Below, one piece after another: positions 1 through 64,000 of a stretch of 64,000 bases of DNA (position 1 is its first letter; every line of letters begins with the position of its first letter). The notes beneath the pieces are model-generated. The model saw only the letters and a list, made by a program, of their open reading frames with translations, had not been told where the DNA came from and searched no databases. The DNA comes from Chryseobacterium sp. SORGH_AS_0447 (lineage in GTDB: Bacteria; Bacteroidota; Bacteroidia; Flavobacteriales; Weeksellaceae): assembly GCF_030818695.1 (NCBI RefSeq), contig NZ_JAUTAR010000001.1, positions 2,846,501 to 2,910,500 on the forward strand. The letters run 5' to 3'. Made by a program: the position numbers and the translations under genes.

Positions 1-1
1 A

Positions 2-934
2 AAAGCAGGTGAACAGGCATTGAAAGATGCAGGGATCGAAGTACTGGATAACAGGGTTGCCCAGGACCACGTCATCAATTTCATCAACGAAAACAACGTA
101 GACGTTCTTCTGGTAAGAAGTGCCACAAAAGTAAGGCAGGATCTTATCGACGCGTGCCCGGATCTGAAAATCATCGGCCGTGGCGGTATCGGAATGGACA
201 ACATCGACGTTGAATACGCCATCGAAAAAGGGAAATATGTGATCAACACCCCGACCGCTTCTTCGAAATCCGTAGCTGAGCTGGTATTCGGCCATTTCTT
301 TTCACTGGCCAGGTTTCTCCACGAATCCAACAGGCTGATGCCTCTGGAAGGGGAAACGCACTTCAATGCCATGAAAAAGTCTTTTGCCAATGCCTATGAA
401 CTTTCAGGAAAAACACTGGGAGTAATCGGTTTCGGAAGTATTGGCCGGGAAGTCCTGAAAATAGGGATCTCTCTGGGAATGAAAGTGAAAGTGCTGACGA
501 GAAAGCCACAGACCAAAACCATTGCCCTGGAATTCTTTGACGGCCGTTCACTGGACTTTGAGATTACTTCCACAAACGATATGGATGCTTTCCTGAAAGA
601 TGCCGATTTCATCAGTATCAATACGCCTAAAACAAACGAATACATTATAGACACGCCACAGTTCGAAAAAATGAAGGACGGCGTCTATATTGTCAATACG
701 GCAAGGGGCGGTGTGATGAATGAAGTTGCTCTGATCGATTTTATTGAATCCAATAAAGTAGCGGGTGCCGCGCTGGACGTTTTTGAAAAAGAACCGAGCC
801 CGGAAGTCCTCCTGCTGATGAATCCTGCCCTCTCCCTTTCCCCGCACGTCGGCGGAAATACCGTGGATGCCCAGGAAAAAATCGGAATCGAGCTTGCAGA
901 ACAGATTATTAAGATTAAAGAAACTATAAAATAA
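2..934 (+). CDS. serA: D-3-phosphoglycerate dehydrogenase, 5' end cut by window edge
   Basis: Cytosolic enzyme that oxidises 3-phosphoglycerate with NAD+, the first step of serine synthesis. The frame is open from base 2 (K-A-G-E-Q-A-L-K), so the true start lies just upstream of the window; the TTG at 20 is internal. Seen in the sequence: the Rossmann motif GFGSIG (from base 428), the TARGG segment with the catalytic Arg, the Glu in DVFEKEP and the catalytic His in LSPHVGG. The protein ends about 30 residues after that His, so it is the short form without a C-terminal ACT domain and serine feedback through ACT is unlikely. The next gene starts 3 bases after the stop, which suggests one operon. 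A related 2-hydroxyacid dehydrogenase is possible, but the DUF1015 neighbour is the usual serA context in this phylum. Confidence 0.9.
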   Translation, partial: KAGEQALKDAGIEVLDNRVAQDHVINFINENNVDVLLVRSATKVRQDLIDACPDLKIIGRGGIGMDNIDVEYAIEKGKYVINTPTASSKSVAELVFGHFFSLARFLHESNRLMPLEGETHFNAMKKSFANAYELSGKTLGVIGFGSIGREVLKIGISLGMKVKVLTRKPQTKTIALEFFDGRSLDFEITSTNDMDAFLKDADFISINTPKTNEYIIDTPQFEKMKDGVYIVNTARGGVMNEVALIDFIESNKVAGAALDVFEKEPSPEVLLLMNPALSLSPHVGGNTVDAQEKIGIELAEQIIKIKETIK

Positions 935-937
935 AAT

Positions 938-2182
938 ATGCCTATTTTTAAACCTTTTCGTGGAATAAGACCTCATAAAGACTATGAGAGCACCTTCCCT
1001 ACCCATCCTTTGGATAATTTCACCCAGGAAGAGATAGCGGAAAAAGCTCAGGTAGAAGATACTTACATTCATATGATCAAACCGTATGTGGTAAGCAAAT
1101 CCAAAGACATCGACCGAAATTTGAGAAAAATCCGATCGACTTTTGAAGAACTGATGGAAGAGAAAAGACTCGTTCAGGACAATTCTTCGTATTATCTTTA
1201 TGAGCAGATTTATCCCAACAAACAGGTTTTCAGAGGGCTGCTGGGTTTAGCCAGCATTGAGGATTTCTGGAATGGCAAGATCAAGAGGCACGAAAGTACC
1301 ATCCCGCAAAAAAAGGAAAAGCTGGCACATTACCTGGAAAAGGTAAACCTTCAGGCAGAACCTGTATTGCTGACATATCCGGCTAATTCCAAAATCGAAT
1401 TGCTGATGAATCATGAGGAGAAAAACGTTCCGATCTTCAACCATGTAGATACCAAAGGCATCCGGCACAAGATCTGGAGAATCGACAACCGGCTGAAACT
1501 GCAGCAGTTTAAAGAAGTGATAGACCAGATCGATGCATTCTACATTGCCGACGGACACCACAGGATCGGTTCTACGGCGTTAAATGCAAAACATCAGAAA
1601 GACAAGAACAAAAGGCATAACGGTACGGAACTTTATAATTTCGTTTACAGCTTTATCGTTTCTAACCAGTCGATTAAGATCCACGATTACAACAGGATCG
1701 TATCGGATATCAACGGTTTGTCGAACGAAGAATTCTTACAGGAGCTGGAAAAATATTTCCTGATCCATGAAAAAGGAGAAACGGCATATTATCCTTCCCA
1801 GAAATTCCACATTTCCATGTACATGGATGGAAAATTTTATTCCCTGCACGTAAAGCACGACCTGCGTTCCCAGGAAATGTCTCTGGATAACCTGGATCAT
1901 CATCTTTTGGATAAATACATCTTTAAGGATATTTTGAAAATTGAAGATCCGGACAGCTCGGAGAAGATTTCCTATGTAAAAGGAACATCTAACATTGAAG
2001 GCATCAACGAGCTGAAAGAGAGAGTAGACAGTGGCGAAGGAAAAGCAGGATTCGGAATTTTTCCGGTGAGCTTCAATGATATGATCAAGATTTCCGACCT
2101 TAAATTGAGTATGCCTCCTAAATGTACCTTTATAGAACCTAAATTGGTTACCGCTTTGTTAATGTACGATATGAAGCAGTAA
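938..2182 (+). CDS. DUF1015 family protein
   Basis: A 414-residue soluble protein of the DUF1015 family, whose biochemical role is not established. Family signatures visible are the N-terminal FKPFRGIRP segment and the central YIADGHHR motif at about residues 202-209; the two adjacent His look like an active or metal-binding site. There is no signal peptide or membrane segment. It starts 3 bases after the serA stop and is very probably cotranscribed with it, a pairing common in Bacteroidota that suggests a link to serine or one-carbon metabolism (inference from context only). Length is normal for the family. The family assignment is firm and the function unknown. Confidence 0.88.
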   Translation: MPIFKPFRGIRPHKDYESTFPTHPLDNFTQEEIAEKAQVEDTYIHMIKPYVVSKSKDIDRNLRKIRSTFEELMEEKRLVQDNSSYYLYEQIYPNKQVFRGLLGLASIEDFWNGKIKRHESTIPQKKEKLAHYLEKVNLQAEPVLLTYPANSKIELLMNHEEKNVPIFNHVDTKGIRHKIWRIDNRLKLQQFKEVIDQIDAFYIADGHHRIGSTALNAKHQKDKNKRHNGTELYNFVYSFIVSNQSIKIHDYNRIVSDINGLSNEEFLQELEKYFLIHEKGETAYYPSQKFHISMYMDGKFYSLHVKHDLRSQEMSLDNLDHHLLDKYIFKDILKIEDPDSSEKISYVKGTSNIEGINELKERVDSGEGKAGFGIFPVSFNDMIKISDLKLSMPPKCTFIEPKLVTALLMYDMKQ

Positions 2183-2235
2183 CGATAACCATTTTTTCCT
2201 TACTTTTAGCAACGGAAAAAGAAAGGTAAATATAA

Positions 2236-3642
2236 ATGAAAAAAGCATTCATTATCATTCCACTCTTTTTGGGTGGATTTTTATTTTCTCAGAAAAAGCC
2301 CTTTAAAAGACCTGCGAAAAAAACATCGTTGACCGTAAAACTAAACTATCACGAAGAGTTTAAAAAGATCTCCGATGAAATCATGACCAACGGAACGGCA
2401 TACGAAAACCTGGGACAGCTTACCAAAGGGATCGGGCCACGTTTCAGCGGAACTCCCGGCTATATGAAAGCCGTGGAATGGGCAGAAAAAAGGCTGAAAG
2501 AGATCGGTATCGATATGATCTGGAGGATGGAAGCCAAAGCACCGGTTTGGGTAAGAGGAAAAGAGTCCCTCCAAATTAAAGCCGGAAACGGCGACTGGAA
2601 AAATATACGGATGCTTTCTTTCGGAAACTCTGAAGGAACCGAAGGAAAAGATCTTACCGGAGAAATCGTGTTAATCGGTTCAACCTCTGAACTGAATGCA
2701 ATGTCGGTAGGTCAGCTGAAGGGCAAAATTGCTTTTGTCAATCTTCCGATGGATCCCAAAATCATTAATACCAGCGATTCTTACCTGCTGACTGCCAAAT
2801 CCAAGCTGATTTCTGCGTCCGTGATTGCAAAGACAGGAGCAAAAGCTTTAATTATAAGATCGTTAACCACAGCTTCCGACGATACGCCGCATGCTAAAAT
2901 GGTATATTATGAACCGGACGATAAAATAAGGATTCCGGCATTATCCATCGGCGCAAAATCCGCGGACGAACTTGAAAAATTACTCAAAAACCAAAAGGTT
3001 ACCGCCAAACTGAATATGACCGCCCAATCCAAAGGCGATACCACCAACCCGAATATCATTGCTGAAATTCAGGGTAAGAAAGATTCAAAGGTCATCGTTC
3101 TTGGGGCACAGCTGGATTCCTGGGATTTCGGGGAAGGCGCAATCGATGACGGTACGGGAGTCGCGCAGTGTATGGAAGTATTAAAAACCTTCAAAGCATT
3201 AGGGATTGAAAACAACCATACCATCCGGGTGGTATTTTATGCCAACAGTGAGAACGGCGGACAGGGCCGGGAAATGTATGCCGCTTACGTAAAAAAGAAA
3301 GATGAAAAACACGTTTTTGCTTTGGGAACCGATGCCGGAGGATACTCGCCAAGAGGATTTTCCCTGGATATGCCTCCCCAGAGAAGAAAGCTGATCTTCG
3401 AATGGAAAAATTATTTCCTTCCATACGGCGTATACGACTTCGACCAGACCGATGCGATCCAGGATATTTCGCCTTTGAAAAAGCTCGATATTCCGTTAGC
3501 TGAATTAGTGGTTGATACCCAAAGGTACTTCGATTACCATCATTCCGAACAGGATACTTTCGATAAAGTGAATAAGAGGGAGCTCCTTTTGGGTGCGGTA
3601 GCCATGACACAGATGATTTTTATGATTGATAAAAACTGGTAA
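2236..3642 (+). CDS. Secreted M28-like peptidase paralogue, probably inactive
   Basis: 468 residues with an N-terminal signal peptide (hydrophobic residues 4-17, then FSQ), an N-terminal segment with a PA-type insert, and a C-terminal M28 (carboxypeptidase Q-like) domain. M28 enzymes use two Zn ions held by His, Asp, Glu, Asp and His, with a catalytic Glu just before the ligand Glu. Here the first ligand His is Gln292 (AQLDSWD instead of GHLDSWD) and the catalytic Glu is Ser338 (ANSENG instead of ANEENG). The DDG Asp, the TDAGG Asp and the final His in DYHHSEQD remain. The intact paralogue lies at 5617-6972. Known of the family: loss of either residue normally abolishes hydrolysis. Inferred: a binding or regulatory pseudo-enzyme, or a decaying duplicate; the reading frame is otherwise intact. 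Confidence 0.85.
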   Translation: MKKAFIIIPLFLGGFLFSQKKPFKRPAKKTSLTVKLNYHEEFKKISDEIMTNGTAYENLGQLTKGIGPRFSGTPGYMKAVEWAEKRLKEIGIDMIWRMEAKAPVWVRGKESLQIKAGNGDWKNIRMLSFGNSEGTEGKDLTGEIVLIGSTSELNAMSVGQLKGKIAFVNLPMDPKIINTSDSYLLTAKSKLISASVIAKTGAKALIIRSLTTASDDTPHAKMVYYEPDDKIRIPALSIGAKSADELEKLLKNQKVTAKLNMTAQSKGDTTNPNIIAEIQGKKDSKVIVLGAQLDSWDFGEGAIDDGTGVAQCMEVLKTFKALGIENNHTIRVVFYANSENGGQGREMYAAYVKKKDEKHVFALGTDAGGYSPRGFSLDMPPQRRKLIFEWKNYFLPYGVYDFDQTDAIQDISPLKKLDIPLAELVVDTQRYFDYHHSEQDTFDKVNKRELLLGAVAMTQMIFMIDKNW

Positions 3643-4051
3643 GGACACTTATAAAACGGAAAGATAAAAACCTTGCGTCTGAAAATAAAGGCAGATTGCT
3701 TTAATAAAAAAATGTAATGGAAATCCTCAAACTACACCTAAAACCTGAACTTTTAACGGAACATAAAACCAATAGGCTTTACCAGCAGTGGCAGGCTTTG
3801 CTGGACAGTCTTGAGGAGAAAAAAATATCCATCAAGACCACCGAAATCATTAATCAGGAAATTGAAGCCATCAACTCTACTTCCCTAAGGGACAAATCCT
3901 TACAGAATTTATTAAAAGTAAAGCAAACGTTTATCCTTGGGCTTCTTGAAAAGGATGAAAAGCTGGTCCCGAAAAACCATTACCGGAACAGATGGCTGGC
4001 TGTAGGGTTGGCCGCATTCGGAATTTCCGCTGGGTATGATCTTCGGGCTTT

Positions 4052-5472
4052 AGCCCAATGTCATTAAGTTAAGGTCTTATAGATTTTTTTTATAGTTTTT
4101 AGTGACCTTTGGTTTCGCTCTGACTCTGTATTTTAAAATATTCCTTTTAAAGGATCTTTTGGGTCTGACGGGGATCATATGAGAAGCAAAAAGAATTTTA
4201 AGCTCTGCCACTATATCCTCTTTTTTTACATTGCTAAAGAGCAAATTCAAAATTCTGTTTTTCATCAAGCTGTAAGAAAGGGAAGTATTGACTTTGTACC
4301 GGTACTTCTTTTTCGTATCAACTTCATTAAGCTCCTGTTCGAGTTCTCTGACAATAAGGGTCTGTATATTGCTTACAAGCAAAGTAGAATAGAAATCCTG
4401 TAAGATGCTGTTGTTTGAGTAACCGGAAAATTCCTCCAGGTGAAGCTTGTTTTTGATTTCATCAAAATAGGTTTCTATGCCCCAGCGTTCAAAATATAGG
4501 GCTTTGAAAATCTCCGAAGGATAACAAGCCTCATCTAAAAGAGAGGTTGCAAGAACTTCGATGGTGCCATTATCCAGTACGACACGCAACAATCTTACCT
4601 TAAAAGTATAGTCTCTACCATAATCTTTTCCTGACAGATCTACGTTGGGAGAAGGCTTAAAGTCTGTTATCATACTGGATATTCCGCTTTTGACGAAATC
4701 TTTTATGGTTTGGTTCAAACCTACTTTTACGCGCATAAGGTAGTTAAAATTTCTTTTGTGATGCTGATAAAAGAAATCAAATGAAGCAAAACCACGGTCA
4801 TATAGCAGCAGATCATTATGGCAACAATGAGCCAACAGCTCAAGAGCCTGTAAACGTTCATCAGTATCTATAGAAGAAAGTACCCCTTTTAAACAGATTT
4901 TATTGATTGTATCATACAGTACGCAGGCTTTGGCCTGTACGCAGGTATGAGAAGTCTGGTTTTTGGATACACCATAAATCTCTTCCAGCTCTCGGGTTTG
5001 AGGTAGATTAATTCTCGAACCATCAATAGCCAACAGACGAAGACCATTGAATTTGGTCTGTACTGCAGAATTATCTGTATAGAATTCTTCCACAAGCCGC
5101 TTGTTCAGATGAATAAAAACCTCGGGCTTTATCTTTTTTCTGTTCTGTACGTATGCACTTTTTGTAAAAGTATTCTGTGTCTGGCCCAAAGATCTTATAT
5201 AGTGAATGAAATTTACAATCTCACAGGACAGGCTTTTGGTAATGAAGTTGAGCATAAACAAAAGCGTATTTGAAAAGCTCAACTTCCTTTTGCGGGTGAA
5301 ATCTCTGCTACTCATCCTGTATTCATTACAAATAGCCACGCTGTGGATTTCCTCCTCCAATGATAATAAAATATCTGAAACATTTTTTTTGCATAATAAG
5401 AAAATGAAAGATTAAATCTCAAATTTAGCAAAAACATAACACTAAAAAATACTAACTTAATGACATTGGGCT
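4052..5472 (-). mobile_element. IS4-family insertion sequence, about 1.42 kb
   Basis: A complete element with perfect 20-base terminal inverted repeats at 4052-4071 and 5453-5472 (AGCCCAATGTCATTAAGTTA and its complement) around a single intact transposase gene. The direct repeat GGGCTTT occurs at 4045-4051 and 5468-5474. Because the IS tip AGCCC is complementary to the target's GGGCT, the exact boundary and target-duplication length (2 to 7 bases) cannot be fixed from this copy. Identical ends and an intact transposase suggest recent insertion. It disrupts the gene listed at 3717-5605. Confidence 0.88.
4077..5360 (-). CDS. IS4-family DDE transposase
   Basis: 427 residues, full length, catalysing cut-and-paste transposition of the surrounding element. 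The RNase-H-like DDE core is visible: Asp in LAIDGSRINLP, Asp in LLYDRGFASFDFF, and the IS4 signature Y-(2)-R-(3)-E-(6)-K read exactly in YFERWGIETYFDEIK. The C-terminal tail is very basic (KRSFKRN, KPKVTKNYKKNL), as expected for DNA binding. The stop lies 6 bases inside the left inverted repeat. There is no internal stop or frameshift, so it is probably active. Codon and base use is plainer and more AT-rich than in the flanking M28 genes. Confidence 0.92.
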   Translation of the reverse strand: MEEEIHSVAICNEYRMSSRDFTRKRKLSFSNTLLFMLNFITKSLSCEIVNFIHYIRSLGQTQNTFTKSAYVQNRKKIKPEVFIHLNKRLVEEFYTDNSAVQTKFNGLRLLAIDGSRINLPQTRELEEIYGVSKNQTSHTCVQAKACVLYDTINKICLKGVLSSIDTDERLQALELLAHCCHNDLLLYDRGFASFDFFYQHHKRNFNYLMRVKVGLNQTIKDFVKSGISSMITDFKPSPNVDLSGKDYGRDYTFKVRLLRVVLDNGTIEVLATSLLDEACYPSEIFKALYFERWGIETYFDEIKNKLHLEEFSGYSNNSILQDFYSTLLVSNIQTLIVRELEQELNEVDTKKKYRYKVNTSLSYSLMKNRILNLLFSNVKKEDIVAELKILFASHMIPVRPKRSFKRNILKYRVRAKPKVTKNYKKNL

Positions 5473-5616
5473 TTCGCTTGGGAATATGGGATTCATCGGA
5501 ATCGGGCTTCCCATTGGGATGAGCATCGGGATTGCGGTTGGAACTTTAATGGACAAAAAAGCACAGACAGAAGGCAGACAGCTTGATGTGGAAATTAAAT
5601 ATTAAACAAAAGAATT

Positions 5617-6972
5617 ATGAAGAAGATAATAGGCACTGCTCTTTTACTAGCAGGCTTAATGACTTATGGCCAGACCAAAGAAGACTCTGTACAATTTGCC
5701 AAAATTTCCACGGAAATACTGAATAATGGAAAAGCCTATACGGAATTAAAGGATTTAACCAAAAATATCGGCCATCGGCTCAGCGGTTCGGAAGCTTACG
5801 AAAAGGCCGTTCAATGGGCAGCGCAAAAGCTCCGTGATGCCGGCGCCGACAAAGTATGGCTTCAGGAAGTGATGGTGCCGGTCTGGGAAAGAGGAAAAGA
5901 ATCTTTACAGATCAAAACCTCATCAGGAAAATGGACGAGCCTTAAGATGCTTTCTTTGGGTAATTCTGAAGGAACGGACGGAAAAGATGTTTCGGGAGAG
6001 ATCATCATGGTGCGATCGATGGAAGAATACGACAAGCTTCCACCGGAACAGGTAAAGGATAAGATTGTCTTCTTCAACTATCATTTCAGCCAGTCGTATG
6101 TTGAAACCTTCAGAGGTTACAGCGATGCGGCAAAATACAGAACGACGGCCGCTTCTTTAACGGCCAAAAAAGGAGGAAAATTTGCCATCATCCGTTCGCT
6201 TTCCTCGGCTTTTGATAATGTTCCGCATACCGGAGCCATGCGTTACAGTGGCGATCAAAAAATTCCTGCCGTGGCAATCGGGAGCTCAACAGCCGACGAA
6301 TTGGCTGAACTTTTACAATCACAGAAAGTAACTGCCAAACTAAATTCCAATTGTGGCATGAAAGGCGAAAGGCTGTCCCACTCTGTTATCGGAGAAATTA
6401 CCGGTAAAAAAGACAAAAGCATCATCGTAGTCGGTGGTCACCTCGATTCCTGGGATGTGGGAGAAGGTGCTCATGACGACGGAGCCGGAATTGTCCAGAG
6501 CATCGAGGTATTACGTACTTTTAAAAAATTAGGATTTCAGAACAACCATACCATCCGAGTAGTTTGTTTTGCCAATGAAGAGAATGGCGTAAAAGGCGGC
6601 ATTCAGTATGGAAAAATAGCCAAAGAAAACAGCGAAAAACATCTTTTTGCTATAGAAACGGATGCCGGTGGTTTTACGCCAAGAGGGATTTCCCTGGAAA
6701 TGGATCATAATAAGAGAAAGCAGATCCAAAGTTGGGCAAGCCTGTTCTTACCGTATGGAATTTATGATTTTAAAAACACCTATTCCGGGACGGATCTTTA
6801 TCCGCTTCATGATATGGGCGTTCCGACGGCAGAATTAGTTCCCGATTCGCAGCGTTATTTCGATATCCATCATACGGAAGAAGATACTTTTGAAAAAGTG
6901 AACCGGAGAGAATTGCTGCTTGGAGCGAGTACTTTGACGCAGATAATTTATATGATTGACCGAAATTGGTAA
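5617..6972 (+). CDS. Secreted M28 family metallopeptidase (carboxypeptidase Q-like)
   Basis: 451 residues with a signal peptide (about 1-18, ending TYGQ) and the same architecture as the gene at 2236: an N-terminal region with a PA-type insert, then an M28 domain. All expected active-site residues are present: His275 and Asp277 in GHLDSWD, the DDG Asp, Glu321-Glu322 in ANEENG, the Asp in ETDAGG and the His in DIHHTEEDT. It probably acts in the periplasm or outside the cell as a Zn-dependent exopeptidase on short peptides; specificity cannot be read from sequence. It lies 11 bases after the end of the disrupted membrane-protein gene and ends at a strong terminator. The tandem arrangement with 2236 points to local duplication. 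Confidence 0.9.
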   Translation: MKKIIGTALLLAGLMTYGQTKEDSVQFAKISTEILNNGKAYTELKDLTKNIGHRLSGSEAYEKAVQWAAQKLRDAGADKVWLQEVMVPVWERGKESLQIKTSSGKWTSLKMLSLGNSEGTDGKDVSGEIIMVRSMEEYDKLPPEQVKDKIVFFNYHFSQSYVETFRGYSDAAKYRTTAASLTAKKGGKFAIIRSLSSAFDNVPHTGAMRYSGDQKIPAVAIGSSTADELAELLQSQKVTAKLNSNCGMKGERLSHSVIGEITGKKDKSIIVVGGHLDSWDVGEGAHDDGAGIVQSIEVLRTFKKLGFQNNHTIRVVCFANEENGVKGGIQYGKIAKENSEKHLFAIETDAGGFTPRGISLEMDHNKRKQIQSWASLFLPYGIYDFKNTYSGTDLYPLHDMGVPTAELVPDSQRYFDIHHTEEDTFEKVNRRELLLGASTLTQIIYMIDRNW

Positions 6973-6990
6973 GGCTGGATAATGGAAATT
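6973..6990 (+). repeat. Short dispersed repeat GGCTGGATAATGGAA
   Basis: Immediately after the M28 stop codon. Related words GGCTGGATGATGGAAGCCGG and GGCTGGAAGCCGGATAATG follow the stops of the genes ending at 18266 and 50133, which suggests an intergenic repeat family. Confidence 0.4.
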
Positions 6991-7075
6991 TAAACCATAC
7001 CGGAAATTATTATAAAGTAAATATATCGCTTTTCAGAACTCGGATTTTACCGATTGCTGAAGGTGATTTTAAAAT

Positions 7076-7112
7076 TAAAAAGTTTATTGAACCAGGTTCA
7101 ATAAACTTTTTT
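7076..7112 (+). terminator. Rho-independent terminator after the M28 gene
   Basis: AGTTTATTGAACC and its exact complement, separated by one base, are flanked by A and T runs, so it could serve both this gene and the converging gene ending at 7204. Confidence 0.8.
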
Positions 7113-7203
7113 TTATCCATAAGATTGTATAACGGGTTAGGACAAATAACTTTTAACAGTAATTGTTATAAAAAGCATTTAAATAATCCCGTCTGCAAAT
7201 TTT

Positions 7204-8355
7204 TTAGAATTTATACGCTACGAAACGGTCGATGGCCAATCCGCCAGGAATAGACTGATATGGCGGGTGTTCTGCCGTACCACCCCATCGCTGAAGTTTT
7301 GTAGCAATTGTTCCGTTGTTGGCAGGCTGCCCCGGAATCGGTTTAATGGTAACAAAAATATCCTGCGGACCGGTTGTTACAATAAAGAAAGTATTGTTGA
7401 TCGTAAATCCTCCCATTCCTGAAGTTACAGAATTGTATAAAGTGTTCCAGGTACCTGGTACTGCTCCTACAGCATTGGCAAGGTTGGGTTCGTTATTGAT
7501 CTCGCCTCGGGTAATTAAGTATTCCACTTGTGCAGGAATCGATACGGTATTGTCAAAACCGAAATCCGCGTTCAGAAATACCAGATAGGTACCGGCTGAA
7601 GGAAGCGAAAGCCTGGCTACCGAACTATAACGGTTGGTAGGAATCGAATTGTTGGTAGCAGCCTGGGAATTATTAATCAGCCAGGTCCCTTCTACATTAC
7701 TTGAAAATGCCATGGTTCTCCATGTTCCTACGCCGTTCGCATCACTGGTCAGAACTTTTCCTTCTCCCTGGGTTCCGTCTACAATTTTTACCGCTCCTGC
7801 ATTATTTCCATTGTTTACATCCAGTTTGGTAGCTGGGCTGTTGGTTCCGATACCTACCCTATCATTAACCGCATCAACGTTAAAAGTACTGTTGTCTACA
7901 GTAAAATGACTCGTTCCGCTGGTTGCTGAAGAGGTAAAAGCCATGGTATTGGTGCCTTGGGAAACCGTACGGTTGGAGGTAAGTGTTCCGTTATCTTTAT
8001 ACAGATCGCTACCTGCGCCTACTTTTTGCCAAAGATTCCCGTCGAAGAAGTAATACCCGGCAGCCGTAATATTTACACGCTGTGAAGCTACATCCCCACC
8101 TGTGATATCACTGACATAGATAATCGTTCCGGCCTGATCTGTCCCGTAAACGCTGTTTCCTTTCGCCGTAAGTTCTGCTCTGGTAAGACGAGGAGCCTGA
8201 AGTCCGTCTGCATCAGTACTGCCAAGTTTAGCGGCAATATCAAGTGTTGTTTTGGGAGTAGAAGTGTTAATTCCGACACGTCCCTGCTGGGCATTTGCAT
8301 TTCCTGCAAAAAACATCATAGAAAGAGTGATTCCAAAAATGAATCTGTTTTTCAT
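7204..8355 (-). CDS. Secreted protein with VGINT/GIGT modules
   Basis: 383 residues with a clear signal peptide (1-22, ending GNANAQ). Near the N-terminus is RVGINTSTPKTTLDIAAK; a central module reads RVGIGTNSPATKLDV, then KIVDGTQGEGKVLTSDANG. The C-terminal roughly 160 residues resemble a beta-rich head with no recognised catalytic residues. The GIGT and DGTQG module is also present in the protein at 11639-12400. The VGINT...LDI pattern is common in exported flavobacterial proteins that look like phage fibre stalks. There is no T9SS tail and no lipobox. Function is unknown; a surface-exposed fibre or adhesin is an inference. A TAnnTTTG-type box lies upstream at 8391-8398 on the minus strand. 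Confidence 0.8.
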   Translation of the reverse strand: MKNRFIFGITLSMMFFAGNANAQQGRVGINTSTPKTTLDIAAKLGSTDADGLQAPRLTRAELTAKGNSVYGTDQAGTIIYVSDITGGDVASQRVNITAAGYYFFDGNLWQKVGAGSDLYKDNGTLTSNRTVSQGTNTMAFTSSATSGTSHFTVDNSTFNVDAVNDRVGIGTNSPATKLDVNNGNNAGAVKIVDGTQGEGKVLTSDANGVGTWRTMAFSSNVEGTWLINNSQAATNNSIPTNRYSSVARLSLPSAGTYLVFLNADFGFDNTVSIPAQVEYLITRGEINNEPNLANAVGAVPGTWNTLYNSVTSGMGGFTINNTFFIVTTGPQDIFVTIKPIPGQPANNGTIATKLQRWGGTAEHPPYQSIPGGLAIDRFVAYKF

Positions 8356-8726
8356 AATTATTGTTTATAAGGGTTCCTAATTTATGGGTGCAAATATAAT
8401 TATATTTAAATATTTTTCATTCATAATTAAATATAATTTAATGAAAATTTATTTTAACCGCTGGAAATGTAATTATTATATACTTTAAAACCATATTATT
8501 AAAATAAATGTAATTATTAAATCATATTTATTTCATAGACAATTGTCAAAGAAAATATTAGTAACCTCTTGATTGTGAATGTCTGAATTTATATTTACAT
8601 AGAAATTTTAGCACTCTAATAAAGTAAATTTGCCTTGCAGTGTAGATAAAACCTGAAAGAATCTTGGAAATGCTCTATTTGTTCGGAATTTTTTTATTGA
8701 AGGCTGTATTACAGTATTTGAATAAT
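8356..8726. other. AT-rich intergenic region, no gene seen
   Basis: Very AT-rich. It contains a possible minus-strand -7 box (CAAATATA on the plus strand, 8391-8398) for the gene ending at 7204, and the hairpin GTATTTGAAT/ATTCAAATAC at about 8714-8739, which overlaps the stop of the next gene. Nothing else was recognised. Confidence 0.5.
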
Positions 8727-9890
8727 TTAATTCAAATACGCTTTCCTGTCCAGTGTAAACTCCATTACTTTCCCGTCCCTCTTTACTTTTACCGCAATGG
8801 TCTGCTGGTCTCTCTCCACCCGATTGATGAAATAGTGGCAGGCTGTTTCACCATCGAGATGGTCCAGCCTTACATTGTTGATGCTGATAATGGAATCTCC
8901 GATCTTTAAAGGAAAATTATCATGCTGAAAAATAAAAGCGACAACCGGCTTCTGATCTACAAAACGGTAGGTGAAACCAAATGATTCGAGTTTCGGAGGA
9001 GTATTCCGTACGGACTTCAGATAAATTTTGTTGTTCTTCCAGTCAAGAATAAAGGAAAAATCTCTCAGGAATTCATTTCCCATCAGGTCCGAAGTACCGG
9101 TAGATATCATTTCATTATGGAAAATCTTATTGCCCAGTGCAAGAGAATCAATCCTGAAAATTGTTCCCGCCACCGGCTTTGCAGCCCCAAATGCTCCAGT
9201 TGAACGGGTTCCGAACGTCTCTATTTTATGGGTAACTTTTGAAGGGTCAAAGTTTTTTTCCATAATTTCAAACCTGCCCGAAAATCCGGTATCGAAAGTA
9301 ACCTCTATATTTTTACCGAAAACCGGGGTTGTCACCACAGGTGTTTTCTGAGGCTTCGGATCAAAAGGGAGAATAATCGGGTAATCTTTAAGATTGAAAT
9401 AGGAAAGTTCGCGGGTTGTTTCCAGTGAATTTTCACCATAATTAATTCTCCAGAACAGTTTAGCCATCTGGTTGGCCCCGATGATCCCGTCTACTTTGAG
9501 ACAACCAAGTTCTGCGGAATTAAGGTCTAGGACAATAGCTCCGATATTTTTGAAAACTACCTGATCCACGGTCATCTCGGGAAGTTCCGTAAAAACCTGC
9601 TGTTGTTTATTGTTATTGGAATCTCCTACAGATCGTTTATATTTCTTCTTCAGTTTCAGCTCGTTATATATTGCTGTAGAAATTACAGTCGGTGCCCCGG
9701 AATCGAAAAGAAAATTATAAAATTTGCCACTAATGTTTACCTGTACAAAAGGTAGATTGTTCTCGAATCTAAGGTTGATCTTTTCGACAGGATGCTGAAG
9801 CTGTACCTCTCCTTTTAAAAAAAATTTCTTAGTCTGTGAAGAAACATGAATCATTGAAAATACGAAAAGCGAGTACAGAACTTTTTTCAT
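8727..9890 (-). CDS. Periplasmic retropepsin-like aspartyl protease with PDZ domain
   Basis: 387 residues with a signal peptide (1-19). Two aspartyl-protease motifs lie in one chain: DSG at residues 63-65 (LFDSGAPTVI) and DTG at 200-202 (TFDTGFSGRF), so the two half-sites could form one active site without dimerising. Residues from about 310 resemble a PDZ domain, with the turn GDSIISINN and a closing strand VKVKRDGKVMEFTL. Known families of this type are retropepsin-like proteases of bacterial envelopes; the substrate is unknown. The gene stands alone, with its stop inside a hairpin. The second motif might instead be structural, but its hydrophobic-hydrophobic-DTG context looks authentic. 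Confidence 0.85.
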   Translation of the reverse strand: MKKVLYSLFVFSMIHVSSQTKKFFLKGEVQLQHPVEKINLRFENNLPFVQVNISGKFYNFLFDSGAPTVISTAIYNELKLKKKYKRSVGDSNNNKQQQVFTELPEMTVDQVVFKNIGAIVLDLNSAELGCLKVDGIIGANQMAKLFWRINYGENSLETTRELSYFNLKDYPIILPFDPKPQKTPVVTTPVFGKNIEVTFDTGFSGRFEIMEKNFDPSKVTHKIETFGTRSTGAFGAAKPVAGTIFRIDSLALGNKIFHNEMISTGTSDLMGNEFLRDFSFILDWKNNKIYLKSVRNTPPKLESFGFTYRFVDQKPVVAFIFQHDNFPLKIGDSIISINNVRLDHLDGETACHYFINRVERDQQTIAVKVKRDGKVMEFTLDRKAYLN

Positions 9891-10188
9891 TGATATATTT
9901 TATACGAAAGTAAGGCTTTATACGGGAAAAGAAAAAATTCCTCCTGATAAATCGCGGTAAGATTTTTGTATATACTTTTTAAAGCTTAATTCTTCGATTT
10001 TTTAAAACGCCTATGCAGACAATGAGATTGAACAAAAAAATAATTCCTGATCGCATGATATTTTCATAAATAATTTTTCAATAATGTAATTAATTTGTAT
10101 ACAATATTTTACACCAGTAATTCTTTTTTCAAAGCAATATATTAAGTAAATTAATTTACCATTTTTACGACTTAAGAACAAGATTTTA

Positions 10189-10218
10189 TTGCATTTTTAA
10201 GGAGTTTTTATACCTTTG
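10189..10218 (+). promoter_or_regulatory. Bacteroidota-type promoter (TTG ... TAnnTTTG)
   Basis: TTG at 10189-10191 and TACCTTTG at 10211-10218 with 19 bases between, matching the -33/-7 pattern known for this phylum. It places the transcript start near 10225 and so rules out the TTG codon at 10216 as the translation start of the next gene. Confidence 0.65.
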
Positions 10219-10239
10219 TTAGAAGAAAAGTTTGCAACA

Positions 10240-10875
10240 ATGAAAACAATTTATTTTTTTGTATTATTCTGCTTTCTTTTTGTTCAAAATGCCACATACG
10301 GCCAGGTAGGGATTAACACGACCTCTCCGGATTCTTCGGCAGTACTCGATCTGGTTGCCAAAAATAACAATAAAGGATTGCTCATTCCTCGTATTCCTCT
10401 TACAGGTCCGTCCGATATTTTAACCGTTCCGAATCCGGCAATGAGTTTATTGGTCTACAATACGACGACCAATGCTTCCATCTCACCGGGATTCTATTAC
10501 TGGAACGGCACTTCGTGGATGAAGCTTGGTGATAAACGGGATGCACTTTCCCACGGAACCAACGATCCTGCCGCCAGTTCCTTGCATCATGCCGGTGATG
10601 TTTATGTGAATACAACTACCGGAATGATATTTACCTATAACGGAACCAACTGGATTTCGCAGATGTCCGGATCAGGCTTTTTAACGACTAAAATTATAGC
10701 GACGGAAGGCCAGCTGAATTTCACTACGCCCTGGAGTGTGACTGCCGATCGTACCAAAGTCTATCGAAACGGTGTAAATATCGATTTTACGGTTTCAGGT
10801 AGCAGCACCATTATTTTAGAGACCGAAGCCAAGTGCTTTGCCAACGATGAAATTAAAATTTTCAAATTCTTATAA
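10240..10875 (+). CDS. Secreted fibre-like protein with VGINT module
   Basis: 211 residues from the ATG at 10240; the in-frame TTG at 10216 lies inside the -7 box and is rejected. The signal peptide is followed by QVGINTTSPDSSAVLDL and NNKGLLIPRIPL, a pattern typical of exported flavobacterial fibre-like proteins. The C-terminal module KVYRNGVNIDFTVSG...NDEIKIFKFL resembles the beta-sandwich repeats of phage tail fibres (V-Y-N-G, then G-D-x-I-x-I). The following gene has the same C-terminal module. Genes at 10240, 10900 and 11639 run in the same direction and share modules. No catalytic motif is visible. Surface display is an inference. Confidence 0.78.
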   Translation: MKTIYFFVLFCFLFVQNATYGQVGINTTSPDSSAVLDLVAKNNNKGLLIPRIPLTGPSDILTVPNPAMSLLVYNTTTNASISPGFYYWNGTSWMKLGDKRDALSHGTNDPAASSLHHAGDVYVNTTTGMIFTYNGTNWISQMSGSGFLTTKIIATEGQLNFTTPWSVTADRTKVYRNGVNIDFTVSGSSTIILETEAKCFANDEIKIFKFL

Positions 10876-10899
10876 ACAAAAACAAAATTTGCTAAAAAC

Positions 10900-11583
10900 A
10901 TGAAAAACCTTAATCTATTGAAGAAATCAGCAGCCATAGCGGCTTTCGCTATCGGCACTGGATTTGTGAGTGCCCAATCTACGGCCACTTCTACCAATGT
11001 AAACAAAGCAACGGGAGCTGTAAGGCTGATCGACAACAAAGGAACCATTAAATATCTGCAGGCCAACAACGGTATTACTGCGATCACTTCCACTACGGCA
11101 GGAAACACGACGACGACGACGTGGCAGCTGGGAGGAACTCTGCTGGACGATACTTATATCGATGTAAACGGTAAAAAGTTCGCTCTCGACAAGCTTAAAT
11201 TTGCTACCGGTTCCGCATCTACCAATGCTACGGATGCGAGTGTGCACGGTGGATCCGGTACAGGCTGGACGGTCCTTGTGCGTGACGAAGCAACCGGTGA
11301 AGTGAAGAAAATGATGGCTGCAGACCTCTTGCAGGTACAATCCGGAGAAGAGACGGTTTCCGTACCGTCGGACGCTTCCAATGCAACAACTTATACGGTA
11401 ACAGGACCGCTGCCTACCAATATCAAAAATATTTCCGTTTACAGAAACGGAGCCAAGCTGATTGCCAGCACCGATTACGAAGTTCCTACAGCCACTTCTA
11501 TCAAACTGAAGCCAAGCTCAAGCACCCCTTCCGACTGGTCATTGCACACAGGAGATGTAATAGAAATACAGTGGATTAAATAA
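10900..11583 (+). CDS. Secreted protein with IDNKGT and YRNG modules
   Basis: 227 residues with a signal peptide (about 1-25, ending VSAQ). The low-complexity, Thr-rich N-terminal third contains AVRLIDNKGTIKYLQ, matched by TVRVIDNKGTVKLVD in the protein at 11639. The C-terminal module SVYRNGAKLIASTDYEV...TGDVIEIQWIK parallels the end of the protein at 10240 and tail-fibre head modules. It starts 24 bases after the previous stop and ends just before a terminator, so it is probably cotranscribed with 10240. No enzyme motif is present. Function is unknown; a structural or adhesive surface role is inferred. Confidence 0.78.
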   Translation: MKNLNLLKKSAAIAAFAIGTGFVSAQSTATSTNVNKATGAVRLIDNKGTIKYLQANNGITAITSTTAGNTTTTTWQLGGTLLDDTYIDVNGKKFALDKLKFATGSASTNATDASVHGGSGTGWTVLVRDEATGEVKKMMAADLLQVQSGEETVSVPSDASNATTYTVTGPLPTNIKNISVYRNGAKLIASTDYEVPTATSIKLKPSSSTPSDWSLHTGDVIEIQWIK

Positions 11584-11598
11584 AACAAAATGAATAAA

Positions 11599-11630
11599 GG
11601 GCACTTGAGCTATAAGTGCCCGTTTTATTT
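11599..11630 (+). terminator. Rho-independent terminator
   Basis: GGGCACTT (11599-11606), a 7-base loop, AAGTGCCC (11614-11621) and a T-rich tail. It lies between the genes ending at 11583 and starting at 11639, so the latter may depend on readthrough or on a start within the hairpin region. Confidence 0.8.
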
Positions 11631-11638
11631 TTCACTGT

Positions 11639-12400
11639 ATGAAAAAATTATTACTTTCTATTTTCGCTATTTTATTTGCTGCAGCTATTCCGGCACAAAC
11701 CGTTAGGGTGATCGATAACAAAGGAACGGTAAAGCTGGTAGACCAATCCAAATGGCAGCAAAATGGCAACAACATTACCAACCGGAATTCCGGAAATGTA
11801 GGGATCGGCACTCCCACTCCTTCAGCAAAACTCGAGATCAATACCGGAACTACACCCGGAGCCATCAAAATTGTCGACGGTACTCAGGGACTTAATAAAA
11901 TATTGGTAAGTGATGCGAACGGCGTTGGGACGTGGCAGCAAAATGCCTCCATGGAAACCACGGTATTGGGCGTTTTTCCCAATCCTTCATCAAATGTCTA
12001 TTCGAATGGTAACGGCGTAAAATATACCGGCGTATACATTGACCTGAAGAAAGGAAAGTGGGTGGTGAACGGAGGACTGACGATCAGATGTAATATTAGC
12101 TATAAAAATACAAAATTCTGGCTTCATGCTTATTTGTCGACTTCCCAAACCGCTGTGGAGCAAAACGGATTTACCCACTTAGGTCCCGCAGGCAATGCCA
12201 CCTGCTATGCCGGAAACATTATTGTATATCCGGGAGGAGACGACGACGACAAGCTTAGCTTTATTTCAGGAAGCTCCGTAATCAATGTTACCAGCAATAC
12301 GCTGAGAATTTATTTGTTGCTGGAAAACAGACCCAACAACTACTGGCAATACCAAAGCTTTTTTTTTGAAAATTACTTTAATGCGAATCCGATTAATTAA
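11639..12400 (+). CDS. Secreted protein with GIGT module, related to gene at 7204
   Basis: 253 residues with a signal peptide (1-19, ending PAQ). The module order is TVRVIDNKGTVKLVD, then NVGIGTPTPSAKLEI, then KIVDGTQGLNKILVSDANG, then a unique beta-rich C-terminus. The second and third modules match the protein at 7204 almost residue for residue, while the first matches the protein at 10900, so this gene joins the two groups and looks like a product of module exchange. The start codon lies only about 10 bases after the T-tract of the preceding terminator and no separate promoter was found. Function is unknown; surface structural role inferred. Confidence 0.78.
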   Translation: MKKLLLSIFAILFAAAIPAQTVRVIDNKGTVKLVDQSKWQQNGNNITNRNSGNVGIGTPTPSAKLEINTGTTPGAIKIVDGTQGLNKILVSDANGVGTWQQNASMETTVLGVFPNPSSNVYSNGNGVKYTGVYIDLKKGKWVVNGGLTIRCNISYKNTKFWLHAYLSTSQTAVEQNGFTHLGPAGNATCYAGNIIVYPGGDDDDKLSFISGSSVINVTSNTLRIYLLLENRPNNYWQYQSFFFENYFNANPIN

Positions 12401-12427
12401 AGTAGCGGCTGTAAGTATTTTTATTTA

Positions 12428-12470
12428 AAAACTGAAGGTTAAATAAGATTAATTCAACCTTCAGCTTTTT
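12428..12470 (+). terminator. Rho-independent terminator after gene at 11639
   Basis: CTGAAGGTT and AACCTTCAG separated by about 15 bases and followed by CTTTTTTATTTT. Confidence 0.75.
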
Positions 12471-12630
12471 TATTTTAGAGAATATTATCGACTCTAAAAG
12501 TTGCAATTTTTTACTATGATATTTTATTTGCTTTTTAATGCGATTACTGGTATAGAGTATATGATATTTTTCTTTTTAATTATTTTTACATGAAAAATGA
12601 ATTTTCCGCTGCATAAATCTTAAAGAAATT

Positions 12631-13815
12631 TTATTCTAATCTATTTAATTTATACTTTATCTCATTAATAAATTCGCCTGTTAAATTTCTAGTTCCTTTT
12701 AAACTAAAAATAAATTCTTCTAATTGTTTATTTAATATTCTTTTAGATTTATTTAAATTTCCTTGTAATGGGGGAAAAGTTTTAATAACTTCATGAAATC
12801 CAACAATACCATCTATCGCGCCAGGCATTGTATTATATAATGCTTCTGTAGATTCTAAAGTTGATAATAAGTTTTCTCTATACATTTCATTATCCATATA
12901 ATCCATGCTATTTATATATTTTAAGCCAAAATCAATAGCACTTCTAAAATTATTATAAAATATATCATTTTCAAGTTTTAGTCGATCAGAATAGTCATCC
13001 ATTGATCTGGCAATTCTTTTAAACAGCTCAATAATTATAAATTTATTTGGATTTGGATATTTATTAATTCTCTCTATCTCTTCTGTTTTCTTACTAAAAT
13101 CATGACCGATGATTTTTGTACTGTCACTAATATTTAACAATGCTTTAGTCCCATTTGAAAGTAAATTTTCAAACTCAATTAAATAATCGAATAAGCCTAA
13201 ATCTTCTTCTAATACCTCATCATTATTTTTCAAATTATTAATATTTAATTGTTGATCCTGAATTGAAACAATATTTTCTTTAGATTTTAAATCATCTATT
13301 CTTTGTGGAAGGTGCATCCTTAATTTTGTTTTTAATTCATCTAAATCATTAAATGAGCCATATAATACATTATTATCATTTAATATTTCTTTAAACTTGT
13401 TTATTTTAGATAATTCTTCTACGTTAATTTCACTCAAGCTAAGTGGAGATTTATTTTTAAAATAAAATAAGATTTGAATATTTTCTTTATTTTCAAATCT
13501 CTTAATTGCATTCAAAAATTCTTCTTCTGTCCCAGAATTTGCCACATTTGTTTTTGTTCCGAATTTTTGCCATAAAAGTCCAATGAAAATATCATATTCG
13601 TTTCCAACATCCTTGTTTATTAAGTCTTGAGTATATGTTTCAGAAACTCCTGGTGCACTGTGAGTTTCCCATTTGATTAATTCAATAATCAAATTATTTC
13701 TATTCCCGTAAGTACGGTTCAATTCATTAATGACATTCTCAATTCCGAATCTTTCCTCTTCTAAATCACTTGGTGAGCCAAGAAATACGTTATACTTTGT
13801 AATGTTTTTTGCCAT
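12631..13815 (-). CDS. DUF4062 (TIR-like) domain protein, candidate defence effector
   Basis: 394 residues, soluble. The N-terminal roughly 150 residues read YNVFLGSPSDLEEER, then IIELIKWETHSAPGV, then YDIFIGLLWQKFGT and SGTEEEFLNAI. This is the DUF4062 pattern, a fold related to TIR domains and nucleotide deoxyribosyltransferases that is often found on anti-phage and STAND proteins. The acidic EEEF could correspond to the catalytic Glu of TIR-like NADases (inference). The remaining 240 residues are helical and match no family I recognise; no NTPase motif is present. The gene stands alone and is visibly more AT-rich than its neighbours, with abundant AAT/AAA/ATT codons, which suggests transfer. 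No repeats, integrase or partner gene flank it. Confidence 0.7.
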   Translation of the reverse strand: MAKNITKYNVFLGSPSDLEEERFGIENVINELNRTYGNRNNLIIELIKWETHSAPGVSETYTQDLINKDVGNEYDIFIGLLWQKFGTKTNVANSGTEEEFLNAIKRFENKENIQILFYFKNKSPLSLSEINVEELSKINKFKEILNDNNVLYGSFNDLDELKTKLRMHLPQRIDDLKSKENIVSIQDQQLNINNLKNNDEVLEEDLGLFDYLIEFENLLSNGTKALLNISDSTKIIGHDFSKKTEEIERINKYPNPNKFIIIELFKRIARSMDDYSDRLKLENDIFYNNFRSAIDFGLKYINSMDYMDNEMYRENLLSTLESTEALYNTMPGAIDGIVGFHEVIKTFPPLQGNLNKSKRILNKQLEEFIFSLKGTRNLTGEFINEIKYKLNRLE

Positions 13816-13888
13816 TCTATTTTTTTTAAATATATAAATCTACAATTATAGCTCATTACGGCTATCCGTATTTTCACTGAAAATCAAC

Positions 13889-13914
13889 AAAAAAGCCACC
13901 CTTTCGGGCGGCTT
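13889..13914 (-). terminator. Rho-independent terminator for gene at 13936
   Basis: On the minus strand, GCCGCCC-GAAA-GGGTGGC followed by a T run. Confidence 0.8.
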
Positions 13915-13935
13915 CAATATCAAAAAAGACAGCTT

Positions 13936-14511
13936 CTAAATTTTATCCAAAATCTTTTTCGGCAATACTTTTACCAGCTGGGATTTGTACTCTTTTTCGA
14001 GAATAACAAACTTCCAGGTTTTACGGTCCGGGGAAATGGCGCAGGCTCTCATGCGGGCGTTGATAAGATAAGCTCCTTCTGCAGCAAGGTATTGGACATT
14101 ATTCTTACCATATTTCTGAATAACAGCTGCCCCGATTTTCTTTTTCATATCATCGTTCATTGAACTGACATTGCACTTCAGGGTAAAAAAGTAAGGCACC
14201 ACAGCAAAATATTCATTGCCGATCTTCTCCGGCTTTTCAACAGCGCCGAACTTCAGATTGCTCATATCAATCTTCATGAAAGGGTTGTTTTAAGTCATCG
14301 TTAGGATCTGGGTCATCTGTTCTTTGGGAATAACCGTGAAAAACTTTGGGTAAATGTAATTCACGCCCTGTTCTATTTTCTTTTCTTTAATGCTGTTGAT
14401 AAAACCGGTAAGCGATTTTTTGATAGCGGCATCATCAGGATTGGCTTTGCTTTGGGCAAAAGCTACAAGGGACAACATGGTAAACAGGAGAATAAATGTT
14501 TTGGTTTTCAT
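13936..14511 (-). pseudogene. Small secreted protein gene with in-frame stop
   Basis: One reading frame of about 190 codons starts at the ATG at 14511, giving the signal peptide MKTKTFILLFTMLSLVAFAQ, and runs to the stop at 13936-13938. It is broken by a TAA at plus-strand 14290-14292. Upstream it reads IPKEQMTQILTMT; after the stop it continues in the same frame as N-N-P-F-M-K-I-D-M-S-N-L-K-F. The C-terminal half has a well-conserved look (GNEYFAVVPYFFTLKC, YLINARMRACAISPD), so the stop is probably recent, for example a Tyr codon changed to TAA. If unedited and correctly sequenced, only a 73-residue secreted fragment would be made from the start. A reinitiation ATG exists at 14277 but would give a product with no signal peptide. 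No family is recognised with confidence. Confidence 0.72.
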
Positions 14512-14624
14512 TTTAACAATTTCAAATTTCATATGGCTCAATACGTCGCGGGAACGCGCAGATCGTTACGTCACTTTTCTATGGGATAAGAGTTTTTCAG
14601 AAAAGATCAGGCGAATTAATAGAA

Positions 14625-14653
14625 CAAAAAAAAGCCGTCCTTTCGGACAGCTT
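14625..14653 (-). terminator. Rho-independent terminator after the dual immunophilin
   Basis: On the minus strand, AAAGCTGTCC-GAAA-GGACGGCTTT with a T-rich tail. Confidence 0.78.
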
Positions 14654-14674
14654 TCAGTATTGTATTCGGATCGA

Positions 14675-15790
14675 TTATTTTACTTTTACCAGCTCAACAT
14701 CGAAAACCAGCCATGCGTTTGGCGGGATCACGCCTCCTGCTCCTCTTTCTCCGTAGCCCATTGCCGGCGGAATCAATAAGGTTGCGGTTTCTCCTTCTTT
14801 CAACAAAAGAATTCCTTCATCCCATCCTTTGATTACTCTTCCCATTCCGATTGGAATTTCAATAGGCTCATTTCTTTTGAATGAAGAGTCGAACTCGGTT
14901 CCGTCAACCAGCTTTCCTGCGTAGTGTACGGAAACGTTATCACCTGCTTTCGGCGCTTTTCCATCCGTTGTTTTGGTGATTTTATAATAAAGTCCGGATT
15001 CGGTTTTCTGCATTCCAGCTTTCAGGTTTTCTACCATTTTTTCCTGGTTAGCTTTAAATTCTTCCTCCTTTCTCTTTTTTTCAGCTTCTTCTTTTGCAGC
15101 AGCAGCTTTATTGTTCTCAGCGATTTTTGCTTTCCCTTCAGTAAAAGTTTTTGCAGGATCGTAGTTTTTGTACTCATCGCCTTTACTGAAAATAGAAACT
15201 TTTTCCAAAACAATATCCGTCTTAGGTTTGTCCTGAGGTCCTTTTTCAACATTTGCGATCGTATCGATTACATCTTCTCCTTTTACCACTTTTCCGAAAA
15301 TCGTGTGTCTTCCATCTAACCAAGGTGTCGCCACTTCAGTGATGAAGAACTGCGAACCGTTGGTATTCGGTCCGGAATTCGCCATAGAAAGGATTCCTTT
15401 TCCGGTATGCTTCAGGTCGTTTTTCTCATCTTCGAATTTATATCCCGGATCTCCCATTCCCGTTCCCTGAGGATCTCCCCCCTGGATCATGAAATCCTTG
15501 ATTACGCGGTGGAAAATAGTTCCGTCATAATAAGGAACTCCTTTTGCTTTTGCTTTGTTGTCGATTTTCCCTTCTGCAAGTCCGATAAAGTTAGCTACCG
15601 TTACAGGGGCTTTTTTGTCTTCAAACTTTACAATCATATTACCTTTTGTGGTCTGAAGATTTGCGTAAAGTCCGTCATTAAGACTTTCGTAAGTTTCTTT
15701 GTCTACGTTCATTTTTTTATAAATTGGTGTACAACTCATCAGCGAAACACTCGCCGCTGCCAGAATTATATTTTTGTTAAACAATTTCAT
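14675..15790 (-). CDS. Cyclophilin-FKBP fusion lipoprotein (dual immunophilin PPIase)
   Basis: 371 residues. The lipoprotein signal ends in SLMSC (Cys19). Residues about 40-205 form a cyclophilin domain (FHRVIKDFMIQGGDP, SMANSGPNTNGSQFFI, WLDGRHTIFGKV). A Lys/Glu/Ala-rich helical linker (about 210-255) joins it to a complete FKBP domain (VSVHYAGKLVDGTEFDSSF, GRVIKGWDEGI, ATLLIPPAMGYG, FDVELVKVK). Both are peptidyl-prolyl isomerases, so the enzyme should assist folding of exported proteins on the periplasmic side of a membrane. Fusions of the two immunophilin classes are rare; the order cyclophilin-then-FKBP is known from some Bacteroidota. The gene follows gldI by 3 bases, on the same strand, so they form one operon. 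Confidence 0.92.
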   Translation of the reverse strand: MKLFNKNIILAAASVSLMSCTPIYKKMNVDKETYESLNDGLYANLQTTKGNMIVKFEDKKAPVTVANFIGLAEGKIDNKAKAKGVPYYDGTIFHRVIKDFMIQGGDPQGTGMGDPGYKFEDEKNDLKHTGKGILSMANSGPNTNGSQFFITEVATPWLDGRHTIFGKVVKGEDVIDTIANVEKGPQDKPKTDIVLEKVSIFSKGDEYKNYDPAKTFTEGKAKIAENNKAAAAKEEAEKKRKEEEFKANQEKMVENLKAGMQKTESGLYYKITKTTDGKAPKAGDNVSVHYAGKLVDGTEFDSSFKRNEPIEIPIGMGRVIKGWDEGILLLKEGETATLLIPPAMGYGERGAGGVIPPNAWLVFDVELVKVK

Positions 15791-15793
15791 GGA

Positions 15794-16303
15794 TTATAAT
15801 GCTTTTAATTTTATGATTAAAGGAATATCATTATCGATTTTTTTCTCATCGCCATACGTTCCGTACGCCAGGGCCGAAGGAACCAAGAGGGTCACTTCCT
15901 CACCGTCATGGATAAAACGCAGCGCATCCTCTACTGCCTTCAGTTCATCAAAATGTCCGAATTTGGCATCTCTCCTTTCAATCGGCTGATCGTAGATTTT
16001 GGTCTGGTCGAAATCATAAAGGTTATAAGAATAGGAAATCAGGGTATTGTCCTGCCTTCTCTGCCTTTGATCGAATCCCTGGGCATCCGTCCAGTAATTA
16101 AGCTGGGTCGGATAGAACTTTACCTGCTGGCTGCCGATCCAATCCTGGATCTGCGACCTTTCCAGTGCGTTCAGGTTTTTCATCCTGTTTCTGGAAACCT
16201 CCAGATCATTCTTGCTGAGGACACCGCCTACAGGAGGATGGGTCTGCGCATTTTTGCTGCAGCTCAGTAAACCCAATACCGATATGAAGAGTATTTTTTT
16301 CAT
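15794..16303 (-). CDS. gldI: GldI-like FKBP-type PPIase lipoprotein
   Basis: 169 residues with a short lipoprotein signal (SVLGLLSC, Cys15), then a spacer and a single FKBP-like domain. The FKBP core is recognisable in EDALRFIHDGEEVTLLVPSALAYG, while the N-terminal part of the fold is divergent. It resembles GldI, a lipoprotein needed for gliding and T9SS function in Flavobacterium; in non-gliding relatives it is retained with the secretion system. It is the first gene of an operon with the dual immunophilin. A minus-strand promoter with CAAA at 16341-16344 and CGAAAATA at 16313-16320 is plausible. It could instead be a general envelope PPIase. Confidence 0.78.
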   Translation of the reverse strand: MKKILFISVLGLLSCSKNAQTHPPVGGVLSKNDLEVSRNRMKNLNALERSQIQDWIGSQQVKFYPTQLNYWTDAQGFDQRQRRQDNTLISYSYNLYDFDQTKIYDQPIERRDAKFGHFDELKAVEDALRFIHDGEEVTLLVPSALAYGTYGDEKKIDNDIPLIIKLKAL

Positions 16304-16387
16304 AAACTTTTGCGAAAATACACATTTCGGGAATCATTAACAAAACTTGTCCCTAAAGTTTAGCGATTTTCACTGTCACTACTGAAA

Positions 16388-16418
16388 AACAAAAAGCCGG
16401 AAAAAATTCCGGCTTTAA
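16388..16418 (-). terminator. Rho-independent terminator after ilvE
   Basis: On the minus strand, AAAGCCGGAA-TTTT-TTCCGGCTTTTT. Confidence 0.82.
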
Positions 16419-16436
16419 GCTTATTCTTATTTCAGA

Positions 16437-17507
16437 TTATACTGTTTCCAATACGTGGTCTACTTTCACTCTCCATCCGAAAGGATCTTCTGCCAGATTG
16501 GTCTGAAGGTCAACCAGATCATTTTTAAGGAGAACTGCGAAACTTTCTTCGTCCGATAATCTCGGTAATTCCAGTTTCTCACCATTGTATCCTAAAGCCT
16601 GGAAAACGGTAGTTACCACTGCGGTTCCAACGCCCCAAACTTCTTTAAGGGTTCCGTTTTTCTGAGCTTCAATAACGTCTTTTACTTTAATCGGCTCTAC
16701 CTTCACTTCGATGCCTCTCTTATTAGCAAGCTGGATAAAGCTGTCTCTCGTAACCCCATCAAGGATTTTTTCAGAGGTTGGCGGAGTGTAAATCGTGTCA
16801 TTGATTCTTACAAAAACATTCATGGTTCCGCTCTCTTCAAAATATTCGTGGGTAGCATCATCCGTCCAGATAATCTGCTCATATCCTTCTTCGATCGCCA
16901 GCTGGGTCGGGTAAAAAGAAGCCGCGTAGTTTCCTGCTGCTTTAGCCGAACCTACTCCACCGCTTGCCGCTCTGGAATAATGATCCGAGATTTTTACGGA
17001 AACAGGTTCTGTATAATACATTTTAGCAGGTGTTGCTACGATGGCAAACATATATTTATTGGATACCCTTGCTTTCAATGCTTCTTCCGTTGCAAAGATC
17101 AGCGGTCTGATATATAACGACATTCCTTCTCCGTAAGGGATCCAGTCTCTGTCTGCATCTACCAATGCTTTCAGCCCGTCCAGGAACATTTCTTCCGTTA
17201 CTTCAGGCATCGCAAGACGTTTCGCCGATTTGTTGATACGTTCAAAATTCTTTTCAGGCCTGAAAAGGAAAACCTGTCCGTCTTTGTCTTTATAGGCTTT
17301 CATACCTTCAAAACAAGCCTGTCCGTAGTTTACCCCCATCATCGCAGGAGTAAATTGTAAAGGACCATAAGGAACCAATTTTACATCACCCCACTTCCCG
17401 TCTTCGTACTCACAGATGATCATATGATCGATGAATGTGTTTCCGAATGAAAAGTTGTTAGGGTCGAATGTAGAAATTCGGGAGTTTTCAGTTTTTTGAA
17501 TTATCAT
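16437..17507 (-). CDS. ilvE: Branched-chain amino acid aminotransferase
   Basis: 356 residues, cytosolic PLP enzyme of fold type IV that transfers amino groups between Leu/Ile/Val and 2-oxoglutarate. The PLP Lys lies in GVGSAKAAGNYAASF. Other family marks are GVNYGQACFEGMKAY near the N-terminus, YIRPLIFATE, and FEESGTMNVFVRI followed by TPPTSEKILDGVTRDS. Length and motifs match the large (class II) BCAT group. The gene is transcribed alone from a divergent region shared with mnmD; a TAnnTTTG-type box lies at 17533-17540 on the minus strand, and a terminator follows the stop. Confidence 0.94.
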   Translation of the reverse strand: MIIQKTENSRISTFDPNNFSFGNTFIDHMIICEYEDGKWGDVKLVPYGPLQFTPAMMGVNYGQACFEGMKAYKDKDGQVFLFRPEKNFERINKSAKRLAMPEVTEEMFLDGLKALVDADRDWIPYGEGMSLYIRPLIFATEEALKARVSNKYMFAIVATPAKMYYTEPVSVKISDHYSRAASGGVGSAKAAGNYAASFYPTQLAIEEGYEQIIWTDDATHEYFEESGTMNVFVRINDTIYTPPTSEKILDGVTRDSFIQLANKRGIEVKVEPIKVKDVIEAQKNGTLKEVWGVGTAVVTTVFQALGYNGEKLELPRLSDEESFAVLLKNDLVDLQTNLAEDPFGWRVKVDHVLETV

Positions 17508-17532
17508 TTCTAAAATTTTTTATGAGGTTCTA

Positions 17533-17579
17533 CAAATTTAATATAATTTTCTAAATATAAAAATTTTAGAGTAAATTTG
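17533..17579. promoter_or_regulatory. Divergent ilvE / mnmD promoter boxes
   Basis: CAAATTTA at 17533-17540 is the minus-strand -7 box for ilvE; TAAATTTG at 17572-17579 is the plus-strand box for mnmD. No clear -33 TTG is visible for either. The mnmD box predicts a transcript start near 17586, only a few bases before its TTG start codon. Confidence 0.5.
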
Positions 17580-17591
17580 TAAAAAAATAGC

Positions 17592-18266
17592 TTGAAACGA
17601 GAAATTAAGACTACCAACGACGGCAGCAAGACACTATATATCAACGAATTAAATGAAAACTATCATTCACACCATGGTGCATTACAGGAAGCCGAACACG
17701 TGTTTATTAAAAATGGATTAAATTTAATAAATGATTACGAAATTAATATTTTAGAACTCGGTTTTGGAACAGGTTTGAATGTTTTGGTAACAATTAATGA
17801 ATATTTAAAAACTGACAAAAGTCATATCATCAACTATTTTACTCTTGAAAAGTATCCTATAAATACATCAGAAATTGACGATTTGGCGTATTTTGAGCTT
17901 TTTGATAACCCGGAATTTAAAAATATTTATCAGAAAATTCATCTTGCAGACTGGGAAAAGTCAACCGAAATCATTAATGGTTTCAATCTAAAAAAGATCG
18001 AATGCGACTTTTTCGAGCTGAAAAACATAGACTTACCCAAAATAAACCTCGTGTACTACGATTGCTTTGGGGCAAGGGTTCAGCCGGATCTTTGGGAAAA
18101 ACCTCTCTTTGAAATGGTTTCTGACAAAATGGCGGTTAACGGTTTGTTAACAACCTATTCTTCCAAAGGCAGCGTCCGAAGGATCCTCCAGGAGCTGAAT
18201 TTTCAGGTGGAGAAAAAACAGGGCCCTCCGGGTAAGAGGGAGATGATTAATGCGGTAAAGTTATAG
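17592..18266 (+). CDS. mnmD: tRNA 5-methylaminomethyl-2-thiouridine methyltransferase
   Basis: 224 residues. MnmD transfers a methyl group from SAM to the wobble uridine at tRNA position 34, the last step of mnm5s2U synthesis. It corresponds to the N-terminal half of E. coli MnmC, without the FAD domain. The SAM site is ELGFGTGLNVL (about 58-68); YYDCFGARVQPDLWE and TYSSKGSVRRIL are family motifs, and the C-terminus GPPGKREMINA is typical. The start is a TTG at 17592: the conserved segment MKREIKTTNDGSKTLY begins there and no ATG precedes it. The promoter box suggests a nearly leaderless mRNA. Confidence 0.9.
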   Translation: MKREIKTTNDGSKTLYINELNENYHSHHGALQEAEHVFIKNGLNLINDYEINILELGFGTGLNVLVTINEYLKTDKSHIINYFTLEKYPINTSEIDDLAYFELFDNPEFKNIYQKIHLADWEKSTEIINGFNLKKIECDFFELKNIDLPKINLVYYDCFGARVQPDLWEKPLFEMVSDKMAVNGLLTTYSSKGSVRRILQELNFQVEKKQGPPGKREMINAVKL

Positions 18267-18731
18267 AATGGAGGCTGGATGATGGAAGCCGGAAGTATAC
18301 GGCTGTCTGCTTATCATCTGAGATTTATATATTCAAATGTTTACTGGTAAATAAAAGAAGATCATCAGGCATATCCTAAAGTACATAGTTTACTTTCAAA
18401 GCAAATACTATATTAATAATCCTCGTTTATTCATTTAAAATCTCTGTGAGTAGCAAATTAATAGATAAAAATACCATCAATAGAAATGGGCTTTAGCCCA
18501 TTTAATACAGATTTAATATTAGATTGGCTTTAACCGAAAGTTATTAGAGACTTCAGTTAAAGCCAGTTTTCGATAGCAATCATCAAAAATAGACTTTCCC
18601 GCTCAATATAAAATTTTTGATCAATATCATGATGCCTTTACTATCGTCACAGCAGAACCTTCAACTTCCTCCCATCCCCATTTCGCCCGTTTCATCTAAA
18701 ATTCCTACATTAGCCCTACAAATTATTAGAT
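18267..18731. other. Intergenic region with repeat-like palindromes
   Basis: It holds a GGCTGGATGATGGAAGCCGG repeat word at about 18273-18292, directly after mnmD. A perfect 20-base palindrome built on GGGCTTTAGCCC lies at 18484-18503, and a stem TGGCTTTAAC/GTTAAAGCCA at 18525-18565. No open frame of interest was found. The rest is AT-rich with nothing recognised. Confidence 0.6.
18484..18565. repeat. Pair of GGCTTTA-type hairpins
   Basis: Palindrome at 18484-18503 (AAATGGGCT/AGCCCATTT), then a 10-base stem (18525-18534 with 18556-18565). Both arms share the core GGCTTTAxCC, as in a REP-like intergenic repeat. No T-tract follows, so it is not a simple terminator. Confidence 0.55.
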
Positions 18732-19148
18732 ATGATAGACAAGATCAACATCAGGGTATATGCCTGTGCGGTGAAGGATAAAAAAGTATTGACTTTGTTT
18801 GAAGAATATGCCGGTGAACCTTTGATGAAGTTTCCGGGCGGCGGACTGGAATTTGGCGAAGGATTAATAGAATGCCTGCATCGTGAATTCGATGAAGAGC
18901 TGAATGTAAAAATAGAAATCGTAGAACATTTTTATACGCAGGAAGGTTTTCTGGTATCGCGCTTCAGGGAAAACGAACAGCTGCTGACCATTTATTATAT
19001 CGTTAATATCATCAATGAACAGGATTTCCTAATCCTCGATCCGTGTATCGAAAGAACGGAATGGGTGGATATTGACAGACCAGACAATCCGTTCCCGCTA
19101 CCGGTAGATCAAATTGTTTTCGATAAGTTAAAAGAAAAATTCCTGTAA
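18732..19148 (+). CDS. NUDIX hydrolase
   Basis: 138 residues, cytosolic. The Nudix box is seen as GGLEFGEGLIECLH followed by REFDEELNV, giving G-x5-E-x7-REFDEE with the final conserved Gly replaced by Asn. Nudix enzymes hydrolyse nucleoside diphosphates linked to another group with Mg2+ held by the RE..EE acids; the substrate here cannot be told. It is monocistronic and ends inside a bidirectional terminator shared with the converging DUF4294 gene. Confidence 0.88.
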   Translation: MIDKINIRVYACAVKDKKVLTLFEEYAGEPLMKFPGGGLEFGEGLIECLHREFDEELNVKIEIVEHFYTQEGFLVSRFRENEQLLTIYYIVNIINEQDFLILDPCIERTEWVDIDRPDNPFPLPVDQIVFDKLKEKFL

Positions 19149-19173
19149 GTACTTACAGGAATTTTTATATTTT
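19137..19173. terminator. Bidirectional terminator between NUDIX and DUF4294 genes
   Basis: ATTCCTGTAA-GTAC stem with its complement at 19139-19162, A-rich before and T-rich after. It includes the NUDIX stop codon. Confidence 0.78.
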
Positions 19174-19179
19174 TATTAT

Positions 19180-19884
19180 CTATCTTGATACTCTAAAGGT
19201 ATTGGCCCCCGGATAAGGCTGAAGGTAGCCGGAATTCCAGTTAGACTGAAGCAGTGATTCCAAATATTCATCGGTACGGTTGCGATGCGGATCATATTGG
19301 TCTTTTAAATCGATATCAGCCATTTTACCTTTCACATTCCACCAGAATGCACTCCACCCTCCTCTTAATTCTTTAATGATTTCGTAAACATTCTTCCCGG
19401 TTGCCCTGTTCATTAATTTGGCAAATACCTGTCCTTCGGTTGTCGTCAGATCCCTCAGTTGCTTTTCATATTGGTCTGCCAGGATATTTTGTCGGTCTCG
19501 GATGTATTTTCTTTTGGATTTATCATCCAAATTGTTCATTTCACCCTGGATATCGCGGTATTGCTGCAAAGCGGTTAAAAACAGCGGATATACCCGGTAA
19601 AGCTTTTTATTGAGGAAGTAATAGTAGTTTCTGTCCAGCTGGTTATTGAATCTCGGTTTGTTGAGCAAAACCAACTCATCCATTACCACTACTGTCTCCC
19701 CGTTGATTTCATAAATCTTTGCCTTTTGCCGCTCATCATAAAAATATTTATTTCCGAATTCGTCTGTTTTCAACAATTCCTGAGGATACTGGCTTAACGG
19801 TTTTGCAATGACAGAATCTTTCTGACCGAAAATGCTTACCCCAAAAAAGAAAAGGAAAAGACAAATAATCTTACTAAATTTCAT
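19180..19884 (-). CDS. DUF4294 family secreted protein
   Basis: 234 residues from the ATG at 19884, which directly precedes a standard signal peptide (MKFSKIICLFLFFFGVSIFG); an upstream in-frame ATG adds 12 residues and is less likely. The DUF4294 core is seen in VVVMDELVLL, LDRNYYYFLNKKLYRVYPLF and the Trp-rich ELRGGWSAFWWNVKGKMADIDLK. The family is confined largely to Bacteroidota and its function is unknown; export to the periplasm is predicted. It is divergent from the M42 peptidase gene with about 50 bases between starts, a common neighbourhood in flavobacteria. Confidence 0.85.
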   Translation of the reverse strand: MKFSKIICLFLFFFGVSIFGQKDSVIAKPLSQYPQELLKTDEFGNKYFYDERQKAKIYEINGETVVVMDELVLLNKPRFNNQLDRNYYYFLNKKLYRVYPLFLTALQQYRDIQGEMNNLDDKSKRKYIRDRQNILADQYEKQLRDLTTTEGQVFAKLMNRATGKNVYEIIKELRGGWSAFWWNVKGKMADIDLKDQYDPHRNRTDEYLESLLQSNWNSGYLQPYPGANTFRVSR

Positions 19885-19935
19885 TATTTTTACACTTATT
19901 AGAACAAAAATTGAACGCAAAAATCATTCCTTTTT

Positions 19936-21009
19936 ATGAAATTTGAAAAGAAATCTTTGAAATTTTTAGAGAAATATTTAAACACTTCATCACCAACTGG
20001 ATACGAACATGAAGGGCAGAAAATCTGGATGGATTATATCCGCCCTTACGTTGATAAAGTGGAAGTGGACCACTACGGTACCTGCTACGGAATCATTAAT
20101 CCTAAAGCGGAATTCAAAGTGGTTATCGAAGCACATGCAGATGAGATTTCATGGTATGTAAATTATATTACGGATGACGGCCTGATCTACGTGATCCGGA
20201 ACGGAGGTTCAGACCAGACGATCGCCCCTTCCAAAGTCGTTCATATTCATGGTGAAAAAGGAATTGTAAAAGGCGTTTTCGGATGGCCGGCAATCCATAC
20301 GAGAACCAACCAGAATGAGCCGACCCCGAAAATTGAAAATATCTTCATCGACTGCGGGGCTACCTCTAAACAGGAGGTGGAAGATATGGGAATTTATGTA
20401 GGCTGCATGATTACCTATCCTGATGAATTTTTTGAGATGAACGACCGTTACTTTGTCTGCCGGGCATTGGATAACCGAATCGGAGGATTTATGATTGCAG
20501 AAGTGGCAAGGCTTTTAAAGGAAAATAAAAAAACAATCCCGTTCGGTCTTTACATCACCAATTCCGTACAAGAAGAAGTCGGATTGTATGGTGCGGATAT
20601 GATCGCCGATACCATAAAACCGAACATTGCAATTGTTACCGATGTTACACATGACACCACTACCCCGATGATCGAGAAGAAAAAAGAAGGCGACCAGAAA
20701 TGCGGAGCAGGACCGGTGGTTTTCTTCGCTCCAAGTGTGCACCACACCATCCGTGAACTGATTATCCAGACCGCAAAATCGAAGAACATTCCGTTCCAGC
20801 GGGCAGCAGCCAGCCGGGCTACAGGAACCGATACGGATGCTTTCGCCCATTCAAATGGCGGTGTACCGAGTGCGCTGATTTCTTTACCTTTGCGGTATAT
20901 GCACACCACGGTGGAAATGGTTGCCAAGGAAGATGTACGCAATGTGATCCAACTTATTTATGAAACGGTTCTGGAGATCAAACCGGAAATGAAGCTGAAA
21001 TACCACTAA
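19936..21009 (+). CDS. M42 family aminopeptidase
   Basis: 357 residues without a signal peptide, so cytosolic. The M42 metal site is complete: His in IEAHADEI, Asp in RALDNRIGG, catalytic and ligand Glu in SVQEEVGLYGA, Asp in AIVTDVTHD and His in LRYMHTTVE. The family forms large tetrahedral complexes that trim peptides; some members were misannotated as endoglucanases. Length is typical. Gene-proximal upstream bases are shared with the divergent DUF4294 gene. Specificity cannot be predicted. Confidence 0.93.
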   Translation: MKFEKKSLKFLEKYLNTSSPTGYEHEGQKIWMDYIRPYVDKVEVDHYGTCYGIINPKAEFKVVIEAHADEISWYVNYITDDGLIYVIRNGGSDQTIAPSKVVHIHGEKGIVKGVFGWPAIHTRTNQNEPTPKIENIFIDCGATSKQEVEDMGIYVGCMITYPDEFFEMNDRYFVCRALDNRIGGFMIAEVARLLKENKKTIPFGLYITNSVQEEVGLYGADMIADTIKPNIAIVTDVTHDTTTPMIEKKKEGDQKCGAGPVVFFAPSVHHTIRELIIQTAKSKNIPFQRAAASRATGTDTDAFAHSNGGVPSALISLPLRYMHTTVEMVAKEDVRNVIQLIYETVLEIKPEMKLKYH

Positions 21010-21117
21010 GAATATAATTGATAATTAATGATTGATGATTGATAAAATGATGGATGGTATGGATGTGTGGAATATCGATCTTTTATATTTAATTTAAAAT
21101 AAACGATAAAAATAAAA

Positions 21118-21768
21118 ATGAAAACGAAGCTTATTGCTCCTTCTCTTTTGGCGGCAGATTTTGGGAACCTGCAGCGTGATATTGAGATGCTGAACCATTC
21201 CCAGGCCGACTGGATCCACGTGGATGTAATGGACGGAAGATTTGTTCCGAATATTTCATTCGGCTTTCCGATGATGAAAACCGTTCAGCAGCACGCTAAG
21301 AAATTTGTAGATGTCCACCTGATGATTGTTGAACCTGAAAAATATGTTGAAGAATTTATCAACCAGGGCGCAGATCTGGTTTCGGTACATTACGAAGCCT
21401 GTACCCATCTTCATCGTACGATTCACCATATTCAGAACCTCGGAGCAAAGGCAGGAGTGGTTTTGAACCCTTCCACTCCGGTTCTTATGCTGGAAGATAT
21501 TATTGCAGATGTAGATCTCGTTCTTTTAATGAGCGTTAATCCGGGATTCGGCGGTCAGAAATTCATTGAAAATACGTACAAAAAGATTGCGGAAACCAAA
21601 GATCTGATCCTGACCAATAATTCTACAGCCCTGATTGAAGTGGACGGCGGCGTGAATATCGACAATGCAGCCAAGCTATTTGAAGCCGGAGCTGATGTAT
21701 TGGTAGCTGGTAATGCCGTGTTTTCAGCAGAAAGTCCGGAACGTACTATTGAATTGATGAAGATTTAA
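21118..21768 (+). CDS. rpe: Ribulose-phosphate 3-epimerase
   Basis: 216 residues, TIM-barrel metalloenzyme interconverting ribulose 5-phosphate and xylulose 5-phosphate in the pentose phosphate pathway. Signature segments are all visible: IAPSLLAADFGNL at the start, WIHVDVMDGRFVPNISFG with metal-binding His and Asp, VHLMIVEPE, LMSVNPGFGGQKF and the phosphate-binding EVDGGVN. Length is standard. A perfect hairpin terminator follows 28 bases after the stop. Confidence 0.96.
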   Translation: MKTKLIAPSLLAADFGNLQRDIEMLNHSQADWIHVDVMDGRFVPNISFGFPMMKTVQQHAKKFVDVHLMIVEPEKYVEEFINQGADLVSVHYEACTHLHRTIHHIQNLGAKAGVVLNPSTPVLMLEDIIADVDLVLLMSVNPGFGGQKFIENTYKKIAETKDLILTNNSTALIEVDGGVNIDNAAKLFEAGADVLVAGNAVFSAESPERTIELMKI

Positions 21769-21796
21769 AATTATTCTGGAAATAATTCTATACAAA

Positions 21797-21825
21797 AAGG
21801 CAGTTCGGAGAGAACTGCCTTCTTC
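21797..21825 (+). terminator. Rho-independent terminator after rpe
   Basis: AAGGCAGTTC and GAACTGCCTT with a 5-base loop, then CTTCTTTG. Confidence 0.8.
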
Positions 21826-21833
21826 TTTGTGAA

Positions 21834-21862
21834 AATTTGAGCCTATAATGGTTATTAGTTTT
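21834..21862 (+). repeat. Degenerate copy of the 40-base micro-unit repeat
   Basis: AATTTGAG (21834-21841), 6 bases, then ATGGTTATTAGTTTT (21848-21862). Both blocks occur in the same order in the identical copies at 22702 and 59827, where 5 bases separate them. The short frame is not kept here, and a weak AT-rich hairpin follows. The remaining DNA to 22096 holds nothing recognised. Confidence 0.45.
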
Positions 21863-22096
21863 AGAAAACTTTAATGCTTAAATTTTCCTTTTGTTCTAAT
21901 GCTGATGTAAAGATGAGAATTAATCCGCAGAAACATATCCGTATAAATACTGAAAATGAATTTACGTATTTCTACGTAGTACCACATTTAAATAAAATCT
22001 TTAACTTAAAGCTCTTATTCAACAAGCGGGGATAAACAACTGTAATACAGGGAATATTTGTATACATATAAAATTAATCCATCATATAAAAACAAA

Positions 22097-22128
22097 AAAT
22101 CCGGAGAATAATTCTCCGGATTTTTTTA
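22097..22128. terminator. Terminator after ndk, usable in both directions
   Basis: AAATCCGGAGAAT and ATTCTCCGGATTT stem with A and T runs on either side. Confidence 0.85.
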
Positions 22129-22145
22129 TGCGTAAGTAAATCTTC

Positions 22146-22562
22146 TTAGAAAATTTCTCTTCCTGAAAAATGGAATTGTGCTTCGATAAGCGCGTTCTCA
22201 TCAGAATCTGAACCGTGAACGGCATTTTCTCCGATGCTTCTTGCAAACATTTTTCTGATGGTACCTTCTGCAGCTTCCGCAGGGTTGGTAGAACCGATCA
22301 ATGTTCTGAAATCTTCAACTGCATTTTCTTTTTCAAGAACTGCCGCTACGATTGGTCCTGAACTCATGAAATCAACCAATTCTCCGTAGAATGGTCTTTC
22401 AGCGTGTACTTCATAGAATTTTTTTGCATCAGCTACCGTAAGCTGGGTAAGCTTTAATGCTTTAATTTTAAAACCTCCTTCTGCGATTTTACCTAATATA
22501 GCACCGATATGTCCGTCCGCAACTGCATCAGGCTTAATCATAGTGAATGTAATGTTAGACAT
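22146..22562 (-). CDS. ndk: Nucleoside diphosphate kinase
   Basis: 138 residues. Transfers the gamma phosphate of ATP to nucleoside diphosphates through a phospho-histidine; cytosolic. The catalytic His116 lies in [12 protein letters not shown]; the N-terminal [11 protein letters not shown] and [13 protein letters not shown] are family motifs, and the C-terminus ends in FSGREIF. Length is standard. Transcribed alone; a CAAAAATA box at 22586-22593 is a possible minus-strand -7 element, and a strong terminator follows. Confidence 0.97.
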
Positions 22563-22645
22563 AAATGTATATTTTTTTAATGGCGCAAAAATACAAAAAA
22601 ATCCTGTCTTTTTAATTTTAAAAATTTTTTAACATAAATATAACA

Positions 22646-22674
22646 TTTGTTAAGAAATTACGAACGAATCTTTG
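22646..22674 (+). promoter_or_regulatory. Probable promoter of the 22.7-kb micro-unit
   Basis: TTTG at 22646-22649 and AATCTTTG at 22667-22674, 17 bases apart, close to the Bacteroidota -33/-7 pattern (first base of the -7 box differs). It predicts a transcript start near 22681, 26 bases before the nine-codon frame. Confidence 0.45.
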
Positions 22675-22680
22675 GCACAG

Positions 22681-22760
22681 AAATTGTTACTACTATTACG
22701 ATTCTCATGTTTAATTTGAGTTTTCATGGTTATTAGTTTTTACCCAGCTTCGGCTGGGTT
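22681..22760 (+). ncRNA. Small terminated transcript with nine-codon frame, copy 1
   Basis: The 40 bases at 22702-22741 are identical to 59827-59866. They contain ATG (22707) to TAG (22734-22736), encoding M-F-N-L-S-F-H-G-Y. A terminator follows at once: CCCAGC-TTCG-GCTGGG and TTTTTT, then ATTGC, which is also shared by copy 2. The neighbours (ndk and rsgA) are both on the other strand, so this is not a leader of an adjacent gene. Whether it acts as RNA, as a micropeptide or both is unknown; no named RNA family was recognised. Confidence 0.5.
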
Positions 22761-23030
22761 TTTTATTGCGCAAAATCCCCAAATTTACCACCTAACCTTA
22801 AGATTTCGAAATAATTAAACAGCAGTTTAACAAATTCAGCTATATTATTTCACATTTAAAGAAGATAGAAAACGGAAAATGGTGAACTTAATAAATAATG
22901 ATATGAAAGAGACAGAAAGTAGGATAATATCGATATTATCAGAAAATATAGAGTGATATCTTGCCTGGATATCTAATTCTGTAAAAAAGATGTTCCATCA
23001 GTGACAGAACTTTCAATAATAAAGTATAGA

Positions 23031-23957
23031 TTATTTCTGAGAAGCCTCTTCCGCTTCTTCCATTAGTTTGATGTAAGTAGCATATCGGGAATGCTGTATT
23101 TCTCCCGTTTCCAGCCCTTCGATAACCGCGCATTTCGGCTCATTGATATGAAGGCAATTGTGGTATTTGCATTCTTCCCTTTTCTTAAATATTTCCGGGA
23201 AATAATGCTGCACTTCTTCTTTCTCGATATCGATCATAGCAAACTCACGTACCCCGGGGGTATCGATAACGTTGCCGCCAAAATCCCAAAAGTGCATCTG
23301 TGCAAAAGTAGTGGTATGTTTTCCTTTTAAATGCGTGTCGGAAATTTCTGAAGTTTTTAAGTTAAGTCCGGGCTGTAATGCATTGACCAAAGTAGATTTT
23401 CCGCAGCCGGAATGTCCGAAAAACACAGAGGTTTTATCCTGGAGAAGTGCTTTCAGCTGATCGAGATGCAATCCTGAATAAGAAGAAATTTCCAGAGAAC
23501 CGTATCCGATTTCATTATAGAGAAACTCCATATCCTTTACGATTTCTATTTCCTCTTCATCCAGAACATCCATTTTATTGAAAAGAATCAGGGGAGAAAT
23601 ATTGTAGGCTTCGCAGCACGCCAGAAACCGGTCTAGAAAGCCAAGAGAGGTCTCGGGATGCTTCAGAGTAAAGATGAAGCACGCGAGATCAATATTAGAA
23701 GCAATAATGTGCGCTTCTTTTGAAAGGTTAACGGATTTTCTGATGAGGTAATTCGTGCGCGGTTCTATCTTCGTGATCCATGCAATATCGTCTTGCTCCA
23801 GCTGAAATTCCACAAAATCCCCTACAGCAAGCGGATTGGTAAGCCGGGTTTTAATCAGTTTAAATTTCCCGCGGATTCTCGCCTCGAAAATTTTTCCGGT
23901 TTCCATTTCCAAAACCTGATACCAGCTTCCTGTAGATTTAATGATTTTTCCTTTCAT
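23031..23957 (-). CDS. rsgA: Ribosome small-subunit-dependent GTPase A
   Basis: 308 residues, a circularly permuted GTPase that assists late maturation of the 30S subunit. An N-terminal OB-fold (about 1-70) precedes the G domain in the permuted order: LFNKMD (G4) comes before the P-loop FFGHSGCGKSTLVNAL and DTPGVREF (G3). The C-terminal zinc site C-x4-C-x-H-x5-C is read in CKYHNCLHINEPKC. Length is normal. A CAAATATA box at 23972-23979 could be its -7 element. Confidence 0.96.
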   Translation of the reverse strand: MKGKIIKSTGSWYQVLEMETGKIFEARIRGKFKLIKTRLTNPLAVGDFVEFQLEQDDIAWITKIEPRTNYLIRKSVNLSKEAHIIASNIDLACFIFTLKHPETSLGFLDRFLACCEAYNISPLILFNKMDVLDEEEIEIVKDMEFLYNEIGYGSLEISSYSGLHLDQLKALLQDKTSVFFGHSGCGKSTLVNALQPGLNLKTSEISDTHLKGKHTTTFAQMHFWDFGGNVIDTPGVREFAMIDIEKEEVQHYFPEIFKKREECKYHNCLHINEPKCAVIEGLETGEIQHSRYATYIKLMEEAEEASQK

Positions 23958-24096
23958 ATTCTAAGATGATGCAAATATAAGGAATTCGGTTCAGGTTTGG
24001 GAGTAAGAGTGTCTGAGAGTTGGAGAATATTCATTTTGTGTATACTTTTAAAGTATTTAATCTGATATTCCCGAACTCTCCTACCCTCAAACCTTT

Positions 24097-25176
24097 TTAC
24101 CTGTTGATCATAATACTGTTCTGCACCTCAATGGATTCTTCATGAATGGCTTTGAATACCTTTTCAATGAATTCCTGCGACATGCCTGTTTCCACCGCTT
24201 TCTGATTAGCATATTCGGTAATTACTTTCCAACGGTCCGGCTGGAAGATCGCAATATCATTCTCCTTTTTAAGTTTTCCGATTTTTTCCGAAATCCTCAT
24301 TCTTTGAGATAGGAGTTCAATCAATTGGAAATCAATATCTGAAATCAAGGTCCGGTGTCTTCCCATATCCCCTTCGAAACCTTCAAACCCGGAATTTCTC
24401 ATTTTTAAATTCCCGATCAGTTCGGCCAGGACTTCCGGTGTAATCTGCTGGGAAGCATCACTCCACGCTTCATCCGGATTACAGTGGGTTTCGATAATGG
24501 CTCCCTGGTACCCGACGTTTAGAGCTTCCTGGGTAATATCTGCAAGGCCGGTCCTGTTTCCACAGATGTGCGAAGGATCGATCAGCATCGGAATATTTGG
24601 AAACTGGCTCTTGAAATCCAAAGCGATCTGCCAGTTCGGATTATTTCTGTATTTTGTTTTTTGATAGGTCGAAAAGCCTCTGTGGATCACCCCTAAGTTT
24701 TTAATATCCTGGCCAACCAGACGCTCCAGCGCACCGATCCACAAAGCAAGATCCGGATTTACCGGATTTTTCACCAAAACGGGTTTGTCAGTTCCTCTTA
24801 AAGCCATCGCAATTTCCTGTACGGTGAACGGATTAACCGTAGAACGGGCTCCGATCCAGAGAATATCCACATCCGCTTCCAGCGCGGCAAAAACATGGTG
24901 TGCATTGGCCACTTCCGTTGCGGTCTTGAAGCCATATTCTTCTTTCACTTTTTTCAGCCAGTTGAGTCCGATTACGCCTACTCCTTCAAATCCGTTTGGT
25001 TTTGTCCGTGGTTTCCAGATTCCTGCTCGGAAAATCGGAACATTGGCATTGGTTTCCCGTATTCTTTTTGCGGTTTCCAGCATCTGGGCTTCACTTTCTG
25101 CACTGCAGGGTCCTGCGATCATGATGGGTTGCGAAAACGCATCGGTCCAGTTGCTTTTTAATTCTTTTAAATCCAT
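24097..25176 (-). CDS. Bifunctional DAHP synthase / chorismate mutase
   Basis: 359 residues. The N-terminal roughly 265 residues are a type I-beta (KDO8P-synthase-like) DAHP synthase that condenses phosphoenolpyruvate with erythrose 4-phosphate: IMIAGPCSAESE, RAGIWKPRTKPNGFEGVG, KNPVNPDLALW, IDPSHICGNR and EVHCNPDEA-like IETHCNPDEAWSD. The C-terminal roughly 90 residues are an AroQ-type chorismate mutase (LISDIDFQLIELLSQRMRISEKIGKLKKEN). Fusion in this order is known in Bacteroidota and some others, where the mutase domain also serves in feedback control by prephenate or chorismate (family knowledge). Transcribed alone on the minus strand. Confidence 0.93.
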   Translation of the reverse strand: MDLKELKSNWTDAFSQPIMIAGPCSAESEAQMLETAKRIRETNANVPIFRAGIWKPRTKPNGFEGVGVIGLNWLKKVKEEYGFKTATEVANAHHVFAALEADVDILWIGARSTVNPFTVQEIAMALRGTDKPVLVKNPVNPDLALWIGALERLVGQDIKNLGVIHRGFSTYQKTKYRNNPNWQIALDFKSQFPNIPMLIDPSHICGNRTGLADITQEALNVGYQGAIIETHCNPDEAWSDASQQITPEVLAELIGNLKMRNSGFEGFEGDMGRHRTLISDIDFQLIELLSQRMRISEKIGKLKKENDIAIFQPDRWKVITEYANQKAVETGMSQEFIEKVFKAIHEESIEVQNSIMINR

Positions 25177-25335
25177 TATTCTTACTTATTTTTTTGTTTT
25201 ATATTGAGTACATAGCAGAAAAGCATCATAAAATTACTTTATAATTCTTTTCAAAAAACTGCCGTTAAAAAAATTTTTATTAAAGGAAAAAGGAATTGAA
25301 GAAATCAATATCCTGTTTATTTTTTGGAAAGAAAT

Positions 25336-25602
25336 TCAGTTAGCAATACCAATAATAAAATCGATAATAGTTTCTGAAATTTCTAAAATAGGTAAACAAA
25401 AAACCAAAATCACCGCTAAAAAAATAATTAGCGGGTGCGAAAAAAGACTGGTATGGATTGGATAATTTTTCCATTGGAAATCGTCTGTTCCGGGCTTTTG
25501 TTTATTATTCGTATTCGTCTGAAAAATAATTTTCGCGATCAAATACCTGACAAATATATAAAATTTATTTAAATATTGATTTTTGATCAGATATTTTTTC
25601 AT
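25336..25602 (-). CDS. Small membrane protein
   Basis: 88 residues, no recognised family. A basic N-terminus (MKKYLIKNQYLNKFY) and a first hydrophobic stretch (FVRYLIAKIIF) are followed by a polar middle. A strong membrane helix (HPLIIFLAVILVFCLPIL) and an amphipathic C-terminus come next. It begins 27 bases downstream of the dnaX tau stop on the same strand and may be cotranscribed. The frame is clean and codon use ordinary, but no homology evidence is available here. Confidence 0.5.
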   Translation of the reverse strand: MKKYLIKNQYLNKFYIFVRYLIAKIIFQTNTNNKQKPGTDDFQWKNYPIHTSLFSHPLIIFLAVILVFCLPILEISETIIDFIIGIAN

Positions 25603-25629
25603 GCAACCTGTGAAAAATCAACTGTTGAT

Positions 25630-27335
25630 TTAAGTAAGATCAAATCTCATCAGGTCATCAAGATCTTTCAGGAGCGGGTTTTTCTCGGCAAACTTTTCAA
25701 AAATTTTTCTTTTGGTCATTACTTCGATCTTAAGATTTTCAGTATCTCTTTTGTAAATTATTTCAATTGAAAAGTTGTGGACCTTGGTTTTAAAGTGATT
25801 AAAAAATTCCCGGCTCACCTTATCGAATTCCACTTTTGCAGAATCTGAAGGGAATAATACCGTAATCTGATTTTCACCGGACTTCAGCAGCTTAAAGGTT
25901 TTAATGGCATTGAATACAAAAGTGTCTTTCCGCTGAAGCTGTTTCAGCAAAAGGCTCCATTCTGCCTGGAGATCGGTCTCGGTAAAATGATTCTGGGGAA
26001 GGTTTTCCGTTTTTTCAACAACCGTATCTTCTTCTACAACGGTTTCTTCTTTATTTAGAAAAGCACTGATGCTGAATCCGGAAGAAACTACCTGTTTGGT
26101 AAGAGGTTTGGTCGTCTTCTTGATTTCGGTTTCCTGAGGTTTGTCAACATTAGCAGGTTTTGCAGGTGCCGTTTCCGTTTTTGCTTCTCTTACTTCCTGA
26201 ATTTCGGGAGTTTTTACTTCCACGTTATCTTTAGGAAACGGAGGCCGTATTAAGAACTTTTTTTTTTAGCAACGCCTGAATCAGCCGTTAAAGAAGCCAA
26301 TTGCATCAAAGCAATTTCTACGGTAAGCCTCGGGTTTTTAGAATTTTTATAATTAATATCTGCATGGTTACAGATTTCAATCGCATCAATGAGCTGTTGG
26401 GGGTTCCACTTCTGAGCCTGCTCTACAAATTTTGTTTTGGTCTGCTCTCCGACTTCTATAAGCTCTATCGTAGAAGCGTTCTGTGCCATCATCAGATCCC
26501 GGAAATGATTTCCCAGCCCGGCAATGAAAATATGGGGATCGAAACCTTTTTTTACAATTTCATTAAAAGCAAAAAGAACCTCCGGAATTTTATTTTCTTT
26601 AGCTAAATCTACAATTTTTAAATACTGATCATAATCAAGAATATTTAAAACTTCAGCAGCTTTGGCCAACGTAATGTTTTTCTGGGAAAAAGTGGAAAGC
26701 CGGTCGAAAATAGAAAGGGCATCTCTCAAAGCACCATCTGCTTTCTGGGCAATCAGATATAAGGCATCATCTTCATATTGAATGGCTTCCTTCTGAGCGA
26801 TGTTTCTCAAATGTCCCTGAATGTCTTCAATTACGATTCTTTTGAAATCGTAAATCTGGCATCTTGATAAAATAGTGGGAATAATTTTATGCTTCTCGGT
26901 CGTTGCTAAAATGAAAATAGCATGTGCCGGCGGTTCCTCAAGGGTTTTAAGGAAAGCATTAAATGCTGCAGAAGACAGCATATGAACCTCATCGATGATA
27001 TAAACCTTGTATTTTCCGGTCTGTGGTGCATACCGTACCTGATCGATCAGTTCCCTGATATCGTCTACAGAGTTGTTGGATGCGGCATCCAGCTCATAGA
27101 TATTATAAGCAAACCCGTCTTCCGAAACTGAACCGTCTTTTTCATTGATTTTCCTGGCAAGAATACGGGCACAGGTGGTTTTTCCTACTCCTCTAGGTCC
27201 GCAGAAAAGCAGGGCCTGAGCAAGCTGGTTTTCTCCGATTGCGTGTTCTAAAGTATCCGTAATATGAGATTGCCCAACAACGGTGTCAAACTCCTGTGGG
27301 CGATATTTCCTTGCAGATACGATAAAATTTTCCAT
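25630..27335 (-). CDS. dnaX: DNA polymerase III gamma/tau, split at an A10 run
   Basis: The clamp-loader ATPase reads from 27335 as a 361-residue frame: Walker A GPRGVGKTT, Walker B IIDEVHMLSSAAF, sensor ATTEKHKIIPTILSRC. This frame stops at 26250-26252. Just before it, ten A residues in the coding strand (plus 26258-26267) sit in GCT-A10-GT. A -1 shift there continues as K-F-L-I-R-P-P-F-P-K-D-N-V-E-V-K-T-P into a 209-residue extension with a tau-like C-terminus, giving about 568 residues. Thermus dnaX makes gamma and tau by slippage on an A9 run (known), so the same may apply; a one-base indel or sequencing error is the alternative. The Cys4 zinc module of E. coli DnaX is absent (GSVSEDGFAYNIYELDAASN), as is common in this class. 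Confidence 0.85.
26258..26267 (-). other. A10 slippery tract in dnaX
   Basis: Ten consecutive A on the coding strand. Zero frame: Ala-Lys-Lys-Lys-Ser-Ser-stop. The -1 frame (or one extra A in the transcript) gives Ala-Lys-Lys-Lys-Lys-Phe-Leu and the long product. No obvious stimulatory hairpin was seen immediately downstream. Confidence 0.7.
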
Positions 27336-27432
27336 TGGCCAAAAATAAGAAATATAGTTCTAATTCAAAAATGAAAAGCTTTTAAATTAATATAAACTTA
27401 GTTCGGTCCAATTGGAAAATTTTCTCTCATCA

Positions 27433-28065
27433 TTATTTGTCTTTATAAGTAGCATCCAGTAAATAACTAATAGCCTTCTCAATTTCTTTCCTTCCTTCAT
27501 CACTTTTCATATCAAGGCCACAAAAATTACTTCCATTAGTTACAGTATGAATATTAAGATAATACACACCTGAAATAAGCAATGCCATAATTGCTCTGAA
27601 TCTCTTATCTTTTTCCTTACCAAAAAAAGGATCTGTAATATTTTTAAACATTACCTCTCCAATTTCTTCCCGCTCATCAGCAAGTTTTTTTAGAATAGCC
27701 CTGTTTTCTGAAAGTTCCCAAAGAATAATTTTCTGGAATTCTTTATTTCTCTTCATACTTTCAAATTGATTAAGCAAAGTGATCTTAGCAAGCTCATTAC
27801 CTCCGTCTGAAAGATCTATCTCAATATTGCTATTTTCAACATTACTCCAATAATCTTGAGACTTTAAATATTCATCAATAAGTTTATCGGTACTTCCGAA
27901 ATATTCATATATTAACTTTTTATCATACCCGGCAACAGCGGCAATTTTGCTAACTTTAAGACCAGAGTAACCTTTTGTTCTTAAAATTCGGCCTACTGCT
28001 GCAAGCAATTTTTGTTTAGTTTTTTCCTTGTCGCGAATTGGACCTTGCACAATTTTTCTAGGCAT
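27433..28065 (-). CDS. TetR/AcrR family transcriptional regulator
   Basis: 210 residues. The N-terminal helix-turn-helix is seen in LKVSKIAAVAGYDKKLIYEYFGSTDKLIDEYL (about residues 38-70); the rest is an all-helical ligand-binding domain with no recognisable ligand class. It starts 2 bases after the stop of the alpha-oxoamine synthase gene and must be translated from the same mRNA, so it probably controls that operon in response to a product or lipid. An inverted repeat over the upstream promoter (29339-29362) is a candidate site. The pair is more AT-rich than surrounding housekeeping genes. Confidence 0.85.
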   Translation of the reverse strand: MPRKIVQGPIRDKEKTKQKLLAAVGRILRTKGYSGLKVSKIAAVAGYDKKLIYEYFGSTDKLIDEYLKSQDYWSNVENSNIEIDLSDGGNELAKITLLNQFESMKRNKEFQKIILWELSENRAILKKLADEREEIGEVMFKNITDPFFGKEKDKRFRAIMALLISGVYYLNIHTVTNGSNFCGLDMKSDEGRKEIEKAISYLLDATYKDK

Positions 28066-28067
28066 AT

Positions 28068-29327
28068 TTATTTTTTTTTCGCAATTTGCAAAAATTTATT
28101 GATATCTTCAAATGCATTAAGTGTTTTATCTAGATGTTCCTTCTCATGAGTAGCCATCACTGCCATTCTTATTCTTGCATCTTTTCTTGCGACGGCAGGA
28201 TATAAAATAGGGTTAGTATAAATTCCTCTTTCTATTAATAATTTTCCTAAATCACCTGTTATATTGGGGTCGCCTATTTTTACAGGCACAATAGCAGACC
28301 GAGTAATTCCTGTATCTAGTCCTATATTATTAAGTCCCTTTTTAAGATAATTAATATTCCACCAAAGCTTTTCTCTCCATTCCGGCTCTTCATCGATAAG
28401 ATCAATAGCTTTAATAATGCCCATTGTTGAAGGCGGTGCTGTAGCCGAAAATATTTGTTGACGAGATTGGAACCTTATAAATGCAGCAATCTTTTTATCT
28501 GTAATTACATAACCACCGACATTAGCAAAAGTTTTACTGAAAGTCCCTGTAATAATATCAACCTTATCAAGCATTTCCGCTTCTTCAAGCGCTCCTCTTC
28601 CAGTATTTCCGAGGATTCCAACTCCGTGAGCATCATCTACCATTAAATAAGCATTATACTTTTTAACTAATGCGTATATTTCTTTTAAATGAGAAACATC
28701 CCCGTCTTGAGAATATACACCGTCAATAATTACGAGTTTTGTACGAAATCGGTTTTCTGATGTTTTTAAAATATGTTCTAAAGACTCCAAACTATTGTGA
28801 GGAAAAGTTTTTGTATTAGTAAATACACATCCTTCATAAACACTTGCATGCACCGCCATATCAATAATCGCAAGATCCTCTTTTTGCAATAGAATCTGAA
28901 GTGTAGCACTGTTTGCTGTATATCCAGTTGTAAAAACTACTGCTTCTTCTTGTTTTCTTCCAAAAAAAGAAGAAATTTTTATTTCTAAATTGTCATGGTA
29001 TACAAAATGGCCACCGATAAGAGGTGAAGCTCCTGCACCCGATCCATATTTTTGTATTCCTTCGATTGCAGCTTGTTTAACTTTAGGATGCTGAGTAAAT
29101 CCTAAGTAGTCATTTGACACAAAACTTACATAATCTTTTTGCGTGGAATTTATATCAACATTCATTATAGGACTGCAACCAGAATTATTTTTCAATCTAT
29201 AATTCATATGCCCATTAGACTCCATATAACCAAGAAAATCATAAAAAATTTCCGCTCTTTGGGCTATATCATATTCAGGAATGTTTTCAAAATCCCTGAA
29301 AGTTGCTTTTGAAAAATCAATATTCAT
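28068..29327 (-). CDS. Alpha-oxoamine synthase family PLP enzyme
   Basis: 419 residues, fold type I PLP enzyme of the group that includes BioF, KBL, serine palmitoyltransferase and CqsA. These condense an amino acid with an acyl thioester and release CO2. The PLP Lys265 lies in TGTFSKTFANVGG and the PLP-ring Asp231 with His234 in MVDDAHGVGI; GSGAGASPLIGGHF is the substrate-loop signature. There is an N-terminal extension of about 45 residues. No bio genes are nearby, so BioF is unlikely. A sphingolipid or sulfonolipid (cysteate-acyl) condensing role is attractive because Chryseobacterium makes sulfobacins, but the sequence alone cannot choose. It forms an operon with the TetR gene. Confidence 0.85.
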   Translation of the reverse strand: MNIDFSKATFRDFENIPEYDIAQRAEIFYDFLGYMESNGHMNYRLKNNSGCSPIMNVDINSTQKDYVSFVSNDYLGFTQHPKVKQAAIEGIQKYGSGAGASPLIGGHFVYHDNLEIKISSFFGRKQEEAVVFTTGYTANSATLQILLQKEDLAIIDMAVHASVYEGCVFTNTKTFPHNSLESLEHILKTSENRFRTKLVIIDGVYSQDGDVSHLKEIYALVKKYNAYLMVDDAHGVGILGNTGRGALEEAEMLDKVDIITGTFSKTFANVGGYVITDKKIAAFIRFQSRQQIFSATAPPSTMGIIKAIDLIDEEPEWREKLWWNINYLKKGLNNIGLDTGITRSAIVPVKIGDPNITGDLGKLLIERGIYTNPILYPAVARKDARIRMAVMATHEKEHLDKTLNAFEDINKFLQIAKKK

Positions 29328-29338
29328 CGTTATTATAT

Positions 29339-29366
29339 TTTGTTAGCTGTTAGTTTAACAAATATA
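29339..29366 (-). promoter_or_regulatory. Candidate TetR operator overlapping the -7 box
   Basis: Inverted repeat TTTGTTA (29339-29345) and TAACAAA (29356-29362) with a 10-base spacer. Its right arm overlaps CAAATATA (29359-29366), a minus-strand TAnnTTTG-type box upstream of the alpha-oxoamine synthase start at 29327. Confidence 0.45.
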
Positions 29367-29558
29367 AAACTATTTCCAAAGACAACTAAAGGATTTGCTT
29401 AATAAAATTTAATATGCATAGAATATTTTTAATAAAAAATCATAAATACCACATACATCCATAACCAAAAGGAAAAATTAACAATAAAAATTTAATTTCA
29501 TAAATCCCGATAAGACATTAATTATTAAACAATTAATTCATAATATTGAGACAATAAT

Positions 29559-30314
29559 TCACTTCCCAAAGCTATCACTAAAGGCTTTTACGGAATTTTT
29601 TACATTTAACTTCTCCAGAATATTCTGCCGGTGCCGGCTTACCGTATTGATGCTTATTGAAAGAATTTGTGCGATTTCCTTGCTTGTAAGGCCCTCACCG
29701 ATGTATTTCAGGATTTCCATTTCTCTTGCAGAAAGCACATTTTTATAAGTTAGTTTATCTTCCGTCACCACTTCCCCTTTTGCCGAATTGATGATTAAAA
29801 ACTCTGACGAAGGATAAGGAGATTGGTCAACAGCTATATTATAAAGACAGAGAGCAAAACGCAGCTTCATGCTATCCGGGGAATAAAAATAAAACATCCG
29901 GTGCTGTACGAGAATATACCGGTCATCCTTATCTTTTTTCCTCAATTTTGACAACACGCTAAATTTAGACCGGTCTTTAATGTCTATTTTTTCGAGCATT
30001 TTGAAAAACCGCAGTTCATGAACATATTTTTTAAGCTTATCGTCCGGATGTATTTTGTGAAGAATATCCTCTTCCCAGATTGAGTCAATCACTTTTGGAT
30101 TTTTGGCATAGTGTATTCCCAGCACTTCAGCCGTTTCGGAATAGTAAATATAGCTCTGATTGGCGTGCATATCACTGAGCACAGCAATTGAATTTTCCAC
30201 CTCCGAATAAGACAGCGCCATATTCTTAAACCTTTCAAGGTCGAGTGTGCAGTTATTGCTCTTTTCCCGGTTTCTGCTCAGTAGCGTTTTGTTCAGCGTT
30301 TCGACGATTTCCAT
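29559..30314 (-). CDS. LuxR-type transcriptional regulator with PAS-like N-terminus
   Basis: 251 residues. The C-terminal helix-turn-helix (about 195-245) reads LSAREMEILKYIGEGLTSKE and then IAQILSISINTVSRHRQNI, a clear LuxR/GerE motif. Residues about 45-175 look like a PAS-type sensor fold (VLSDMHANQSYIYYSETAEVLG; DRYILVQHRMFYF), with no receiver Asp pocket. It may respond to a small molecule or metabolic signal. It is divergent from the DUF1349 gene at 30406 with about 90 bases between starts, and is separated from the TetR operon by an AT-rich gap. Confidence 0.88.
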   Translation of the reverse strand: MEIVETLNKTLLSRNREKSNNCTLDLERFKNMALSYSEVENSIAVLSDMHANQSYIYYSETAEVLGIHYAKNPKVIDSIWEEDILHKIHPDDKLKKYVHELRFFKMLEKIDIKDRSKFSVLSKLRKKDKDDRYILVQHRMFYFYSPDSMKLRFALCLYNIAVDQSPYPSSEFLIINSAKGEVVTEDKLTYKNVLSAREMEILKYIGEGLTSKEIAQILSISINTVSRHRQNILEKLNVKNSVKAFSDSFGK

Positions 30315-30334
30315 AAAATGGTTATTTATAAGTA

Positions 30335-30365
30335 TTGATGAAGACTTCCATTCGTTTTACCTTTG
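30335..30365 (+). promoter_or_regulatory. Promoter of the DUF1349 gene
   Basis: TTG at 30335-30337 and TACCTTTG at 30358-30365 with 20 bases between, a good match to the Bacteroidota -33/-7 pattern. The transcript would start about 33 bases before the ATG at 30406. Confidence 0.6.
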
Positions 30366-30405
30366 CTAAAGTAAATAATTTGTACGAATAACGATTGCGA
30401 GAAGA

Positions 30406-31053
30406 ATGAAGAAAATATTTTTAAGTTTTTGCACCTTATGTATGATCAATAAAAGCCTAGCCCAGACGCTGGAAAAAATGTCCTGGTTCAATGAGCCTGA
30501 GAAATGGGAAATTAAAAACAACAGTTTATCTATGTTCGTAACCCCGCAGAGCGATTACTGGAGAATTTCGCATTACGGCTTTACGGTAGATGATGCTCCT
30601 TTTCTGTATACCACATACGGTGGAGAATTTGAGGCTAAAGTTAAAATTAAAGGAAATTATAAAGCCCGGTTTGATCAGATGGGCCTGATGCTGAGAATCG
30701 ATAAAGAAAACTATATCAAGGCCGGAATAGAATTCGTAGACGGGAAATACAATCTCAGCACGGTTGTTACTCATACCACCAGTGACTGGAGCGTTATTGC
30801 CCTGGATAAGGTGCCGTCTGAAGTCTGGATCAAAGCGGTAAGAAGGCTTGATGCCGTTGAAGTATTTTATTCTTTCGATGATAAAAATTACATCCTGATG
30901 CGGAATGCACATCTTCAGGACAACAGCCCGGTGATGGTCGGCTTAATGGCAGCCTGTCCCGACGGCAACGGCTTCAATGCGGTTTTTGAGAATTTCAAAG
31001 TAAAGCATCTGCCGGATGAACGCCGTCTGCAATGGCTTCAGAACCACAAATAG
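30406..31053 (+). CDS. DUF1349 domain secreted protein
   Basis: 215 residues with a signal peptide (1-19, ending LAQ). The mature part matches the DUF1349 (concanavalin A-like) pattern: MSWFNEPEKWEIKNNSLSM, FDQMGLMLRIDKENYIKAGIEF, VDGKYNLSTVVTHTTSDWS and PDGNGFNAVFENFKV. Family members are jelly-roll proteins often found near sugar-active enzymes; no catalytic residues are established. It is monocistronic between its own promoter and terminator, next to the divergent LuxR gene, which may regulate it. Confidence 0.87.
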   Translation: MKKIFLSFCTLCMINKSLAQTLEKMSWFNEPEKWEIKNNSLSMFVTPQSDYWRISHYGFTVDDAPFLYTTYGGEFEAKVKIKGNYKARFDQMGLMLRIDKENYIKAGIEFVDGKYNLSTVVTHTTSDWSVIALDKVPSEVWIKAVRRLDAVEVFYSFDDKNYILMRNAHLQDNSPVMVGLMAACPDGNGFNAVFENFKVKHLPDERRLQWLQNHK

Positions 31054-31087
31054 ATTGAATACAACTTTCAATATACAGTCATTTTTC

Positions 31088-31116
31088 AGACCTCCTTTTT
31101 CAGGAGGTTTTTTTAA
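31088..31116 (+). terminator. Rho-independent terminator after DUF1349 gene
   Basis: ACCTCC-TTTTTCA-GGAGGT followed by eight T. Confidence 0.75.
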
Positions 31117-31340
31117 TATCTATCGCTTTACAAATGTCTATTCAAATATTATTTATTAAAAGATAAAGCCCGGATACCACAAAATCATCAATAAAATTTT
31201 AATTTTCCGGCAAAATATTACACTATACTGTTGTTTTATTACAAATTTTCAATACATTTAATAAAAATTAGATTTTCTGGTGAGATATTTGAATTAGAAA
31301 TTTTACTTTTTAAAGAACACCATTACTTAAAATATATAAT

Positions 31341-31424
31341 ATGTCAACGCACTTTATTTCTTCAAAGGACAGCCTGATCAGGTTCCTGAAAAGGTCCTCC
31401 CCGATTCCCGTCAATGGATTCTGA
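31341..31424 (+). CDS. 27-codon frame overlapping the next gene's start
   Basis: ATG at 31341 to TGA at 31422-31424, encoding M-S-T-H-F-I-S-S-K-D-S-L-I-R-F-L-K-R. Its last codons overlap the ATG of the frame at 31414 in another phase, so it could be a coupled leader peptide, or the frame at 31414 could once have started here before a one-base change. No homology is known to me. Upstream DNA (31117-31340) is AT-rich with nothing recognised. Confidence 0.25.
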   Translation: MSTHFISSKDSLIRFLKRSSPIPVNGF

Positions 31425-31809
31425 ATTTCAGCACCAGTGTTTTGACTTTATTCCAAATCCATTAAAAACCTTTACGATCATGATTTTTGAAGATGAACAT
31501 TCTGTTTTACAGGATAGCCACAACCTTTCGTTTGTGAAAAATGTAGTAAATTTCCACGGGGACAAATCTTTTATTCTTAATTCTCTGCAAAAAATAAAAA
31601 ACAATACCTTATGCAGAATAAAAAGGAAAATGATCAATAAACTGATCAGGGAATACACGCGCCACCTGAATTATATTGAAAATGAAGGCCTCAATTCCAA
31701 ACCGGAAAATTATGAGTTGTCTCCAGTGTACGCCCGGCAGTCGTATAACAAAGTGGTGAAAGAAAACGAATACCTGGAAAAAGTACTGGCGCTTTTAGTG
31801 AACCAGTAA
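31414..31809 (+). CDS. Hypothetical protein, 131 residues
   Basis: A soluble protein without a signal peptide and with no family I recognise. The N-terminal half is mixed (FDFIPNPLKTFTIMIFEDEHSVLQ) and the C-terminal half is basic and helical (RIKRKMINKLIREYTRHLNYIENEG), ending EYLEKVLALLVNQ. Its last 15 bases overlap the converging Na+/H+ antiporter gene. The start is uncertain because the 27-codon frame at 31341 overlaps it. Confidence 0.5.
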   Translation: MDSEFQHQCFDFIPNPLKTFTIMIFEDEHSVLQDSHNLSFVKNVVNFHGDKSFILNSLQKIKNNTLCRIKRKMINKLIREYTRHLNYIENEGLNSKPENYELSPVYARQSYNKVVKENEYLEKVLALLVNQ

Positions 31810-33378
31810 AATCCGTTCTTCTTCAAGGTCTATCTTCATCAGATGTTTTCTGATCAGGTCTTCATCAAAATGCTGATTCCGGTCGTGATTCTGTTCGATG
31901 AGCCACGCTCTTTGCCTGTTCAGAACATCCAGATAAGCTTCCTTAATTTCCGAAGAAACTCTGATATCCGGTTCTTCTTCTAACTTTCCTTTCCATTTAT
32001 CATTAATCTGCTGTAGAAAAGAGCTTTTTTCCAGCAGTTCACGGTAGTTTTTATCCAGGTGGTCCAGGGTAAGCTTTGCCATTTCCCGGCGGATCATTTC
32101 TTCCGCTTCATCATCGGGAAGGTGATCGTTGTACACCGGCATATCTACTTTTCGGATGATGATCGGTAAAGTAAGCCCCTGAACAAGCAGTGTTGTGAGA
32201 ATAACGATGAAGGTGATGAAAAGGATCAGGTTACGCTGTGGGAATTCCGGGCCGTTTTGCGACAGCTTTACCGGAATCGATAAAGCCGCGGCAAGCGAAA
32301 CCACCCCACGCATTCCGGTCCAGCCCAGGATCGCAGGAACTTTGTACCCTGGATGTGTCGAATCTGCTACTTTTATGAAATTCCGGGCAATCAGGGTAAT
32401 AAAAACAGCACCGTATGCCGCCAGAATACGGACGACTACCAAAACAAGGGTAATTAATAATCCATAGCCGATGGCTGCGTACACACTTACGCCTTCCAGG
32501 CCAGAAGTAATTTCCGGAAGATCAAGGCCGATCAGGATAAATACCAGTCCGTTCAATATAAACGCTAGGCTTTCCCAGACGCTTATTCCGCGCAGTCTTG
32601 AGGACGTGCTTAAAAAGCTGTGCCTGTGGTTAGACAGCAGTAAACCTCCGCTCACGACCGCAAGTACTCCGGAACTATGCACTTCTTCCGCTGCAATATA
32701 CATAAGATAAGGCGCCACAATGGTAAGAACCGTATCCATATTGGCATCGGTGGGAAGAATTTTCTGTCCTTTCATAAAAAGCCAGCCGATCAGGACTCCG
32801 ATACCAATTCCTCCGATAAGCATCCAGGAGAAGCTCAATACTGCTTCGTGCCATACGAATTGTCCTGTAGCTACGGCAATCATCGCAAACCGGAAAATAA
32901 TCAGTGAAGAGGCGTCGTTCAGAAGACTTTCCCCTTCTAAAATTGAAGACATTCTTTTCGGGACTTTTACAAATTTCAAAATAGCTCCGGCACTTACCGC
33001 ATCCGGTGGAGAGACAATTCCTCCCAACAGAAAGCCGAGTGCAAGCGAAAACCCCGGAATAAAATGATTGGCTACAAAAGCCACAATAGTCGCCGTAAGA
33101 AGCACTACTACAAATGCGAAGCTACCGATGATCCTCCTCCACTTCCAGAGTTCCTTCCATGAGATCGTCCAGGCCGCTTCGTATAAGAGAGGCGGAAGAA
33201 AAATAATAAAGATAAGTTCCGGATCGATTCTGATCATGGGAATATCGGGAATAAAACTGATCAGCAGTCCAGCAACGACCAGCAGCACAGGATATGCCAC
33301 CCTAATTTTGTTGGCAATCATGATCAGCAGGACAATAGCGATGATAAGTGATAAGTAGAATGGAAAGTTTTCTATCAT
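31795..33378 (-). CDS. Na+/H+ antiporter, CPA1 family
   Basis: 527 residues, inner-membrane cation/proton exchanger. About 12 hydrophobic segments span residues 5-415, with the CPA1 core seen as FIIFLPPLLYEAAW, GGIVSPPDAVSAGAILK and EGESLLNDASSLIIF (the ND pair lies in the ion site), then GWTGMRGVVSLAAALSIP. A hydrophilic cytoplasmic tail of about 110 residues (from LPDDEAEEMIRREMAK) is rich in acidic and basic residues and may sense pH. It supports pH and Na+ homeostasis. Its 3' end overlaps the converging hypothetical gene by 15 bases. Confidence 0.93.
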   Translation of the reverse strand: MIENFPFYLSLIIAIVLLIMIANKIRVAYPVLLVVAGLLISFIPDIPMIRIDPELIFIIFLPPLLYEAAWTISWKELWKWRRIIGSFAFVVVLLTATIVAFVANHFIPGFSLALGFLLGGIVSPPDAVSAGAILKFVKVPKRMSSILEGESLLNDASSLIIFRFAMIAVATGQFVWHEAVLSFSWMLIGGIGIGVLIGWLFMKGQKILPTDANMDTVLTIVAPYLMYIAAEEVHSSGVLAVVSGGLLLSNHRHSFLSTSSRLRGISVWESLAFILNGLVFILIGLDLPEITSGLEGVSVYAAIGYGLLITLVLVVVRILAAYGAVFITLIARNFIKVADSTHPGYKVPAILGWTGMRGVVSLAAALSIPVKLSQNGPEFPQRNLILFITFIVILTTLLVQGLTLPIIIRKVDMPVYNDHLPDDEAEEMIRREMAKLTLDHLDKNYRELLEKSSFLQQINDKWKGKLEEEPDIRVSSEIKEAYLDVLNRQRAWLIEQNHDRNQHFDEDLIRKHLMKIDLEEERILLVH

Positions 33379-33653
33379 TTCGTAAACGGTTTGCAGCTTA
33401 AATATACGAAACAGAAAATATATTCCGGCCCGGTCTGCATATTTAAAGTTGATTTTATTGCTCGCGGGAAAGATAATTCCTGTAGATGATTACGATGCAG
33501 ACCCGGTACAAATGATCCGGATTACTTATCTAAGATGAATATACTGCTCTAACTGTCTGAAATAAGTTTGCAAAAAGCAGATAAATATAATTTACCGAAA
33601 AGAGCTGTTTTTAAAAATTTTCAGGAACTTTACAGGAAGTACGCCTATATACG

Positions 33654-34847
33654 ATGATTACAGAAGAAAAAGCAGAGAAACACAGCAGCAGATTTAAAAT
33701 AATCAGGTTTTGTATTTTCTTGTCGGGACTTTCGGTATTTGCCCAACTATATCTGTTTCAGCCGCTGCTTCCGATGGTAGCCGGTTATTTTAAGACCAGT
33801 GTCGGAGACAGTTCGCTGCTGGTGTCCTCAACAACAACCGGGATGGCGGCCGGGTTATTCTTCTTCGCTTTCCGGGCAGACAGTTTCCCCAGGAAAAAGC
33901 TTATGGTTTTTTCCCTAATCGTTTCCGGAATGCTAACCGTTGTTTCGGCATGGATTCCAAGCCTGAGCCTGATGATTGCTATCGGAGCAGCAAAAGGTTT
34001 TATTCTTTCAGGAGTTTCGGCCGTAGCTTTAGCCTACCTTACAGAAGAAGTGCAGCTTTCGGCAGTAGCACTAGCCATCAGCACCTATCTCAGCGGAAAT
34101 ACAATCGGCGGGATGAGCGGCAGAATTTCAGCGACCATTTTAGCAGGAGAATTAGGCTGGCGGAATGCTGTCCTGATTATCGGAATCGAAAGCTTGCTTC
34201 TTGGCCTTGTGTTTTGGAAATTGTTTCCTGAATCTAAATTCTTCCGTCCTCAAAAAACAGATTATCATCTGAAAATGAAACAGATGAAGCGACTTCTCAC
34301 CAATCCATATATGCTCCGCCTTTACTGTACTGCATTTCTTCTGATGGGATTTTTTGTAAGCATTTACAATTATCTAACTTTCAGACTGGAGGCAGCACCA
34401 TTTTCTTTAAGTCATTTTTTTATTGCTTTTATTTTTTTAATGTACATTTTCGGGGTCTTCGGCACAATGATTACCAGCAGATTGTCTGACAGGTTCAAAA
34501 GAGCAGATATTCTCAAAAGCTCAGTAGGCTTGATGCTGGCAGGACTTCTTTTCCTGATCTCTCAAAATATCTATGCGGTGATTTTTGGGCTTGGATTATT
34601 GACCCTATCCTTTTTTGCTGCGCATACCATGGCCAGTCAAATGACAGCGCTTCACGCAAAAGAAGGAAAGTCTTCCGCGACTTCCATTTACTGGCTTTTT
34701 TATTATTGCGGTTCGAGTTTTCTGGGCAGTGGAACCGGATACCTTCTTCATGCAACTTCCTGGAATTTTTTTATTGGAATGCTTTCTGTTGTACTTGTAA
34801 TCTGTTTAGCTCTTACCACTTTTAATAAATCACCTAAAATTGATTAA
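33654..34847 (+). CDS. MFS transporter
   Basis: 397 residues with about 12 membrane helices and a basic N-terminal tail. The MFS loop motif between helices 2 and 3 appears as FFFAFRADSFPRKKLMVFS, and helix 4-5 features (GAAKGFILSGVSAVALAYLTEE) fit the drug or metabolite exporter group similar to YnfM. The substrate cannot be inferred. Start context: ATG at 33654 close after an AT-rich leader. It is monocistronic; the upstream 275 bases separate it from the divergent antiporter gene. Confidence 0.88.
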   Translation: MITEEKAEKHSSRFKIIRFCIFLSGLSVFAQLYLFQPLLPMVAGYFKTSVGDSSLLVSSTTTGMAAGLFFFAFRADSFPRKKLMVFSLIVSGMLTVVSAWIPSLSLMIAIGAAKGFILSGVSAVALAYLTEEVQLSAVALAISTYLSGNTIGGMSGRISATILAGELGWRNAVLIIGIESLLLGLVFWKLFPESKFFRPQKTDYHLKMKQMKRLLTNPYMLRLYCTAFLLMGFFVSIYNYLTFRLEAAPFSLSHFFIAFIFLMYIFGVFGTMITSRLSDRFKRADILKSSVGLMLAGLLFLISQNIYAVIFGLGLLTLSFFAAHTMASQMTALHAKEGKSSATSIYWLFYYCGSSFLGSGTGYLLHATSWNFFIGMLSVVLVICLALTTFNKSPKID

Positions 34848-35084
34848 ATAGGTTTTACAGAAATATTTGACATACCACAAACGTACCACAGATTTAACTT
34901 TTATAAAATAACTTTTTTTATTTATTTAATAGCTGTTTTGTAGTGTTTAAGGGCGTTGTAACTGCTGTTCATGTAAGATTTAACATTCGTACGAAATATT
35001 ATCCTAAACATAAGGCATGGTATTTGCAAATATTAATTTACGATATATCGCTTTACAAAAATAACTTAACACACACAAAATAGT

Positions 35085-35498
35085 ATGAACGTTGCAGATC
35101 TAAAAATCAAAAATTTAGTGGAATATAAAAATCAGATTTATAACATTACTGAGATATTCCAGGATAATGAGGGAAAAGATTATTTTGTTAAAATTGAGAA
35201 CGACATTCACAGTTTTTCTGTTCCGGCAAAATCGATCAAACCGATCCAGATTACTGAAGAATGGCTTGAAAAATTCGGTTTTTCAAGAACGTACAGCTCC
35301 GAGCAGCGAATCAGATACGAAAGACCGGAAACTTTCATTAAGTACGACATCGACCTAAATTCAAAAAAGATCGTAGAAGGATTAAAAATCTACGGAAATT
35401 CGATCAGATGCAAGTACATTCATGAGTTTCAGAATATTTTTTCATGTCTGTTCGGAAAAGAACCCGTAGCTTACGGATTAGTCGGCACCGAATCTTAA
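35085..35498 (+). CDS. Small conserved protein of the LTEEWLxKFGF type
   Basis: 137 residues, soluble. The pattern LKIKNLVEYKNQIYNITEI, then IKPIQITEEWLEKFGF, then KYIHEFQNIFSCLFG resembles a family of short Bacteroidota proteins (often in phage or mobile regions) reading LRIGNLV...IPLTEEWLLKFGF...VHQLQNLYFALTG. Function is unknown. No phage gene lies nearby in this window. The gene is monocistronic and is followed by a perfect hairpin terminator. Confidence 0.7.
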   Translation: MNVADLKIKNLVEYKNQIYNITEIFQDNEGKDYFVKIENDIHSFSVPAKSIKPIQITEEWLEKFGFSRTYSSEQRIRYERPETFIKYDIDLNSKKIVEGLKIYGNSIRCKYIHEFQNIFSCLFGKEPVAYGLVGTES

Positions 35499-35517
35499 TA
35501 ATAATATATTTTTCAAA

Positions 35518-35552
35518 GAGAAACCACAACTTTAAGAGTTGTGGTTTCTTTG
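35518..35552 (+). terminator. Rho-independent terminator
   Basis: GAAACCACAACT and AGTTGTGGTTTC stem, then TTTGTTTT. Confidence 0.8.
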
Positions 35553-35667
35553 TTTTAGAGATGATTTTTTTATTAATTGCAAATTTAAAAATCCAAAAGT
35601 TACTAAGTATAAACCCGAATAAGATCTACCTACGTTACTCTATTTAAAATAAGCTGATCAAAAGGCA

Positions 35668-35702
35668 TTAAAAAGCCTTCACGCTTAAAAACTGAAGGCT
35701 GG
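35668..35702 (-). terminator. Rho-independent terminator after HAD gene
   Basis: On the minus strand, AGCCTTCA and TGAAGGCT around an 11-base loop, followed by TTTTTAATG. Confidence 0.7.
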
Positions 35703-35723
35703 AAAATATAACTCTTTATTTTA

Positions 35724-36524
35724 TTAGTTGATATTCAGATAATCTTTGATGATTTTCAGGACACCAAAATTATCATTGGAACACGCTTCAAAGCTAGCTG
35801 CTTTTTTCACGGAAGGATGCGCGTTTTTCATAGCATAAGAATATTTAGAATTTTCCAACATCTGGATGTCATTCATATAATCTCCGAAGGCCATGGTTTG
35901 CTGTGGGGTAATGTTCAAGGCTTTCTGCAACTTTTCCAGTGCGGCGCCTTTGTTAATGTTCTTGTTCATGATGTCAAGCCAATATTGTCCGGAAACTACG
36001 ATATCCAGGTCATACTTTTCAAATTCCTTTAGTTCAGGATATACACTCAGTTCCGACCCTCCGGAATGGTAGACCGCAATTTTAAAAATACTGTCATGCA
36101 CTTCCTCGGTAAGATCCTCCCTCCTTTCGCTGTCTGCATAAAATTGTGAAATATAATCGATAAAATCCTGATTATCAGTATCAAAATAGGCTTTCTTCTT
36201 TCCTGAAAGAACGGCTGTTGCTCCCGGAATCGCGCGAATCTTTGTGATGATTTCAGCAATGTATTTCGGATCCAGCTTATCAGCAAACAGTTCTTCATTT
36301 TTATAAATTACATATCCCCCATTTTCTGCGATAAAAGCCATTTCACTTTCCGTATCACCAAAATATTTGGTAATTCCCAGCATCTGCCTTCCACTTGCAG
36401 GCACAAACAGGATATTTCTCTTTTTAAGTTCTTCGTAAATTTTCGGGAATTCCGGGCTAACTTCATGCAGTGAGTTCAGAAAAGTACCGTCCATATCCGT
36501 TACGATCATCCTTATATCATCCAT
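35724..36524 (-). CDS. HAD superfamily phosphatase, Cof-type
   Basis: 266 residues, cytosolic Mg2+-dependent phosphatase. The motifs of the Cof (IIB cap) subgroup are in order: VTDMDGTFLN with the nucleophile and acid Asp, PASGRQM, the Lys in NKGAALEKL, and GDYMNDIQML. The cap domain occupies about residues 85-185. Likely substrates are sugar phosphates or phosphorylated cofactors, but specificity is not readable. Transcribed alone. Confidence 0.92.
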   Translation of the reverse strand: MDDIRMIVTDMDGTFLNSLHEVSPEFPKIYEELKKRNILFVPASGRQMLGITKYFGDTESEMAFIAENGGYVIYKNEELFADKLDPKYIAEIITKIRAIPGATAVLSGKKKAYFDTDNQDFIDYISQFYADSERREDLTEEVHDSIFKIAVYHSGGSELSVYPELKEFEKYDLDIVVSGQYWLDIMNKNINKGAALEKLQKALNITPQQTMAFGDYMNDIQMLENSKYSYAMKNAHPSVKKAASFEACSNDNFGVLKIIKDYLNIN

Positions 36525-36779
36525 AAAAATATTCTTCAGTAATTGAATTTAGCGACAAATATATTATATAAATATTTAATCGTATATCAACAATGCAAAC
36601 GGCCTGCCTTTATTGCTTAATGCCTCATTTAATACAATTATAAAATCTTTATTCTTGTATTTTATTTAATTAAATAAAATCATTATAAACCTAACAAACA
36701 ATTGGATGTTTAATAATAAAATTCCTAAATTTACCTAAGCATTCAACTAAAAAACAATAAACCTGAGCATCAATATATC

Positions 36780-38216
36780 GTGAATAAATCCTTTTTGCTA
36801 TTCTTATTTGTCCTTTTTTCCTGTGTAAAAATCCATGCTCAGTCGCAGAAAAATATTTCCGGCCTCAAGAATAAAGTCACCGAAAATTCGAAGCTGTTCG
36901 ATACCGATATCAATAAAGCCTATCGTGATCTGGACAGACTCATTAAAGAATCCAGGAAACTTAAAGACTCACTTTCCGAAATGAAGCTCCTGGAGAAGAA
37001 ATGCAGGTATTTTTACTATAAAAGCCAGATCGACAGCCTTATTATCGCCTCCGAACAACTGCAAAAAGCAGCCGGTACTTACGGCAACAAATATTATGAA
37101 GCCATGGCCGATGTTTACCTGGCAGAGACCTATTCTGTAAATAAATTTTATGATAAAGCTCTTGTGCACCTGACGAATGCTTACAATACCTTAAAACAAG
37201 ACGATTCAAAAAGCAAGATGATTTTCTATGCAAAAGCAAATGTCTTAAGCAGCTTTGCCAATGTATATATGGATAAAAACGAACCCCGGAAGGCAGCACA
37301 GAAACTCAGAGAGGAAATAAAAAGTGGTAATGAACTGAAAGACCCCGGAGAATTTGCTGACTTTCAATACCTCAATTATTCCAATATCTCAAAAGTTTAC
37401 GTAGAGTACAATCTCGATTCCGCGTATTATTTTGCCATGAAATCGGTTGGGATCAAGCCGAAGAACGTTTCGTACGATAAATCCATGATCGATAATTATA
37501 CCGTGATCGGCCAGTATCATGAGCATTTGAAAGATTATGAAAACGCGGTGAAAAATTTCCATAAGGCTCTAAAAATCGGAAAACGGACCGGTATTGAATT
37601 GAACCTTAACAGCATCTATAAATCTTTAAAGGAAATTTACCTCACAAAAAACCAAAAAGACAGTGCAGAATTCTATGAAAATAAAATAAAGCAGAATGAC
37701 CTGCAAATGCTTCAGAGTAAATACAATTCTTTGCAGGAAGTAATGAGCAAAGATCAGGAAGAACAGAAACATTCTTTCAATAAAAGACTTTTGCTTCTGG
37801 GAATTTTGTTGGTATCGGTTTCATTAATTTTTGTTTTTCTTTTTTTCAGATTAAGGAATAACGGCAAAAAGAATATAGAAACTGCAAACGTAGATTCCAA
37901 ACCTAAACAAAATGCCTATCTGCATGAAACGTACAAAAACCTTATGGCCCTTCTCGAAAATAACGATCCGGGATTTATGTTTGCATTTGAAAATGCGTTT
38001 CCTGAATTTTCTGAAAAGTTACTGAAAATACATCCGGATCTTCAACAGTCTGAAATTGAGTTTTGTGCCCTTTTAAAACTGAAGTTATCAACAAAGGAAA
38101 TCGCAAAATATACTTTTATAGAAACCAGAACCGTACAAAATAAAAAATACAGGCTCCGTAAAAAGCTGGATATTCCTCAGCAAATCGATATTTATCACTG
38201 GATCGATAGTATCTGA
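36780..38216 (+). CDS. TPR regulator with membrane helix and LuxR-type HTH
   Basis: 478 residues from a GTG start (36780), directly followed by a signal sequence (NKSFLLFLFVLFSCVKIHAQ). Residues 40-310 are helical repeats of TPR type (for example YTVIGQYHEHLKDYENAVKNFHKALKI). A membrane helix (LLLLGILLVSVSLIFVFLFF, about 340-360) follows. The cytoplasmic C-terminus ends in a helix-turn-helix (QSEIEFCALLKLKLSTKEIA...RTVQNKKYRLRKKL). This architecture, an exported TPR sensor joined to a DNA-binding tail, is frequent in flavobacteria. The target genes are unknown; the T9SS protein gene downstream is one candidate by position only. Confidence 0.85.
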   Translation: MNKSFLLFLFVLFSCVKIHAQSQKNISGLKNKVTENSKLFDTDINKAYRDLDRLIKESRKLKDSLSEMKLLEKKCRYFYYKSQIDSLIIASEQLQKAAGTYGNKYYEAMADVYLAETYSVNKFYDKALVHLTNAYNTLKQDDSKSKMIFYAKANVLSSFANVYMDKNEPRKAAQKLREEIKSGNELKDPGEFADFQYLNYSNISKVYVEYNLDSAYYFAMKSVGIKPKNVSYDKSMIDNYTVIGQYHEHLKDYENAVKNFHKALKIGKRTGIELNLNSIYKSLKEIYLTKNQKDSAEFYENKIKQNDLQMLQSKYNSLQEVMSKDQEEQKHSFNKRLLLLGILLVSVSLIFVFLFFRLRNNGKKNIETANVDSKPKQNAYLHETYKNLMALLENNDPGFMFAFENAFPEFSEKLLKIHPDLQQSEIEFCALLKLKLSTKEIAKYTFIETRTVQNKKYRLRKKLDIPQQIDIYHWIDSI

Positions 38217-38583
38217 TTTATACAAAACCTTTACATTTCCATATTTCTCAATTATGACTATGATAATTTTATTATTAAATAAATATTAATTTTTAAATAT
38301 TCATTGTTAATTATATTAAATTCAATGATGCTTTAAATTCCTTTAAAATTCAAAATAAAAATTAAATGTAAATTGAATTATTCACACTATTTCATCATAG
38401 AACAATAAAAAAGTATCAAATTAGTACCTATTTTCTTGATAATTTCTACGTAAAAAGCATGTTTTCCCAAATCAATCTATAAATTTGTTCACAGTTCTTT
38501 ACCAGAACAATTCCACCAAACCGCAATTTATTAAGATCTGAAAATCCATAAAATTTTTCACATTTCTTAAAACATTCTTTATT
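38217..38583. other. AT-rich intergenic region
   Basis: No gene recognised. A TAAATTTG word at 38480-38487 could be the -7 box for the gene at 38584, but no -33 TTG is present. Confidence 0.4.
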
Positions 38584-39960
38584 ATGGGAAACATCTCTTT
38601 TTTTACCTTTAAAAAGGCTCTTACTTTTTGCGGAGTCGGTCTTGCCATTCTTACTTCTGCCCAACAGTGGAGCAACGCAGGTTCGTCTGCCTTGGTTTCA
38701 GCAGGCAACAGCAGCTATAATAATCTGGTTGTAGATGCTTCTGGAAATTATTATATCTCATATTATGACACGACTGTAACGAAAGGATCCGTACAGAAAT
38801 TCAACGGGACTACATGGTCTTACGTGGGAGGCTCCGCAGGAATTACAACCGGTGTTGCGACCTACAATTCGCTTACAGCCGATCCTCAGGGAAATATCTA
38901 TTACAGCAATCAGGCCAGCTATCCGAATACGGGAATGGAGATTAGAAAATTCAGTGGAGGATCATGGGGCTCGCTTCCGATGGCCACGACCAACAGCATC
39001 AACTTCCACTCGATTACAACTTCACCTTCAAACGTACTTTTTGCATATAGTGCTGATGGGTCCGGAACAGTAAGAAGATATAACAGCAGCAGCGGAGCAT
39101 GGGAGCAGGTAGGAAACTCAGGATTTCCCGGAGGCGCTACTTTCCCTAAAATAGCAGTGGGTTCGGATAATATGGTTTATGCTTCGCAGATCACTTCAGG
39201 TGTGTTCAACATCTATAAAATAAATGCCAATGCAACTTCATCAGATGCTTGGACACTTGTAGGAGGAGGTCCGGTAGGCAATGCCTACAGCTCAGACAGT
39301 TCTTTTTCTGATATTGCGCTGGACGGTAATAATATTCCCTATGTTGTATATGTATCGAGCACTGCGGAAGGAAGAAAATTGAATGTAAAGAAACTTTCAG
39401 GAAATACGTGGGTACAGATCGGTGCCGCTAACTTTTCGGACAGTGTGGTAAACAACACCGCCATTGCAGTAACTCCAGCAGGTGCCCCGTACGTAGTTGC
39501 AGCGATTTGGGACAGCTCGAACAGCAACCATGGAAGAAACAGCGTATATCGCTTTAATACCTCATCAGGAAACTGGGAAAGATTCGGAGATCCTTTTATT
39601 TCAACAGCAGCTTCTAATTATAACGATATCGCTATTGATCCCGTAAATAATTATGTGGTGGTGGCTTATTCCGAAAACGGCACAAGGGTAAAAAGAATGT
39701 CGTTGAACAACCTTGCCGTACATGACGTTAAAACTTCCGATACTTTCGGTATATATCCGAATCCGACAGACGGATTAGTATCTATAAAAGCCGCAAGAAA
39801 AATTAAATCTGTAGAAGTGAGCAATACTGTCGGACAGATAATAGCTGCAAAAATTTCTGAGCACCAGATTGATATTTCCGATGCCCCGAAAGGTGTTTAT
39901 TTAGTAAAAGCGACTTATGAAGACGGCAAAATTTCAGTACAAAAGCTGATAAAAAAATAG
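38584..39960 (+). CDS. T9SS-exported protein with type A sorting domain
   Basis: 458 residues with a signal peptide (about 1-26, ending SAQ). The central region (about 30-370) is built from beta-propeller-like repeats marked by phrases such as YNNLVVDASGNYYISYYD, IALDGNNIPYVVYVS and NDIAIDPVNNYVVVAYS. The last 75 residues are a T9SS type A sorting domain: FGIYPNPTDGLVSIK ... GVYLVKATYEDGKISVQKLIKK. It should be carried across the outer membrane by the type IX system and released or attached there. Binding partner or enzyme activity is unknown. Confidence 0.9.
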   Translation: MGNISFFTFKKALTFCGVGLAILTSAQQWSNAGSSALVSAGNSSYNNLVVDASGNYYISYYDTTVTKGSVQKFNGTTWSYVGGSAGITTGVATYNSLTADPQGNIYYSNQASYPNTGMEIRKFSGGSWGSLPMATTNSINFHSITTSPSNVLFAYSADGSGTVRRYNSSSGAWEQVGNSGFPGGATFPKIAVGSDNMVYASQITSGVFNIYKINANATSSDAWTLVGGGPVGNAYSSDSSFSDIALDGNNIPYVVYVSSTAEGRKLNVKKLSGNTWVQIGAANFSDSVVNNTAIAVTPAGAPYVVAAIWDSSNSNHGRNSVYRFNTSSGNWERFGDPFISTAASNYNDIAIDPVNNYVVVAYSENGTRVKRMSLNNLAVHDVKTSDTFGIYPNPTDGLVSIKAARKIKSVEVSNTVGQIIAAKISEHQIDISDAPKGVYLVKATYEDGKISVQKLIKK

Positions 39961-39994
39961 ACAATTGAATCATCATTGATAAGTAGCATATTAG

Positions 39995-40036
39995 GAAAGC
40001 CTGGGTATTTCAATTGAAATGCTCAGGTTTTTTGTT
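39995..40036 (+). terminator. Probable terminator after T9SS gene
   Basis: Imperfect stem CCTGGGTATTTC/GAAATGCTCAGG followed by TTTTTTGTTTT. Confidence 0.65.
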
Positions 40037-40177
40037 TTACACGTTTATAATGACTGAATTCAATTACAACAGATAATAATAATTCCTGATAAGCTTAACT
40101 TTTAACCTCTACCATTAAAAACTTTTTTAGTAATTCCATATCCTGATCTTTTATCATAATGCAGACCTATGCTCCAT

Positions 40178-40639
40178 TTAAATCATTAATCCATGCGTAT
40201 TCTTCACCTGTGCCATCACAAAAGTGCTGTGGCTGCTGCCGATTGAAGGAACGGCTCCTAAAATATTGAAAACAAAATTTTGGTACTGCTTCATATCACG
40301 GACATGTACTTTAAGAAGGAAATCGAAATCTCCGGAAATGCTGTAACATTCTGCCACTTCTTCGATTTCCAGAATCTCACGCTCAAATTCCATCGCCAGG
40401 TAGCTGTCATTGCTCTTTAATTTTAACTGGCAATATACTGTAAAACCAAGATTCAGCTTTTCTGCATCCAGGATAGCAGCGTACTTTTGAATATACCCTT
40501 CCTGTTCAAGCCTTTTTACTCTTTCAAAAACGGGTGATGCCGAAAGATTAACTTCCTTTGCCAGCTCTTTAACCGTTAATTTTGCATCATTTTGAAGCAG
40601 TCTCAACAGCTGCATATCCTTACTATCCAGTTGTTCCAT
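40178..40639 (-). CDS. Lrp/AsnC family transcriptional regulator
   Basis: 153 residues. The N-terminal helix-turn-helix (about 5-60) reads LLRLLQNDAKLTVKELAKEV and NLSASPVFERVKRLEQEGYI; the C-terminal RAM domain holds VAECYSISGDFDFLLKVHVRDM, which binds amino-acid effectors and drives octamer assembly. Such regulators control amino-acid metabolism or transport. The gene stands alone with no amino-acid gene beside it, so the target is not evident. Confidence 0.92.
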   Translation of the reverse strand: MEQLDSKDMQLLRLLQNDAKLTVKELAKEVNLSASPVFERVKRLEQEGYIQKYAAILDAEKLNLGFTVYCQLKLKSNDSYLAMEFEREILEIEEVAECYSISGDFDFLLKVHVRDMKQYQNFVFNILGAVPSIGSSHSTFVMAQVKNTHGLMI

Positions 40640-41037
40640 AGAATATTATTCTTTTATAGGTGATCAATTTGGCAAATATAAAGAATATTATTCTACATAA
40701 TGCATTTTTAAAAGTTTAATTTGCTGAATTTATAAAATATTATCAATCATATATTCTTTATATGTAATTTTACTCAAAACAAAATACCAGAATATGGTAT
40801 CTGTTTTAGTAATAAAATAGAAGGGAATATTTTATATCGAGATCACTCTAATTGGGGAGTGGTCTCCTTTTTAAAATTTAATTATAAACCCAATAAGAAT
40901 TTCAGTTAAAGTACATCATTAAGTTATACTTAAATTAATCTTAGGGAAAGCAGCATATGTAAATATAGCTGCTTTTTGTTTTTTAGGGCATGAATGATAA
41001 CGAATATTTGGTCAATGAATTCTGCTTGCCTTATTTT
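40640..41037. other. Intergenic region with two plus-strand terminator-like hairpins
   Basis: GAGATCACTC and GAGTGGTCTC-like arms at about 40838-40871 are followed by CTTTTTAAAA. AAGCAGC and GCTGCTT at about 40949-40975 are followed by TTTGTTTTTT. Both point to plus-strand transcripts, yet both flanking genes lie on the minus strand. No frame longer than a few codons is present, so small RNAs are possible. Confidence 0.4.
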
Positions 41038-42225
41038 TTATTTTGGCAGTTCAGGAACCCTACTATTCTCAGGCTCTGAAGACAGGGTTTTTAAAAAGGC
41101 TTCCAGCTGGTAAATTTCTTCATCCGACAATTCCAGCATCCTTACCATTCCCGATTTTTCTGACTGTAAGATAATACCGTCATGAACTGTTGATCTTTTC
41201 TGAAAGTGCTCAGGATTTCCCCTGCTGTAAAAACGGATGACTTCCGCCAGCGTTTTCATCGATCCGTTATGAAACCACGGCCCTGTCCGGGATACTTCGC
41301 GCAGGCCCGGCACCCTGAATTTCCCTGCATCTTCCGGATTTTTTGTCGCAAGATACCTTCCCAGATCCTCTCCTTTTTCGCCCATTAAAGACGTTCCTAT
41401 ATTTTCAAACTGATGATTGGAAAAATATCCCGAATTGTGGCAGTTCATACACTGTGCTTTGGTCCGGAAAAGATGGAGGCCCATCAGCTCGTCATTTGTA
41501 TAAATATCCGACTTGCCGTCAATGAAAAGATCAAATTTACTCGGCGTACTTTTTACCGTCCTTTCAAAAGCGGCAAGGGCTTTTGAAATCCTGTCTTTTG
41601 AAACGGTTTTATCGCCGAAAGCCTTTTCAAATAACACTTCATATCCTTTTATTCTAGAAATTTTCCCGGCAGCAATATCAATATGCTCTCCCATTTCCTT
41701 TTCATCCTGGATCGGCATCTGCGACTGCTCTTCCAGTGTTTTGGCACGGCCGTCCCAGAATAGAGACCGGGCATACGCTACATTCAGAATGCTCATGGCG
41801 TTGCGGGATCCGAGCTGCCGGTCGTGACCGAAAGAAAATGTCCTGTTGTCGCACCAGCCCAGTTCAGGGTCATGGCATGAGGCACAGGCAATTTGATTGG
41901 ATCTGGAAAGCCTAGGATCAAAGAAGAGCGTTCTTCCCAACAGTTCTTTTTCCGCCGAATACGGATTATTTTCAGGAAACGAAATTTCAGGAAGATGACC
42001 GATCTCTGAAAATGTAGGCCTTGATTCCGGATCAAGAATGGGTTTCGGCCATTGCGAGACATCCCCCGAAGAATATAGTGTTCTCAGGTGGTCCAGAAAA
42101 GCTTTTTTCCGGTTGATCTCTTTTTGTACGGTATTGCTTAAACAGTTATGCAGTAGTGAAACAACAAGAAACAAAACCAGAATCCAACTTAAGACATTCT
42201 TCATAGCCGTCAGGAGTTTCCGCAA
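41038..42225 (-). CDS. Di-haem cytochrome c peroxidase (MauG/CcpA family)
   Basis: 395 residues. An N-terminal signal (VLSWILVLFLVVSLLHNC) may be a lipoprotein signal with Cys at about 28. Two c-type haem sites are visible, CASCH (in NQIACASCHDPELGW) and CMNCH (in RTKAQCMNCHNSGYF). Axial-ligand and contact segments such as LGSRNAMSILNVAYARSLFWDGR and FRVPGLREVSRTGPWFHNGS are typical. It reduces H2O2 in the periplasm with electrons from small donors; some family members instead oxidise cofactors. The likelier start may be the ATG eight codons in (42204). Transcribed alone. Confidence 0.9.
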   Translation of the reverse strand: MRKLLTAMKNVLSWILVLFLVVSLLHNCLSNTVQKEINRKKAFLDHLRTLYSSGDVSQWPKPILDPESRPTFSEIGHLPEISFPENNPYSAEKELLGRTLFFDPRLSRSNQIACASCHDPELGWCDNRTFSFGHDRQLGSRNAMSILNVAYARSLFWDGRAKTLEEQSQMPIQDEKEMGEHIDIAAGKISRIKGYEVLFEKAFGDKTVSKDRISKALAAFERTVKSTPSKFDLFIDGKSDIYTNDELMGLHLFRTKAQCMNCHNSGYFSNHQFENIGTSLMGEKGEDLGRYLATKNPEDAGKFRVPGLREVSRTGPWFHNGSMKTLAEVIRFYSRGNPEHFQKRSTVHDGIILQSEKSGMVRMLELSDEEIYQLEAFLKTLSSEPENSRVPELPK

Positions 42226-42578
42226 AAATATAACATTTTTTAAATTGTATTCATTTAAAAATAACGATCCGAAAAACTGTTTCTACAGGAAATCAATTTG
42301 TAATATACCTGCATCTGCAACCACAAAGACGAATAAAGAATTGATAAAATTAAACTGTATACAGAGTGAAACGCCTTTAGCTGCCTTATATGCTGAAAAA
42401 TTTCAGGGAAATCCCCCCTGTCTGATCCTGCGGTAAAATCAAGCGGCTATCAACACCGTGAATAATTTACCAAATACAGTCATTTCAAAAAAGTACCATA
42501 AAAATTCACCCCATGTTTATATAATTGAGAAGTAATAAACTTATATTTAAGCCTCATTTAAATAATAAACAAATTTAC
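42226..42578. other. Divergent intergenic region upstream of the TonB receptor
   Basis: AT-rich. The in-frame TTG at 42525 is not taken as a start because the signal peptide begins at 42579. No convincing promoter or operator was recognised. Confidence 0.4.
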
Positions 42579-44915
42579 ATGCAGATATTATCCCTGAAAG
42601 CCGCTACTTCTGCAGCAGCCGTCTGTTTCAGCACGATGGTTTTTGCCCAGCAGAATTACTCGGTGAGCGGTACGGTAAAAGATAAAAAAAACGGTGAATT
42701 GCTCATCGGTGTTACGGTAAAAGTAGCTGAAGATCCGGGCATTTCCGTTATATCAAACGATTACGGCTTTTATTCGTTATCGCTGCCGAAAGGAACCTAT
42801 CATCTTATGATTTCAAATCCCGGCTTTAAAGACTTCCGGCAAAGCATTACCGTGGATGACAATACGAAACAGGACCTGCTCTTGGATTCCGGAGAAGAAC
42901 AAGACCGGACGGCAGAGATCGACGAAGTGGTTATTTCAGGTATTAAAAAAGACAAAAACCTGAGTTCTGCCCAGATGGGAACAGAAACGATCAGCATTAA
43001 AAATATTGAAAAGCTGCCCGTTCTTTTCGGGGAACGGGACGTAATGAAAACCATCCAGCTTTTACCGGGAATCAAAAGCAACGGCGAAGGCAACAGCGGA
43101 TTCAGCGTGCGTGGCGGCGCTACGGACCAGAACCTTATCCTGCTGGATGAAGCCACCGTATACAATGCTTCACACCTGCTCGGATTTTTCAGCACCTTCA
43201 ACAGCGATGCACTGAAAGATGCCAGCATCATCAAAGGAAACAGTCCGGCCCAGTACGGCGGAAGGCTTTCTTCGGTACTGGATGTAAAAATGAAAGACGG
43301 AAACAACAAAGCCTATAACGTCAACGGAGGCATCGGAATTATCAGCAGCAGGTTAAGTGTTGAGGGACCGATTCAAAAAGAAAAGTCCTCCTTTATCATA
43401 TCGGGAAGAAGGACCTACGCCGATCTTTTCCTGAAAGCAACTGATGATTTCAAAGACAATAAACTGTACTTCTACGATCTGAATTTAAAAGCCAATTACC
43501 AAGTGAATGAGAACAACCGCCTTTATTTATCCGGATACTTCGGGCGCGATGTGCTGGGATTGGGAAACACTTTCGCTTCGGATTGGGGAAACACAACCGC
43601 TACCCTGCGCTGGAACAGCATTATCAGCAGCAAGCTGTTTTCCAATACATCTCTTATTTACAGCAATTACAACTACAATTTCAGCGTAAGCAGCAATAAC
43701 AATACGTTCGGGCTTTCTTCCCAAATCGAAGACTGGAACCTGAAGCAGGATTTTACCTGGTTTGCCGGCAACAGGCATTCGGTAAAATTCGGGCTTCAGT
43801 CTATTTACCATACCCTTACCCCAAGCAGCGCTTCAGGAACCAGTGTAAGCAGCTATCCGAGAAATCCAAGATACTCCTGGGAAAATGCCGTTTATATCAA
43901 TGATGATTTTAAAGCCACTGAAAAGCTGACGATCAATTACGGACTGAGGCTTTCGATGTTCAGTGTTTTGGGAGGAGATACCTATAACCTCTATGAAAAC
44001 GGAATCTTTATGGGTGCAAAATTTCTGGCTAAAGGAAAATTCGGAAAAACATATATTAATGCCGAACCCAGAATTACGGCCAATTACCGGTTGAATGAAG
44101 TCAGCAGCATCAAGGGAGGCTATTCCCGGAATACGCAGAACCTGCATCTTCTAAGCAACAGCGGAAGCGGAAACCCTACGGATCAGTGGATCGGAACCAG
44201 CTATACCGTAAAGCCGGAAATAGCAGATCAGGTAAGCGTCGGGTACAGCCGGAATTTCTACAATAACAATTATGAGCTGAATGCGGAAGTCTATTACAAA
44301 TCGATGCAGAACCAGATCGACTATAAGAACGGAGCACAGATCACGTTTGATACCGCGGCTGATGTGGAAAGCGAGCTGCTGTTCGGAAAAGGCAGAGCCT
44401 ACGGTCTGGAACTGATTGCCAAGAAGAAAAGCGGAAAGCTCACCGGCTGGATTTCCTATACGCTGTCGAAAACCGAAAGAAAAATAGATGGGATCAACGA
44501 TAATCGATGGTACAATGCACGGATAGATAAGACCCACGACCTGGCTGTGGTGGCAACTTACCAGCTAAATCCCAAATGGTCTTTCTCAGGATTGTTTGTC
44601 TACAGTACAGGCAATGCAGTAACTTTTCCCACGGGGAAATACGAGCTTAACGGCCAGTCGATCCTACAGTTCAGCAGCAGGAACGCCGACCGGATGCCCG
44701 CCTATCACAGAATGGACCTGAATGCCACTTATGAACCCGGCGGCAATAAACGTTTTAAAGGCTCCTGGTCTTTCGGGGTCTATAACATTTACGGGCGTGA
44801 AAATGCCTACTCCATTGCTTTCAAGGATAATCCGGACAATCCGGGAACGTACCGCGCCGTACAGACCTCGCTGTTCCGCTGGGTTCCGAACATCACCTAC
44901 AACTTTAAATTTTAA
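42579..44915 (+). CDS. TonB-dependent receptor with carboxypeptidase-like N-terminal domain
   Basis: 778 residues from the ATG at 42579, which begins a signal peptide (MQILSLKAATSAAAVCFSTM, cut after FAQ). Next comes a CarboxypepD_reg-like domain (YSVSGTVKDKKNGELLIGV), then a plug (GERDVMKTIQLLPGIKSNGEGNSGFSVRGGATDQNLILLDEA) and a C-terminal 22-strand-type barrel ending in aromatic F-K-F. It is an outer-membrane importer driven by TonB. The paired DUF4249 lipoprotein starts 3 bases after its stop; this pairing is characteristic of Bacteroidota and may form a lid-like complex as SusD does (inference). Substrate unknown; no sugar genes are adjacent. Confidence 0.92.
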   Translation: MQILSLKAATSAAAVCFSTMVFAQQNYSVSGTVKDKKNGELLIGVTVKVAEDPGISVISNDYGFYSLSLPKGTYHLMISNPGFKDFRQSITVDDNTKQDLLLDSGEEQDRTAEIDEVVISGIKKDKNLSSAQMGTETISIKNIEKLPVLFGERDVMKTIQLLPGIKSNGEGNSGFSVRGGATDQNLILLDEATVYNASHLLGFFSTFNSDALKDASIIKGNSPAQYGGRLSSVLDVKMKDGNNKAYNVNGGIGIISSRLSVEGPIQKEKSSFIISGRRTYADLFLKATDDFKDNKLYFYDLNLKANYQVNENNRLYLSGYFGRDVLGLGNTFASDWGNTTATLRWNSIISSKLFSNTSLIYSNYNYNFSVSSNNNTFGLSSQIEDWNLKQDFTWFAGNRHSVKFGLQSIYHTLTPSSASGTSVSSYPRNPRYSWENAVYINDDFKATEKLTINYGLRLSMFSVLGGDTYNLYENGIFMGAKFLAKGKFGKTYINAEPRITANYRLNEVSSIKGGYSRNTQNLHLLSNSGSGNPTDQWIGTSYTVKPEIADQVSVGYSRNFYNNNYELNAEVYYKSMQNQIDYKNGAQITFDTAADVESELLFGKGRAYGLELIAKKKSGKLTGWISYTLSKTERKIDGINDNRWYNARIDKTHDLAVVATYQLNPKWSFSGLFVYSTGNAVTFPTGKYELNGQSILQFSSRNADRMPAYHRMDLNATYEPGGNKRFKGSWSFGVYNIYGRENAYSIAFKDNPDNPGTYRAVQTSLFRWVPNITYNFKF

Positions 44916-44918
44916 TCG

Positions 44919-45716
44919 ATGAAAAATCTGTTTTTAAGTATAGTATCCCTGCTTTTTCTTACTTCCTGCGAAAAAAATATTGATCTCGATCTCGAAGACC
45001 AAAGCGGAAAAATCGTTATCGAAGGAAATATTACGGATGATACCGGACCCTATCTTGTGAAAATCTCCAAATCGGTAGCGTATACGACCGCAGTGCCTTA
45101 TACCGCTGTTGAGAACGCCCAGGTCGTGGTAAGCGACAATACGGGGCAAACCGAAACGCTGACCTATCTTGGAGACGGCTATTATAAAACCGCCCATTTC
45201 ACCGGGCAGCCTGGCAGAACCTACACGCTGAAAGTGACGGCGGAAGGACAACAATATACTGCACAGAGCACCATGCCTCAGGCGGTCTCTTTCGACGGAC
45301 TCGATCAGGATTCTTTCCCGATCGCCGGAGAAACCACCTATACCCTGCTGCCGGTCTTTACAGATCCTCCTGCGCTGGGCAACCGTTATCTTTTTGTATT
45401 TTCGGTAAATAACAGCTCCCAAAAGCTTTTCGCAGAATTTTCCGATAACGTCAATAACGGTTTACCCAACCAAAGACCTCTGCTGATGCCCAATGATAAA
45501 GACGGTATCAGGGTAAAGTCAGGCGATACCATCTACGTTGAAATGCAGTGCATCGATCAGAATATATTTACCTATTACTCGGCGCTGCTCCAGATTCTGG
45601 ATGGCGGTGCAGGATCGGGCGTTACTCCGGCAAATCCACCAAGCAACATCAGCAACGGAGCACTCGGATATTTCTCTGCGCATACGGTAAGAACCAAGAC
45701 CAAGGTAATCCAGTAA
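44919..45716 (+). CDS. DUF4249 lipoprotein, partner of TonB receptor
   Basis: 265 residues. Lipoprotein signal with lipobox LFLTSC (Cys17), directly followed by EKNIDLDLEDQSGKIVIEGNITDD, the usual DUF4249 opening. Then Ig-like strands (ENAQVVVSDNTGQTETL, YLGDGYYKT, GRTYTLKVTAEGQQYTA). It is probably anchored on the outer face of the outer membrane next to the receptor. It starts 3 bases after the receptor stop, so translation is likely coupled. Length is a little below many family members; the end (GYFSAHTVRTKTKVIQ) is the expected one. Confidence 0.88.
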   Translation: MKNLFLSIVSLLFLTSCEKNIDLDLEDQSGKIVIEGNITDDTGPYLVKISKSVAYTTAVPYTAVENAQVVVSDNTGQTETLTYLGDGYYKTAHFTGQPGRTYTLKVTAEGQQYTAQSTMPQAVSFDGLDQDSFPIAGETTYTLLPVFTDPPALGNRYLFVFSVNNSSQKLFAEFSDNVNNGLPNQRPLLMPNDKDGIRVKSGDTIYVEMQCIDQNIFTYYSALLQILDGGAGSGVTPANPPSNISNGALGYFSAHTVRTKTKVIQ

Positions 45717-45855
45717 AAATCAAATGAGCTATTCAGAAGATCAGGAATAGCTCTCCTTATTTCCGGGCAAAAGTATTATCTTTTTATACAATTCATTCTA
45801 ACTGATGTAACAAACCTCTTCTTTGGAATGTCTTATGGGTAGAAACCTAGTTTAC

Positions 45856-48018
45856 ATGAAAAATATTTTGATGCCCATTGCTTTTTTAGCTGGCATTCTC
45901 ACCTTTGCACAAACAGAGAAGGATACTCTTAAATCGAAAGAAAAAGCCATCGAGGGCGTTACCGTCACGGTAAGAAAGCCTACTATAGAATCCAAAGTCG
46001 ACAGAACCGTCTTCAATGTTGCCAACAGTTCCGTGCTTGCCGGAAATACCACCTGGGACGTCCTGCGAATGACACCGTTGGTAAGCATTGATAACAATGA
46101 TGCCATCAAAGCGGAAGGTGAAACTGTTACGGTCTATATCAACGACAGGAAATCTGTTTTTACAGGAAAAGAATTAAAGGAATACTTAAAGACCATCCCG
46201 GCCGATAACCTGATGAAGATCGAAGTGATTACCAGCCCTTCTTCAAGATACGAAGCAACAGGGTCCGTTATCAATATCGTGCTGAAAAAACGGGATGACG
46301 AGGGCTTTAAAGGAAGTGTTACCCTAAACAACCGGCAAAACACCAAAAACTCGCAGTATGCCAATTTAAACGTTAATTACCATAAGAAAAATTTTACCCA
46401 GACCCTGATCGGAAGCTATGGCAATAATATCAATGTGCAGCGTAATTCCAGTATTCAGACGATATACGCAGATAATTCCACGACATTCCGGAATGCAAAA
46501 ACCATTGGGGAATCCAGAAACCCTTCCCTTTCATCAACTTCGGAGTTTGAACTCAACAGCAAAAATACGGTTGGGGTCATCCTGGAATATTACCAAAGCA
46601 ACTCGCTTTCCACTGCCGATGCTGACGGGCTGAAGAATGTGGATGGCATTTTCGCCAATTCTTACACCCAAAGCCGGAATTCCGATGGGCTGAACCGGAA
46701 TTTAGGGACCAATCTTTTCTACAAATGGTATGACAAGGAAAAGAATAAAATCCTGGATATTAATCTGGGCAGCAATTATTACGGTGAGTCTACCAATGAC
46801 TACTTTGTTAAAAACATAATTGATGCGGCATCACCAACTGTCATTCAGAACCAGCAAATCGGGGTTCTTACCGATACCGAAAACCGGAATTATTACGTTA
46901 AAGTTGATTACACGCAGCCTCTAGGAAAATCCGGCGGCAATTTTGAAGTCGGAGGAAAAATGGATTTCAACAACAATGTGATTCCGAACAGCCTTTATGG
47001 AAATATGCTCTCCGGACTCAGCAGCCATGATGTTTTTCATTACGAAGACAATATCAACTCATTATACGCCAATTACAGCAAAACCTTTTTCAAAAAACTG
47101 GAAACCCGGATCGGTCTCCGTTACGAACATATCGACTACAAAATCCGGCAGGACATAGCAGGTACCTCACGCAAAGACTCATACGGTAAACTCCTGCCGA
47201 ATATTTTGCTGAAATATTCCTTCTCTGATAAATATGACCTGAGCTTAACCTACAGCAAAAACATCTGGCGTCCGTGGTATGCGGAATTCAACCCTTTCAT
47301 GATCCCGAACAGTGACGGGTTCTACAGCCGCGGGAATATCAGCCTTGAACCTAACCCCAGCGACCGGGTTTATATGAAACTGGGGATTCTGAAGAAATAT
47401 TTTATTTCCGCAAGGTATATGTTCACCGATCAGGATTACTGGACCGACTATGTTACGGAAGGAAACAAAACCATTTCCCAGGAATCAAACTTTGCCGGGA
47501 AAGTGCATAAGTATTACGTTTTTGCCAATACCAACCAGACTTTTTTCAAGAATAAATTTACCGTGAATCTCGGTTTGGGCTGGTACTATATCGACAACAG
47601 CGATTTTAATCAGAAAAACAGTTTAAGTAATGCCAATAATTACATCAGTTACCTGAGCGCTTCTACCAATCTTACCTATACTAATCTGTTTAATAAGAAC
47701 ATCAACATCAGTGCATGGGTAGAAGTTTCCAATCAGAACAACGGAAATTCCGTTACCAACAAACCCAATATTTTCCATAATATTTCGGCAACGAAAATTT
47801 TCCCGAAAACACAGATGGAGGTCAGCCTTCAGCTGATGAATATTTTCCAGCGTCCAAATTACGACGCGACCACCTATGTGCAGGGCGGAACTTTCAGAAA
47901 TTCTTCCAAATGGGATTGGTACGGTGCTTCGATCTCATTCGTCAAACGTTTCGGAAACCAGAAAGTGAAAGAAAATACCAAAACCGATGTAGAGAAAAAC
48001 GGCGGCGGCGGAAAATAA
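45856..48018 (+). CDS. Outer-membrane beta-barrel protein (TonB-receptor-like)
   Basis: 720 residues from the ATG at 45856, which precedes a standard signal peptide (MKNILMPIAFLAGILTFAQ). The upstream in-frame ATGs at 45823 and 45835 add a poor leader and are rejected. A plug-like N-terminus (VTVTVRKPTIESKVDRTVFNV, VYINDRKSVFTGKELKEYL, IEVITSPSSRYEATG) precedes a long barrel of aromatic-ended strands, the outer-membrane beta-barrel family 3 pattern. There is no carboxypeptidase-like domain and no TonB box is evident. It ends in a glycine run (GGGGK) after the last strand, which is unusual for a barrel C-terminus. A terminator hairpin follows at 48078-48110. Transport substrate unknown. Confidence 0.88.
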   Translation: MKNILMPIAFLAGILTFAQTEKDTLKSKEKAIEGVTVTVRKPTIESKVDRTVFNVANSSVLAGNTTWDVLRMTPLVSIDNNDAIKAEGETVTVYINDRKSVFTGKELKEYLKTIPADNLMKIEVITSPSSRYEATGSVINIVLKKRDDEGFKGSVTLNNRQNTKNSQYANLNVNYHKKNFTQTLIGSYGNNINVQRNSSIQTIYADNSTTFRNAKTIGESRNPSLSSTSEFELNSKNTVGVILEYYQSNSLSTADADGLKNVDGIFANSYTQSRNSDGLNRNLGTNLFYKWYDKEKNKILDINLGSNYYGESTNDYFVKNIIDAASPTVIQNQQIGVLTDTENRNYYVKVDYTQPLGKSGGNFEVGGKMDFNNNVIPNSLYGNMLSGLSSHDVFHYEDNINSLYANYSKTFFKKLETRIGLRYEHIDYKIRQDIAGTSRKDSYGKLLPNILLKYSFSDKYDLSLTYSKNIWRPWYAEFNPFMIPNSDGFYSRGNISLEPNPSDRVYMKLGILKKYFISARYMFTDQDYWTDYVTEGNKTISQESNFAGKVHKYYVFANTNQTFFKNKFTVNLGLGWYYIDNSDFNQKNSLSNANNYISYLSASTNLTYTNLFNKNINISAWVEVSNQNNGNSVTNKPNIFHNISATKIFPKTQMEVSLQLMNIFQRPNYDATTYVQGGTFRNSSKWDWYGASISFVKRFGNQKVKENTKTDVEKNGGGGK

Positions 48019-48077
48019 CCTTTTATTCTTTTGAAATGTGGCTCATACTTTAAAATAATTCCAGAATATTTATTACC

Positions 48078-48118
48078 AAACGGACTTTGAATTCTTTTCA
48101 CAGTCCGTTTATTTTTAC
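48078..48118 (+). terminator. Rho-independent terminator after barrel gene
   Basis: AAACGGACT (48078-48086) and AGTCCGTTT (48102-48110) then ATTTTTA. Confidence 0.7.
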
Positions 48119-48128
48119 CCATCTGTAA

Positions 48129-48159
48129 TTTGCATACAACCTTCATTGTTTTGCATACA
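48129..48159 (+). promoter_or_regulatory. Direct repeat TTTGCATACA, candidate AraC-type operator
   Basis: Identical 10-base words at 48129-48138 and 48150-48159, 21 bases apart (two helical turns), upstream of the aldo/keto reductase and AraC pair. Each is followed by A/T and CC. The spacing suits AraC-family direct-repeat sites. Confidence 0.5.
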
Positions 48160-48206
48160 TCCGCTTCATTATTTCTGCGGAATTTTGTTGTAATAAAAAT
48201 CAGAAT

Positions 48207-49214
48207 ATGAATTTAAAACACATTGCATTAGGAAATCAGGGACTGACCGTTCCGGCCATCGGTTTGGGATGTATGGGAATGACCGGCTTTGAAGAGGCCG
48301 ATACCTACGGAAAATCAGACGAGCAGGAAGCAATCGCCACCATTCACCGTTCGTTTGAGCTGGGTGGAAACTTCCTCGATACCGCCGACCTGTACGGCCC
48401 GCTGAAGAATGAGCAGCTGATTGCAAAAGCCATCGGCAAACAGCGTGACCAGTATATTATTGCTACTAAATTCGGCTGGGAAATCGATGACCAGCATAAA
48501 ATTACCTGGGCTATCAACGGCAAAAAGGAATACGTAAAAAAGGCCGTTGAAAGATCTCTGAAAAATTTAAACACCGATTACATCGATTTGTATTATATGC
48601 ACCGTTTAGACAAAAATACCCCGATTGAAGAAACGGTAGGTGCGATGAGTGAATTGGTACAGGAAGGAAAAGTAAAGTACATCGGATTATCCGAAGTTTC
48701 TTCCGAAACAGTACAGAGAGCCCATCAGATTCATCCAATTACGGCAGTACAAAGCGAATATTCCCTTTTTGAAAGAACGGTAGAGGAAAAAGGAGTACTG
48801 AAAACACTTCGGGACCTGTGCATCGGTTTTGTGGCTTATTCTCCGCTGGGAAGAGGGTTTCTGTCGGGACAAATAAAAACCGTCGATGATCTTCCTGAAA
48901 ATGATTTCCGCAGAGGAATTCCCCGGTTTCAGGGTGACTACTTCCAAAAGAATATCGAACTGGTGGAAGCCATCGGCAAAATGGCAGAAGAGAAAAACAT
49001 CACGTCTTCCCAACTTGCCCTGGCTTGGATCATGAGCAAAGGTATCGTTCCGATTCCGGGAACGAAGCGCAGGAAATATGTTGAGCAGAATATCGCATCG
49101 GTTTCTATAGAATTAAATGCTGATGATATTGAGAAACTGGAAAGTATCGTACCTTTAGGAACCGATACCGGAGCTCCGTATGACGAATTCAGCATGGGTC
49201 TTCTGGATTATTAA
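48207..49214 (+). CDS. Aldo/keto reductase
   Basis: 335 residues, NADPH-dependent TIM-barrel oxidoreductase acting on aldehydes or ketones. The catalytic tetrad is visible: Asp in FLDTADLYGP, the following Tyr, Lys in IIATKFGWE and His in YYMHRLD. The cofactor-binding end reads PIPGTKRRKYVEQN. Length is normal for the AKR13-like group. An AraC-type regulator gene begins 17 bases after its stop, so the two form an operon that is probably induced by a reactive carbonyl or quinone (inference). Confidence 0.93.
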   Translation: MNLKHIALGNQGLTVPAIGLGCMGMTGFEEADTYGKSDEQEAIATIHRSFELGGNFLDTADLYGPLKNEQLIAKAIGKQRDQYIIATKFGWEIDDQHKITWAINGKKEYVKKAVERSLKNLNTDYIDLYYMHRLDKNTPIEETVGAMSELVQEGKVKYIGLSEVSSETVQRAHQIHPITAVQSEYSLFERTVEEKGVLKTLRDLCIGFVAYSPLGRGFLSGQIKTVDDLPENDFRRGIPRFQGDYFQKNIELVEAIGKMAEEKNITSSQLALAWIMSKGIVPIPGTKRRKYVEQNIASVSIELNADDIEKLESIVPLGTDTGAPYDEFSMGLLDY

Positions 49215-49230
49215 TTTTAATATACGAATT

Positions 49231-50133
49231 ATGCATACCATTCAGTCGCTTTCCGCCTTCCACCGCCTGATGTCTCTGCCCGAACCGAAGCATCCTCTTG
49301 TCAGCGTCATCAATTTATCAGATGCTGTCTTTGCTGAAAATGAGATCTGGAAAGGTTTCGTCAACCGCTTTTACTGCATTGCCTTAAAAAGAGAGGCTAC
49401 CGGAAAGATCAGATACGGACAGCAGCATTATGATTACGATAAAGGGGTGCTGAGCTTTACGGCGCCAAACCAGGTTCAGTATCTGGACGTTCATGAGATG
49501 GATTGCCACGGAAAAGGCTACCTTCTGGTTTTTCATGAAGATTTTCTTCTGAAACATCCTTTGGCCCAAACCATTTCTGGATACGGATTTTTTTCTTACG
49601 CGGTCAATGAAGCCCTGCATCTGTCGGAAGATGAAGAAAACGATCTGGTTGAAATTCTCTGTAAAATTGATAAAGAGTGTCGTCATATTGATCACTATAC
49701 CCAGGAAATTATTCTGTCTCAGATCGATTTGCTGTTAAATTACTCTAACCGGTTTTACGAAAGACAGTTTATCACAAGAAAAAGCGGGAACCATCAGCTG
49801 CTGGCGAAATTCGAGCAATACCTTAATGATTACTTCCATCAGGACAGTTTGGAAAAAGGAATTTTAACAGTACAACAGGTGGCAGAAGCTATGAATCTTT
49901 CACCGAATTATCTGAGTGATCTTCTTCGGATCCATACCGGGCAAAATACCCAACAGCATATCCATGAAAAGCTGATCGGTAAAGCTAAGGAAAGACTTAC
50001 GTCGACCCAGATGTCGGTGAGCGAAATTGCTTATGCCCTGGGATTTGAACACGCACAGTCCTTCAGCACTTTATTTAAAAAGAAAACCAATATGGCTCCT
50101 TTGGAATTCAGGACCAAATTTAAGTTTAACTAA
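49231..50133 (+). CDS. AraC family transcriptional regulator
   Basis: 300 residues from the ATG at 49231; an earlier in-frame ATG inside the reductase gene is rejected because the conserved segment HTIQSLSAFHRLM begins at 49231. The N-terminal half is a cupin-like effector domain (YDYDKGVLSFTAPNQVQYLDV). The C-terminal half has two helix-turn-helix motifs, LTVQQVAEAMNLSPNYLSDL and MSVSEIAYALGFEHAQSFST, ending FKKKTNMAPLEFR. It probably regulates the upstream reductase and itself via the direct repeat at 48129-48159. The stop is followed by a repeat palindrome. Confidence 0.92.
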   Translation: MHTIQSLSAFHRLMSLPEPKHPLVSVINLSDAVFAENEIWKGFVNRFYCIALKREATGKIRYGQQHYDYDKGVLSFTAPNQVQYLDVHEMDCHGKGYLLVFHEDFLLKHPLAQTISGYGFFSYAVNEALHLSEDEENDLVEILCKIDKECRHIDHYTQEIILSQIDLLLNYSNRFYERQFITRKSGNHQLLAKFEQYLNDYFHQDSLEKGILTVQQVAEAMNLSPNYLSDLLRIHTGQNTQQHIHEKLIGKAKERLTSTQMSVSEIAYALGFEHAQSFSTLFKKKTNMAPLEFRTKFKFN

Positions 50134-50136
50134 AAG

Positions 50137-50219
50137 GGCTGGAAGCCGGATAATGAATTCAGGAAGTTAATAAAAATATTTCTTTACAAACTTCAGGATC
50201 CGTTTTCCGGCTTCCAGCC
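50137..50219. repeat. Palindromic element GGCTGGAAGCCGGA ... TCCGGCTTCCAGCC
   Basis: A perfect 14-base inverted repeat (50137-50150 and 50206-50219) with an inner GAAGTT/AACTTC pair. It separates two converging genes and could end both transcripts or be a REP-like element. The related words at 6973 and 18273 suggest a repeat family. Confidence 0.6.
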
Positions 50220-50239
50220 TTTACATATCATGTAGCTGA

Positions 50240-51466
50240 TTATTTCTTACGGATGCGGTATAATTTTCCGCCGTCCGTTACCGTATACAGGTTATTGTCC
50301 AGACCTTGGGTAATATCTCTGAAACGCTGGTTTTCACTTGCAAGAAGCCTTTCTTCTCCTACTACCTTATTATTGTCAATAACCAGTCTTGCAATGTGCA
50401 TCCCGCTGAGTGACGCTACAAAAAGGTTATTCTGCCATTCAGGAATGGTGTTGCCTTTATAAAAAGTAATACCGCTTGGCGAAATCACAGGATCCCAGTA
50501 ATATACCGGCTGTTCCATACCTGCCTGCTGCTGGATTCCGTTTCCGATGGTAGCGCCGCTGTACTCAATTCCGTAGGTGATGGTTGGCCAGCCGTAATTT
50601 TTACCTGCCTGTACCCTGTTGATCTCATCACCGCCTCTCGGGCCATGCTCACTTTGCCACAATTCCCCGGTTACCGGATGAATGGCAATTCCCTGTGGAT
50701 TTCGATGCCCCATACTGTACAATTCAGGCAAGGCCCCGGATTGCGTAAAGGTAGGATTTCCCGGCGCAGGCTGTCCGCTGGTGGTAATTCGTAAAATCTT
50801 TCCTAAAGCGGCCGTAACAGACTGTGCCAATGGCCTGGTCGAAAGATCGGAACGTTCTCCCGAACTTACAAACAGGTTTCCGGTACTGTCAAACAGAATC
50901 CTTCCTCCATAATGCAGGTTTCCTACATTTGCCGAAGGATTGGCCCGGTAGATAACCACCGGATTCTCAATGGTTGTTTCGGAATTTGAAAGCCTTCCCT
51001 TTGCAACCGAAGTAACATTGCCCCCGGAAACATTTTCAGAGAACACCCAATATACCATTCTGTTGGACGAGAACTGCGGATCTACACAAACTCCAAGCAG
51101 TCCGCCCTGCCCTCCTGAATTAACCGCAGGAAGCCCGGTGATCGCACCGCTTACGGCTCCGGTATTGCTTACAATTCTCATGGTTCCTGCTTTTTCGGTA
51201 ACCAGCAATCTTCCGTCCGGCAGACTTGTAATTCCCCAAGGTGCGGATAGTGATGACGTAACTACTTCTCCAATATATTCCGTTGAGGTTTTTACACCGT
51301 TGGCCCGGGTCTGTCCCGGAAATGCAGGCTGGTAATTAGTATTGGCAGCGTTGGTTTCTACAGGCGGAAGTACGGGCCCATTGTTCACGTTTTCATCAAT
51401 CGTTTCCGAGCAGCCTGCAAACAGCATCGATGCTGCAATCAGCATTTGGTAAGTTGTTATTTTCAT
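50240..51466 (-). CDS. PQQ-dependent sugar dehydrogenase-type lipoprotein
   Basis: 408 residues. Lipoprotein signal ends in MLFAGC (Cys19), followed by a Pro/Asn-rich spacer. The six-bladed propeller is of the soluble glucose/sorbosone dehydrogenase family: LVTEKAGTMRIV, LLGVCVDPQFSSNRMVYWVFS, LHYGGRILFDSTGNLFVSSGERSD, GHRNPQGIAIHPVTGELWQSEHGPRGGDE, and NYGWPTITYGIEYSG. The His and Arg in the HRNPQG and EHGPRGGDE turns are the PQQ and substrate contacts in known enzymes. It likely oxidises a sugar or related alcohol in the periplasm. The PQQ source is not in the window. Transcribed alone. Confidence 0.9.
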   Translation of the reverse strand: MKITTYQMLIAASMLFAGCSETIDENVNNGPVLPPVETNAANTNYQPAFPGQTRANGVKTSTEYIGEVVTSSLSAPWGITSLPDGRLLVTEKAGTMRIVSNTGAVSGAITGLPAVNSGGQGGLLGVCVDPQFSSNRMVYWVFSENVSGGNVTSVAKGRLSNSETTIENPVVIYRANPSANVGNLHYGGRILFDSTGNLFVSSGERSDLSTRPLAQSVTAALGKILRITTSGQPAPGNPTFTQSGALPELYSMGHRNPQGIAIHPVTGELWQSEHGPRGGDEINRVQAGKNYGWPTITYGIEYSGATIGNGIQQQAGMEQPVYYWDPVISPSGITFYKGNTIPEWQNNLFVASLSGMHIARLVIDNNKVVGEERLLASENQRFRDITQGLDNNLYTVTDGGKLYRIRKK

Positions 51467-51780
51467 ATAATCAATTTTGGTGATTTGGTAATAATTTCAG
51501 TTCTTATGCATCAAATTTTTTGCCGTAAATGATTTTCAAGCAATTTTTGCAAAGTATAATCGATTGGCTATATAAAATCGGTACAATGAATACGTAAATT
51601 CCATCAGATGTTCTTATTAGATTAATTCTAATTATTTTAAAAAAGTTCACATCCCCAAATTGTCTCCAACAGGAGGTTTGCAAAAATTTTATTAAAAAAC
51701 AATTCCAAATTGTAATTATTTTAGTAAAAAAGAGAATTGTGGCATGAATATTATTATATTAATAAGAAACACTCTAAGAG
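51467..51780. other. AT-rich divergent intergenic region
   Basis: Upstream of both the sugar dehydrogenase and the gene at 51781. No clear promoter boxes, repeats or small genes seen. Confidence 0.4.
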
Positions 51781-52083
51781 ATGGAAAATTTATCAGAAAA
51801 TAAAGAACTAATAAAAAACTATATACATCTTATCATTAAGCAGCAATTTAATATTCAGATTGATCTCACCGGTGAATATACTTTTACAGAAAACCTGGTT
51901 TCGAGAAAACCGATTATTGCAACAACTTTCTCAGATAAGATTTTATCAGACCCTGAAATCAAGATGTTTCTTACTTCGCTGATTACAGAGATTAACACCG
52001 GGAACTGCAGCATACAGTCGATGAAGATGAAGCTCAGAAATTATCCGCAGATCGACTGGAATTCGTTAAGAAGAATTGTATGA
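51781..52083 (+). CDS. Hypothetical protein, 100 residues
   Basis: Small soluble protein without signal or membrane segment and with no recognised family. Predicted helical N-terminus (ENLSENKELIKNYIHLIIKQQFNI), a polar middle, and a C-terminus ending YPQIDWNSLRRIV. Clean frame, ATG start and a strong terminator hairpin after the stop support a real gene. It converges on the receiver gene of the CheR/CheB cluster. Confidence 0.55.
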   Translation: MENLSENKELIKNYIHLIIKQQFNIQIDLTGEYTFTENLVSRKPIIATTFSDKILSDPEIKMFLTSLITEINTGNCSIQSMKMKLRNYPQIDWNSLRRIV

Positions 52084-52109
52084 ATCGTATAAAATGAAAA
52101 AACAGATAA

Positions 52110-52150
52110 AATAAAAGTCCTTGCATCATCTGCAAGGACTTTTATTTTGA
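52110..52150. terminator. Bidirectional terminator
   Basis: AAAAGTCCTTGCA and TGCAAGGACTTTT around a 5-base loop; serves the converging genes at 51781 and 52164. Confidence 0.85.
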
Positions 52151-52163
52151 AATATCTTTAGAT

Positions 52164-52526
52164 TTATTGCAGGTATTGCGCTACTTTATCTTCAAGGTCT
52201 TCCAGATTGAAAGGTTTTGCTACATAATCATCTGCCTGTGCCTGTTTGGCCAAAGCTACAATATCGTTGTTCGCTGTTACATAGATAACCGGAATGGTTT
52301 TAAATTCGTCATGGTTTTTCAGAAGCCGGGTTGCCTCTACTCCACCTATTTTCGGAATCCAGTTATCCATCAGAATAACATCCGGCTGATACTGGGCAAC
52401 TTTCTCCAGGATATCATGCGAGGTTTCTGAAATTTCTACGTGATAGCCGTTTTCCTCAAAAATGATCGTAATCACTTCCAGAATCGTTTTATCATCGTCA
52501 AAAATCAGGATTTTCTTTTTACTCAT
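52164..52526 (-). CDS. Single-domain response regulator
   Basis: 120 residues, one receiver domain only. The acidic pair lies in ILIFDDDKTI, the phospho-acceptor Asp in DVILMDNWIPKIGG (Asn follows, where Met is usual), Thr in VIYVTANND and Lys in DYVAKPF. No output domain, so it must act by protein contact, in the manner of CheY or a phosphorelay shuttle. Last gene of the minus-strand cluster with CheB, CheR and the hybrid kinases; 48 bases separate it from cheB. Confidence 0.92.
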   Translation of the reverse strand: MSKKKILIFDDDKTILEVITIIFEENGYHVEISETSHDILEKVAQYQPDVILMDNWIPKIGGVEATRLLKNHDEFKTIPVIYVTANNDIVALAKQAQADDYVAKPFNLEDLEDKVAQYLQ

Positions 52527-52574
52527 ACTAATTTTATAATTTTTAACGTAGTTAGGGACTTTAACTTTTATTCT

Positions 52575-53147
52575 TTACAGCTGATTGATATAATCTGCTA
52601 AGTTACCTGAATTAATGATTAAATCATAATCTATTTCTTCCACTGCATGTTTCGGCATATAATCCACTTCTGCTGTCTCCGGATCCTGTATCCAGACCCT
52701 GCCCTTATTTTTTTTAATATAGGACAATCCTTCTACACCATCCGCATTGGCACCCGACAACAGTACACCGATCATATTTTCGCCGTAAATCTCAGCCGCT
52801 GATTTGAAGGTAACATCAATAGACGGGCGGGAATAGTTCATTTTTTCGGAACTGTCCAGCGACATTGTTTTTTTATCTTCAAACAGCAGATGGTAATCTG
52901 CCGGTGCAATGTATATTTTATTCTGCTTTACCTCTGCCTTATCTTCAATTTCAATTACTTCTACCGGCGAGAACTGCTGAAGCAGCGTCTGCAGTATATT
53001 TGTCGCATTGGCTTTTCTATGCACGACAAGCAGAATCGGAAAGCGGAGTTTGTCATCCAGTTTCTTTATCATTTCAAGAATCACCTGCAGGCTTCCTGCA
53101 GATCCTCCTATTACGATAAGTTCGGTATTCGTGCTGTTTGTGTACAT
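52575..53147 (-). CDS. cheB: CheB-type protein-glutamate methylesterase (catalytic domain only)
   Basis: 190 residues, one CheB_methylest domain without the usual N-terminal receiver. The catalytic triad is seen as Ser16 (IGGSAGSL), His43 (VVHRKAN) and Asp136 (SGANADGVEG). Known activity is hydrolysis of glutamyl methyl esters made by CheR. No methyl-accepting protein, CheA or CheW is present in the cluster, so the target is probably another sensor, for example the long hybrid kinase. It lies 12 bases downstream of the cheR stop and is surely in the same operon. Confidence 0.93.
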   Translation of the reverse strand: MYTNSTNTELIVIGGSAGSLQVILEMIKKLDDKLRFPILLVVHRKANATNILQTLLQQFSPVEVIEIEDKAEVKQNKIYIAPADYHLLFEDKKTMSLDSSEKMNYSRPSIDVTFKSAAEIYGENMIGVLLSGANADGVEGLSYIKKNKGRVWIQDPETAEVDYMPKHAVEEIDYDLIINSGNLADYINQL

Positions 53148-53159
53148 GGTGTAAAAGCT

Positions 53160-53990
53160 TTAATGATGATCTACCTTTTTCCAGATTTTCTGATCATCAA
53201 CCTGATGAAAATTTTTATCTAATTTAGAAAATCTTATGGTTTCTTTTGCTCCTAAGGCCAAAAAACCTAAATTTTCCAAACTATTGTCGAATAACCGGAA
53301 CACCCTTTCCTGCAAACCGCGGTCAAAATAGATCAGAACGTTTCGGCAGATAATCAGCTGAAAACTATTGAAGGAACTGTCTGAAACTAAGTTATGGGTA
53401 GAAAGGATCAGCTTCTCCTGCAGGCTTTTATCAAACTTTACACTGTCGTAATTGGCTGTATAATAATCTGAAAAATCTTTTTTACCACCGGATTGAATGT
53501 AGTTTTCGGAATACAGCTTCATCTGGTGCAGTGGGAAAATACCTGCCCGGGCAGTCTCCAGTACAGACGGATTAAGATCCGTCCCGTAGATCAGCGACTT
53601 CTGGTACAGATTGGCTTCCTTCAGCAGAATGGCCATGGAATAAGCTTCTTCTCCTGTGGAACATCCGGCCACCCAGATCCTGATCAGCGGATACGTACCC
53701 AGCTGCGGTAATATTTTCTCCCGCAAAGTTTTAAAAAACTGGGGATCCCGGAACATTTCCGTAACGTTTACCGTAATTTCTTCAATGAAACGTTTCAGGT
53801 ATTCAGGATCGTTAAGAATGGTATACCTTAATTCTGCAAAGCTGGTAAACCTGTCGATAAGGCATATCCTGTTCACCCGTCGCTTAAACGAAGCGCGGCT
53901 GTATTCTGAAAAATCGTAACCGTACATATCATAGACATCCTTGATCAGATATTCCAATTCTTCATCTTTTATAATACTCGGCTCCAGCAT
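53160..53990 (-). CDS. cheR: CheR-type protein-glutamate O-methyltransferase
   Basis: 276 residues. An N-terminal helical domain (about 1-70) contains the basic RASFKRRVNR patch; the SAM-binding domain shows NVTEMFRDP (75-83), WVAGCSTGEEAYS (106-118) and IICRNVLIYFD. Known role: methylates glutamates on receptor helices. The fused TPR of some CheRs is absent. Its start abuts the stop of the upstream receiver gene (53991), so translation is coupled. Adjacent cheB makes a full methylation/demethylation pair. Confidence 0.93.
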   Translation of the reverse strand: MLEPSIIKDEELEYLIKDVYDMYGYDFSEYSRASFKRRVNRICLIDRFTSFAELRYTILNDPEYLKRFIEEITVNVTEMFRDPQFFKTLREKILPQLGTYPLIRIWVAGCSTGEEAYSMAILLKEANLYQKSLIYGTDLNPSVLETARAGIFPLHQMKLYSENYIQSGGKKDFSDYYTANYDSVKFDKSLQEKLILSTHNLVSDSSFNSFQLIICRNVLIYFDRGLQERVFRLFDNSLENLGFLALGAKETIRFSKLDKNFHQVDDQKIWKKVDHH

Positions 53991-54356
53991 TTAGGTTAAT
54001 TTTTCAATGGATGTTATCAACTTGTCCACATCAATCGGCTTGGTCACATAATCCTGCGCTCCTGCATCCAGGCATTTCTGCCGGTCCTGCGGCATAGCCT
54101 GAGCCGTCACCGCAATGATGGGAATATTCCTTAAAGACGGAATATCTTTTATAATTTTTATAGCCTGATAACCGTCCATTTCCGGCATCATCATATCCAT
54201 CAGTATCGCCTGAAACTGGTTGTCATTCTGTAAGACCGATATGGCTTCCTGAGCCATTGTACAGCTTTCCGTCTGATAACCCCGTGCTTTTAACGTTAGT
54301 TTCAAAGCAAATATATTGCGTGGATCATCGTCCACAATTAAGATTTTCTTATTCAT
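53991..54356 (-). CDS. Single-domain response regulator
   Basis: 121 residues, a lone receiver: ILIVDDDPRN, phospho-acceptor Asp in AILMDMMMPEMDGY, Thr in VTAQAM, Lys in DYVTKPID. It is very similar to the last receiver of the neighbouring hybrid kinase (MDMMMPEMDGYETI), which suggests an origin by duplication of that domain. It sits 15 bases after the hybrid kinase stop and abuts cheR. It may carry phosphate within the cluster. Confidence 0.92.
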   Translation of the reverse strand: MNKKILIVDDDPRNIFALKLTLKARGYQTESCTMAQEAISVLQNDNQFQAILMDMMMPEMDGYQAIKIIKDIPSLRNIPIIAVTAQAMPQDRQKCLDAGAQDYVTKPIDVDKLITSIEKLT

Positions 54357-54371
54357 CAGATTTCTTGCTGT

Positions 54372-57300
54372 TTAACTTTCATATAACCAAACACGGAGCA
54401 GGGAAAGAAGCTGATCGATATCCACCGGCTTCGAGATATAATCTGATGCTCCTGCGATTATACATTTTTCACGCTCGCCGATCATAGATTTTGCCGTAAT
54501 GGCAATAATCGGCAACCTCGTGAATTTCGGCATTTTCCTAATTTCCCTAATGGTCTCGTATCCGTCCATTTCCGGCATCATCATATCCATTAGGATTACA
54601 TCGACGTCCGGATTTTCTTTAATTTGCTGAAGGGCATGCTTTCCGTCCATGGCTACTACCGCTTCCACTTTGTATTTTTCCAATGCTTTGGTAAGGGAGA
54701 AAATATTCCGTACATCATCATCGGTAATCAGGATTTTTTTTCCGCTAAGAACCTCTGTTAAGGAGCCCAGCGCTTTATTTCTTACCGTTTCGATGGAACT
54801 GTTTTTTTCTTCCACCAGATGTAGGAACAGCCCTACCTCATCCAGGATTCTCTGGTAGGAATGAGCTGTTTTTACCACAATAGAATCTGCATACTGCTTA
54901 ATCTTCAATTCTTCAGATTTGGATAAATTCCTTTCTGTAAAAATAATGATCGGAAGGTTCTCCAGTCCGTCGTAGCTTTTAATAGATTCTACAATCTCGT
55001 ATTCATTTCCTTTTGATGCCCCGATGTCTAAAATGACACAGTCTATACGATCGGAAGTCAGGGCTTTTACACTGTCTTCCACATTGTTCTCCACCGAAAG
55101 CGAAATATTAAAATTGCTCAAAAAATAAGATAATGCACTGGCGTGCTTAGCATTTTCTTCAACAATTAAAACTTTCTGCGGTCCTTTTTTAAGGGCTTCT
55201 TCAATTTTTTTGAATACCTCTGTCATCTGATCCAATGCGACCGGCTTGCTGATAAAATCGATAGCCCCTTTCATCAGACTTTCTTTCTTTACATGCAGTG
55301 CAGACATCATGTGAACAGGGATATGCTTGGTATCTGCATTTGATTTTAGATCATCCATTACCTGCCATCCGTCTTTTACCGGCAGCTGAACATCCAATAA
55401 AATCGCATGCGGACGGTATTGCAAAGCAGCGGCAAGACCGCGGTCTCCCCTTACTTCAATTACGGCCTTATAACTCTGCAAATGGGCGTATTTCAGCAAT
55501 GCTTTGGCAAAATTCGTATCATCTTCAATGATCAGGATTACTTTATCGTCCTTTTCTATCTGGTTACGGTCATCGTCTACATTATCCGGGATTTTGAGCG
55601 TATTAATTTCTTCTTTTACGTCATCTTCTCCTTCATCCAGGATATGCTGAATTTCTTCAACCTCTTCACGGATCGTTTTTACCAGGTTCTGATCATTTTC
55701 GGCCGGCTTGATTTCAGCAGTTTCTTTTACCGGAATAATTAAGCTGAACTCGCTTCCTTCGTCCACTTTGCTTTGAAGAACCAATTCTCCGCCCAGCAAC
55801 CTGGCAATTTCACGGCTGATAGATAACCCCAGACCTGTTCCCCCGAACTTTCTCTTGGTAGAACCGTCTGCCTGCTGGAAGGCTTCGAAAATAATCTTCT
55901 GCTTGTCTTCCGCAATACCTATTCCTGTATCTTTTACCGAGAAAATTATAAAGTCTTTCTTTTTAGGATCGTTTTTAATATTCAGGCTGATACTTCCTTT
56001 GGTGGTAAATTTCAAAGCATTCGACAATAAATTTCTCAATACCTGATCCACCCTCAAACAGTCGGTCTGGATATTTTTTTGAACATCTGCTTCAATATCA
56101 ATATTAAACAGAAGCTTTTTCTCCTGGAAAACCGGATTGAAAAGGTTCTTAAGGTCTCTTACGACATCTTCGATAACAACGTCCTGATATTCCAGGGTCA
56201 TCTTTCCGGATTCGATCTTGGCCAGATCCAGGATTTCATCAATTAAGGTCAGCAAGCTGCTTCCTGAGCTTTGGATTACCTTTGCCGATTCGATCTGATC
56301 TTCATTCAGGTTTTCGTCAGGATTTTCAGCCATCAGTCTGGAAAGAAGCAGAATGGAATTCAGCGGCGTACGCAGCTCGTGAGACATATTCGCCAGGAAT
56401 TCCGATTTGTATTTGGTGCTCAAGGCAAGCTCTTCCACCTTTTTCTGGATTTCGTTGTTGCGTTCGGCAATCAGGTGGTTTTTTTCTTCCAATAATCTCG
56501 AACGCTCTTCCAGTTCAGCATTGGCCTGCATCAATTCTTCCTGTTGCACTTTCAGCTCTTCTTCCGAAGCCTGTAGTTTCTGGGTCTGGGCTTCCAGTTC
56601 GGTATTTAAATTTTCCAGTTCAGAATGCTGCACCTGCAGCTCTTCCGATTGGGCCTGCGTTTCTTCCAGCAATTGTTGTTCTTTCTCACGGCCTCTGGCT
56701 GCACTTAAAGCAATTCCGATATTCCGGCTGCATTCTACGAAATAATCAATCCGGTCCTGCTCGTAATTTGAAGTTGATCCCAGTTCCAAAATTCCGATAA
56801 TTCCTCCGTCGGCAAAAATCGGGATCAGCATAATACCGTAGATCTGAATGGTGCTGCTCGCGAAAGTTACCACGAAATCATCTTCATGCAGGTTGTTGTA
56901 AACCTGTGTTTTTTCGCTGATAAAAGTCTGGCCAACCATTCCTTCGCCCGGTTCGAAAACTTTCTTCATGTTATTTTCAAGCCCGAACGCAGTCGTCAGC
57001 CTCAGCAATCCTTCATCATAGAGATAGATGGAACCGTTGATGCATTTTCCATATTCAACCAGCTGATGCAGTGAAGCGGTAGCAACCTCTTTTACAGTTT
57101 TGTTTCCTACAAGAGATTCGTTTAAAATCGCAAGTCCTTTCTGACGCCAGTCGCTTTTATTGATGGTATCAAAGGAGAACTTCAGCGATTCCGTCATGTG
57201 ATTCAGTGATTCCACCAACTCTCCTAAATCGTCTTCGGCAGTATCCACTACTTTCTGGCTATAATCCCCGTTGGCTACCCGGTTGGCAATCTTCTGGATG

Positions 57301-57983
57301 GCACTCACCCTTCTGGAAATTTCAAGATCTTTTGCCCTGAGCATTTTTTCCAGTTTTTCCCTGCGGATCAGATCGGATCTTAATTTAAAATAGAAGAAGG
57401 TCGTTACGATGATGGCTGCAATAGCAGAAAATATAATGAACATCACCGTCGTATTTGAAGAACGGTTAAGATCCTTGTTTTTTATAGCAAGCTGGTTTTC
57501 TTCATACTGCGAAAATTCTTTCACAATCTGTCGGCTTCTGTCCATATTGATCTTGCTGTCGAGGATCTGCTGCTGCGTCATCATCATTCCTTTTCTGCGG
57601 TTCTCCACATAAAGTTTCTGGGTAGCAATATTATCGTTTGCATTTTTCTCCAGCTCATCCAGCAGCTTTTTCTGATGAGGATCGGTTATCTCCAGCGTTT
57701 TTGCATACTCAAAGGTCTTGGAATATTCGGCAACGCTGCGGTTGAAGGGTTCAAGAAAGCTTTCCTTTCCGGTAAGCTGGTATCCGCGGTTTCCGGTTTC
57801 CGCATCCAGAAGCGACAGCATCACATCCTTTACGGCGGTTACTGCCCTTTTGCTTTTCCCAACGCTTTCGCGGTGGTTCATCTGGTTCTGAATACTGAAA
57901 TAAGAAGCGATTGAACTTGCTATAAGGATAACAAGGGAAAGCCCGACTCCAAACTGAAGATTTCGTATAATTTTTTTCGGCAT
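54372..57983 (-). CDS. Hybrid histidine kinase: CHASE3-HAMP-GAF-HisKA-HATPase-3xREC
   Basis: 1203 residues, inner membrane. In order: helix 1 (about 8-28), a CHASE3 periplasmic sensor (about 30-175), helix 2 (VMFIIFSAIAAIIVTTFFYF), HAMP, a GAF domain (about 290-440), and a long Glu/Gln-rich coiled coil (about 440-525: EELQVQHSELENLNTELEAQ). Then the HisKA H-box SHELRTPLNS with His535, HATPase (DTGIGIAEDKQ, FGGTGLGLSIS), and three receivers (about 825-1200). Receiver 1 (LLDVQLPVKDG) and 3 (LMDMMMPEMDG) are canonical; receiver 2 (ILDIGASKGNE) lacks the usual MP residues. The coiled coil resembles the linkers that accompany CheB/CheR proteins and might be the methylation substrate (inference). 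Confidence 0.93.
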   Translation of the reverse strand: MPKKIIRNLQFGVGLSLVILIASSIASYFSIQNQMNHRESVGKSKRAVTAVKDVMLSLLDAETGNRGYQLTGKESFLEPFNRSVAEYSKTFEYAKTLEITDPHQKKLLDELEKNANDNIATQKLYVENRRKGMMMTQQQILDSKINMDRSRQIVKEFSQYEENQLAIKNKDLNRSSNTTVMFIIFSAIAAIIVTTFFYFKLRSDLIRREKLEKMLRAKDLEISRRVSAIQKIANRVANGDYSQKVVDTAEDDLGELVESLNHMTESLKFSFDTINKSDWRQKGLAILNESLVGNKTVKEVATASLHQLVEYGKCINGSIYLYDEGLLRLTTAFGLENNMKKVFEPGEGMVGQTFISEKTQVYNNLHEDDFVVTFASSTIQIYGIMLIPIFADGGIIGILELGSTSNYEQDRIDYFVECSRNIGIALSAARGREKEQQLLEETQAQSEELQVQHSELENLNTELEAQTQKLQASEEELKVQQEELMQANAELEERSRLLEEKNHLIAERNNEIQKKVEELALSTKYKSEFLANMSHELRTPLNSILLLSRLMAENPDENLNEDQIESAKVIQSSGSSLLTLIDEILDLAKIESGKMTLEYQDVVIEDVVRDLKNLFNPVFQEKKLLFNIDIEADVQKNIQTDCLRVDQVLRNLLSNALKFTTKGSISLNIKNDPKKKDFIIFSVKDTGIGIAEDKQKIIFEAFQQADGSTKRKFGGTGLGLSISREIARLLGGELVLQSKVDEGSEFSLIIPVKETAEIKPAENDQNLVKTIREEVEEIQHILDEGEDDVKEEINTLKIPDNVDDDRNQIEKDDKVILIIEDDTNFAKALLKYAHLQSYKAVIEVRGDRGLAAALQYRPHAILLDVQLPVKDGWQVMDDLKSNADTKHIPVHMMSALHVKKESLMKGAIDFISKPVALDQMTEVFKKIEEALKKGPQKVLIVEENAKHASALSYFLSNFNISLSVENNVEDSVKALTSDRIDCVILDIGASKGNEYEIVESIKSYDGLENLPIIIFTERNLSKSEELKIKQYADSIVVKTAHSYQRILDEVGLFLHLVEEKNSSIETVRNKALGSLTEVLSGKKILITDDDVRNIFSLTKALEKYKVEAVVAMDGKHALQQIKENPDVDVILMDMMMPEMDGYETIREIRKMPKFTRLPIIAITAKSMIGEREKCIIAGASDYISKPVDIDQLLSLLRVWLYES

Positions 57984-57988
57984 GAAAA

Positions 57989-59464
57989 TTAGTTTAATGG
58001 TAAAGTAAAATAGAATGTTGAGCCTTCGTCAACTTTGCTGGAAACTCCGATATTACCGTGGTGCTGCTTGATGATTTCGGAACAGATGAAAAGCCCGATA
58101 CCCATCCCCTGAAACTGGAGGGAAGATTCTTCAACCCGGTAAAATTTATGAAAAACGGCTTCCTGCTTATAATCCGGGATGCCGATTCCGAAATCGGTAA
58201 CATTTACTTTTATTTCCTGCTCTTCTTCATCAAGGAAAGTGGTTACAATGACCTGATTGTTGTTGGGAGAATATTTTATGGCGTTGGTAAGGAAGTTAAT
58301 TAAAACCTGCTCAATACGGATTTCGTCGATGGGAATCAGAATCTCCGGAAGAATCCCGTCACGTTTTATTTTTACCCTATTTTCATCATGGGTCTGCAGA
58401 ATAGTATCGATGGCGTTATTTATTACGCTTGCCAGGTTCGCCGGTTTACGGGTAATTTTCAGTTTTCCGTTTTCAATTTTGGAAACATCCAGCAGATCGG
58501 TAATCAGGGTGTTGAGTTTTTCAATCTGGTCCTGGACTTTGGTAACAAATCCGGCTTCCGTACTTTCTTTATTAAGCTTCAGCTTTCTTTCCAGCAACTG
58601 AACATACGCCTTGATGCTCGTTAAAGGTGTTTTAAGCTCATGGCTGGCAATACTCAGGAACTCATCTTTTTCCTTTTCTACTTTTTTCTGGTCATCAATA
58701 TCGGTAAAGGTTCCTACCCAGTTTTTAATGCTGTTCTCTTCATGCACCGGTGTGATGCGCAATAGATGATAACGGTAATTTCCCGTCTCCCGGTTTTTAA
58801 TCCTTACCTCCATTTCAAGAGCCTTGCCTTTTTTCCTGCATCTTTCAAGCTCTTCTTTTATATTGAAATCGTCCGGATGCGTTTCAGGAAATTCTTTATC
58901 GGAATCCGAATACTGATACCATTTTACATTCACAAAATCTACGATTCCTTTTTCATTAAGAGTAAATGCAATCTGGGGAAGAGACTCCAGCATTAGGTGA
59001 AAATGATCGATCTGAGACTTCATGGTCACTTGGGATTCCCGCCTGCCCTTTACTTCTAATTCCAGGCTCTGCTGCGTCTTTTTCATCGCAAGATTCTGTT
59101 CCTGGAGGTTATAAAAGGTTTTTACCTTAAGAAGGAGAATTTCCGGATCCACGGGTTTCGTTACATAGTCCTTTCCTCCGGAAGCGTATCCTTTGGTAAT
59201 GAATTTTTTTTCCGTATTTACTGCAGAAAGAAATATAATCGGCACTTCTTTTGTTTTGCTGTACCCGGCTAACGTTTCGGCAACTTCAAAACCATCCATG
59301 TCTGGCATCTGTACATCTAAAATGATGAGGGCATAATCGTTTTTAAGAGCCTTGCCAAGGGCCTGTTCGCCCGAATCCGCTGTATCTACCTGAAAATCTT
59401 TAGATTCAAGCAATTTTTTTAATGAATAAAGATTACTTTGGTTATCATCAACAATTAAGATCAT
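57989..59464 (-). CDS. Histidine kinase with N-terminal receiver and PAS domain
   Basis: 491 residues from the ATG at 59464, where the receiver core MILIVDDNQSN begins; five upstream codons are disregarded. Receiver (about 1-120: LIILDVQMPDMDG, FLSAVN, YVTKP), a coiled coil, a PAS-type domain (about 160-265), then HisKA (SHELKTPLTSIKAY) and HATPase (DFGIGIPDYKQ, GMGIGLFICSEI). No membrane segment, so cytosolic. The receiver at the front suggests it takes phosphate or control from another kinase, possibly the adjacent hybrid. It lies 5 bases upstream of the hybrid kinase start and is first in the cluster. Confidence 0.92.
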   Translation of the reverse strand: MILIVDDNQSNLYSLKKLLESKDFQVDTADSGEQALGKALKNDYALIILDVQMPDMDGFEVAETLAGYSKTKEVPIIFLSAVNTEKKFITKGYASGGKDYVTKPVDPEILLLKVKTFYNLQEQNLAMKKTQQSLELEVKGRRESQVTMKSQIDHFHLMLESLPQIAFTLNEKGIVDFVNVKWYQYSDSDKEFPETHPDDFNIKEELERCRKKGKALEMEVRIKNRETGNYRYHLLRITPVHEENSIKNWVGTFTDIDDQKKVEKEKDEFLSIASHELKTPLTSIKAYVQLLERKLKLNKESTEAGFVTKVQDQIEKLNTLITDLLDVSKIENGKLKITRKPANLASVINNAIDTILQTHDENRVKIKRDGILPEILIPIDEIRIEQVLINFLTNAIKYSPNNNQVIVTTFLDEEEQEIKVNVTDFGIGIPDYKQEAVFHKFYRVEESSLQFQGMGIGLFICSEIIKQHHGNIGVSSKVDEGSTFYFTLPLN

Positions 59465-59773
59465 AGAAACGTAAATCAATAATTAATTATTTTTTAGATC
59501 AGTTTCAAAAGTACTGATAATATTCTAAAAAAAGTCATTCTGTATCTTGCAGCAATAGATATACCATTATGTTAAATTCTCTAAAATTTTTATTAAAAAA
59601 AGTGATCAAAAAAAGTGGAGTTATCTTTATTCGGGCAATTGAGTGTTTAAATGTAAAAATTTAACCAATTATACTATTTTAAATTAAAATTTTCTTTTTA
59701 TAAAATTATTCACGGCACGGTGTTTGAATACAGATTGGTAACACTTTTTCACTTAAATATATTTTTCAAATTT

Positions 59774-59807
59774 AGCCCCCGTTTTTTGCGGGGGTTTGCT
59801 TTTTTGT
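59774..59807 (+). terminator. Orphan plus-strand terminator
   Basis: AGCCCCCG-TTTTTTG-CGGGGG then TTTGCTTTTTTG. No plus-strand gene precedes it; the nearest neighbour is the divergent kinase gene. It suggests a small transcript from within 59600-59775. Confidence 0.6.
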
Positions 59808-59810
59808 TTA

Positions 59811-59818
59811 TATATTTG
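59811..59818 (+). promoter_or_regulatory. -7 box (TATATTTG) of the 59.8-kb micro-unit
   Basis: Exact TAnnTTTG match, 14 bases before the nine-codon ATG at 59832. No -33 TTG at normal spacing was found. Confidence 0.45.
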
Positions 59819-59894
59819 CAGCGAATTTCTCATGTTTAATTTGAGTTTTCATGGTTATTAGTTTTTTAATCCCCGTCGCAAGTCGGGGATTTTT
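59819..59894 (+). ncRNA. Small terminated transcript with nine-codon frame, copy 2
   Basis: Same 40-base core as at 22702-22741, with ATG 59832 to TAG 59859-59861 (M-F-N-L-S-F-H-G-Y). It ends in the terminator ATCCCCG-TCGCAAGT-CGGGGAT with TTTTTTATTGC. The terminator stem differs from copy 1 while core and trailing ATTGC are the same, so selection or copying acts on the core. The next gene starts at 60051 with 150 bases between, too far for a tight leader. Confidence 0.5.
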
Positions 59895-60050
59895 TATTGC
59901 AATAATTACAACCATCCGTTTATTTTTGTCTTATTTCCCTACCACAGTTCTGAGAATTTTATTCATTAAAAATTTAATTTCATTTAAAATTCTACCCGGT
60001 CTGGCACAACTTGTGATATAGCAGAGATACACCATTAAAATCATAACACT

Positions 60051-60482
60051 ATGTCGATAAAAATACAAGTCGCTGTCTGCACAGAATGCAAAGGCTATTT
60101 TTCAGCTGCACCATTGGAACAGAAAAACGCAAATCACCCGGATATTATTGATCATTTTTTCTATCATGGCGAACCATGGTTCACTCTTGACTGTAAAACC
60201 TTTGAAAAGTCGAAAAAGCTTGAAAATACACAAATTGTTGTTACCGACCTTGAAGAGCATGCAAAGGATGATCATAGGTACTGCAACTGCAAGAAGAAAG
60301 AAGTTTCTGCTCAAGTAAAATATGCTTATGAAGCATTACAAACTGAAAAGTATCTTCCGTATATGGAAAAGAATGAAATGGAAAATGAAATTTACTTCAA
60401 AGATTTGTATTACACCTATAATAATTTTCATGGGATTGCTGCTGCAAGCCACCACAGAAATTCAGGCACAAAATTTCGCTGA
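60051..60482 (+). CDS. Cys/His-rich hypothetical protein next to exonuclease III
   Basis: 143 residues, cytosolic, unrecognised family. The N-terminal CTECKG and central HRYCNCKKK give four Cys that could bind zinc; His-rich phrases DHFFYHG and AAASHHRNSG add possible ligands. It starts 150 bases after the micro-unit terminator and ends 12 bases before xthA, so both are probably on one mRNA. A role in DNA repair with exonuclease III is a guess from position only. Confidence 0.6.
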   Translation: MSIKIQVAVCTECKGYFSAAPLEQKNANHPDIIDHFFYHGEPWFTLDCKTFEKSKKLENTQIVVTDLEEHAKDDHRYCNCKKKEVSAQVKYAYEALQTEKYLPYMEKNEMENEIYFKDLYYTYNNFHGIAAASHHRNSGTKFR

Positions 60483-60494
60483 ATATAACATGTC

Positions 60495-61274
60495 ATGAAA
60501 ATTGCAACATACAACGTGAACGGCGTAAACGGTCGGCTTCCTGTGCTCCTTAAATGGTTACAGGAAGCCGACCCTGATATTGTATGCCTGCAGGAACTCA
60601 AGGCACCGCAGGAAAAATTTCCTGAAACATCTATTCATGAGGCTGGCTATCATGCCATATGGAAAGGGCAGAAAAGCTGGAACGGGGTGGCCATTCTCGC
60701 TAAAAAAAACCTGGAAATTACCGAAGTACAAAGAGAACTGCCAGGTGATGAAGATGATGTCCAGAGCCGTTATATAGAAGCCATCATCGGCCAGATAGTA
60801 ATATGCTGCCTTTATCTCCCGAATGGAAATCCGTTTCCGGGCCCGAAATTCGAATATAAATTAGACTGGCTCAAGCGTTTTAAAAAACGTACCAATGACC
60901 TCATTAAAATGGATCTTCCGGCAATACTAATCGGAGATTTTAATATTATCCCCACTCCTTTTGATGTTCACAAACCGGAAAAATGGGAAGACGATGCCTT
61001 ATTCCGGCCTGAAGTACGTAAAGCCTTTGCCGATCTTTTAAAAAAAGGCTGGACCGATTCCATCCGCACCCTATTTCCGGAAGAAAAAATCTACACATTC
61101 TGGGATTATCTCTATAAAGCGTATTCACGTGATGCAGGTATTCGGCTGGATCATATTCTGCTGAATCCGTACCTGAAACCAAGGCTGCAGTCCGGAGGTG
61201 TTGACAAACACGTTCGCGGCTGGGAAAAAAGCAGTGATCATGCTCCTGTCTGGATTGAATTGAAAGAGGTATAA
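60495..61274 (+). CDS. xthA: Exodeoxyribonuclease III
   Basis: 259 residues, Mg2+-dependent AP endonuclease and 3'-exonuclease for base-excision repair. Active-site elements in order: ATYNVNGVNGR, CLQELKAPQ (metal Glu), NGVAILAKK, YLPNGNP, IGDFNIIPTP (Asp-Asn), the Trp/Tyr loop TFWDYLYKAYSRDAGIRLDHI, and KSSDHAPVWIEL with the catalytic Asp-His. Length is standard. Operon with the Cys-rich gene upstream; a terminator follows. Confidence 0.95.
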   Translation: MKIATYNVNGVNGRLPVLLKWLQEADPDIVCLQELKAPQEKFPETSIHEAGYHAIWKGQKSWNGVAILAKKNLEITEVQRELPGDEDDVQSRYIEAIIGQIVICCLYLPNGNPFPGPKFEYKLDWLKRFKKRTNDLIKMDLPAILIGDFNIIPTPFDVHKPEKWEDDALFRPEVRKAFADLLKKGWTDSIRTLFPEEKIYTFWDYLYKAYSRDAGIRLDHILLNPYLKPRLQSGGVDKHVRGWEKSSDHAPVWIELKEV

Positions 61275-61313
61275 TCTTCGACAGAATTGATAAAAAAATT
61301 CATTGATAAAAAA

Positions 61314-61347
61314 TAAAGTTATCCTGATTTCAGGATAACTTTTAATT
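61314..61347. terminator. Terminator after xthA
   Basis: AAGTTATCCTG and CAGGATAACTT around ATTT, T-rich beyond; could also serve the converging DUF4142 gene. Confidence 0.78.
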
Positions 61348-61382
61348 TTTAAATAAGCTTTTGCAGATGTATTAGATACGTA

Positions 61383-62003
61383 CTATTTCACTGCAGCCTG
61401 CGCTTTTTCAGATTCCATTAAGTGATGCTCTAAGGTAGGCAGTGTGTTGCTTGCAAAAGATTTCAGTGAAGTTTCCGTACCTCCCGAAGCCTCTTTCTTA
61501 AATTCTGCAATATCCTTTTTATGATCAGTTACCATAAGATCGGTATAGGCACGGTCGAATTCCGCTCCTTTTTTAGCTTTCAGTTCATCGTACTGTTTCT
61601 GCTGATCCGCATCAAGGGTTGTAGGAAGCGTATATTTGGCCGTAGCAGCCCATGCTTTCAGTTCATTATTGGCTTTTCCATGATCTTTTACCATCATTGA
61701 TCCTAATGATTTTACAGTAGCATTCTGGGCATTGGTTTTGGCCAGGTCACCCATCATGACTTCCATCATACCTCCTTTGGCTGCCGCATCAGCAAATTTT
61801 TTGTCCTGATCGCTTAAAGAAGTAGATGCCGCAGTGTTTTGGTTCATGGTTGAAGCCGAATCGGTTGTGGATGTTGCCATTCCCGTATCTGCAGGTGCAG
61901 ACATAGCGGTGCTGTCGGCTGATTCGTTTGCTGTTGTTGTTTCGTTTTTCTTACAAGCCACCATAGTTCCAACGGCTAATAGGGCTAAAATTGTCTTTTT
62001 CAT
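61383..62003 (-). CDS. DUF4142 lipoprotein
   Basis: 206 residues. Lipobox GTMVAC (Cys17), then a Ser/Thr/Ala-rich spacer (about 20-65) and a DUF4142 four-helix domain: DKKFADAAAKGGMMEVMMGD, SLGSMMVKDHGKANNELKA, RAYTDLMVTDHKKDIAEFK and LPTLEHHLMESEKAQ. The His residues recur in the manner of a ferritin-like bundle, but full metal ligation is not evident. Many relatives are stress-induced envelope proteins (family knowledge). Transcribed alone. Confidence 0.9.
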   Translation of the reverse strand: MKKTILALLAVGTMVACKKNETTTANESADSTAMSAPADTGMATSTTDSASTMNQNTAASTSLSDQDKKFADAAAKGGMMEVMMGDLAKTNAQNATVKSLGSMMVKDHGKANNELKAWAATAKYTLPTTLDADQQKQYDELKAKKGAEFDRAYTDLMVTDHKKDIAEFKKEASGGTETSLKSFASNTLPTLEHHLMESEKAQAAVK

Positions 62004-62114
62004 AATATTAATAAATGGTTGATAAATTTTTTGGTGTTATGCGAATAAACTTAACGATAAAATGGGTCACCGGTTTATGCGCAGGATCATAATCTGTAAA
62101 TTAATTTTAAAAAT

Positions 62115-62165
62115 AAAAGTTGACCCTTTAAAAATAAAAGAAGCTCTTCCGTAACTGAAACAGCT
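62115..62165 (-). terminator. Terminator after the 53-residue gene
   Basis: On the minus strand, AGAAGCT and AGCTTCT flank a loop and are followed by TTTATTTTTAAA. Confidence 0.55.
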
Positions 62166-62179
62166 TCTTCTATCGATGA

Positions 62180-62341
62180 TTATACAAAATTATTGTATTT
62201 GATATTTCCGGTAGCTCCCATTGGAAGGAATACCACTTTTCTTTTGATCATTTTTGCTTTCTCAAGAGCTTTAAGTGCTTTCTGACGCTCGATCTCTTTG
62301 TTCAGGGATACCGCATTATCCCATTCGTTTGAATTTTTCAT
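62180..62341 (-). CDS. Small protein, 53 residues
   Basis: ATG at 62341 to TAA at 62180. It reads M-K-N-S-N-E-W-D-N-A-V-S, then a charged helix KEIERQKALKALEKAKMIKR, then KVVFLPMGATGNIKYNNFV. Soluble and basic; no family is recognised. Codon use is ordinary, it has a hairpin terminator right after the stop, and no other frame is open, so it is probably real. It lies between the DUF4142 gene and the carotenoid operon, all on the minus strand. Confidence 0.55.
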   Translation of the reverse strand: MKNSNEWDNAVSLNKEIERQKALKALEKAKMIKRKVVFLPMGATGNIKYNNFV

Positions 62342-62477
62342 AATATAATATTTAAGTGATTGGTGTGTCTGTATCAGTATGCTTTTCAGCTATAAATGTG
62401 TTTACATAAAACAGGCCACTTTTTATATTTTATGAAAAAAAATAATATTTTTTTATATTTAAATGAAAGATTTACAC

Positions 62478-63191
62478 TTAATTTATTACCTGTTGGTTTT
62501 CAGCCACTTCTTTCTTTCTGAATTTCTGAAAAAAGAAGATATTCCATAAAATAAGTTCGTAGCCATAGACGGTATCTTCAATAGGAATAGTTAGAATCCT
62601 GATTCCTATAAAATCTTTCGGATTGTAATTTACGATCGGAGATTCCAGCCCGGTTCCGGTTAAAATACCATTAACCATCAAAAAGCCGGGCATCAAAAGA
62701 AGATATATGAATGAAGCTTTGCCGATCCACCGTACTTTGAGAGCAAAATGCAGAACAGCCAGGCTGAATGCCGTCGTGATGAAAGTAAGGCTGGTGTAAA
62801 TTTTATCGATGAAATAAATTCCGATCATCAAAGCCAGCAAAATACATATCAGTACAAAAGCTTTCTCCCGCAAAGGTTTCCAGTCAAGCTTAAAAAACTT
62901 ATCCAGACAGAAATATGTAAACATACAAGAAAAGGGAATACAGAAAAAGAAAAGGATTTCTTCAACCGGTAGTTTAAGTAACCGGATTCCGATCAGGTAG
63001 CGGTCATTAAACCACCATACCCCTATTTTGGTAAACCATGCATCCCAGATAATAAAAACCACTGCCACGATTAATGATGCCGAAAAAAAGGCTCCGAAAT
63101 GCCTGTTGAATTTGATTTTTGGATGAAAGGAGAAGATAAAGCAAATAATTACGGTAAAGAAATTGATAAGAAGGTAAGTATATTGCAGCAT
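62478..63191 (-). CDS. Lycopene cyclase, fused CarR/CrtYcd type
   Basis: 237 residues, integral membrane, about 7 helices. Two internal repeats carry the family's short acid motif: KLPVEEILFFFCIPFS in the first and TIPIEDTVYGYELI in the second, so both subunits of the heterodimeric type are joined in one chain. It closes lycopene ends to beta-rings, making beta-carotene. It is third in the operon crtB-crtZ-cyclase, starting 3 bases after the crtZ stop, which predicts zeaxanthin as a product together with crtZ. Confidence 0.9.
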   Translation of the reverse strand: MLQYTYLLINFFTVIICFIFSFHPKIKFNRHFGAFFSASLIVAVVFIIWDAWFTKIGVWWFNDRYLIGIRLLKLPVEEILFFFCIPFSCMFTYFCLDKFFKLDWKPLREKAFVLICILLALMIGIYFIDKIYTSLTFITTAFSLAVLHFALKVRWIGKASFIYLLLMPGFLMVNGILTGTGLESPIVNYNPKDFIGIRILTIPIEDTVYGYELILWNIFFFQKFRKKEVAENQQVIN

Positions 63192-63194
63192 CCT

Positions 63195-63650
63195 TTATTT
63201 TTTTTTATTAAAATACATCTTAAAATACTTCACGGGAACCCAAAGAAAACCAAAGCATTCGCCTTCTTCCTTTCCGATATGCTTGTGATGCTGTTTATGG
63301 GCTCTTCTAATCGCCAGCAAATATGGATTTTCGGTATCACGAAGTACTTTCAGACGCTGGTGGATGAAAATATCGTGTACGAAGAAATACGCCATTCCGT
63401 ACAGGGCAATTCCAACAGCAATGTAGAACCAATAATTGAAGCCCTGTATGGTGCCGTAGTACATCAGCATAATGGTTGGAAGCGCAAAAATCACAAAAAA
63501 ATAATCATTTTTTTCCATGGGTCCGTCATTGCTGTGATCGTGATGATCTTTGTGAAGCGCCCAGAGAAATCCGTGCATGATGTATTTATGAGTAAGCCAG
63601 GTAATCCCTTCCATAATGAAGAAAGTAGCTGCCACGATAAGAAAATTCAT
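63195..63650 (-). CDS. crtZ: Beta-carotene hydroxylase
   Basis: 151 residues, membrane di-iron hydroxylase. All four histidine clusters of the family are visible: HKYIMH, HKDHH, HDIFIH and HKQHH. It adds 3-hydroxyl groups to the beta-rings to give zeaxanthin. Length is standard. It starts 25 bases after the crtB stop and is followed by the lycopene cyclase. Confidence 0.95.
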   Translation of the reverse strand: MNFLIVAATFFIMEGITWLTHKYIMHGFLWALHKDHHDHSNDGPMEKNDYFFVIFALPTIMLMYYGTIQGFNYWFYIAVGIALYGMAYFFVHDIFIHQRLKVLRDTENPYLLAIRRAHKQHHKHIGKEEGECFGFLWVPVKYFKMYFNKKK

Positions 63651-63675
63651 ATAAATAATTTAAGTAGTATTGATG

Positions 63676-63999
63676 CTATAATAAAGAGGTTTTGTACTGT
63701 ACGTAGCAGCTCATCATCAGAGAAATCTTCGCACTGTTTGATATTCTTATTCTTTCACTCAGGATTTTTTCTGCCGATTTTCTCTTGATCTTCTTAAATA
63801 AAGAAATATAATATTTGTAGGCAAGATAGACTCCGAACCTTGAAGAAGCCGGAAGTTTCTTTATGCCGACTAAAGCCTGTCTGAACTCCTCCTCTATTTC
63901 TTTTTCGATGGAAAGCTTTACATTATTGTCAAATGATGTCATATCCAGATTTGGAAAATAGCTTCTTCCCAATGTATAATAATCATCTTTCATATCTCT
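63676..63999 (-). CDS. crtB: Phytoene synthase, C-terminal part, cut by window edge
   Basis: The last 105 or more residues of a squalene/phytoene synthase. The frame continues past the apparent ATG (63993) into R-D at the window edge, and R-D-M-K-D-D-Y-Y-T-L-G-R matches the conserved RDLxxDYxxLGR segment with the second Asp-rich site. So the Met is internal and the start lies beyond 64000. The C-terminus (FGVYLAYKYYISLFKKIKRKS...ERIRISNSAKI) is typical. It condenses two geranylgeranyl diphosphates to phytoene; first visible gene of the carotenoid operon. Confidence 0.92.
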   Translation of the reverse strand, partial: RDMKDDYYTLGRSYFPNLDMTSFDNNVKLSIEKEIEEEFRQALVGIKKLPASSRFGVYLAYKYYISLFKKIKRKSAEKILSERIRISNSAKISLMMSCYVQYKTSLL

Positions 64000-64000
64000 C

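Follow-up and report, generated by a model that had tools for sequence, protein, structure and literature searches.

The stretch of 64,000 bases analysed here (the window, from Chryseobacterium sp. SORGH_AS_0447) carries one 40-base element twice, at 22702–22741 and 59827–59866, and the question raised by the locus is what this repeated core could be. A sequence-only reading of the window had described the two cores as identical, and direct comparison within the window bears this out: there is no mismatch, and the match ends at the next base, position 41 being unlike. That reading offered a small RNA, a micropeptide, a decoy or attenuator RNA and a mobile repeat as explanations, and proposed a search of this and related genomes.

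The search shows that the core is not a random pair. The genome (4,374,394 bases in one contig) holds five copies in total, one with a shortened loop. A 20-base piece of the core matches exactly at four places and at no further place with up to three mismatches; the fifth, variant copy (G000:1268619), found with the core's 3′ portion as query, lies 446 bases beyond one of the four exact copies and lacks two bases between CTCA and TGAG. In a 296-genome sample of the order, a 27-base core (up to three mismatches) is present in 48 of 49 family genomes versus none of 247 genomes from other families, and its control has no match in any of the 296. Of 148 family genomes, 103 contain a strict core pattern, at one to five copies each, and they represent 23 of 33 genera; the control gives no match. 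Scanning species genomes for an exact 32-base match yields at least 119 stretches, and the 80 matches listed come mostly from Chryseobacterium, and also from Kaistella, Epilithonimonas, Bergeyella and Cloacibacterium. An early family survey with 20 bases and three mismatches (142 of 148) provides no counts here, since in many genomes its reversed control gave about as many matches. Two sequences in tandem at G000:3935933–3935969 (L269, L270), TGGTTATTAATTTTT and TGGTTATTAGTTTAT, nearly match the core's 3′ part and are separated by 7 bases.

The surroundings of the core resemble those of a transcription unit (Table 1). As the sequence-only reading had it, a GC hairpin with a T-tract follows the core directly and is unlike between the copies (ACCCAGCttcgGCTGGGT in copy 1, AATCCCCGtcgcaagtCGGGGATT in copy 2), and the neighbours of copy 1, ndk and rsgA (23031–23957), both lie on the minus strand. 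The −33/−7 boxes proposed for copy 1 form no clear pair, and TGGCAC-N5-TTGT, in the layout of a sigma54 −24/−12 promoter, is found instead. The ATTGC noted after the T-tract is indeed common to the two window copies, but it differs in other copies and is no feature of the family.

Table 1. Predicted features of the two core loci and of the ndk region (window coordinates)
Feature	Position	Strand	Remarks
sigma54-type promoter, copy 1	22673–22687	+	−24 TGGCAC 22673–22678, N5, −12 TTGT 22684–22687
Predicted sRNA copy 1, ~66 nt	22699–22764	+	start from −24/−12 spacing, end from T-tract
Conserved core, CTCA-loop-TGAG, then TTTTCATGGTTATTAGTTTTT	22704–22741	+	TTTTCATGGTTATTAGTTTTT antisense to start-codon region
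Intrinsic terminator, copy 1	22742–22764	+	
sigmaA-type −7 box TATATTTG, copy 2	59811–59818	+	
Predicted sRNA copy 2, ~73 nt	59823–59895	+	core 59829–59866 same, terminator different
Predicted sponge RNA gene	21776–21901	−	downstream of ndk and ndk's own terminator; covariance model R1
Sponge pairing segment 1	21849–21863	−	complementary to TGGTTATTAGTTTT of core
Sponge pairing segment 2, CTCAAATT	21834–21841	−	complementary to AATTTGAG of core
Sponge terminator, GGCAG...CTGCC-TTTTT	21794–21819	−	
Paired motif TACGTAGAAATACG / AGTATTTATACGGAT, candidate regulator site	21937–21978	−	upstream of sponge; 28-sequence alignment
ndk	22146–22562	−	PF00334; between sponge and sRNA copy 1

The promoter-like boxes fall into classes. 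Among 160 distinct copies (excluding those less than 160 bases from the upstream or less than 80 bases from the downstream end of their locus), 76, window copy 1 included, have a TGG[CT][AG][CT]-N5-TTG[CT] box upstream (class A), and the distance from TGG to CTCA is 31 bases in 70 of these 76. Another 44 have a TGGCAC-like box without a −12 match, and 33, window copy 2 included, have a sigmaA −7 box TAnnTTTG whose G lies 7–11 bases from CTCA; 7 fit no promoter class, some of them standing beside tRNA-like sequence. In the genome of the window, which encodes one sigma54 gene (PF04552), copy 1 is the only one of five copies with the full −24/−12 pattern.

CTCA lies just past the predicted start in the three main promoter classes, and the core therefore probably forms the transcript's 5′ end. 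Its presence in 160 of 160 copies is partly built in, since the scan pattern starts with TCATG and CTCA was accepted anywhere within 75 bases; in copies fetched with patterns lacking CTCA, it stands directly 5′ of the loop in 49 of 49. A relaxed definition, which required CTCA, TGAG and TGGTTATTAGTTTT, gives 179 copies with loops of 5–9 bases and linkers of 2–8 bases, and TGAG is kept in the 5- to 9-base loop variants (the search pattern itself demanded CTCA and TGAG). The predicted fold of copy 1 consists of a weak 5′ stem and the terminator (z −3.5). For four RNA forms of this genome, minimum-energy folding gives the terminator in all four and the 5′ stem in three, and leaves the core mostly unpaired. 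The variation in the relaxed set fits such a model, in which a weak 5′ stem (CUCA/UGAG) would be followed by an unpaired segment and the terminator. Comparative evidence supports the small-RNA proposal: the element occurs in many species, each copy viewed has a terminator and promoter-like boxes, and the sequence at the predicted 5′ end is fixed. The core looks like the 5′ end of a small regulatory RNA that is multicopy in these bacteria.

Directly 5′ of copy 2 there is a second conserved small-RNA-like unit (59713–59805, plus strand), made up of a sigma54-like CGGCAC-N4-TTTG, AACACTTTTTCACTTAAATATATTTTTCAAA and a C-rich/G-rich hairpin. Similar units occur at four more loci (L030, L089, L095, L097), each right before an sRNA copy of the same class.

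Could the core instead be translated? The proposed micropeptide (M-F-N-L-S-F-H-G-Y) would be encoded by a nine-codon gene ending in the terminator, and its frame ATG-TTT-AAT-TTG-AGT-TTT-CAT-GGT-TAT-TAG stays open, via DNA identity, in 165 of 180 copies. The other 15 break it, by stops, frameshift or start losses: 1- and 2-base deletions (TTTAATTGAG, TTTATTGAG) introduce a stop or shift the frame, and CTCATG is replaced by CTCATA in one copy. None of the 15 variants is synonymous (the search pattern itself fixed most codons), and conservation extends beyond the frame on both sides. We reject the micropeptide, whose probability we put close to nil.

A mobile repeat or the remnant of an integrative element is scarcely more probable. 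It would agree with the copies at L037 and L053, which by eye adjoin sequence resembling a tRNA 3′ end (ARAGORN finds no whole tRNA beside either), and with the copy at L047, 45 bases after an intact tRNA-Cys. However, the synteny of class A, the class of copy 1, is fixed, with 46 of 48 copies beside ndk versus 1 of 54 other copies; copy numbers stay at one to five per positive genome; the classes have no shared flanks as far as viewed; and the core copies lack the shared ends at varied sites of REP- or MITE-type elements. The proximity of the copies at L037, L053 and L047 to tRNA or tRNA-like sequence might point to release by tRNA processing or to old integration sites.

Another conserved RNA gene is predicted on the far side of ndk from copy 1. 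Complements of the core other than the standard sRNA sequence number 35 in 59 genomes versus 3 reversed, and 31 versus 0 with a second pattern; some of them are sRNA variants themselves (e.g. L332, L334, L339, L348). One element away from start codons recurs: AAAAACTAATAACCA, 6–7 unmatched bases, CTCAAATT and then a GGCAG...CTGCC terminator. In the window, ndk is flanked by this element on the minus strand and by sRNA copy 1 on the plus strand, 0.9 kb apart. Judged by its sequence, the ndk-side RNA is probably a sponge of the core RNA. The role of decoy or attenuator had been suggested for the core itself, and this does not hold, because the core runs straight into the terminator and the genes on either side are encoded on the opposite strand; the decoy-like RNA is a separate one, directed against the core. 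Two other stretches with a terminator and the 15-base core complement AAAAACTAATAACCA (L309 ~1500 and L333 ~1500) are possible further sponges. The small-RNA-like unit 5′ of copy 2 was also considered as a second sponge and was set aside at a predicted pairing of only −10.6 to −13.9 kcal/mol.

The sponge set comprises 28 sequences collected by a pattern that holds part of segment 1, and covariance model R1 was trained on 26 of them (two were omitted). The window sponge, itself a training member, scores 100.9 bits (E 9e-18 in the window, 6e-16 in its own genome). At E 0.01, R1 matches 81 of 148 family genomes, that is, 20 of 20 of the same genus and 61 of 128 others; 18 of the 20 have E values of 3.6e-6 or lower, and the 61 matches outside the genus, all at 4.5e-5 or worse, are in our view mostly background. 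In all 20 genus genomes the sponge match is on the strand opposite a class A sRNA copy, at a distance of ~0.7–4.7 kb, and ndk adjoins this copy in 20 of 20; in two of them (G130 and G133) the R1 score alone does not stand out.

The window sponge is predicted to pair with most of the core at −28.3 kcal/mol, and net binding after unfolding costs is −23.4 kcal/mol with sRNA 1 and −22.5 kcal/mol with sRNA 2. Pairing in R1 hits is partly built in because R1 contains the pairing segments, and with this reservation 19 of the 20 syntenic sponges pair at −22.8 to −32.1 kcal/mol (0–3 of 100 shuffled cores as good), the one in G133 being weak (−19.1 kcal/mol, 11 of 100 as good). The half formed by segment 2, which played no part in choosing the 28 sequences, averages −11.1 versus −5.1 ± 1.3 kcal/mol for shuffled seeds, none of 200 reaching the same value. 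In G130, a further hit lies outside the syntenic place (L446) and pairs poorly (−15.7). Outside the genus six R1 hits were scored: L443, L448 and L449 pair at −22.1 to −23.0, and L444, L445 and L450 do not; L448 (G012) lies in synteny, 2.2 kb from an sRNA copy. At five loci (L434, L437, L438, L439, L442) the sponge has changed to TATAACCA...GACTT and pairing is retained. A motif pair, CGTAnAAATACT and AGTATTTnTACGGAT, is conserved 5′ of the sponge, which may therefore be under its own regulation.

Pairing is symmetrical, so the roles might also be reversed, with the ndk-side RNA as the true regulator and the core RNAs as multicopy sponges for it, and the conserved motif pair upstream of the ndk-side RNA would suit this arrangement. 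We regard it as improbable: the core RNAs are spread more widely (103 of 148 family genomes, 23 of 33 genera), whereas R1 hits better than E 4e-5 are confined to the genus of the window, and the core is antisense to mRNA leaders, which the sponge, as the core's complement, is not.

The reverse complement of the core, AAAAACTAATAACCATGAAAACTCAAATTAAACATGAG, resembles a flavobacterial translation start, AAAAACTAATAACC-ATG-AAAACTCAAATTAAACATGAG, which suggests where the core RNA might act. Complements were counted in 1,363 start regions (667 from stretches of the window genome, the window and two more loci, and 696 from fetched loci). Those of at least 12 bases occur in 15 regions versus 4.0 ± 4.6 for shuffled cores (37 of 1,000 shuffles as high), and those of at least 13 bases in 9 versus 1.3 ± 2.1 (15 of 1,000); there is no clear excess of 9- or 10-base complements in the 1,363 starts, 546 and 226 of 1,000 shuffles being as high. 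Relative to shuffled cores, complements of the core are in general only modestly enriched at start codons. A ranking of the 667 start regions, a sample of one genome, by duplex energy was too noisy for naming targets. Four of its 40 strongest predicted duplexes are at start regions of a single locus (L221, G000:400001–420000), where there is an ADP-ribose-related gene run including a PARG-linked protein; further genes there are presumably macrodomain-like, ADP-ribosylglycohydrolase-like and DUF4291-like.

The enrichment hits led to one gene family, which encodes membrane proteins of RDD type (PF06271). It belongs to a folB-DUF4403-RDD group; 169 loci were searched, the group faces the sRNA in 28, and eight of these were mapped in detail. 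For 41 distinct RDD leaders, the mean length of the longest complement is 11.2 bases versus 7.3 ± 0.6 (maximum 10.1) for 300 shuffled cores, and 31 of the 41 have at least 10 complementary bases (mean 2.5 and highest 25 for shuffled cores). A complement of this length is present in 11 of 328 matched A-rich leaders, 0 of 47 DUF4403 leaders and 0 of 18 folB leaders. In 24 of the 31 RDD leaders the match begins 11–23 bases 5′ of the start codon, and in 5 it spans the start codon. The RDD mRNA is the best-supported candidate target of the core RNA. The folB-linked form of RDD was not found in the window genome, which has a distant match only (E 4.6e-6); about 1 kb from this match, the leader of a gene for a membrane protein of DUF4013 type contains a perfect 15-base site.

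These complements have another possible explanation. Some RNAs, such as those that bind CsrA or RNA polymerase, act by protein binding; the core could likewise be mainly a protein site, its complements at starts being a by-product of A-rich leaders. A seed usually needs fewer fixed bases than 38, and the near invariance of 38 bases across the family, together with the modest general enrichment at starts, speaks for a protein site, as does the binding of FopS sRNAs by RbpB in Bacteroides, at least as excerpts of that report describe it (PMC11697453). We nevertheless consider a protein site unlikely to be the main function: sponge pairing survives sequence change, the RDD leaders far exceed the matched leaders, and predicted folds leave the core largely unpaired.

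Two further candidate targets of a core RNA acting by base pairing, a TonB-dependent receptor and a PARG-linked gene (a longer homologue of which bears a microbial PARG domain), are partly supported and weaker than RDD. Among the 30 best-scoring loci of each, fetched by protein similarity, 19 and 12, respectively, have at least 10 complementary bases. Over the whole start region both exceed all 300 shuffles, a score that owes much to the codons ATGAAAAC; over the leader only, 21 and 2 of 300 shuffles are as good. For the sRNA with four mRNA candidates, the predicted gain is 17.9 to 22.3 kcal/mol after unfolding costs.

Taken together, we think it likely that the core is the 5′ seed of trans-acting sRNAs of ~65–75 nt, antisense to translation starts and accompanied by a sponge on the ndk side. 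One 38-base seed would be made at several loci, from a sigma54-type promoter beside ndk and from sigmaA-type and other promoters elsewhere, and different signals could thus feed one RNA activity. The core RNA would pair with selected mRNAs at their leaders and start codons, RDD being the best case, and probably block ribosome entry, and the ndk-side RNA, with two seed-complementary segments and a small mismatched loop between them, would probably sequester the core RNA. The analysis shows conservation of sequence, synteny and predicted pairing; transcription, the RNA ends, the direction of regulation, a repressive effect of the pairing and what each promoter contributes are what we infer here from the DNA. 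Few trans-acting sRNAs have been worked out in Bacteroidota, which, according to excerpts of one study, initiate translation without Shine-Dalgarno pairing (PMC9723704). A family-wide seed that mimics start-region antisense could serve as a handle on sRNA repression of translation in this phylum, and the conserved linked sponge makes the circuit open to testing by single deletions.

No description of the core RNA, its sequence or its partner was found in the open-licence literature searched, and three known systems invite comparison. Rfp18 of Flavobacterium psychrophilum is likewise a conserved flavobacterial trans-acting sRNA, but it is predicted to be strongly structured and to pair via its third stem-loop, and is described as conserved in its own genus (PMC9723704). 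Excerpts of the same study place sigma54 promoters of a related organism before chaperone, envelope-stress and gliding genes (PMC9723704), and these sites offer a lead to the conditions under which copy 1 would be produced. FopS and GibS of Bacteroides thetaiotaomicron are also sRNAs of Bacteroidota, and they pair near the start codons of mRNAs through a conserved 5′ seed, as far as the excerpted reports go (PMC11697453, PMC7366714). FopS is a paralogous family, and the core RNAs similarly are multicopy with a conserved unstructured 5′ seed, a likeness and not a homology; predicted pairing of the core to start regions is strong in RDD leaders and modest in general. The core RNAs differ in length (~66–73 nt versus ~145 nt for GibS), in copy number (5 versus 14), in having sigma54-type and other promoters beside sigmaA and in having a dedicated antisense partner RNA. 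Membership is claimed neither in FopS/GibS nor in Qrr.

The qrr genes are sigma54-dependent, and Rfam includes a Qrr model. The window has no Rfam match at the gathering cut-off (searched up to E 10, it gives only matches far below the cut-offs), and for want of a match at gathering score the core RNA is not classed as Qrr. Qrr1–4 and the sponge QrrX of Vibrio cholerae, in the excerpted account, are nonetheless similar in plan, with sibling sRNAs that share one pairing core and one sponge against it (PMC9732341). The sigma54-type promoter of such a system is found in class A only (76 of 160 copies), and a conserved antisense RNA is predicted to pair with the shared core. The differences are the phylum and the position of the sponge, which here is separated by ndk from one neighbouring sRNA copy. 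We are evenly divided on whether these parts form a family-wide hub, in which a seed almost perfectly antisense to the flavobacterial start consensus would be made from loci under different sigma factors and checked by a separately regulated sponge beside the ndk-linked copy; if they do, the hub would be a Bacteroidota counterpart of Qrr/QrrX of independent origin.
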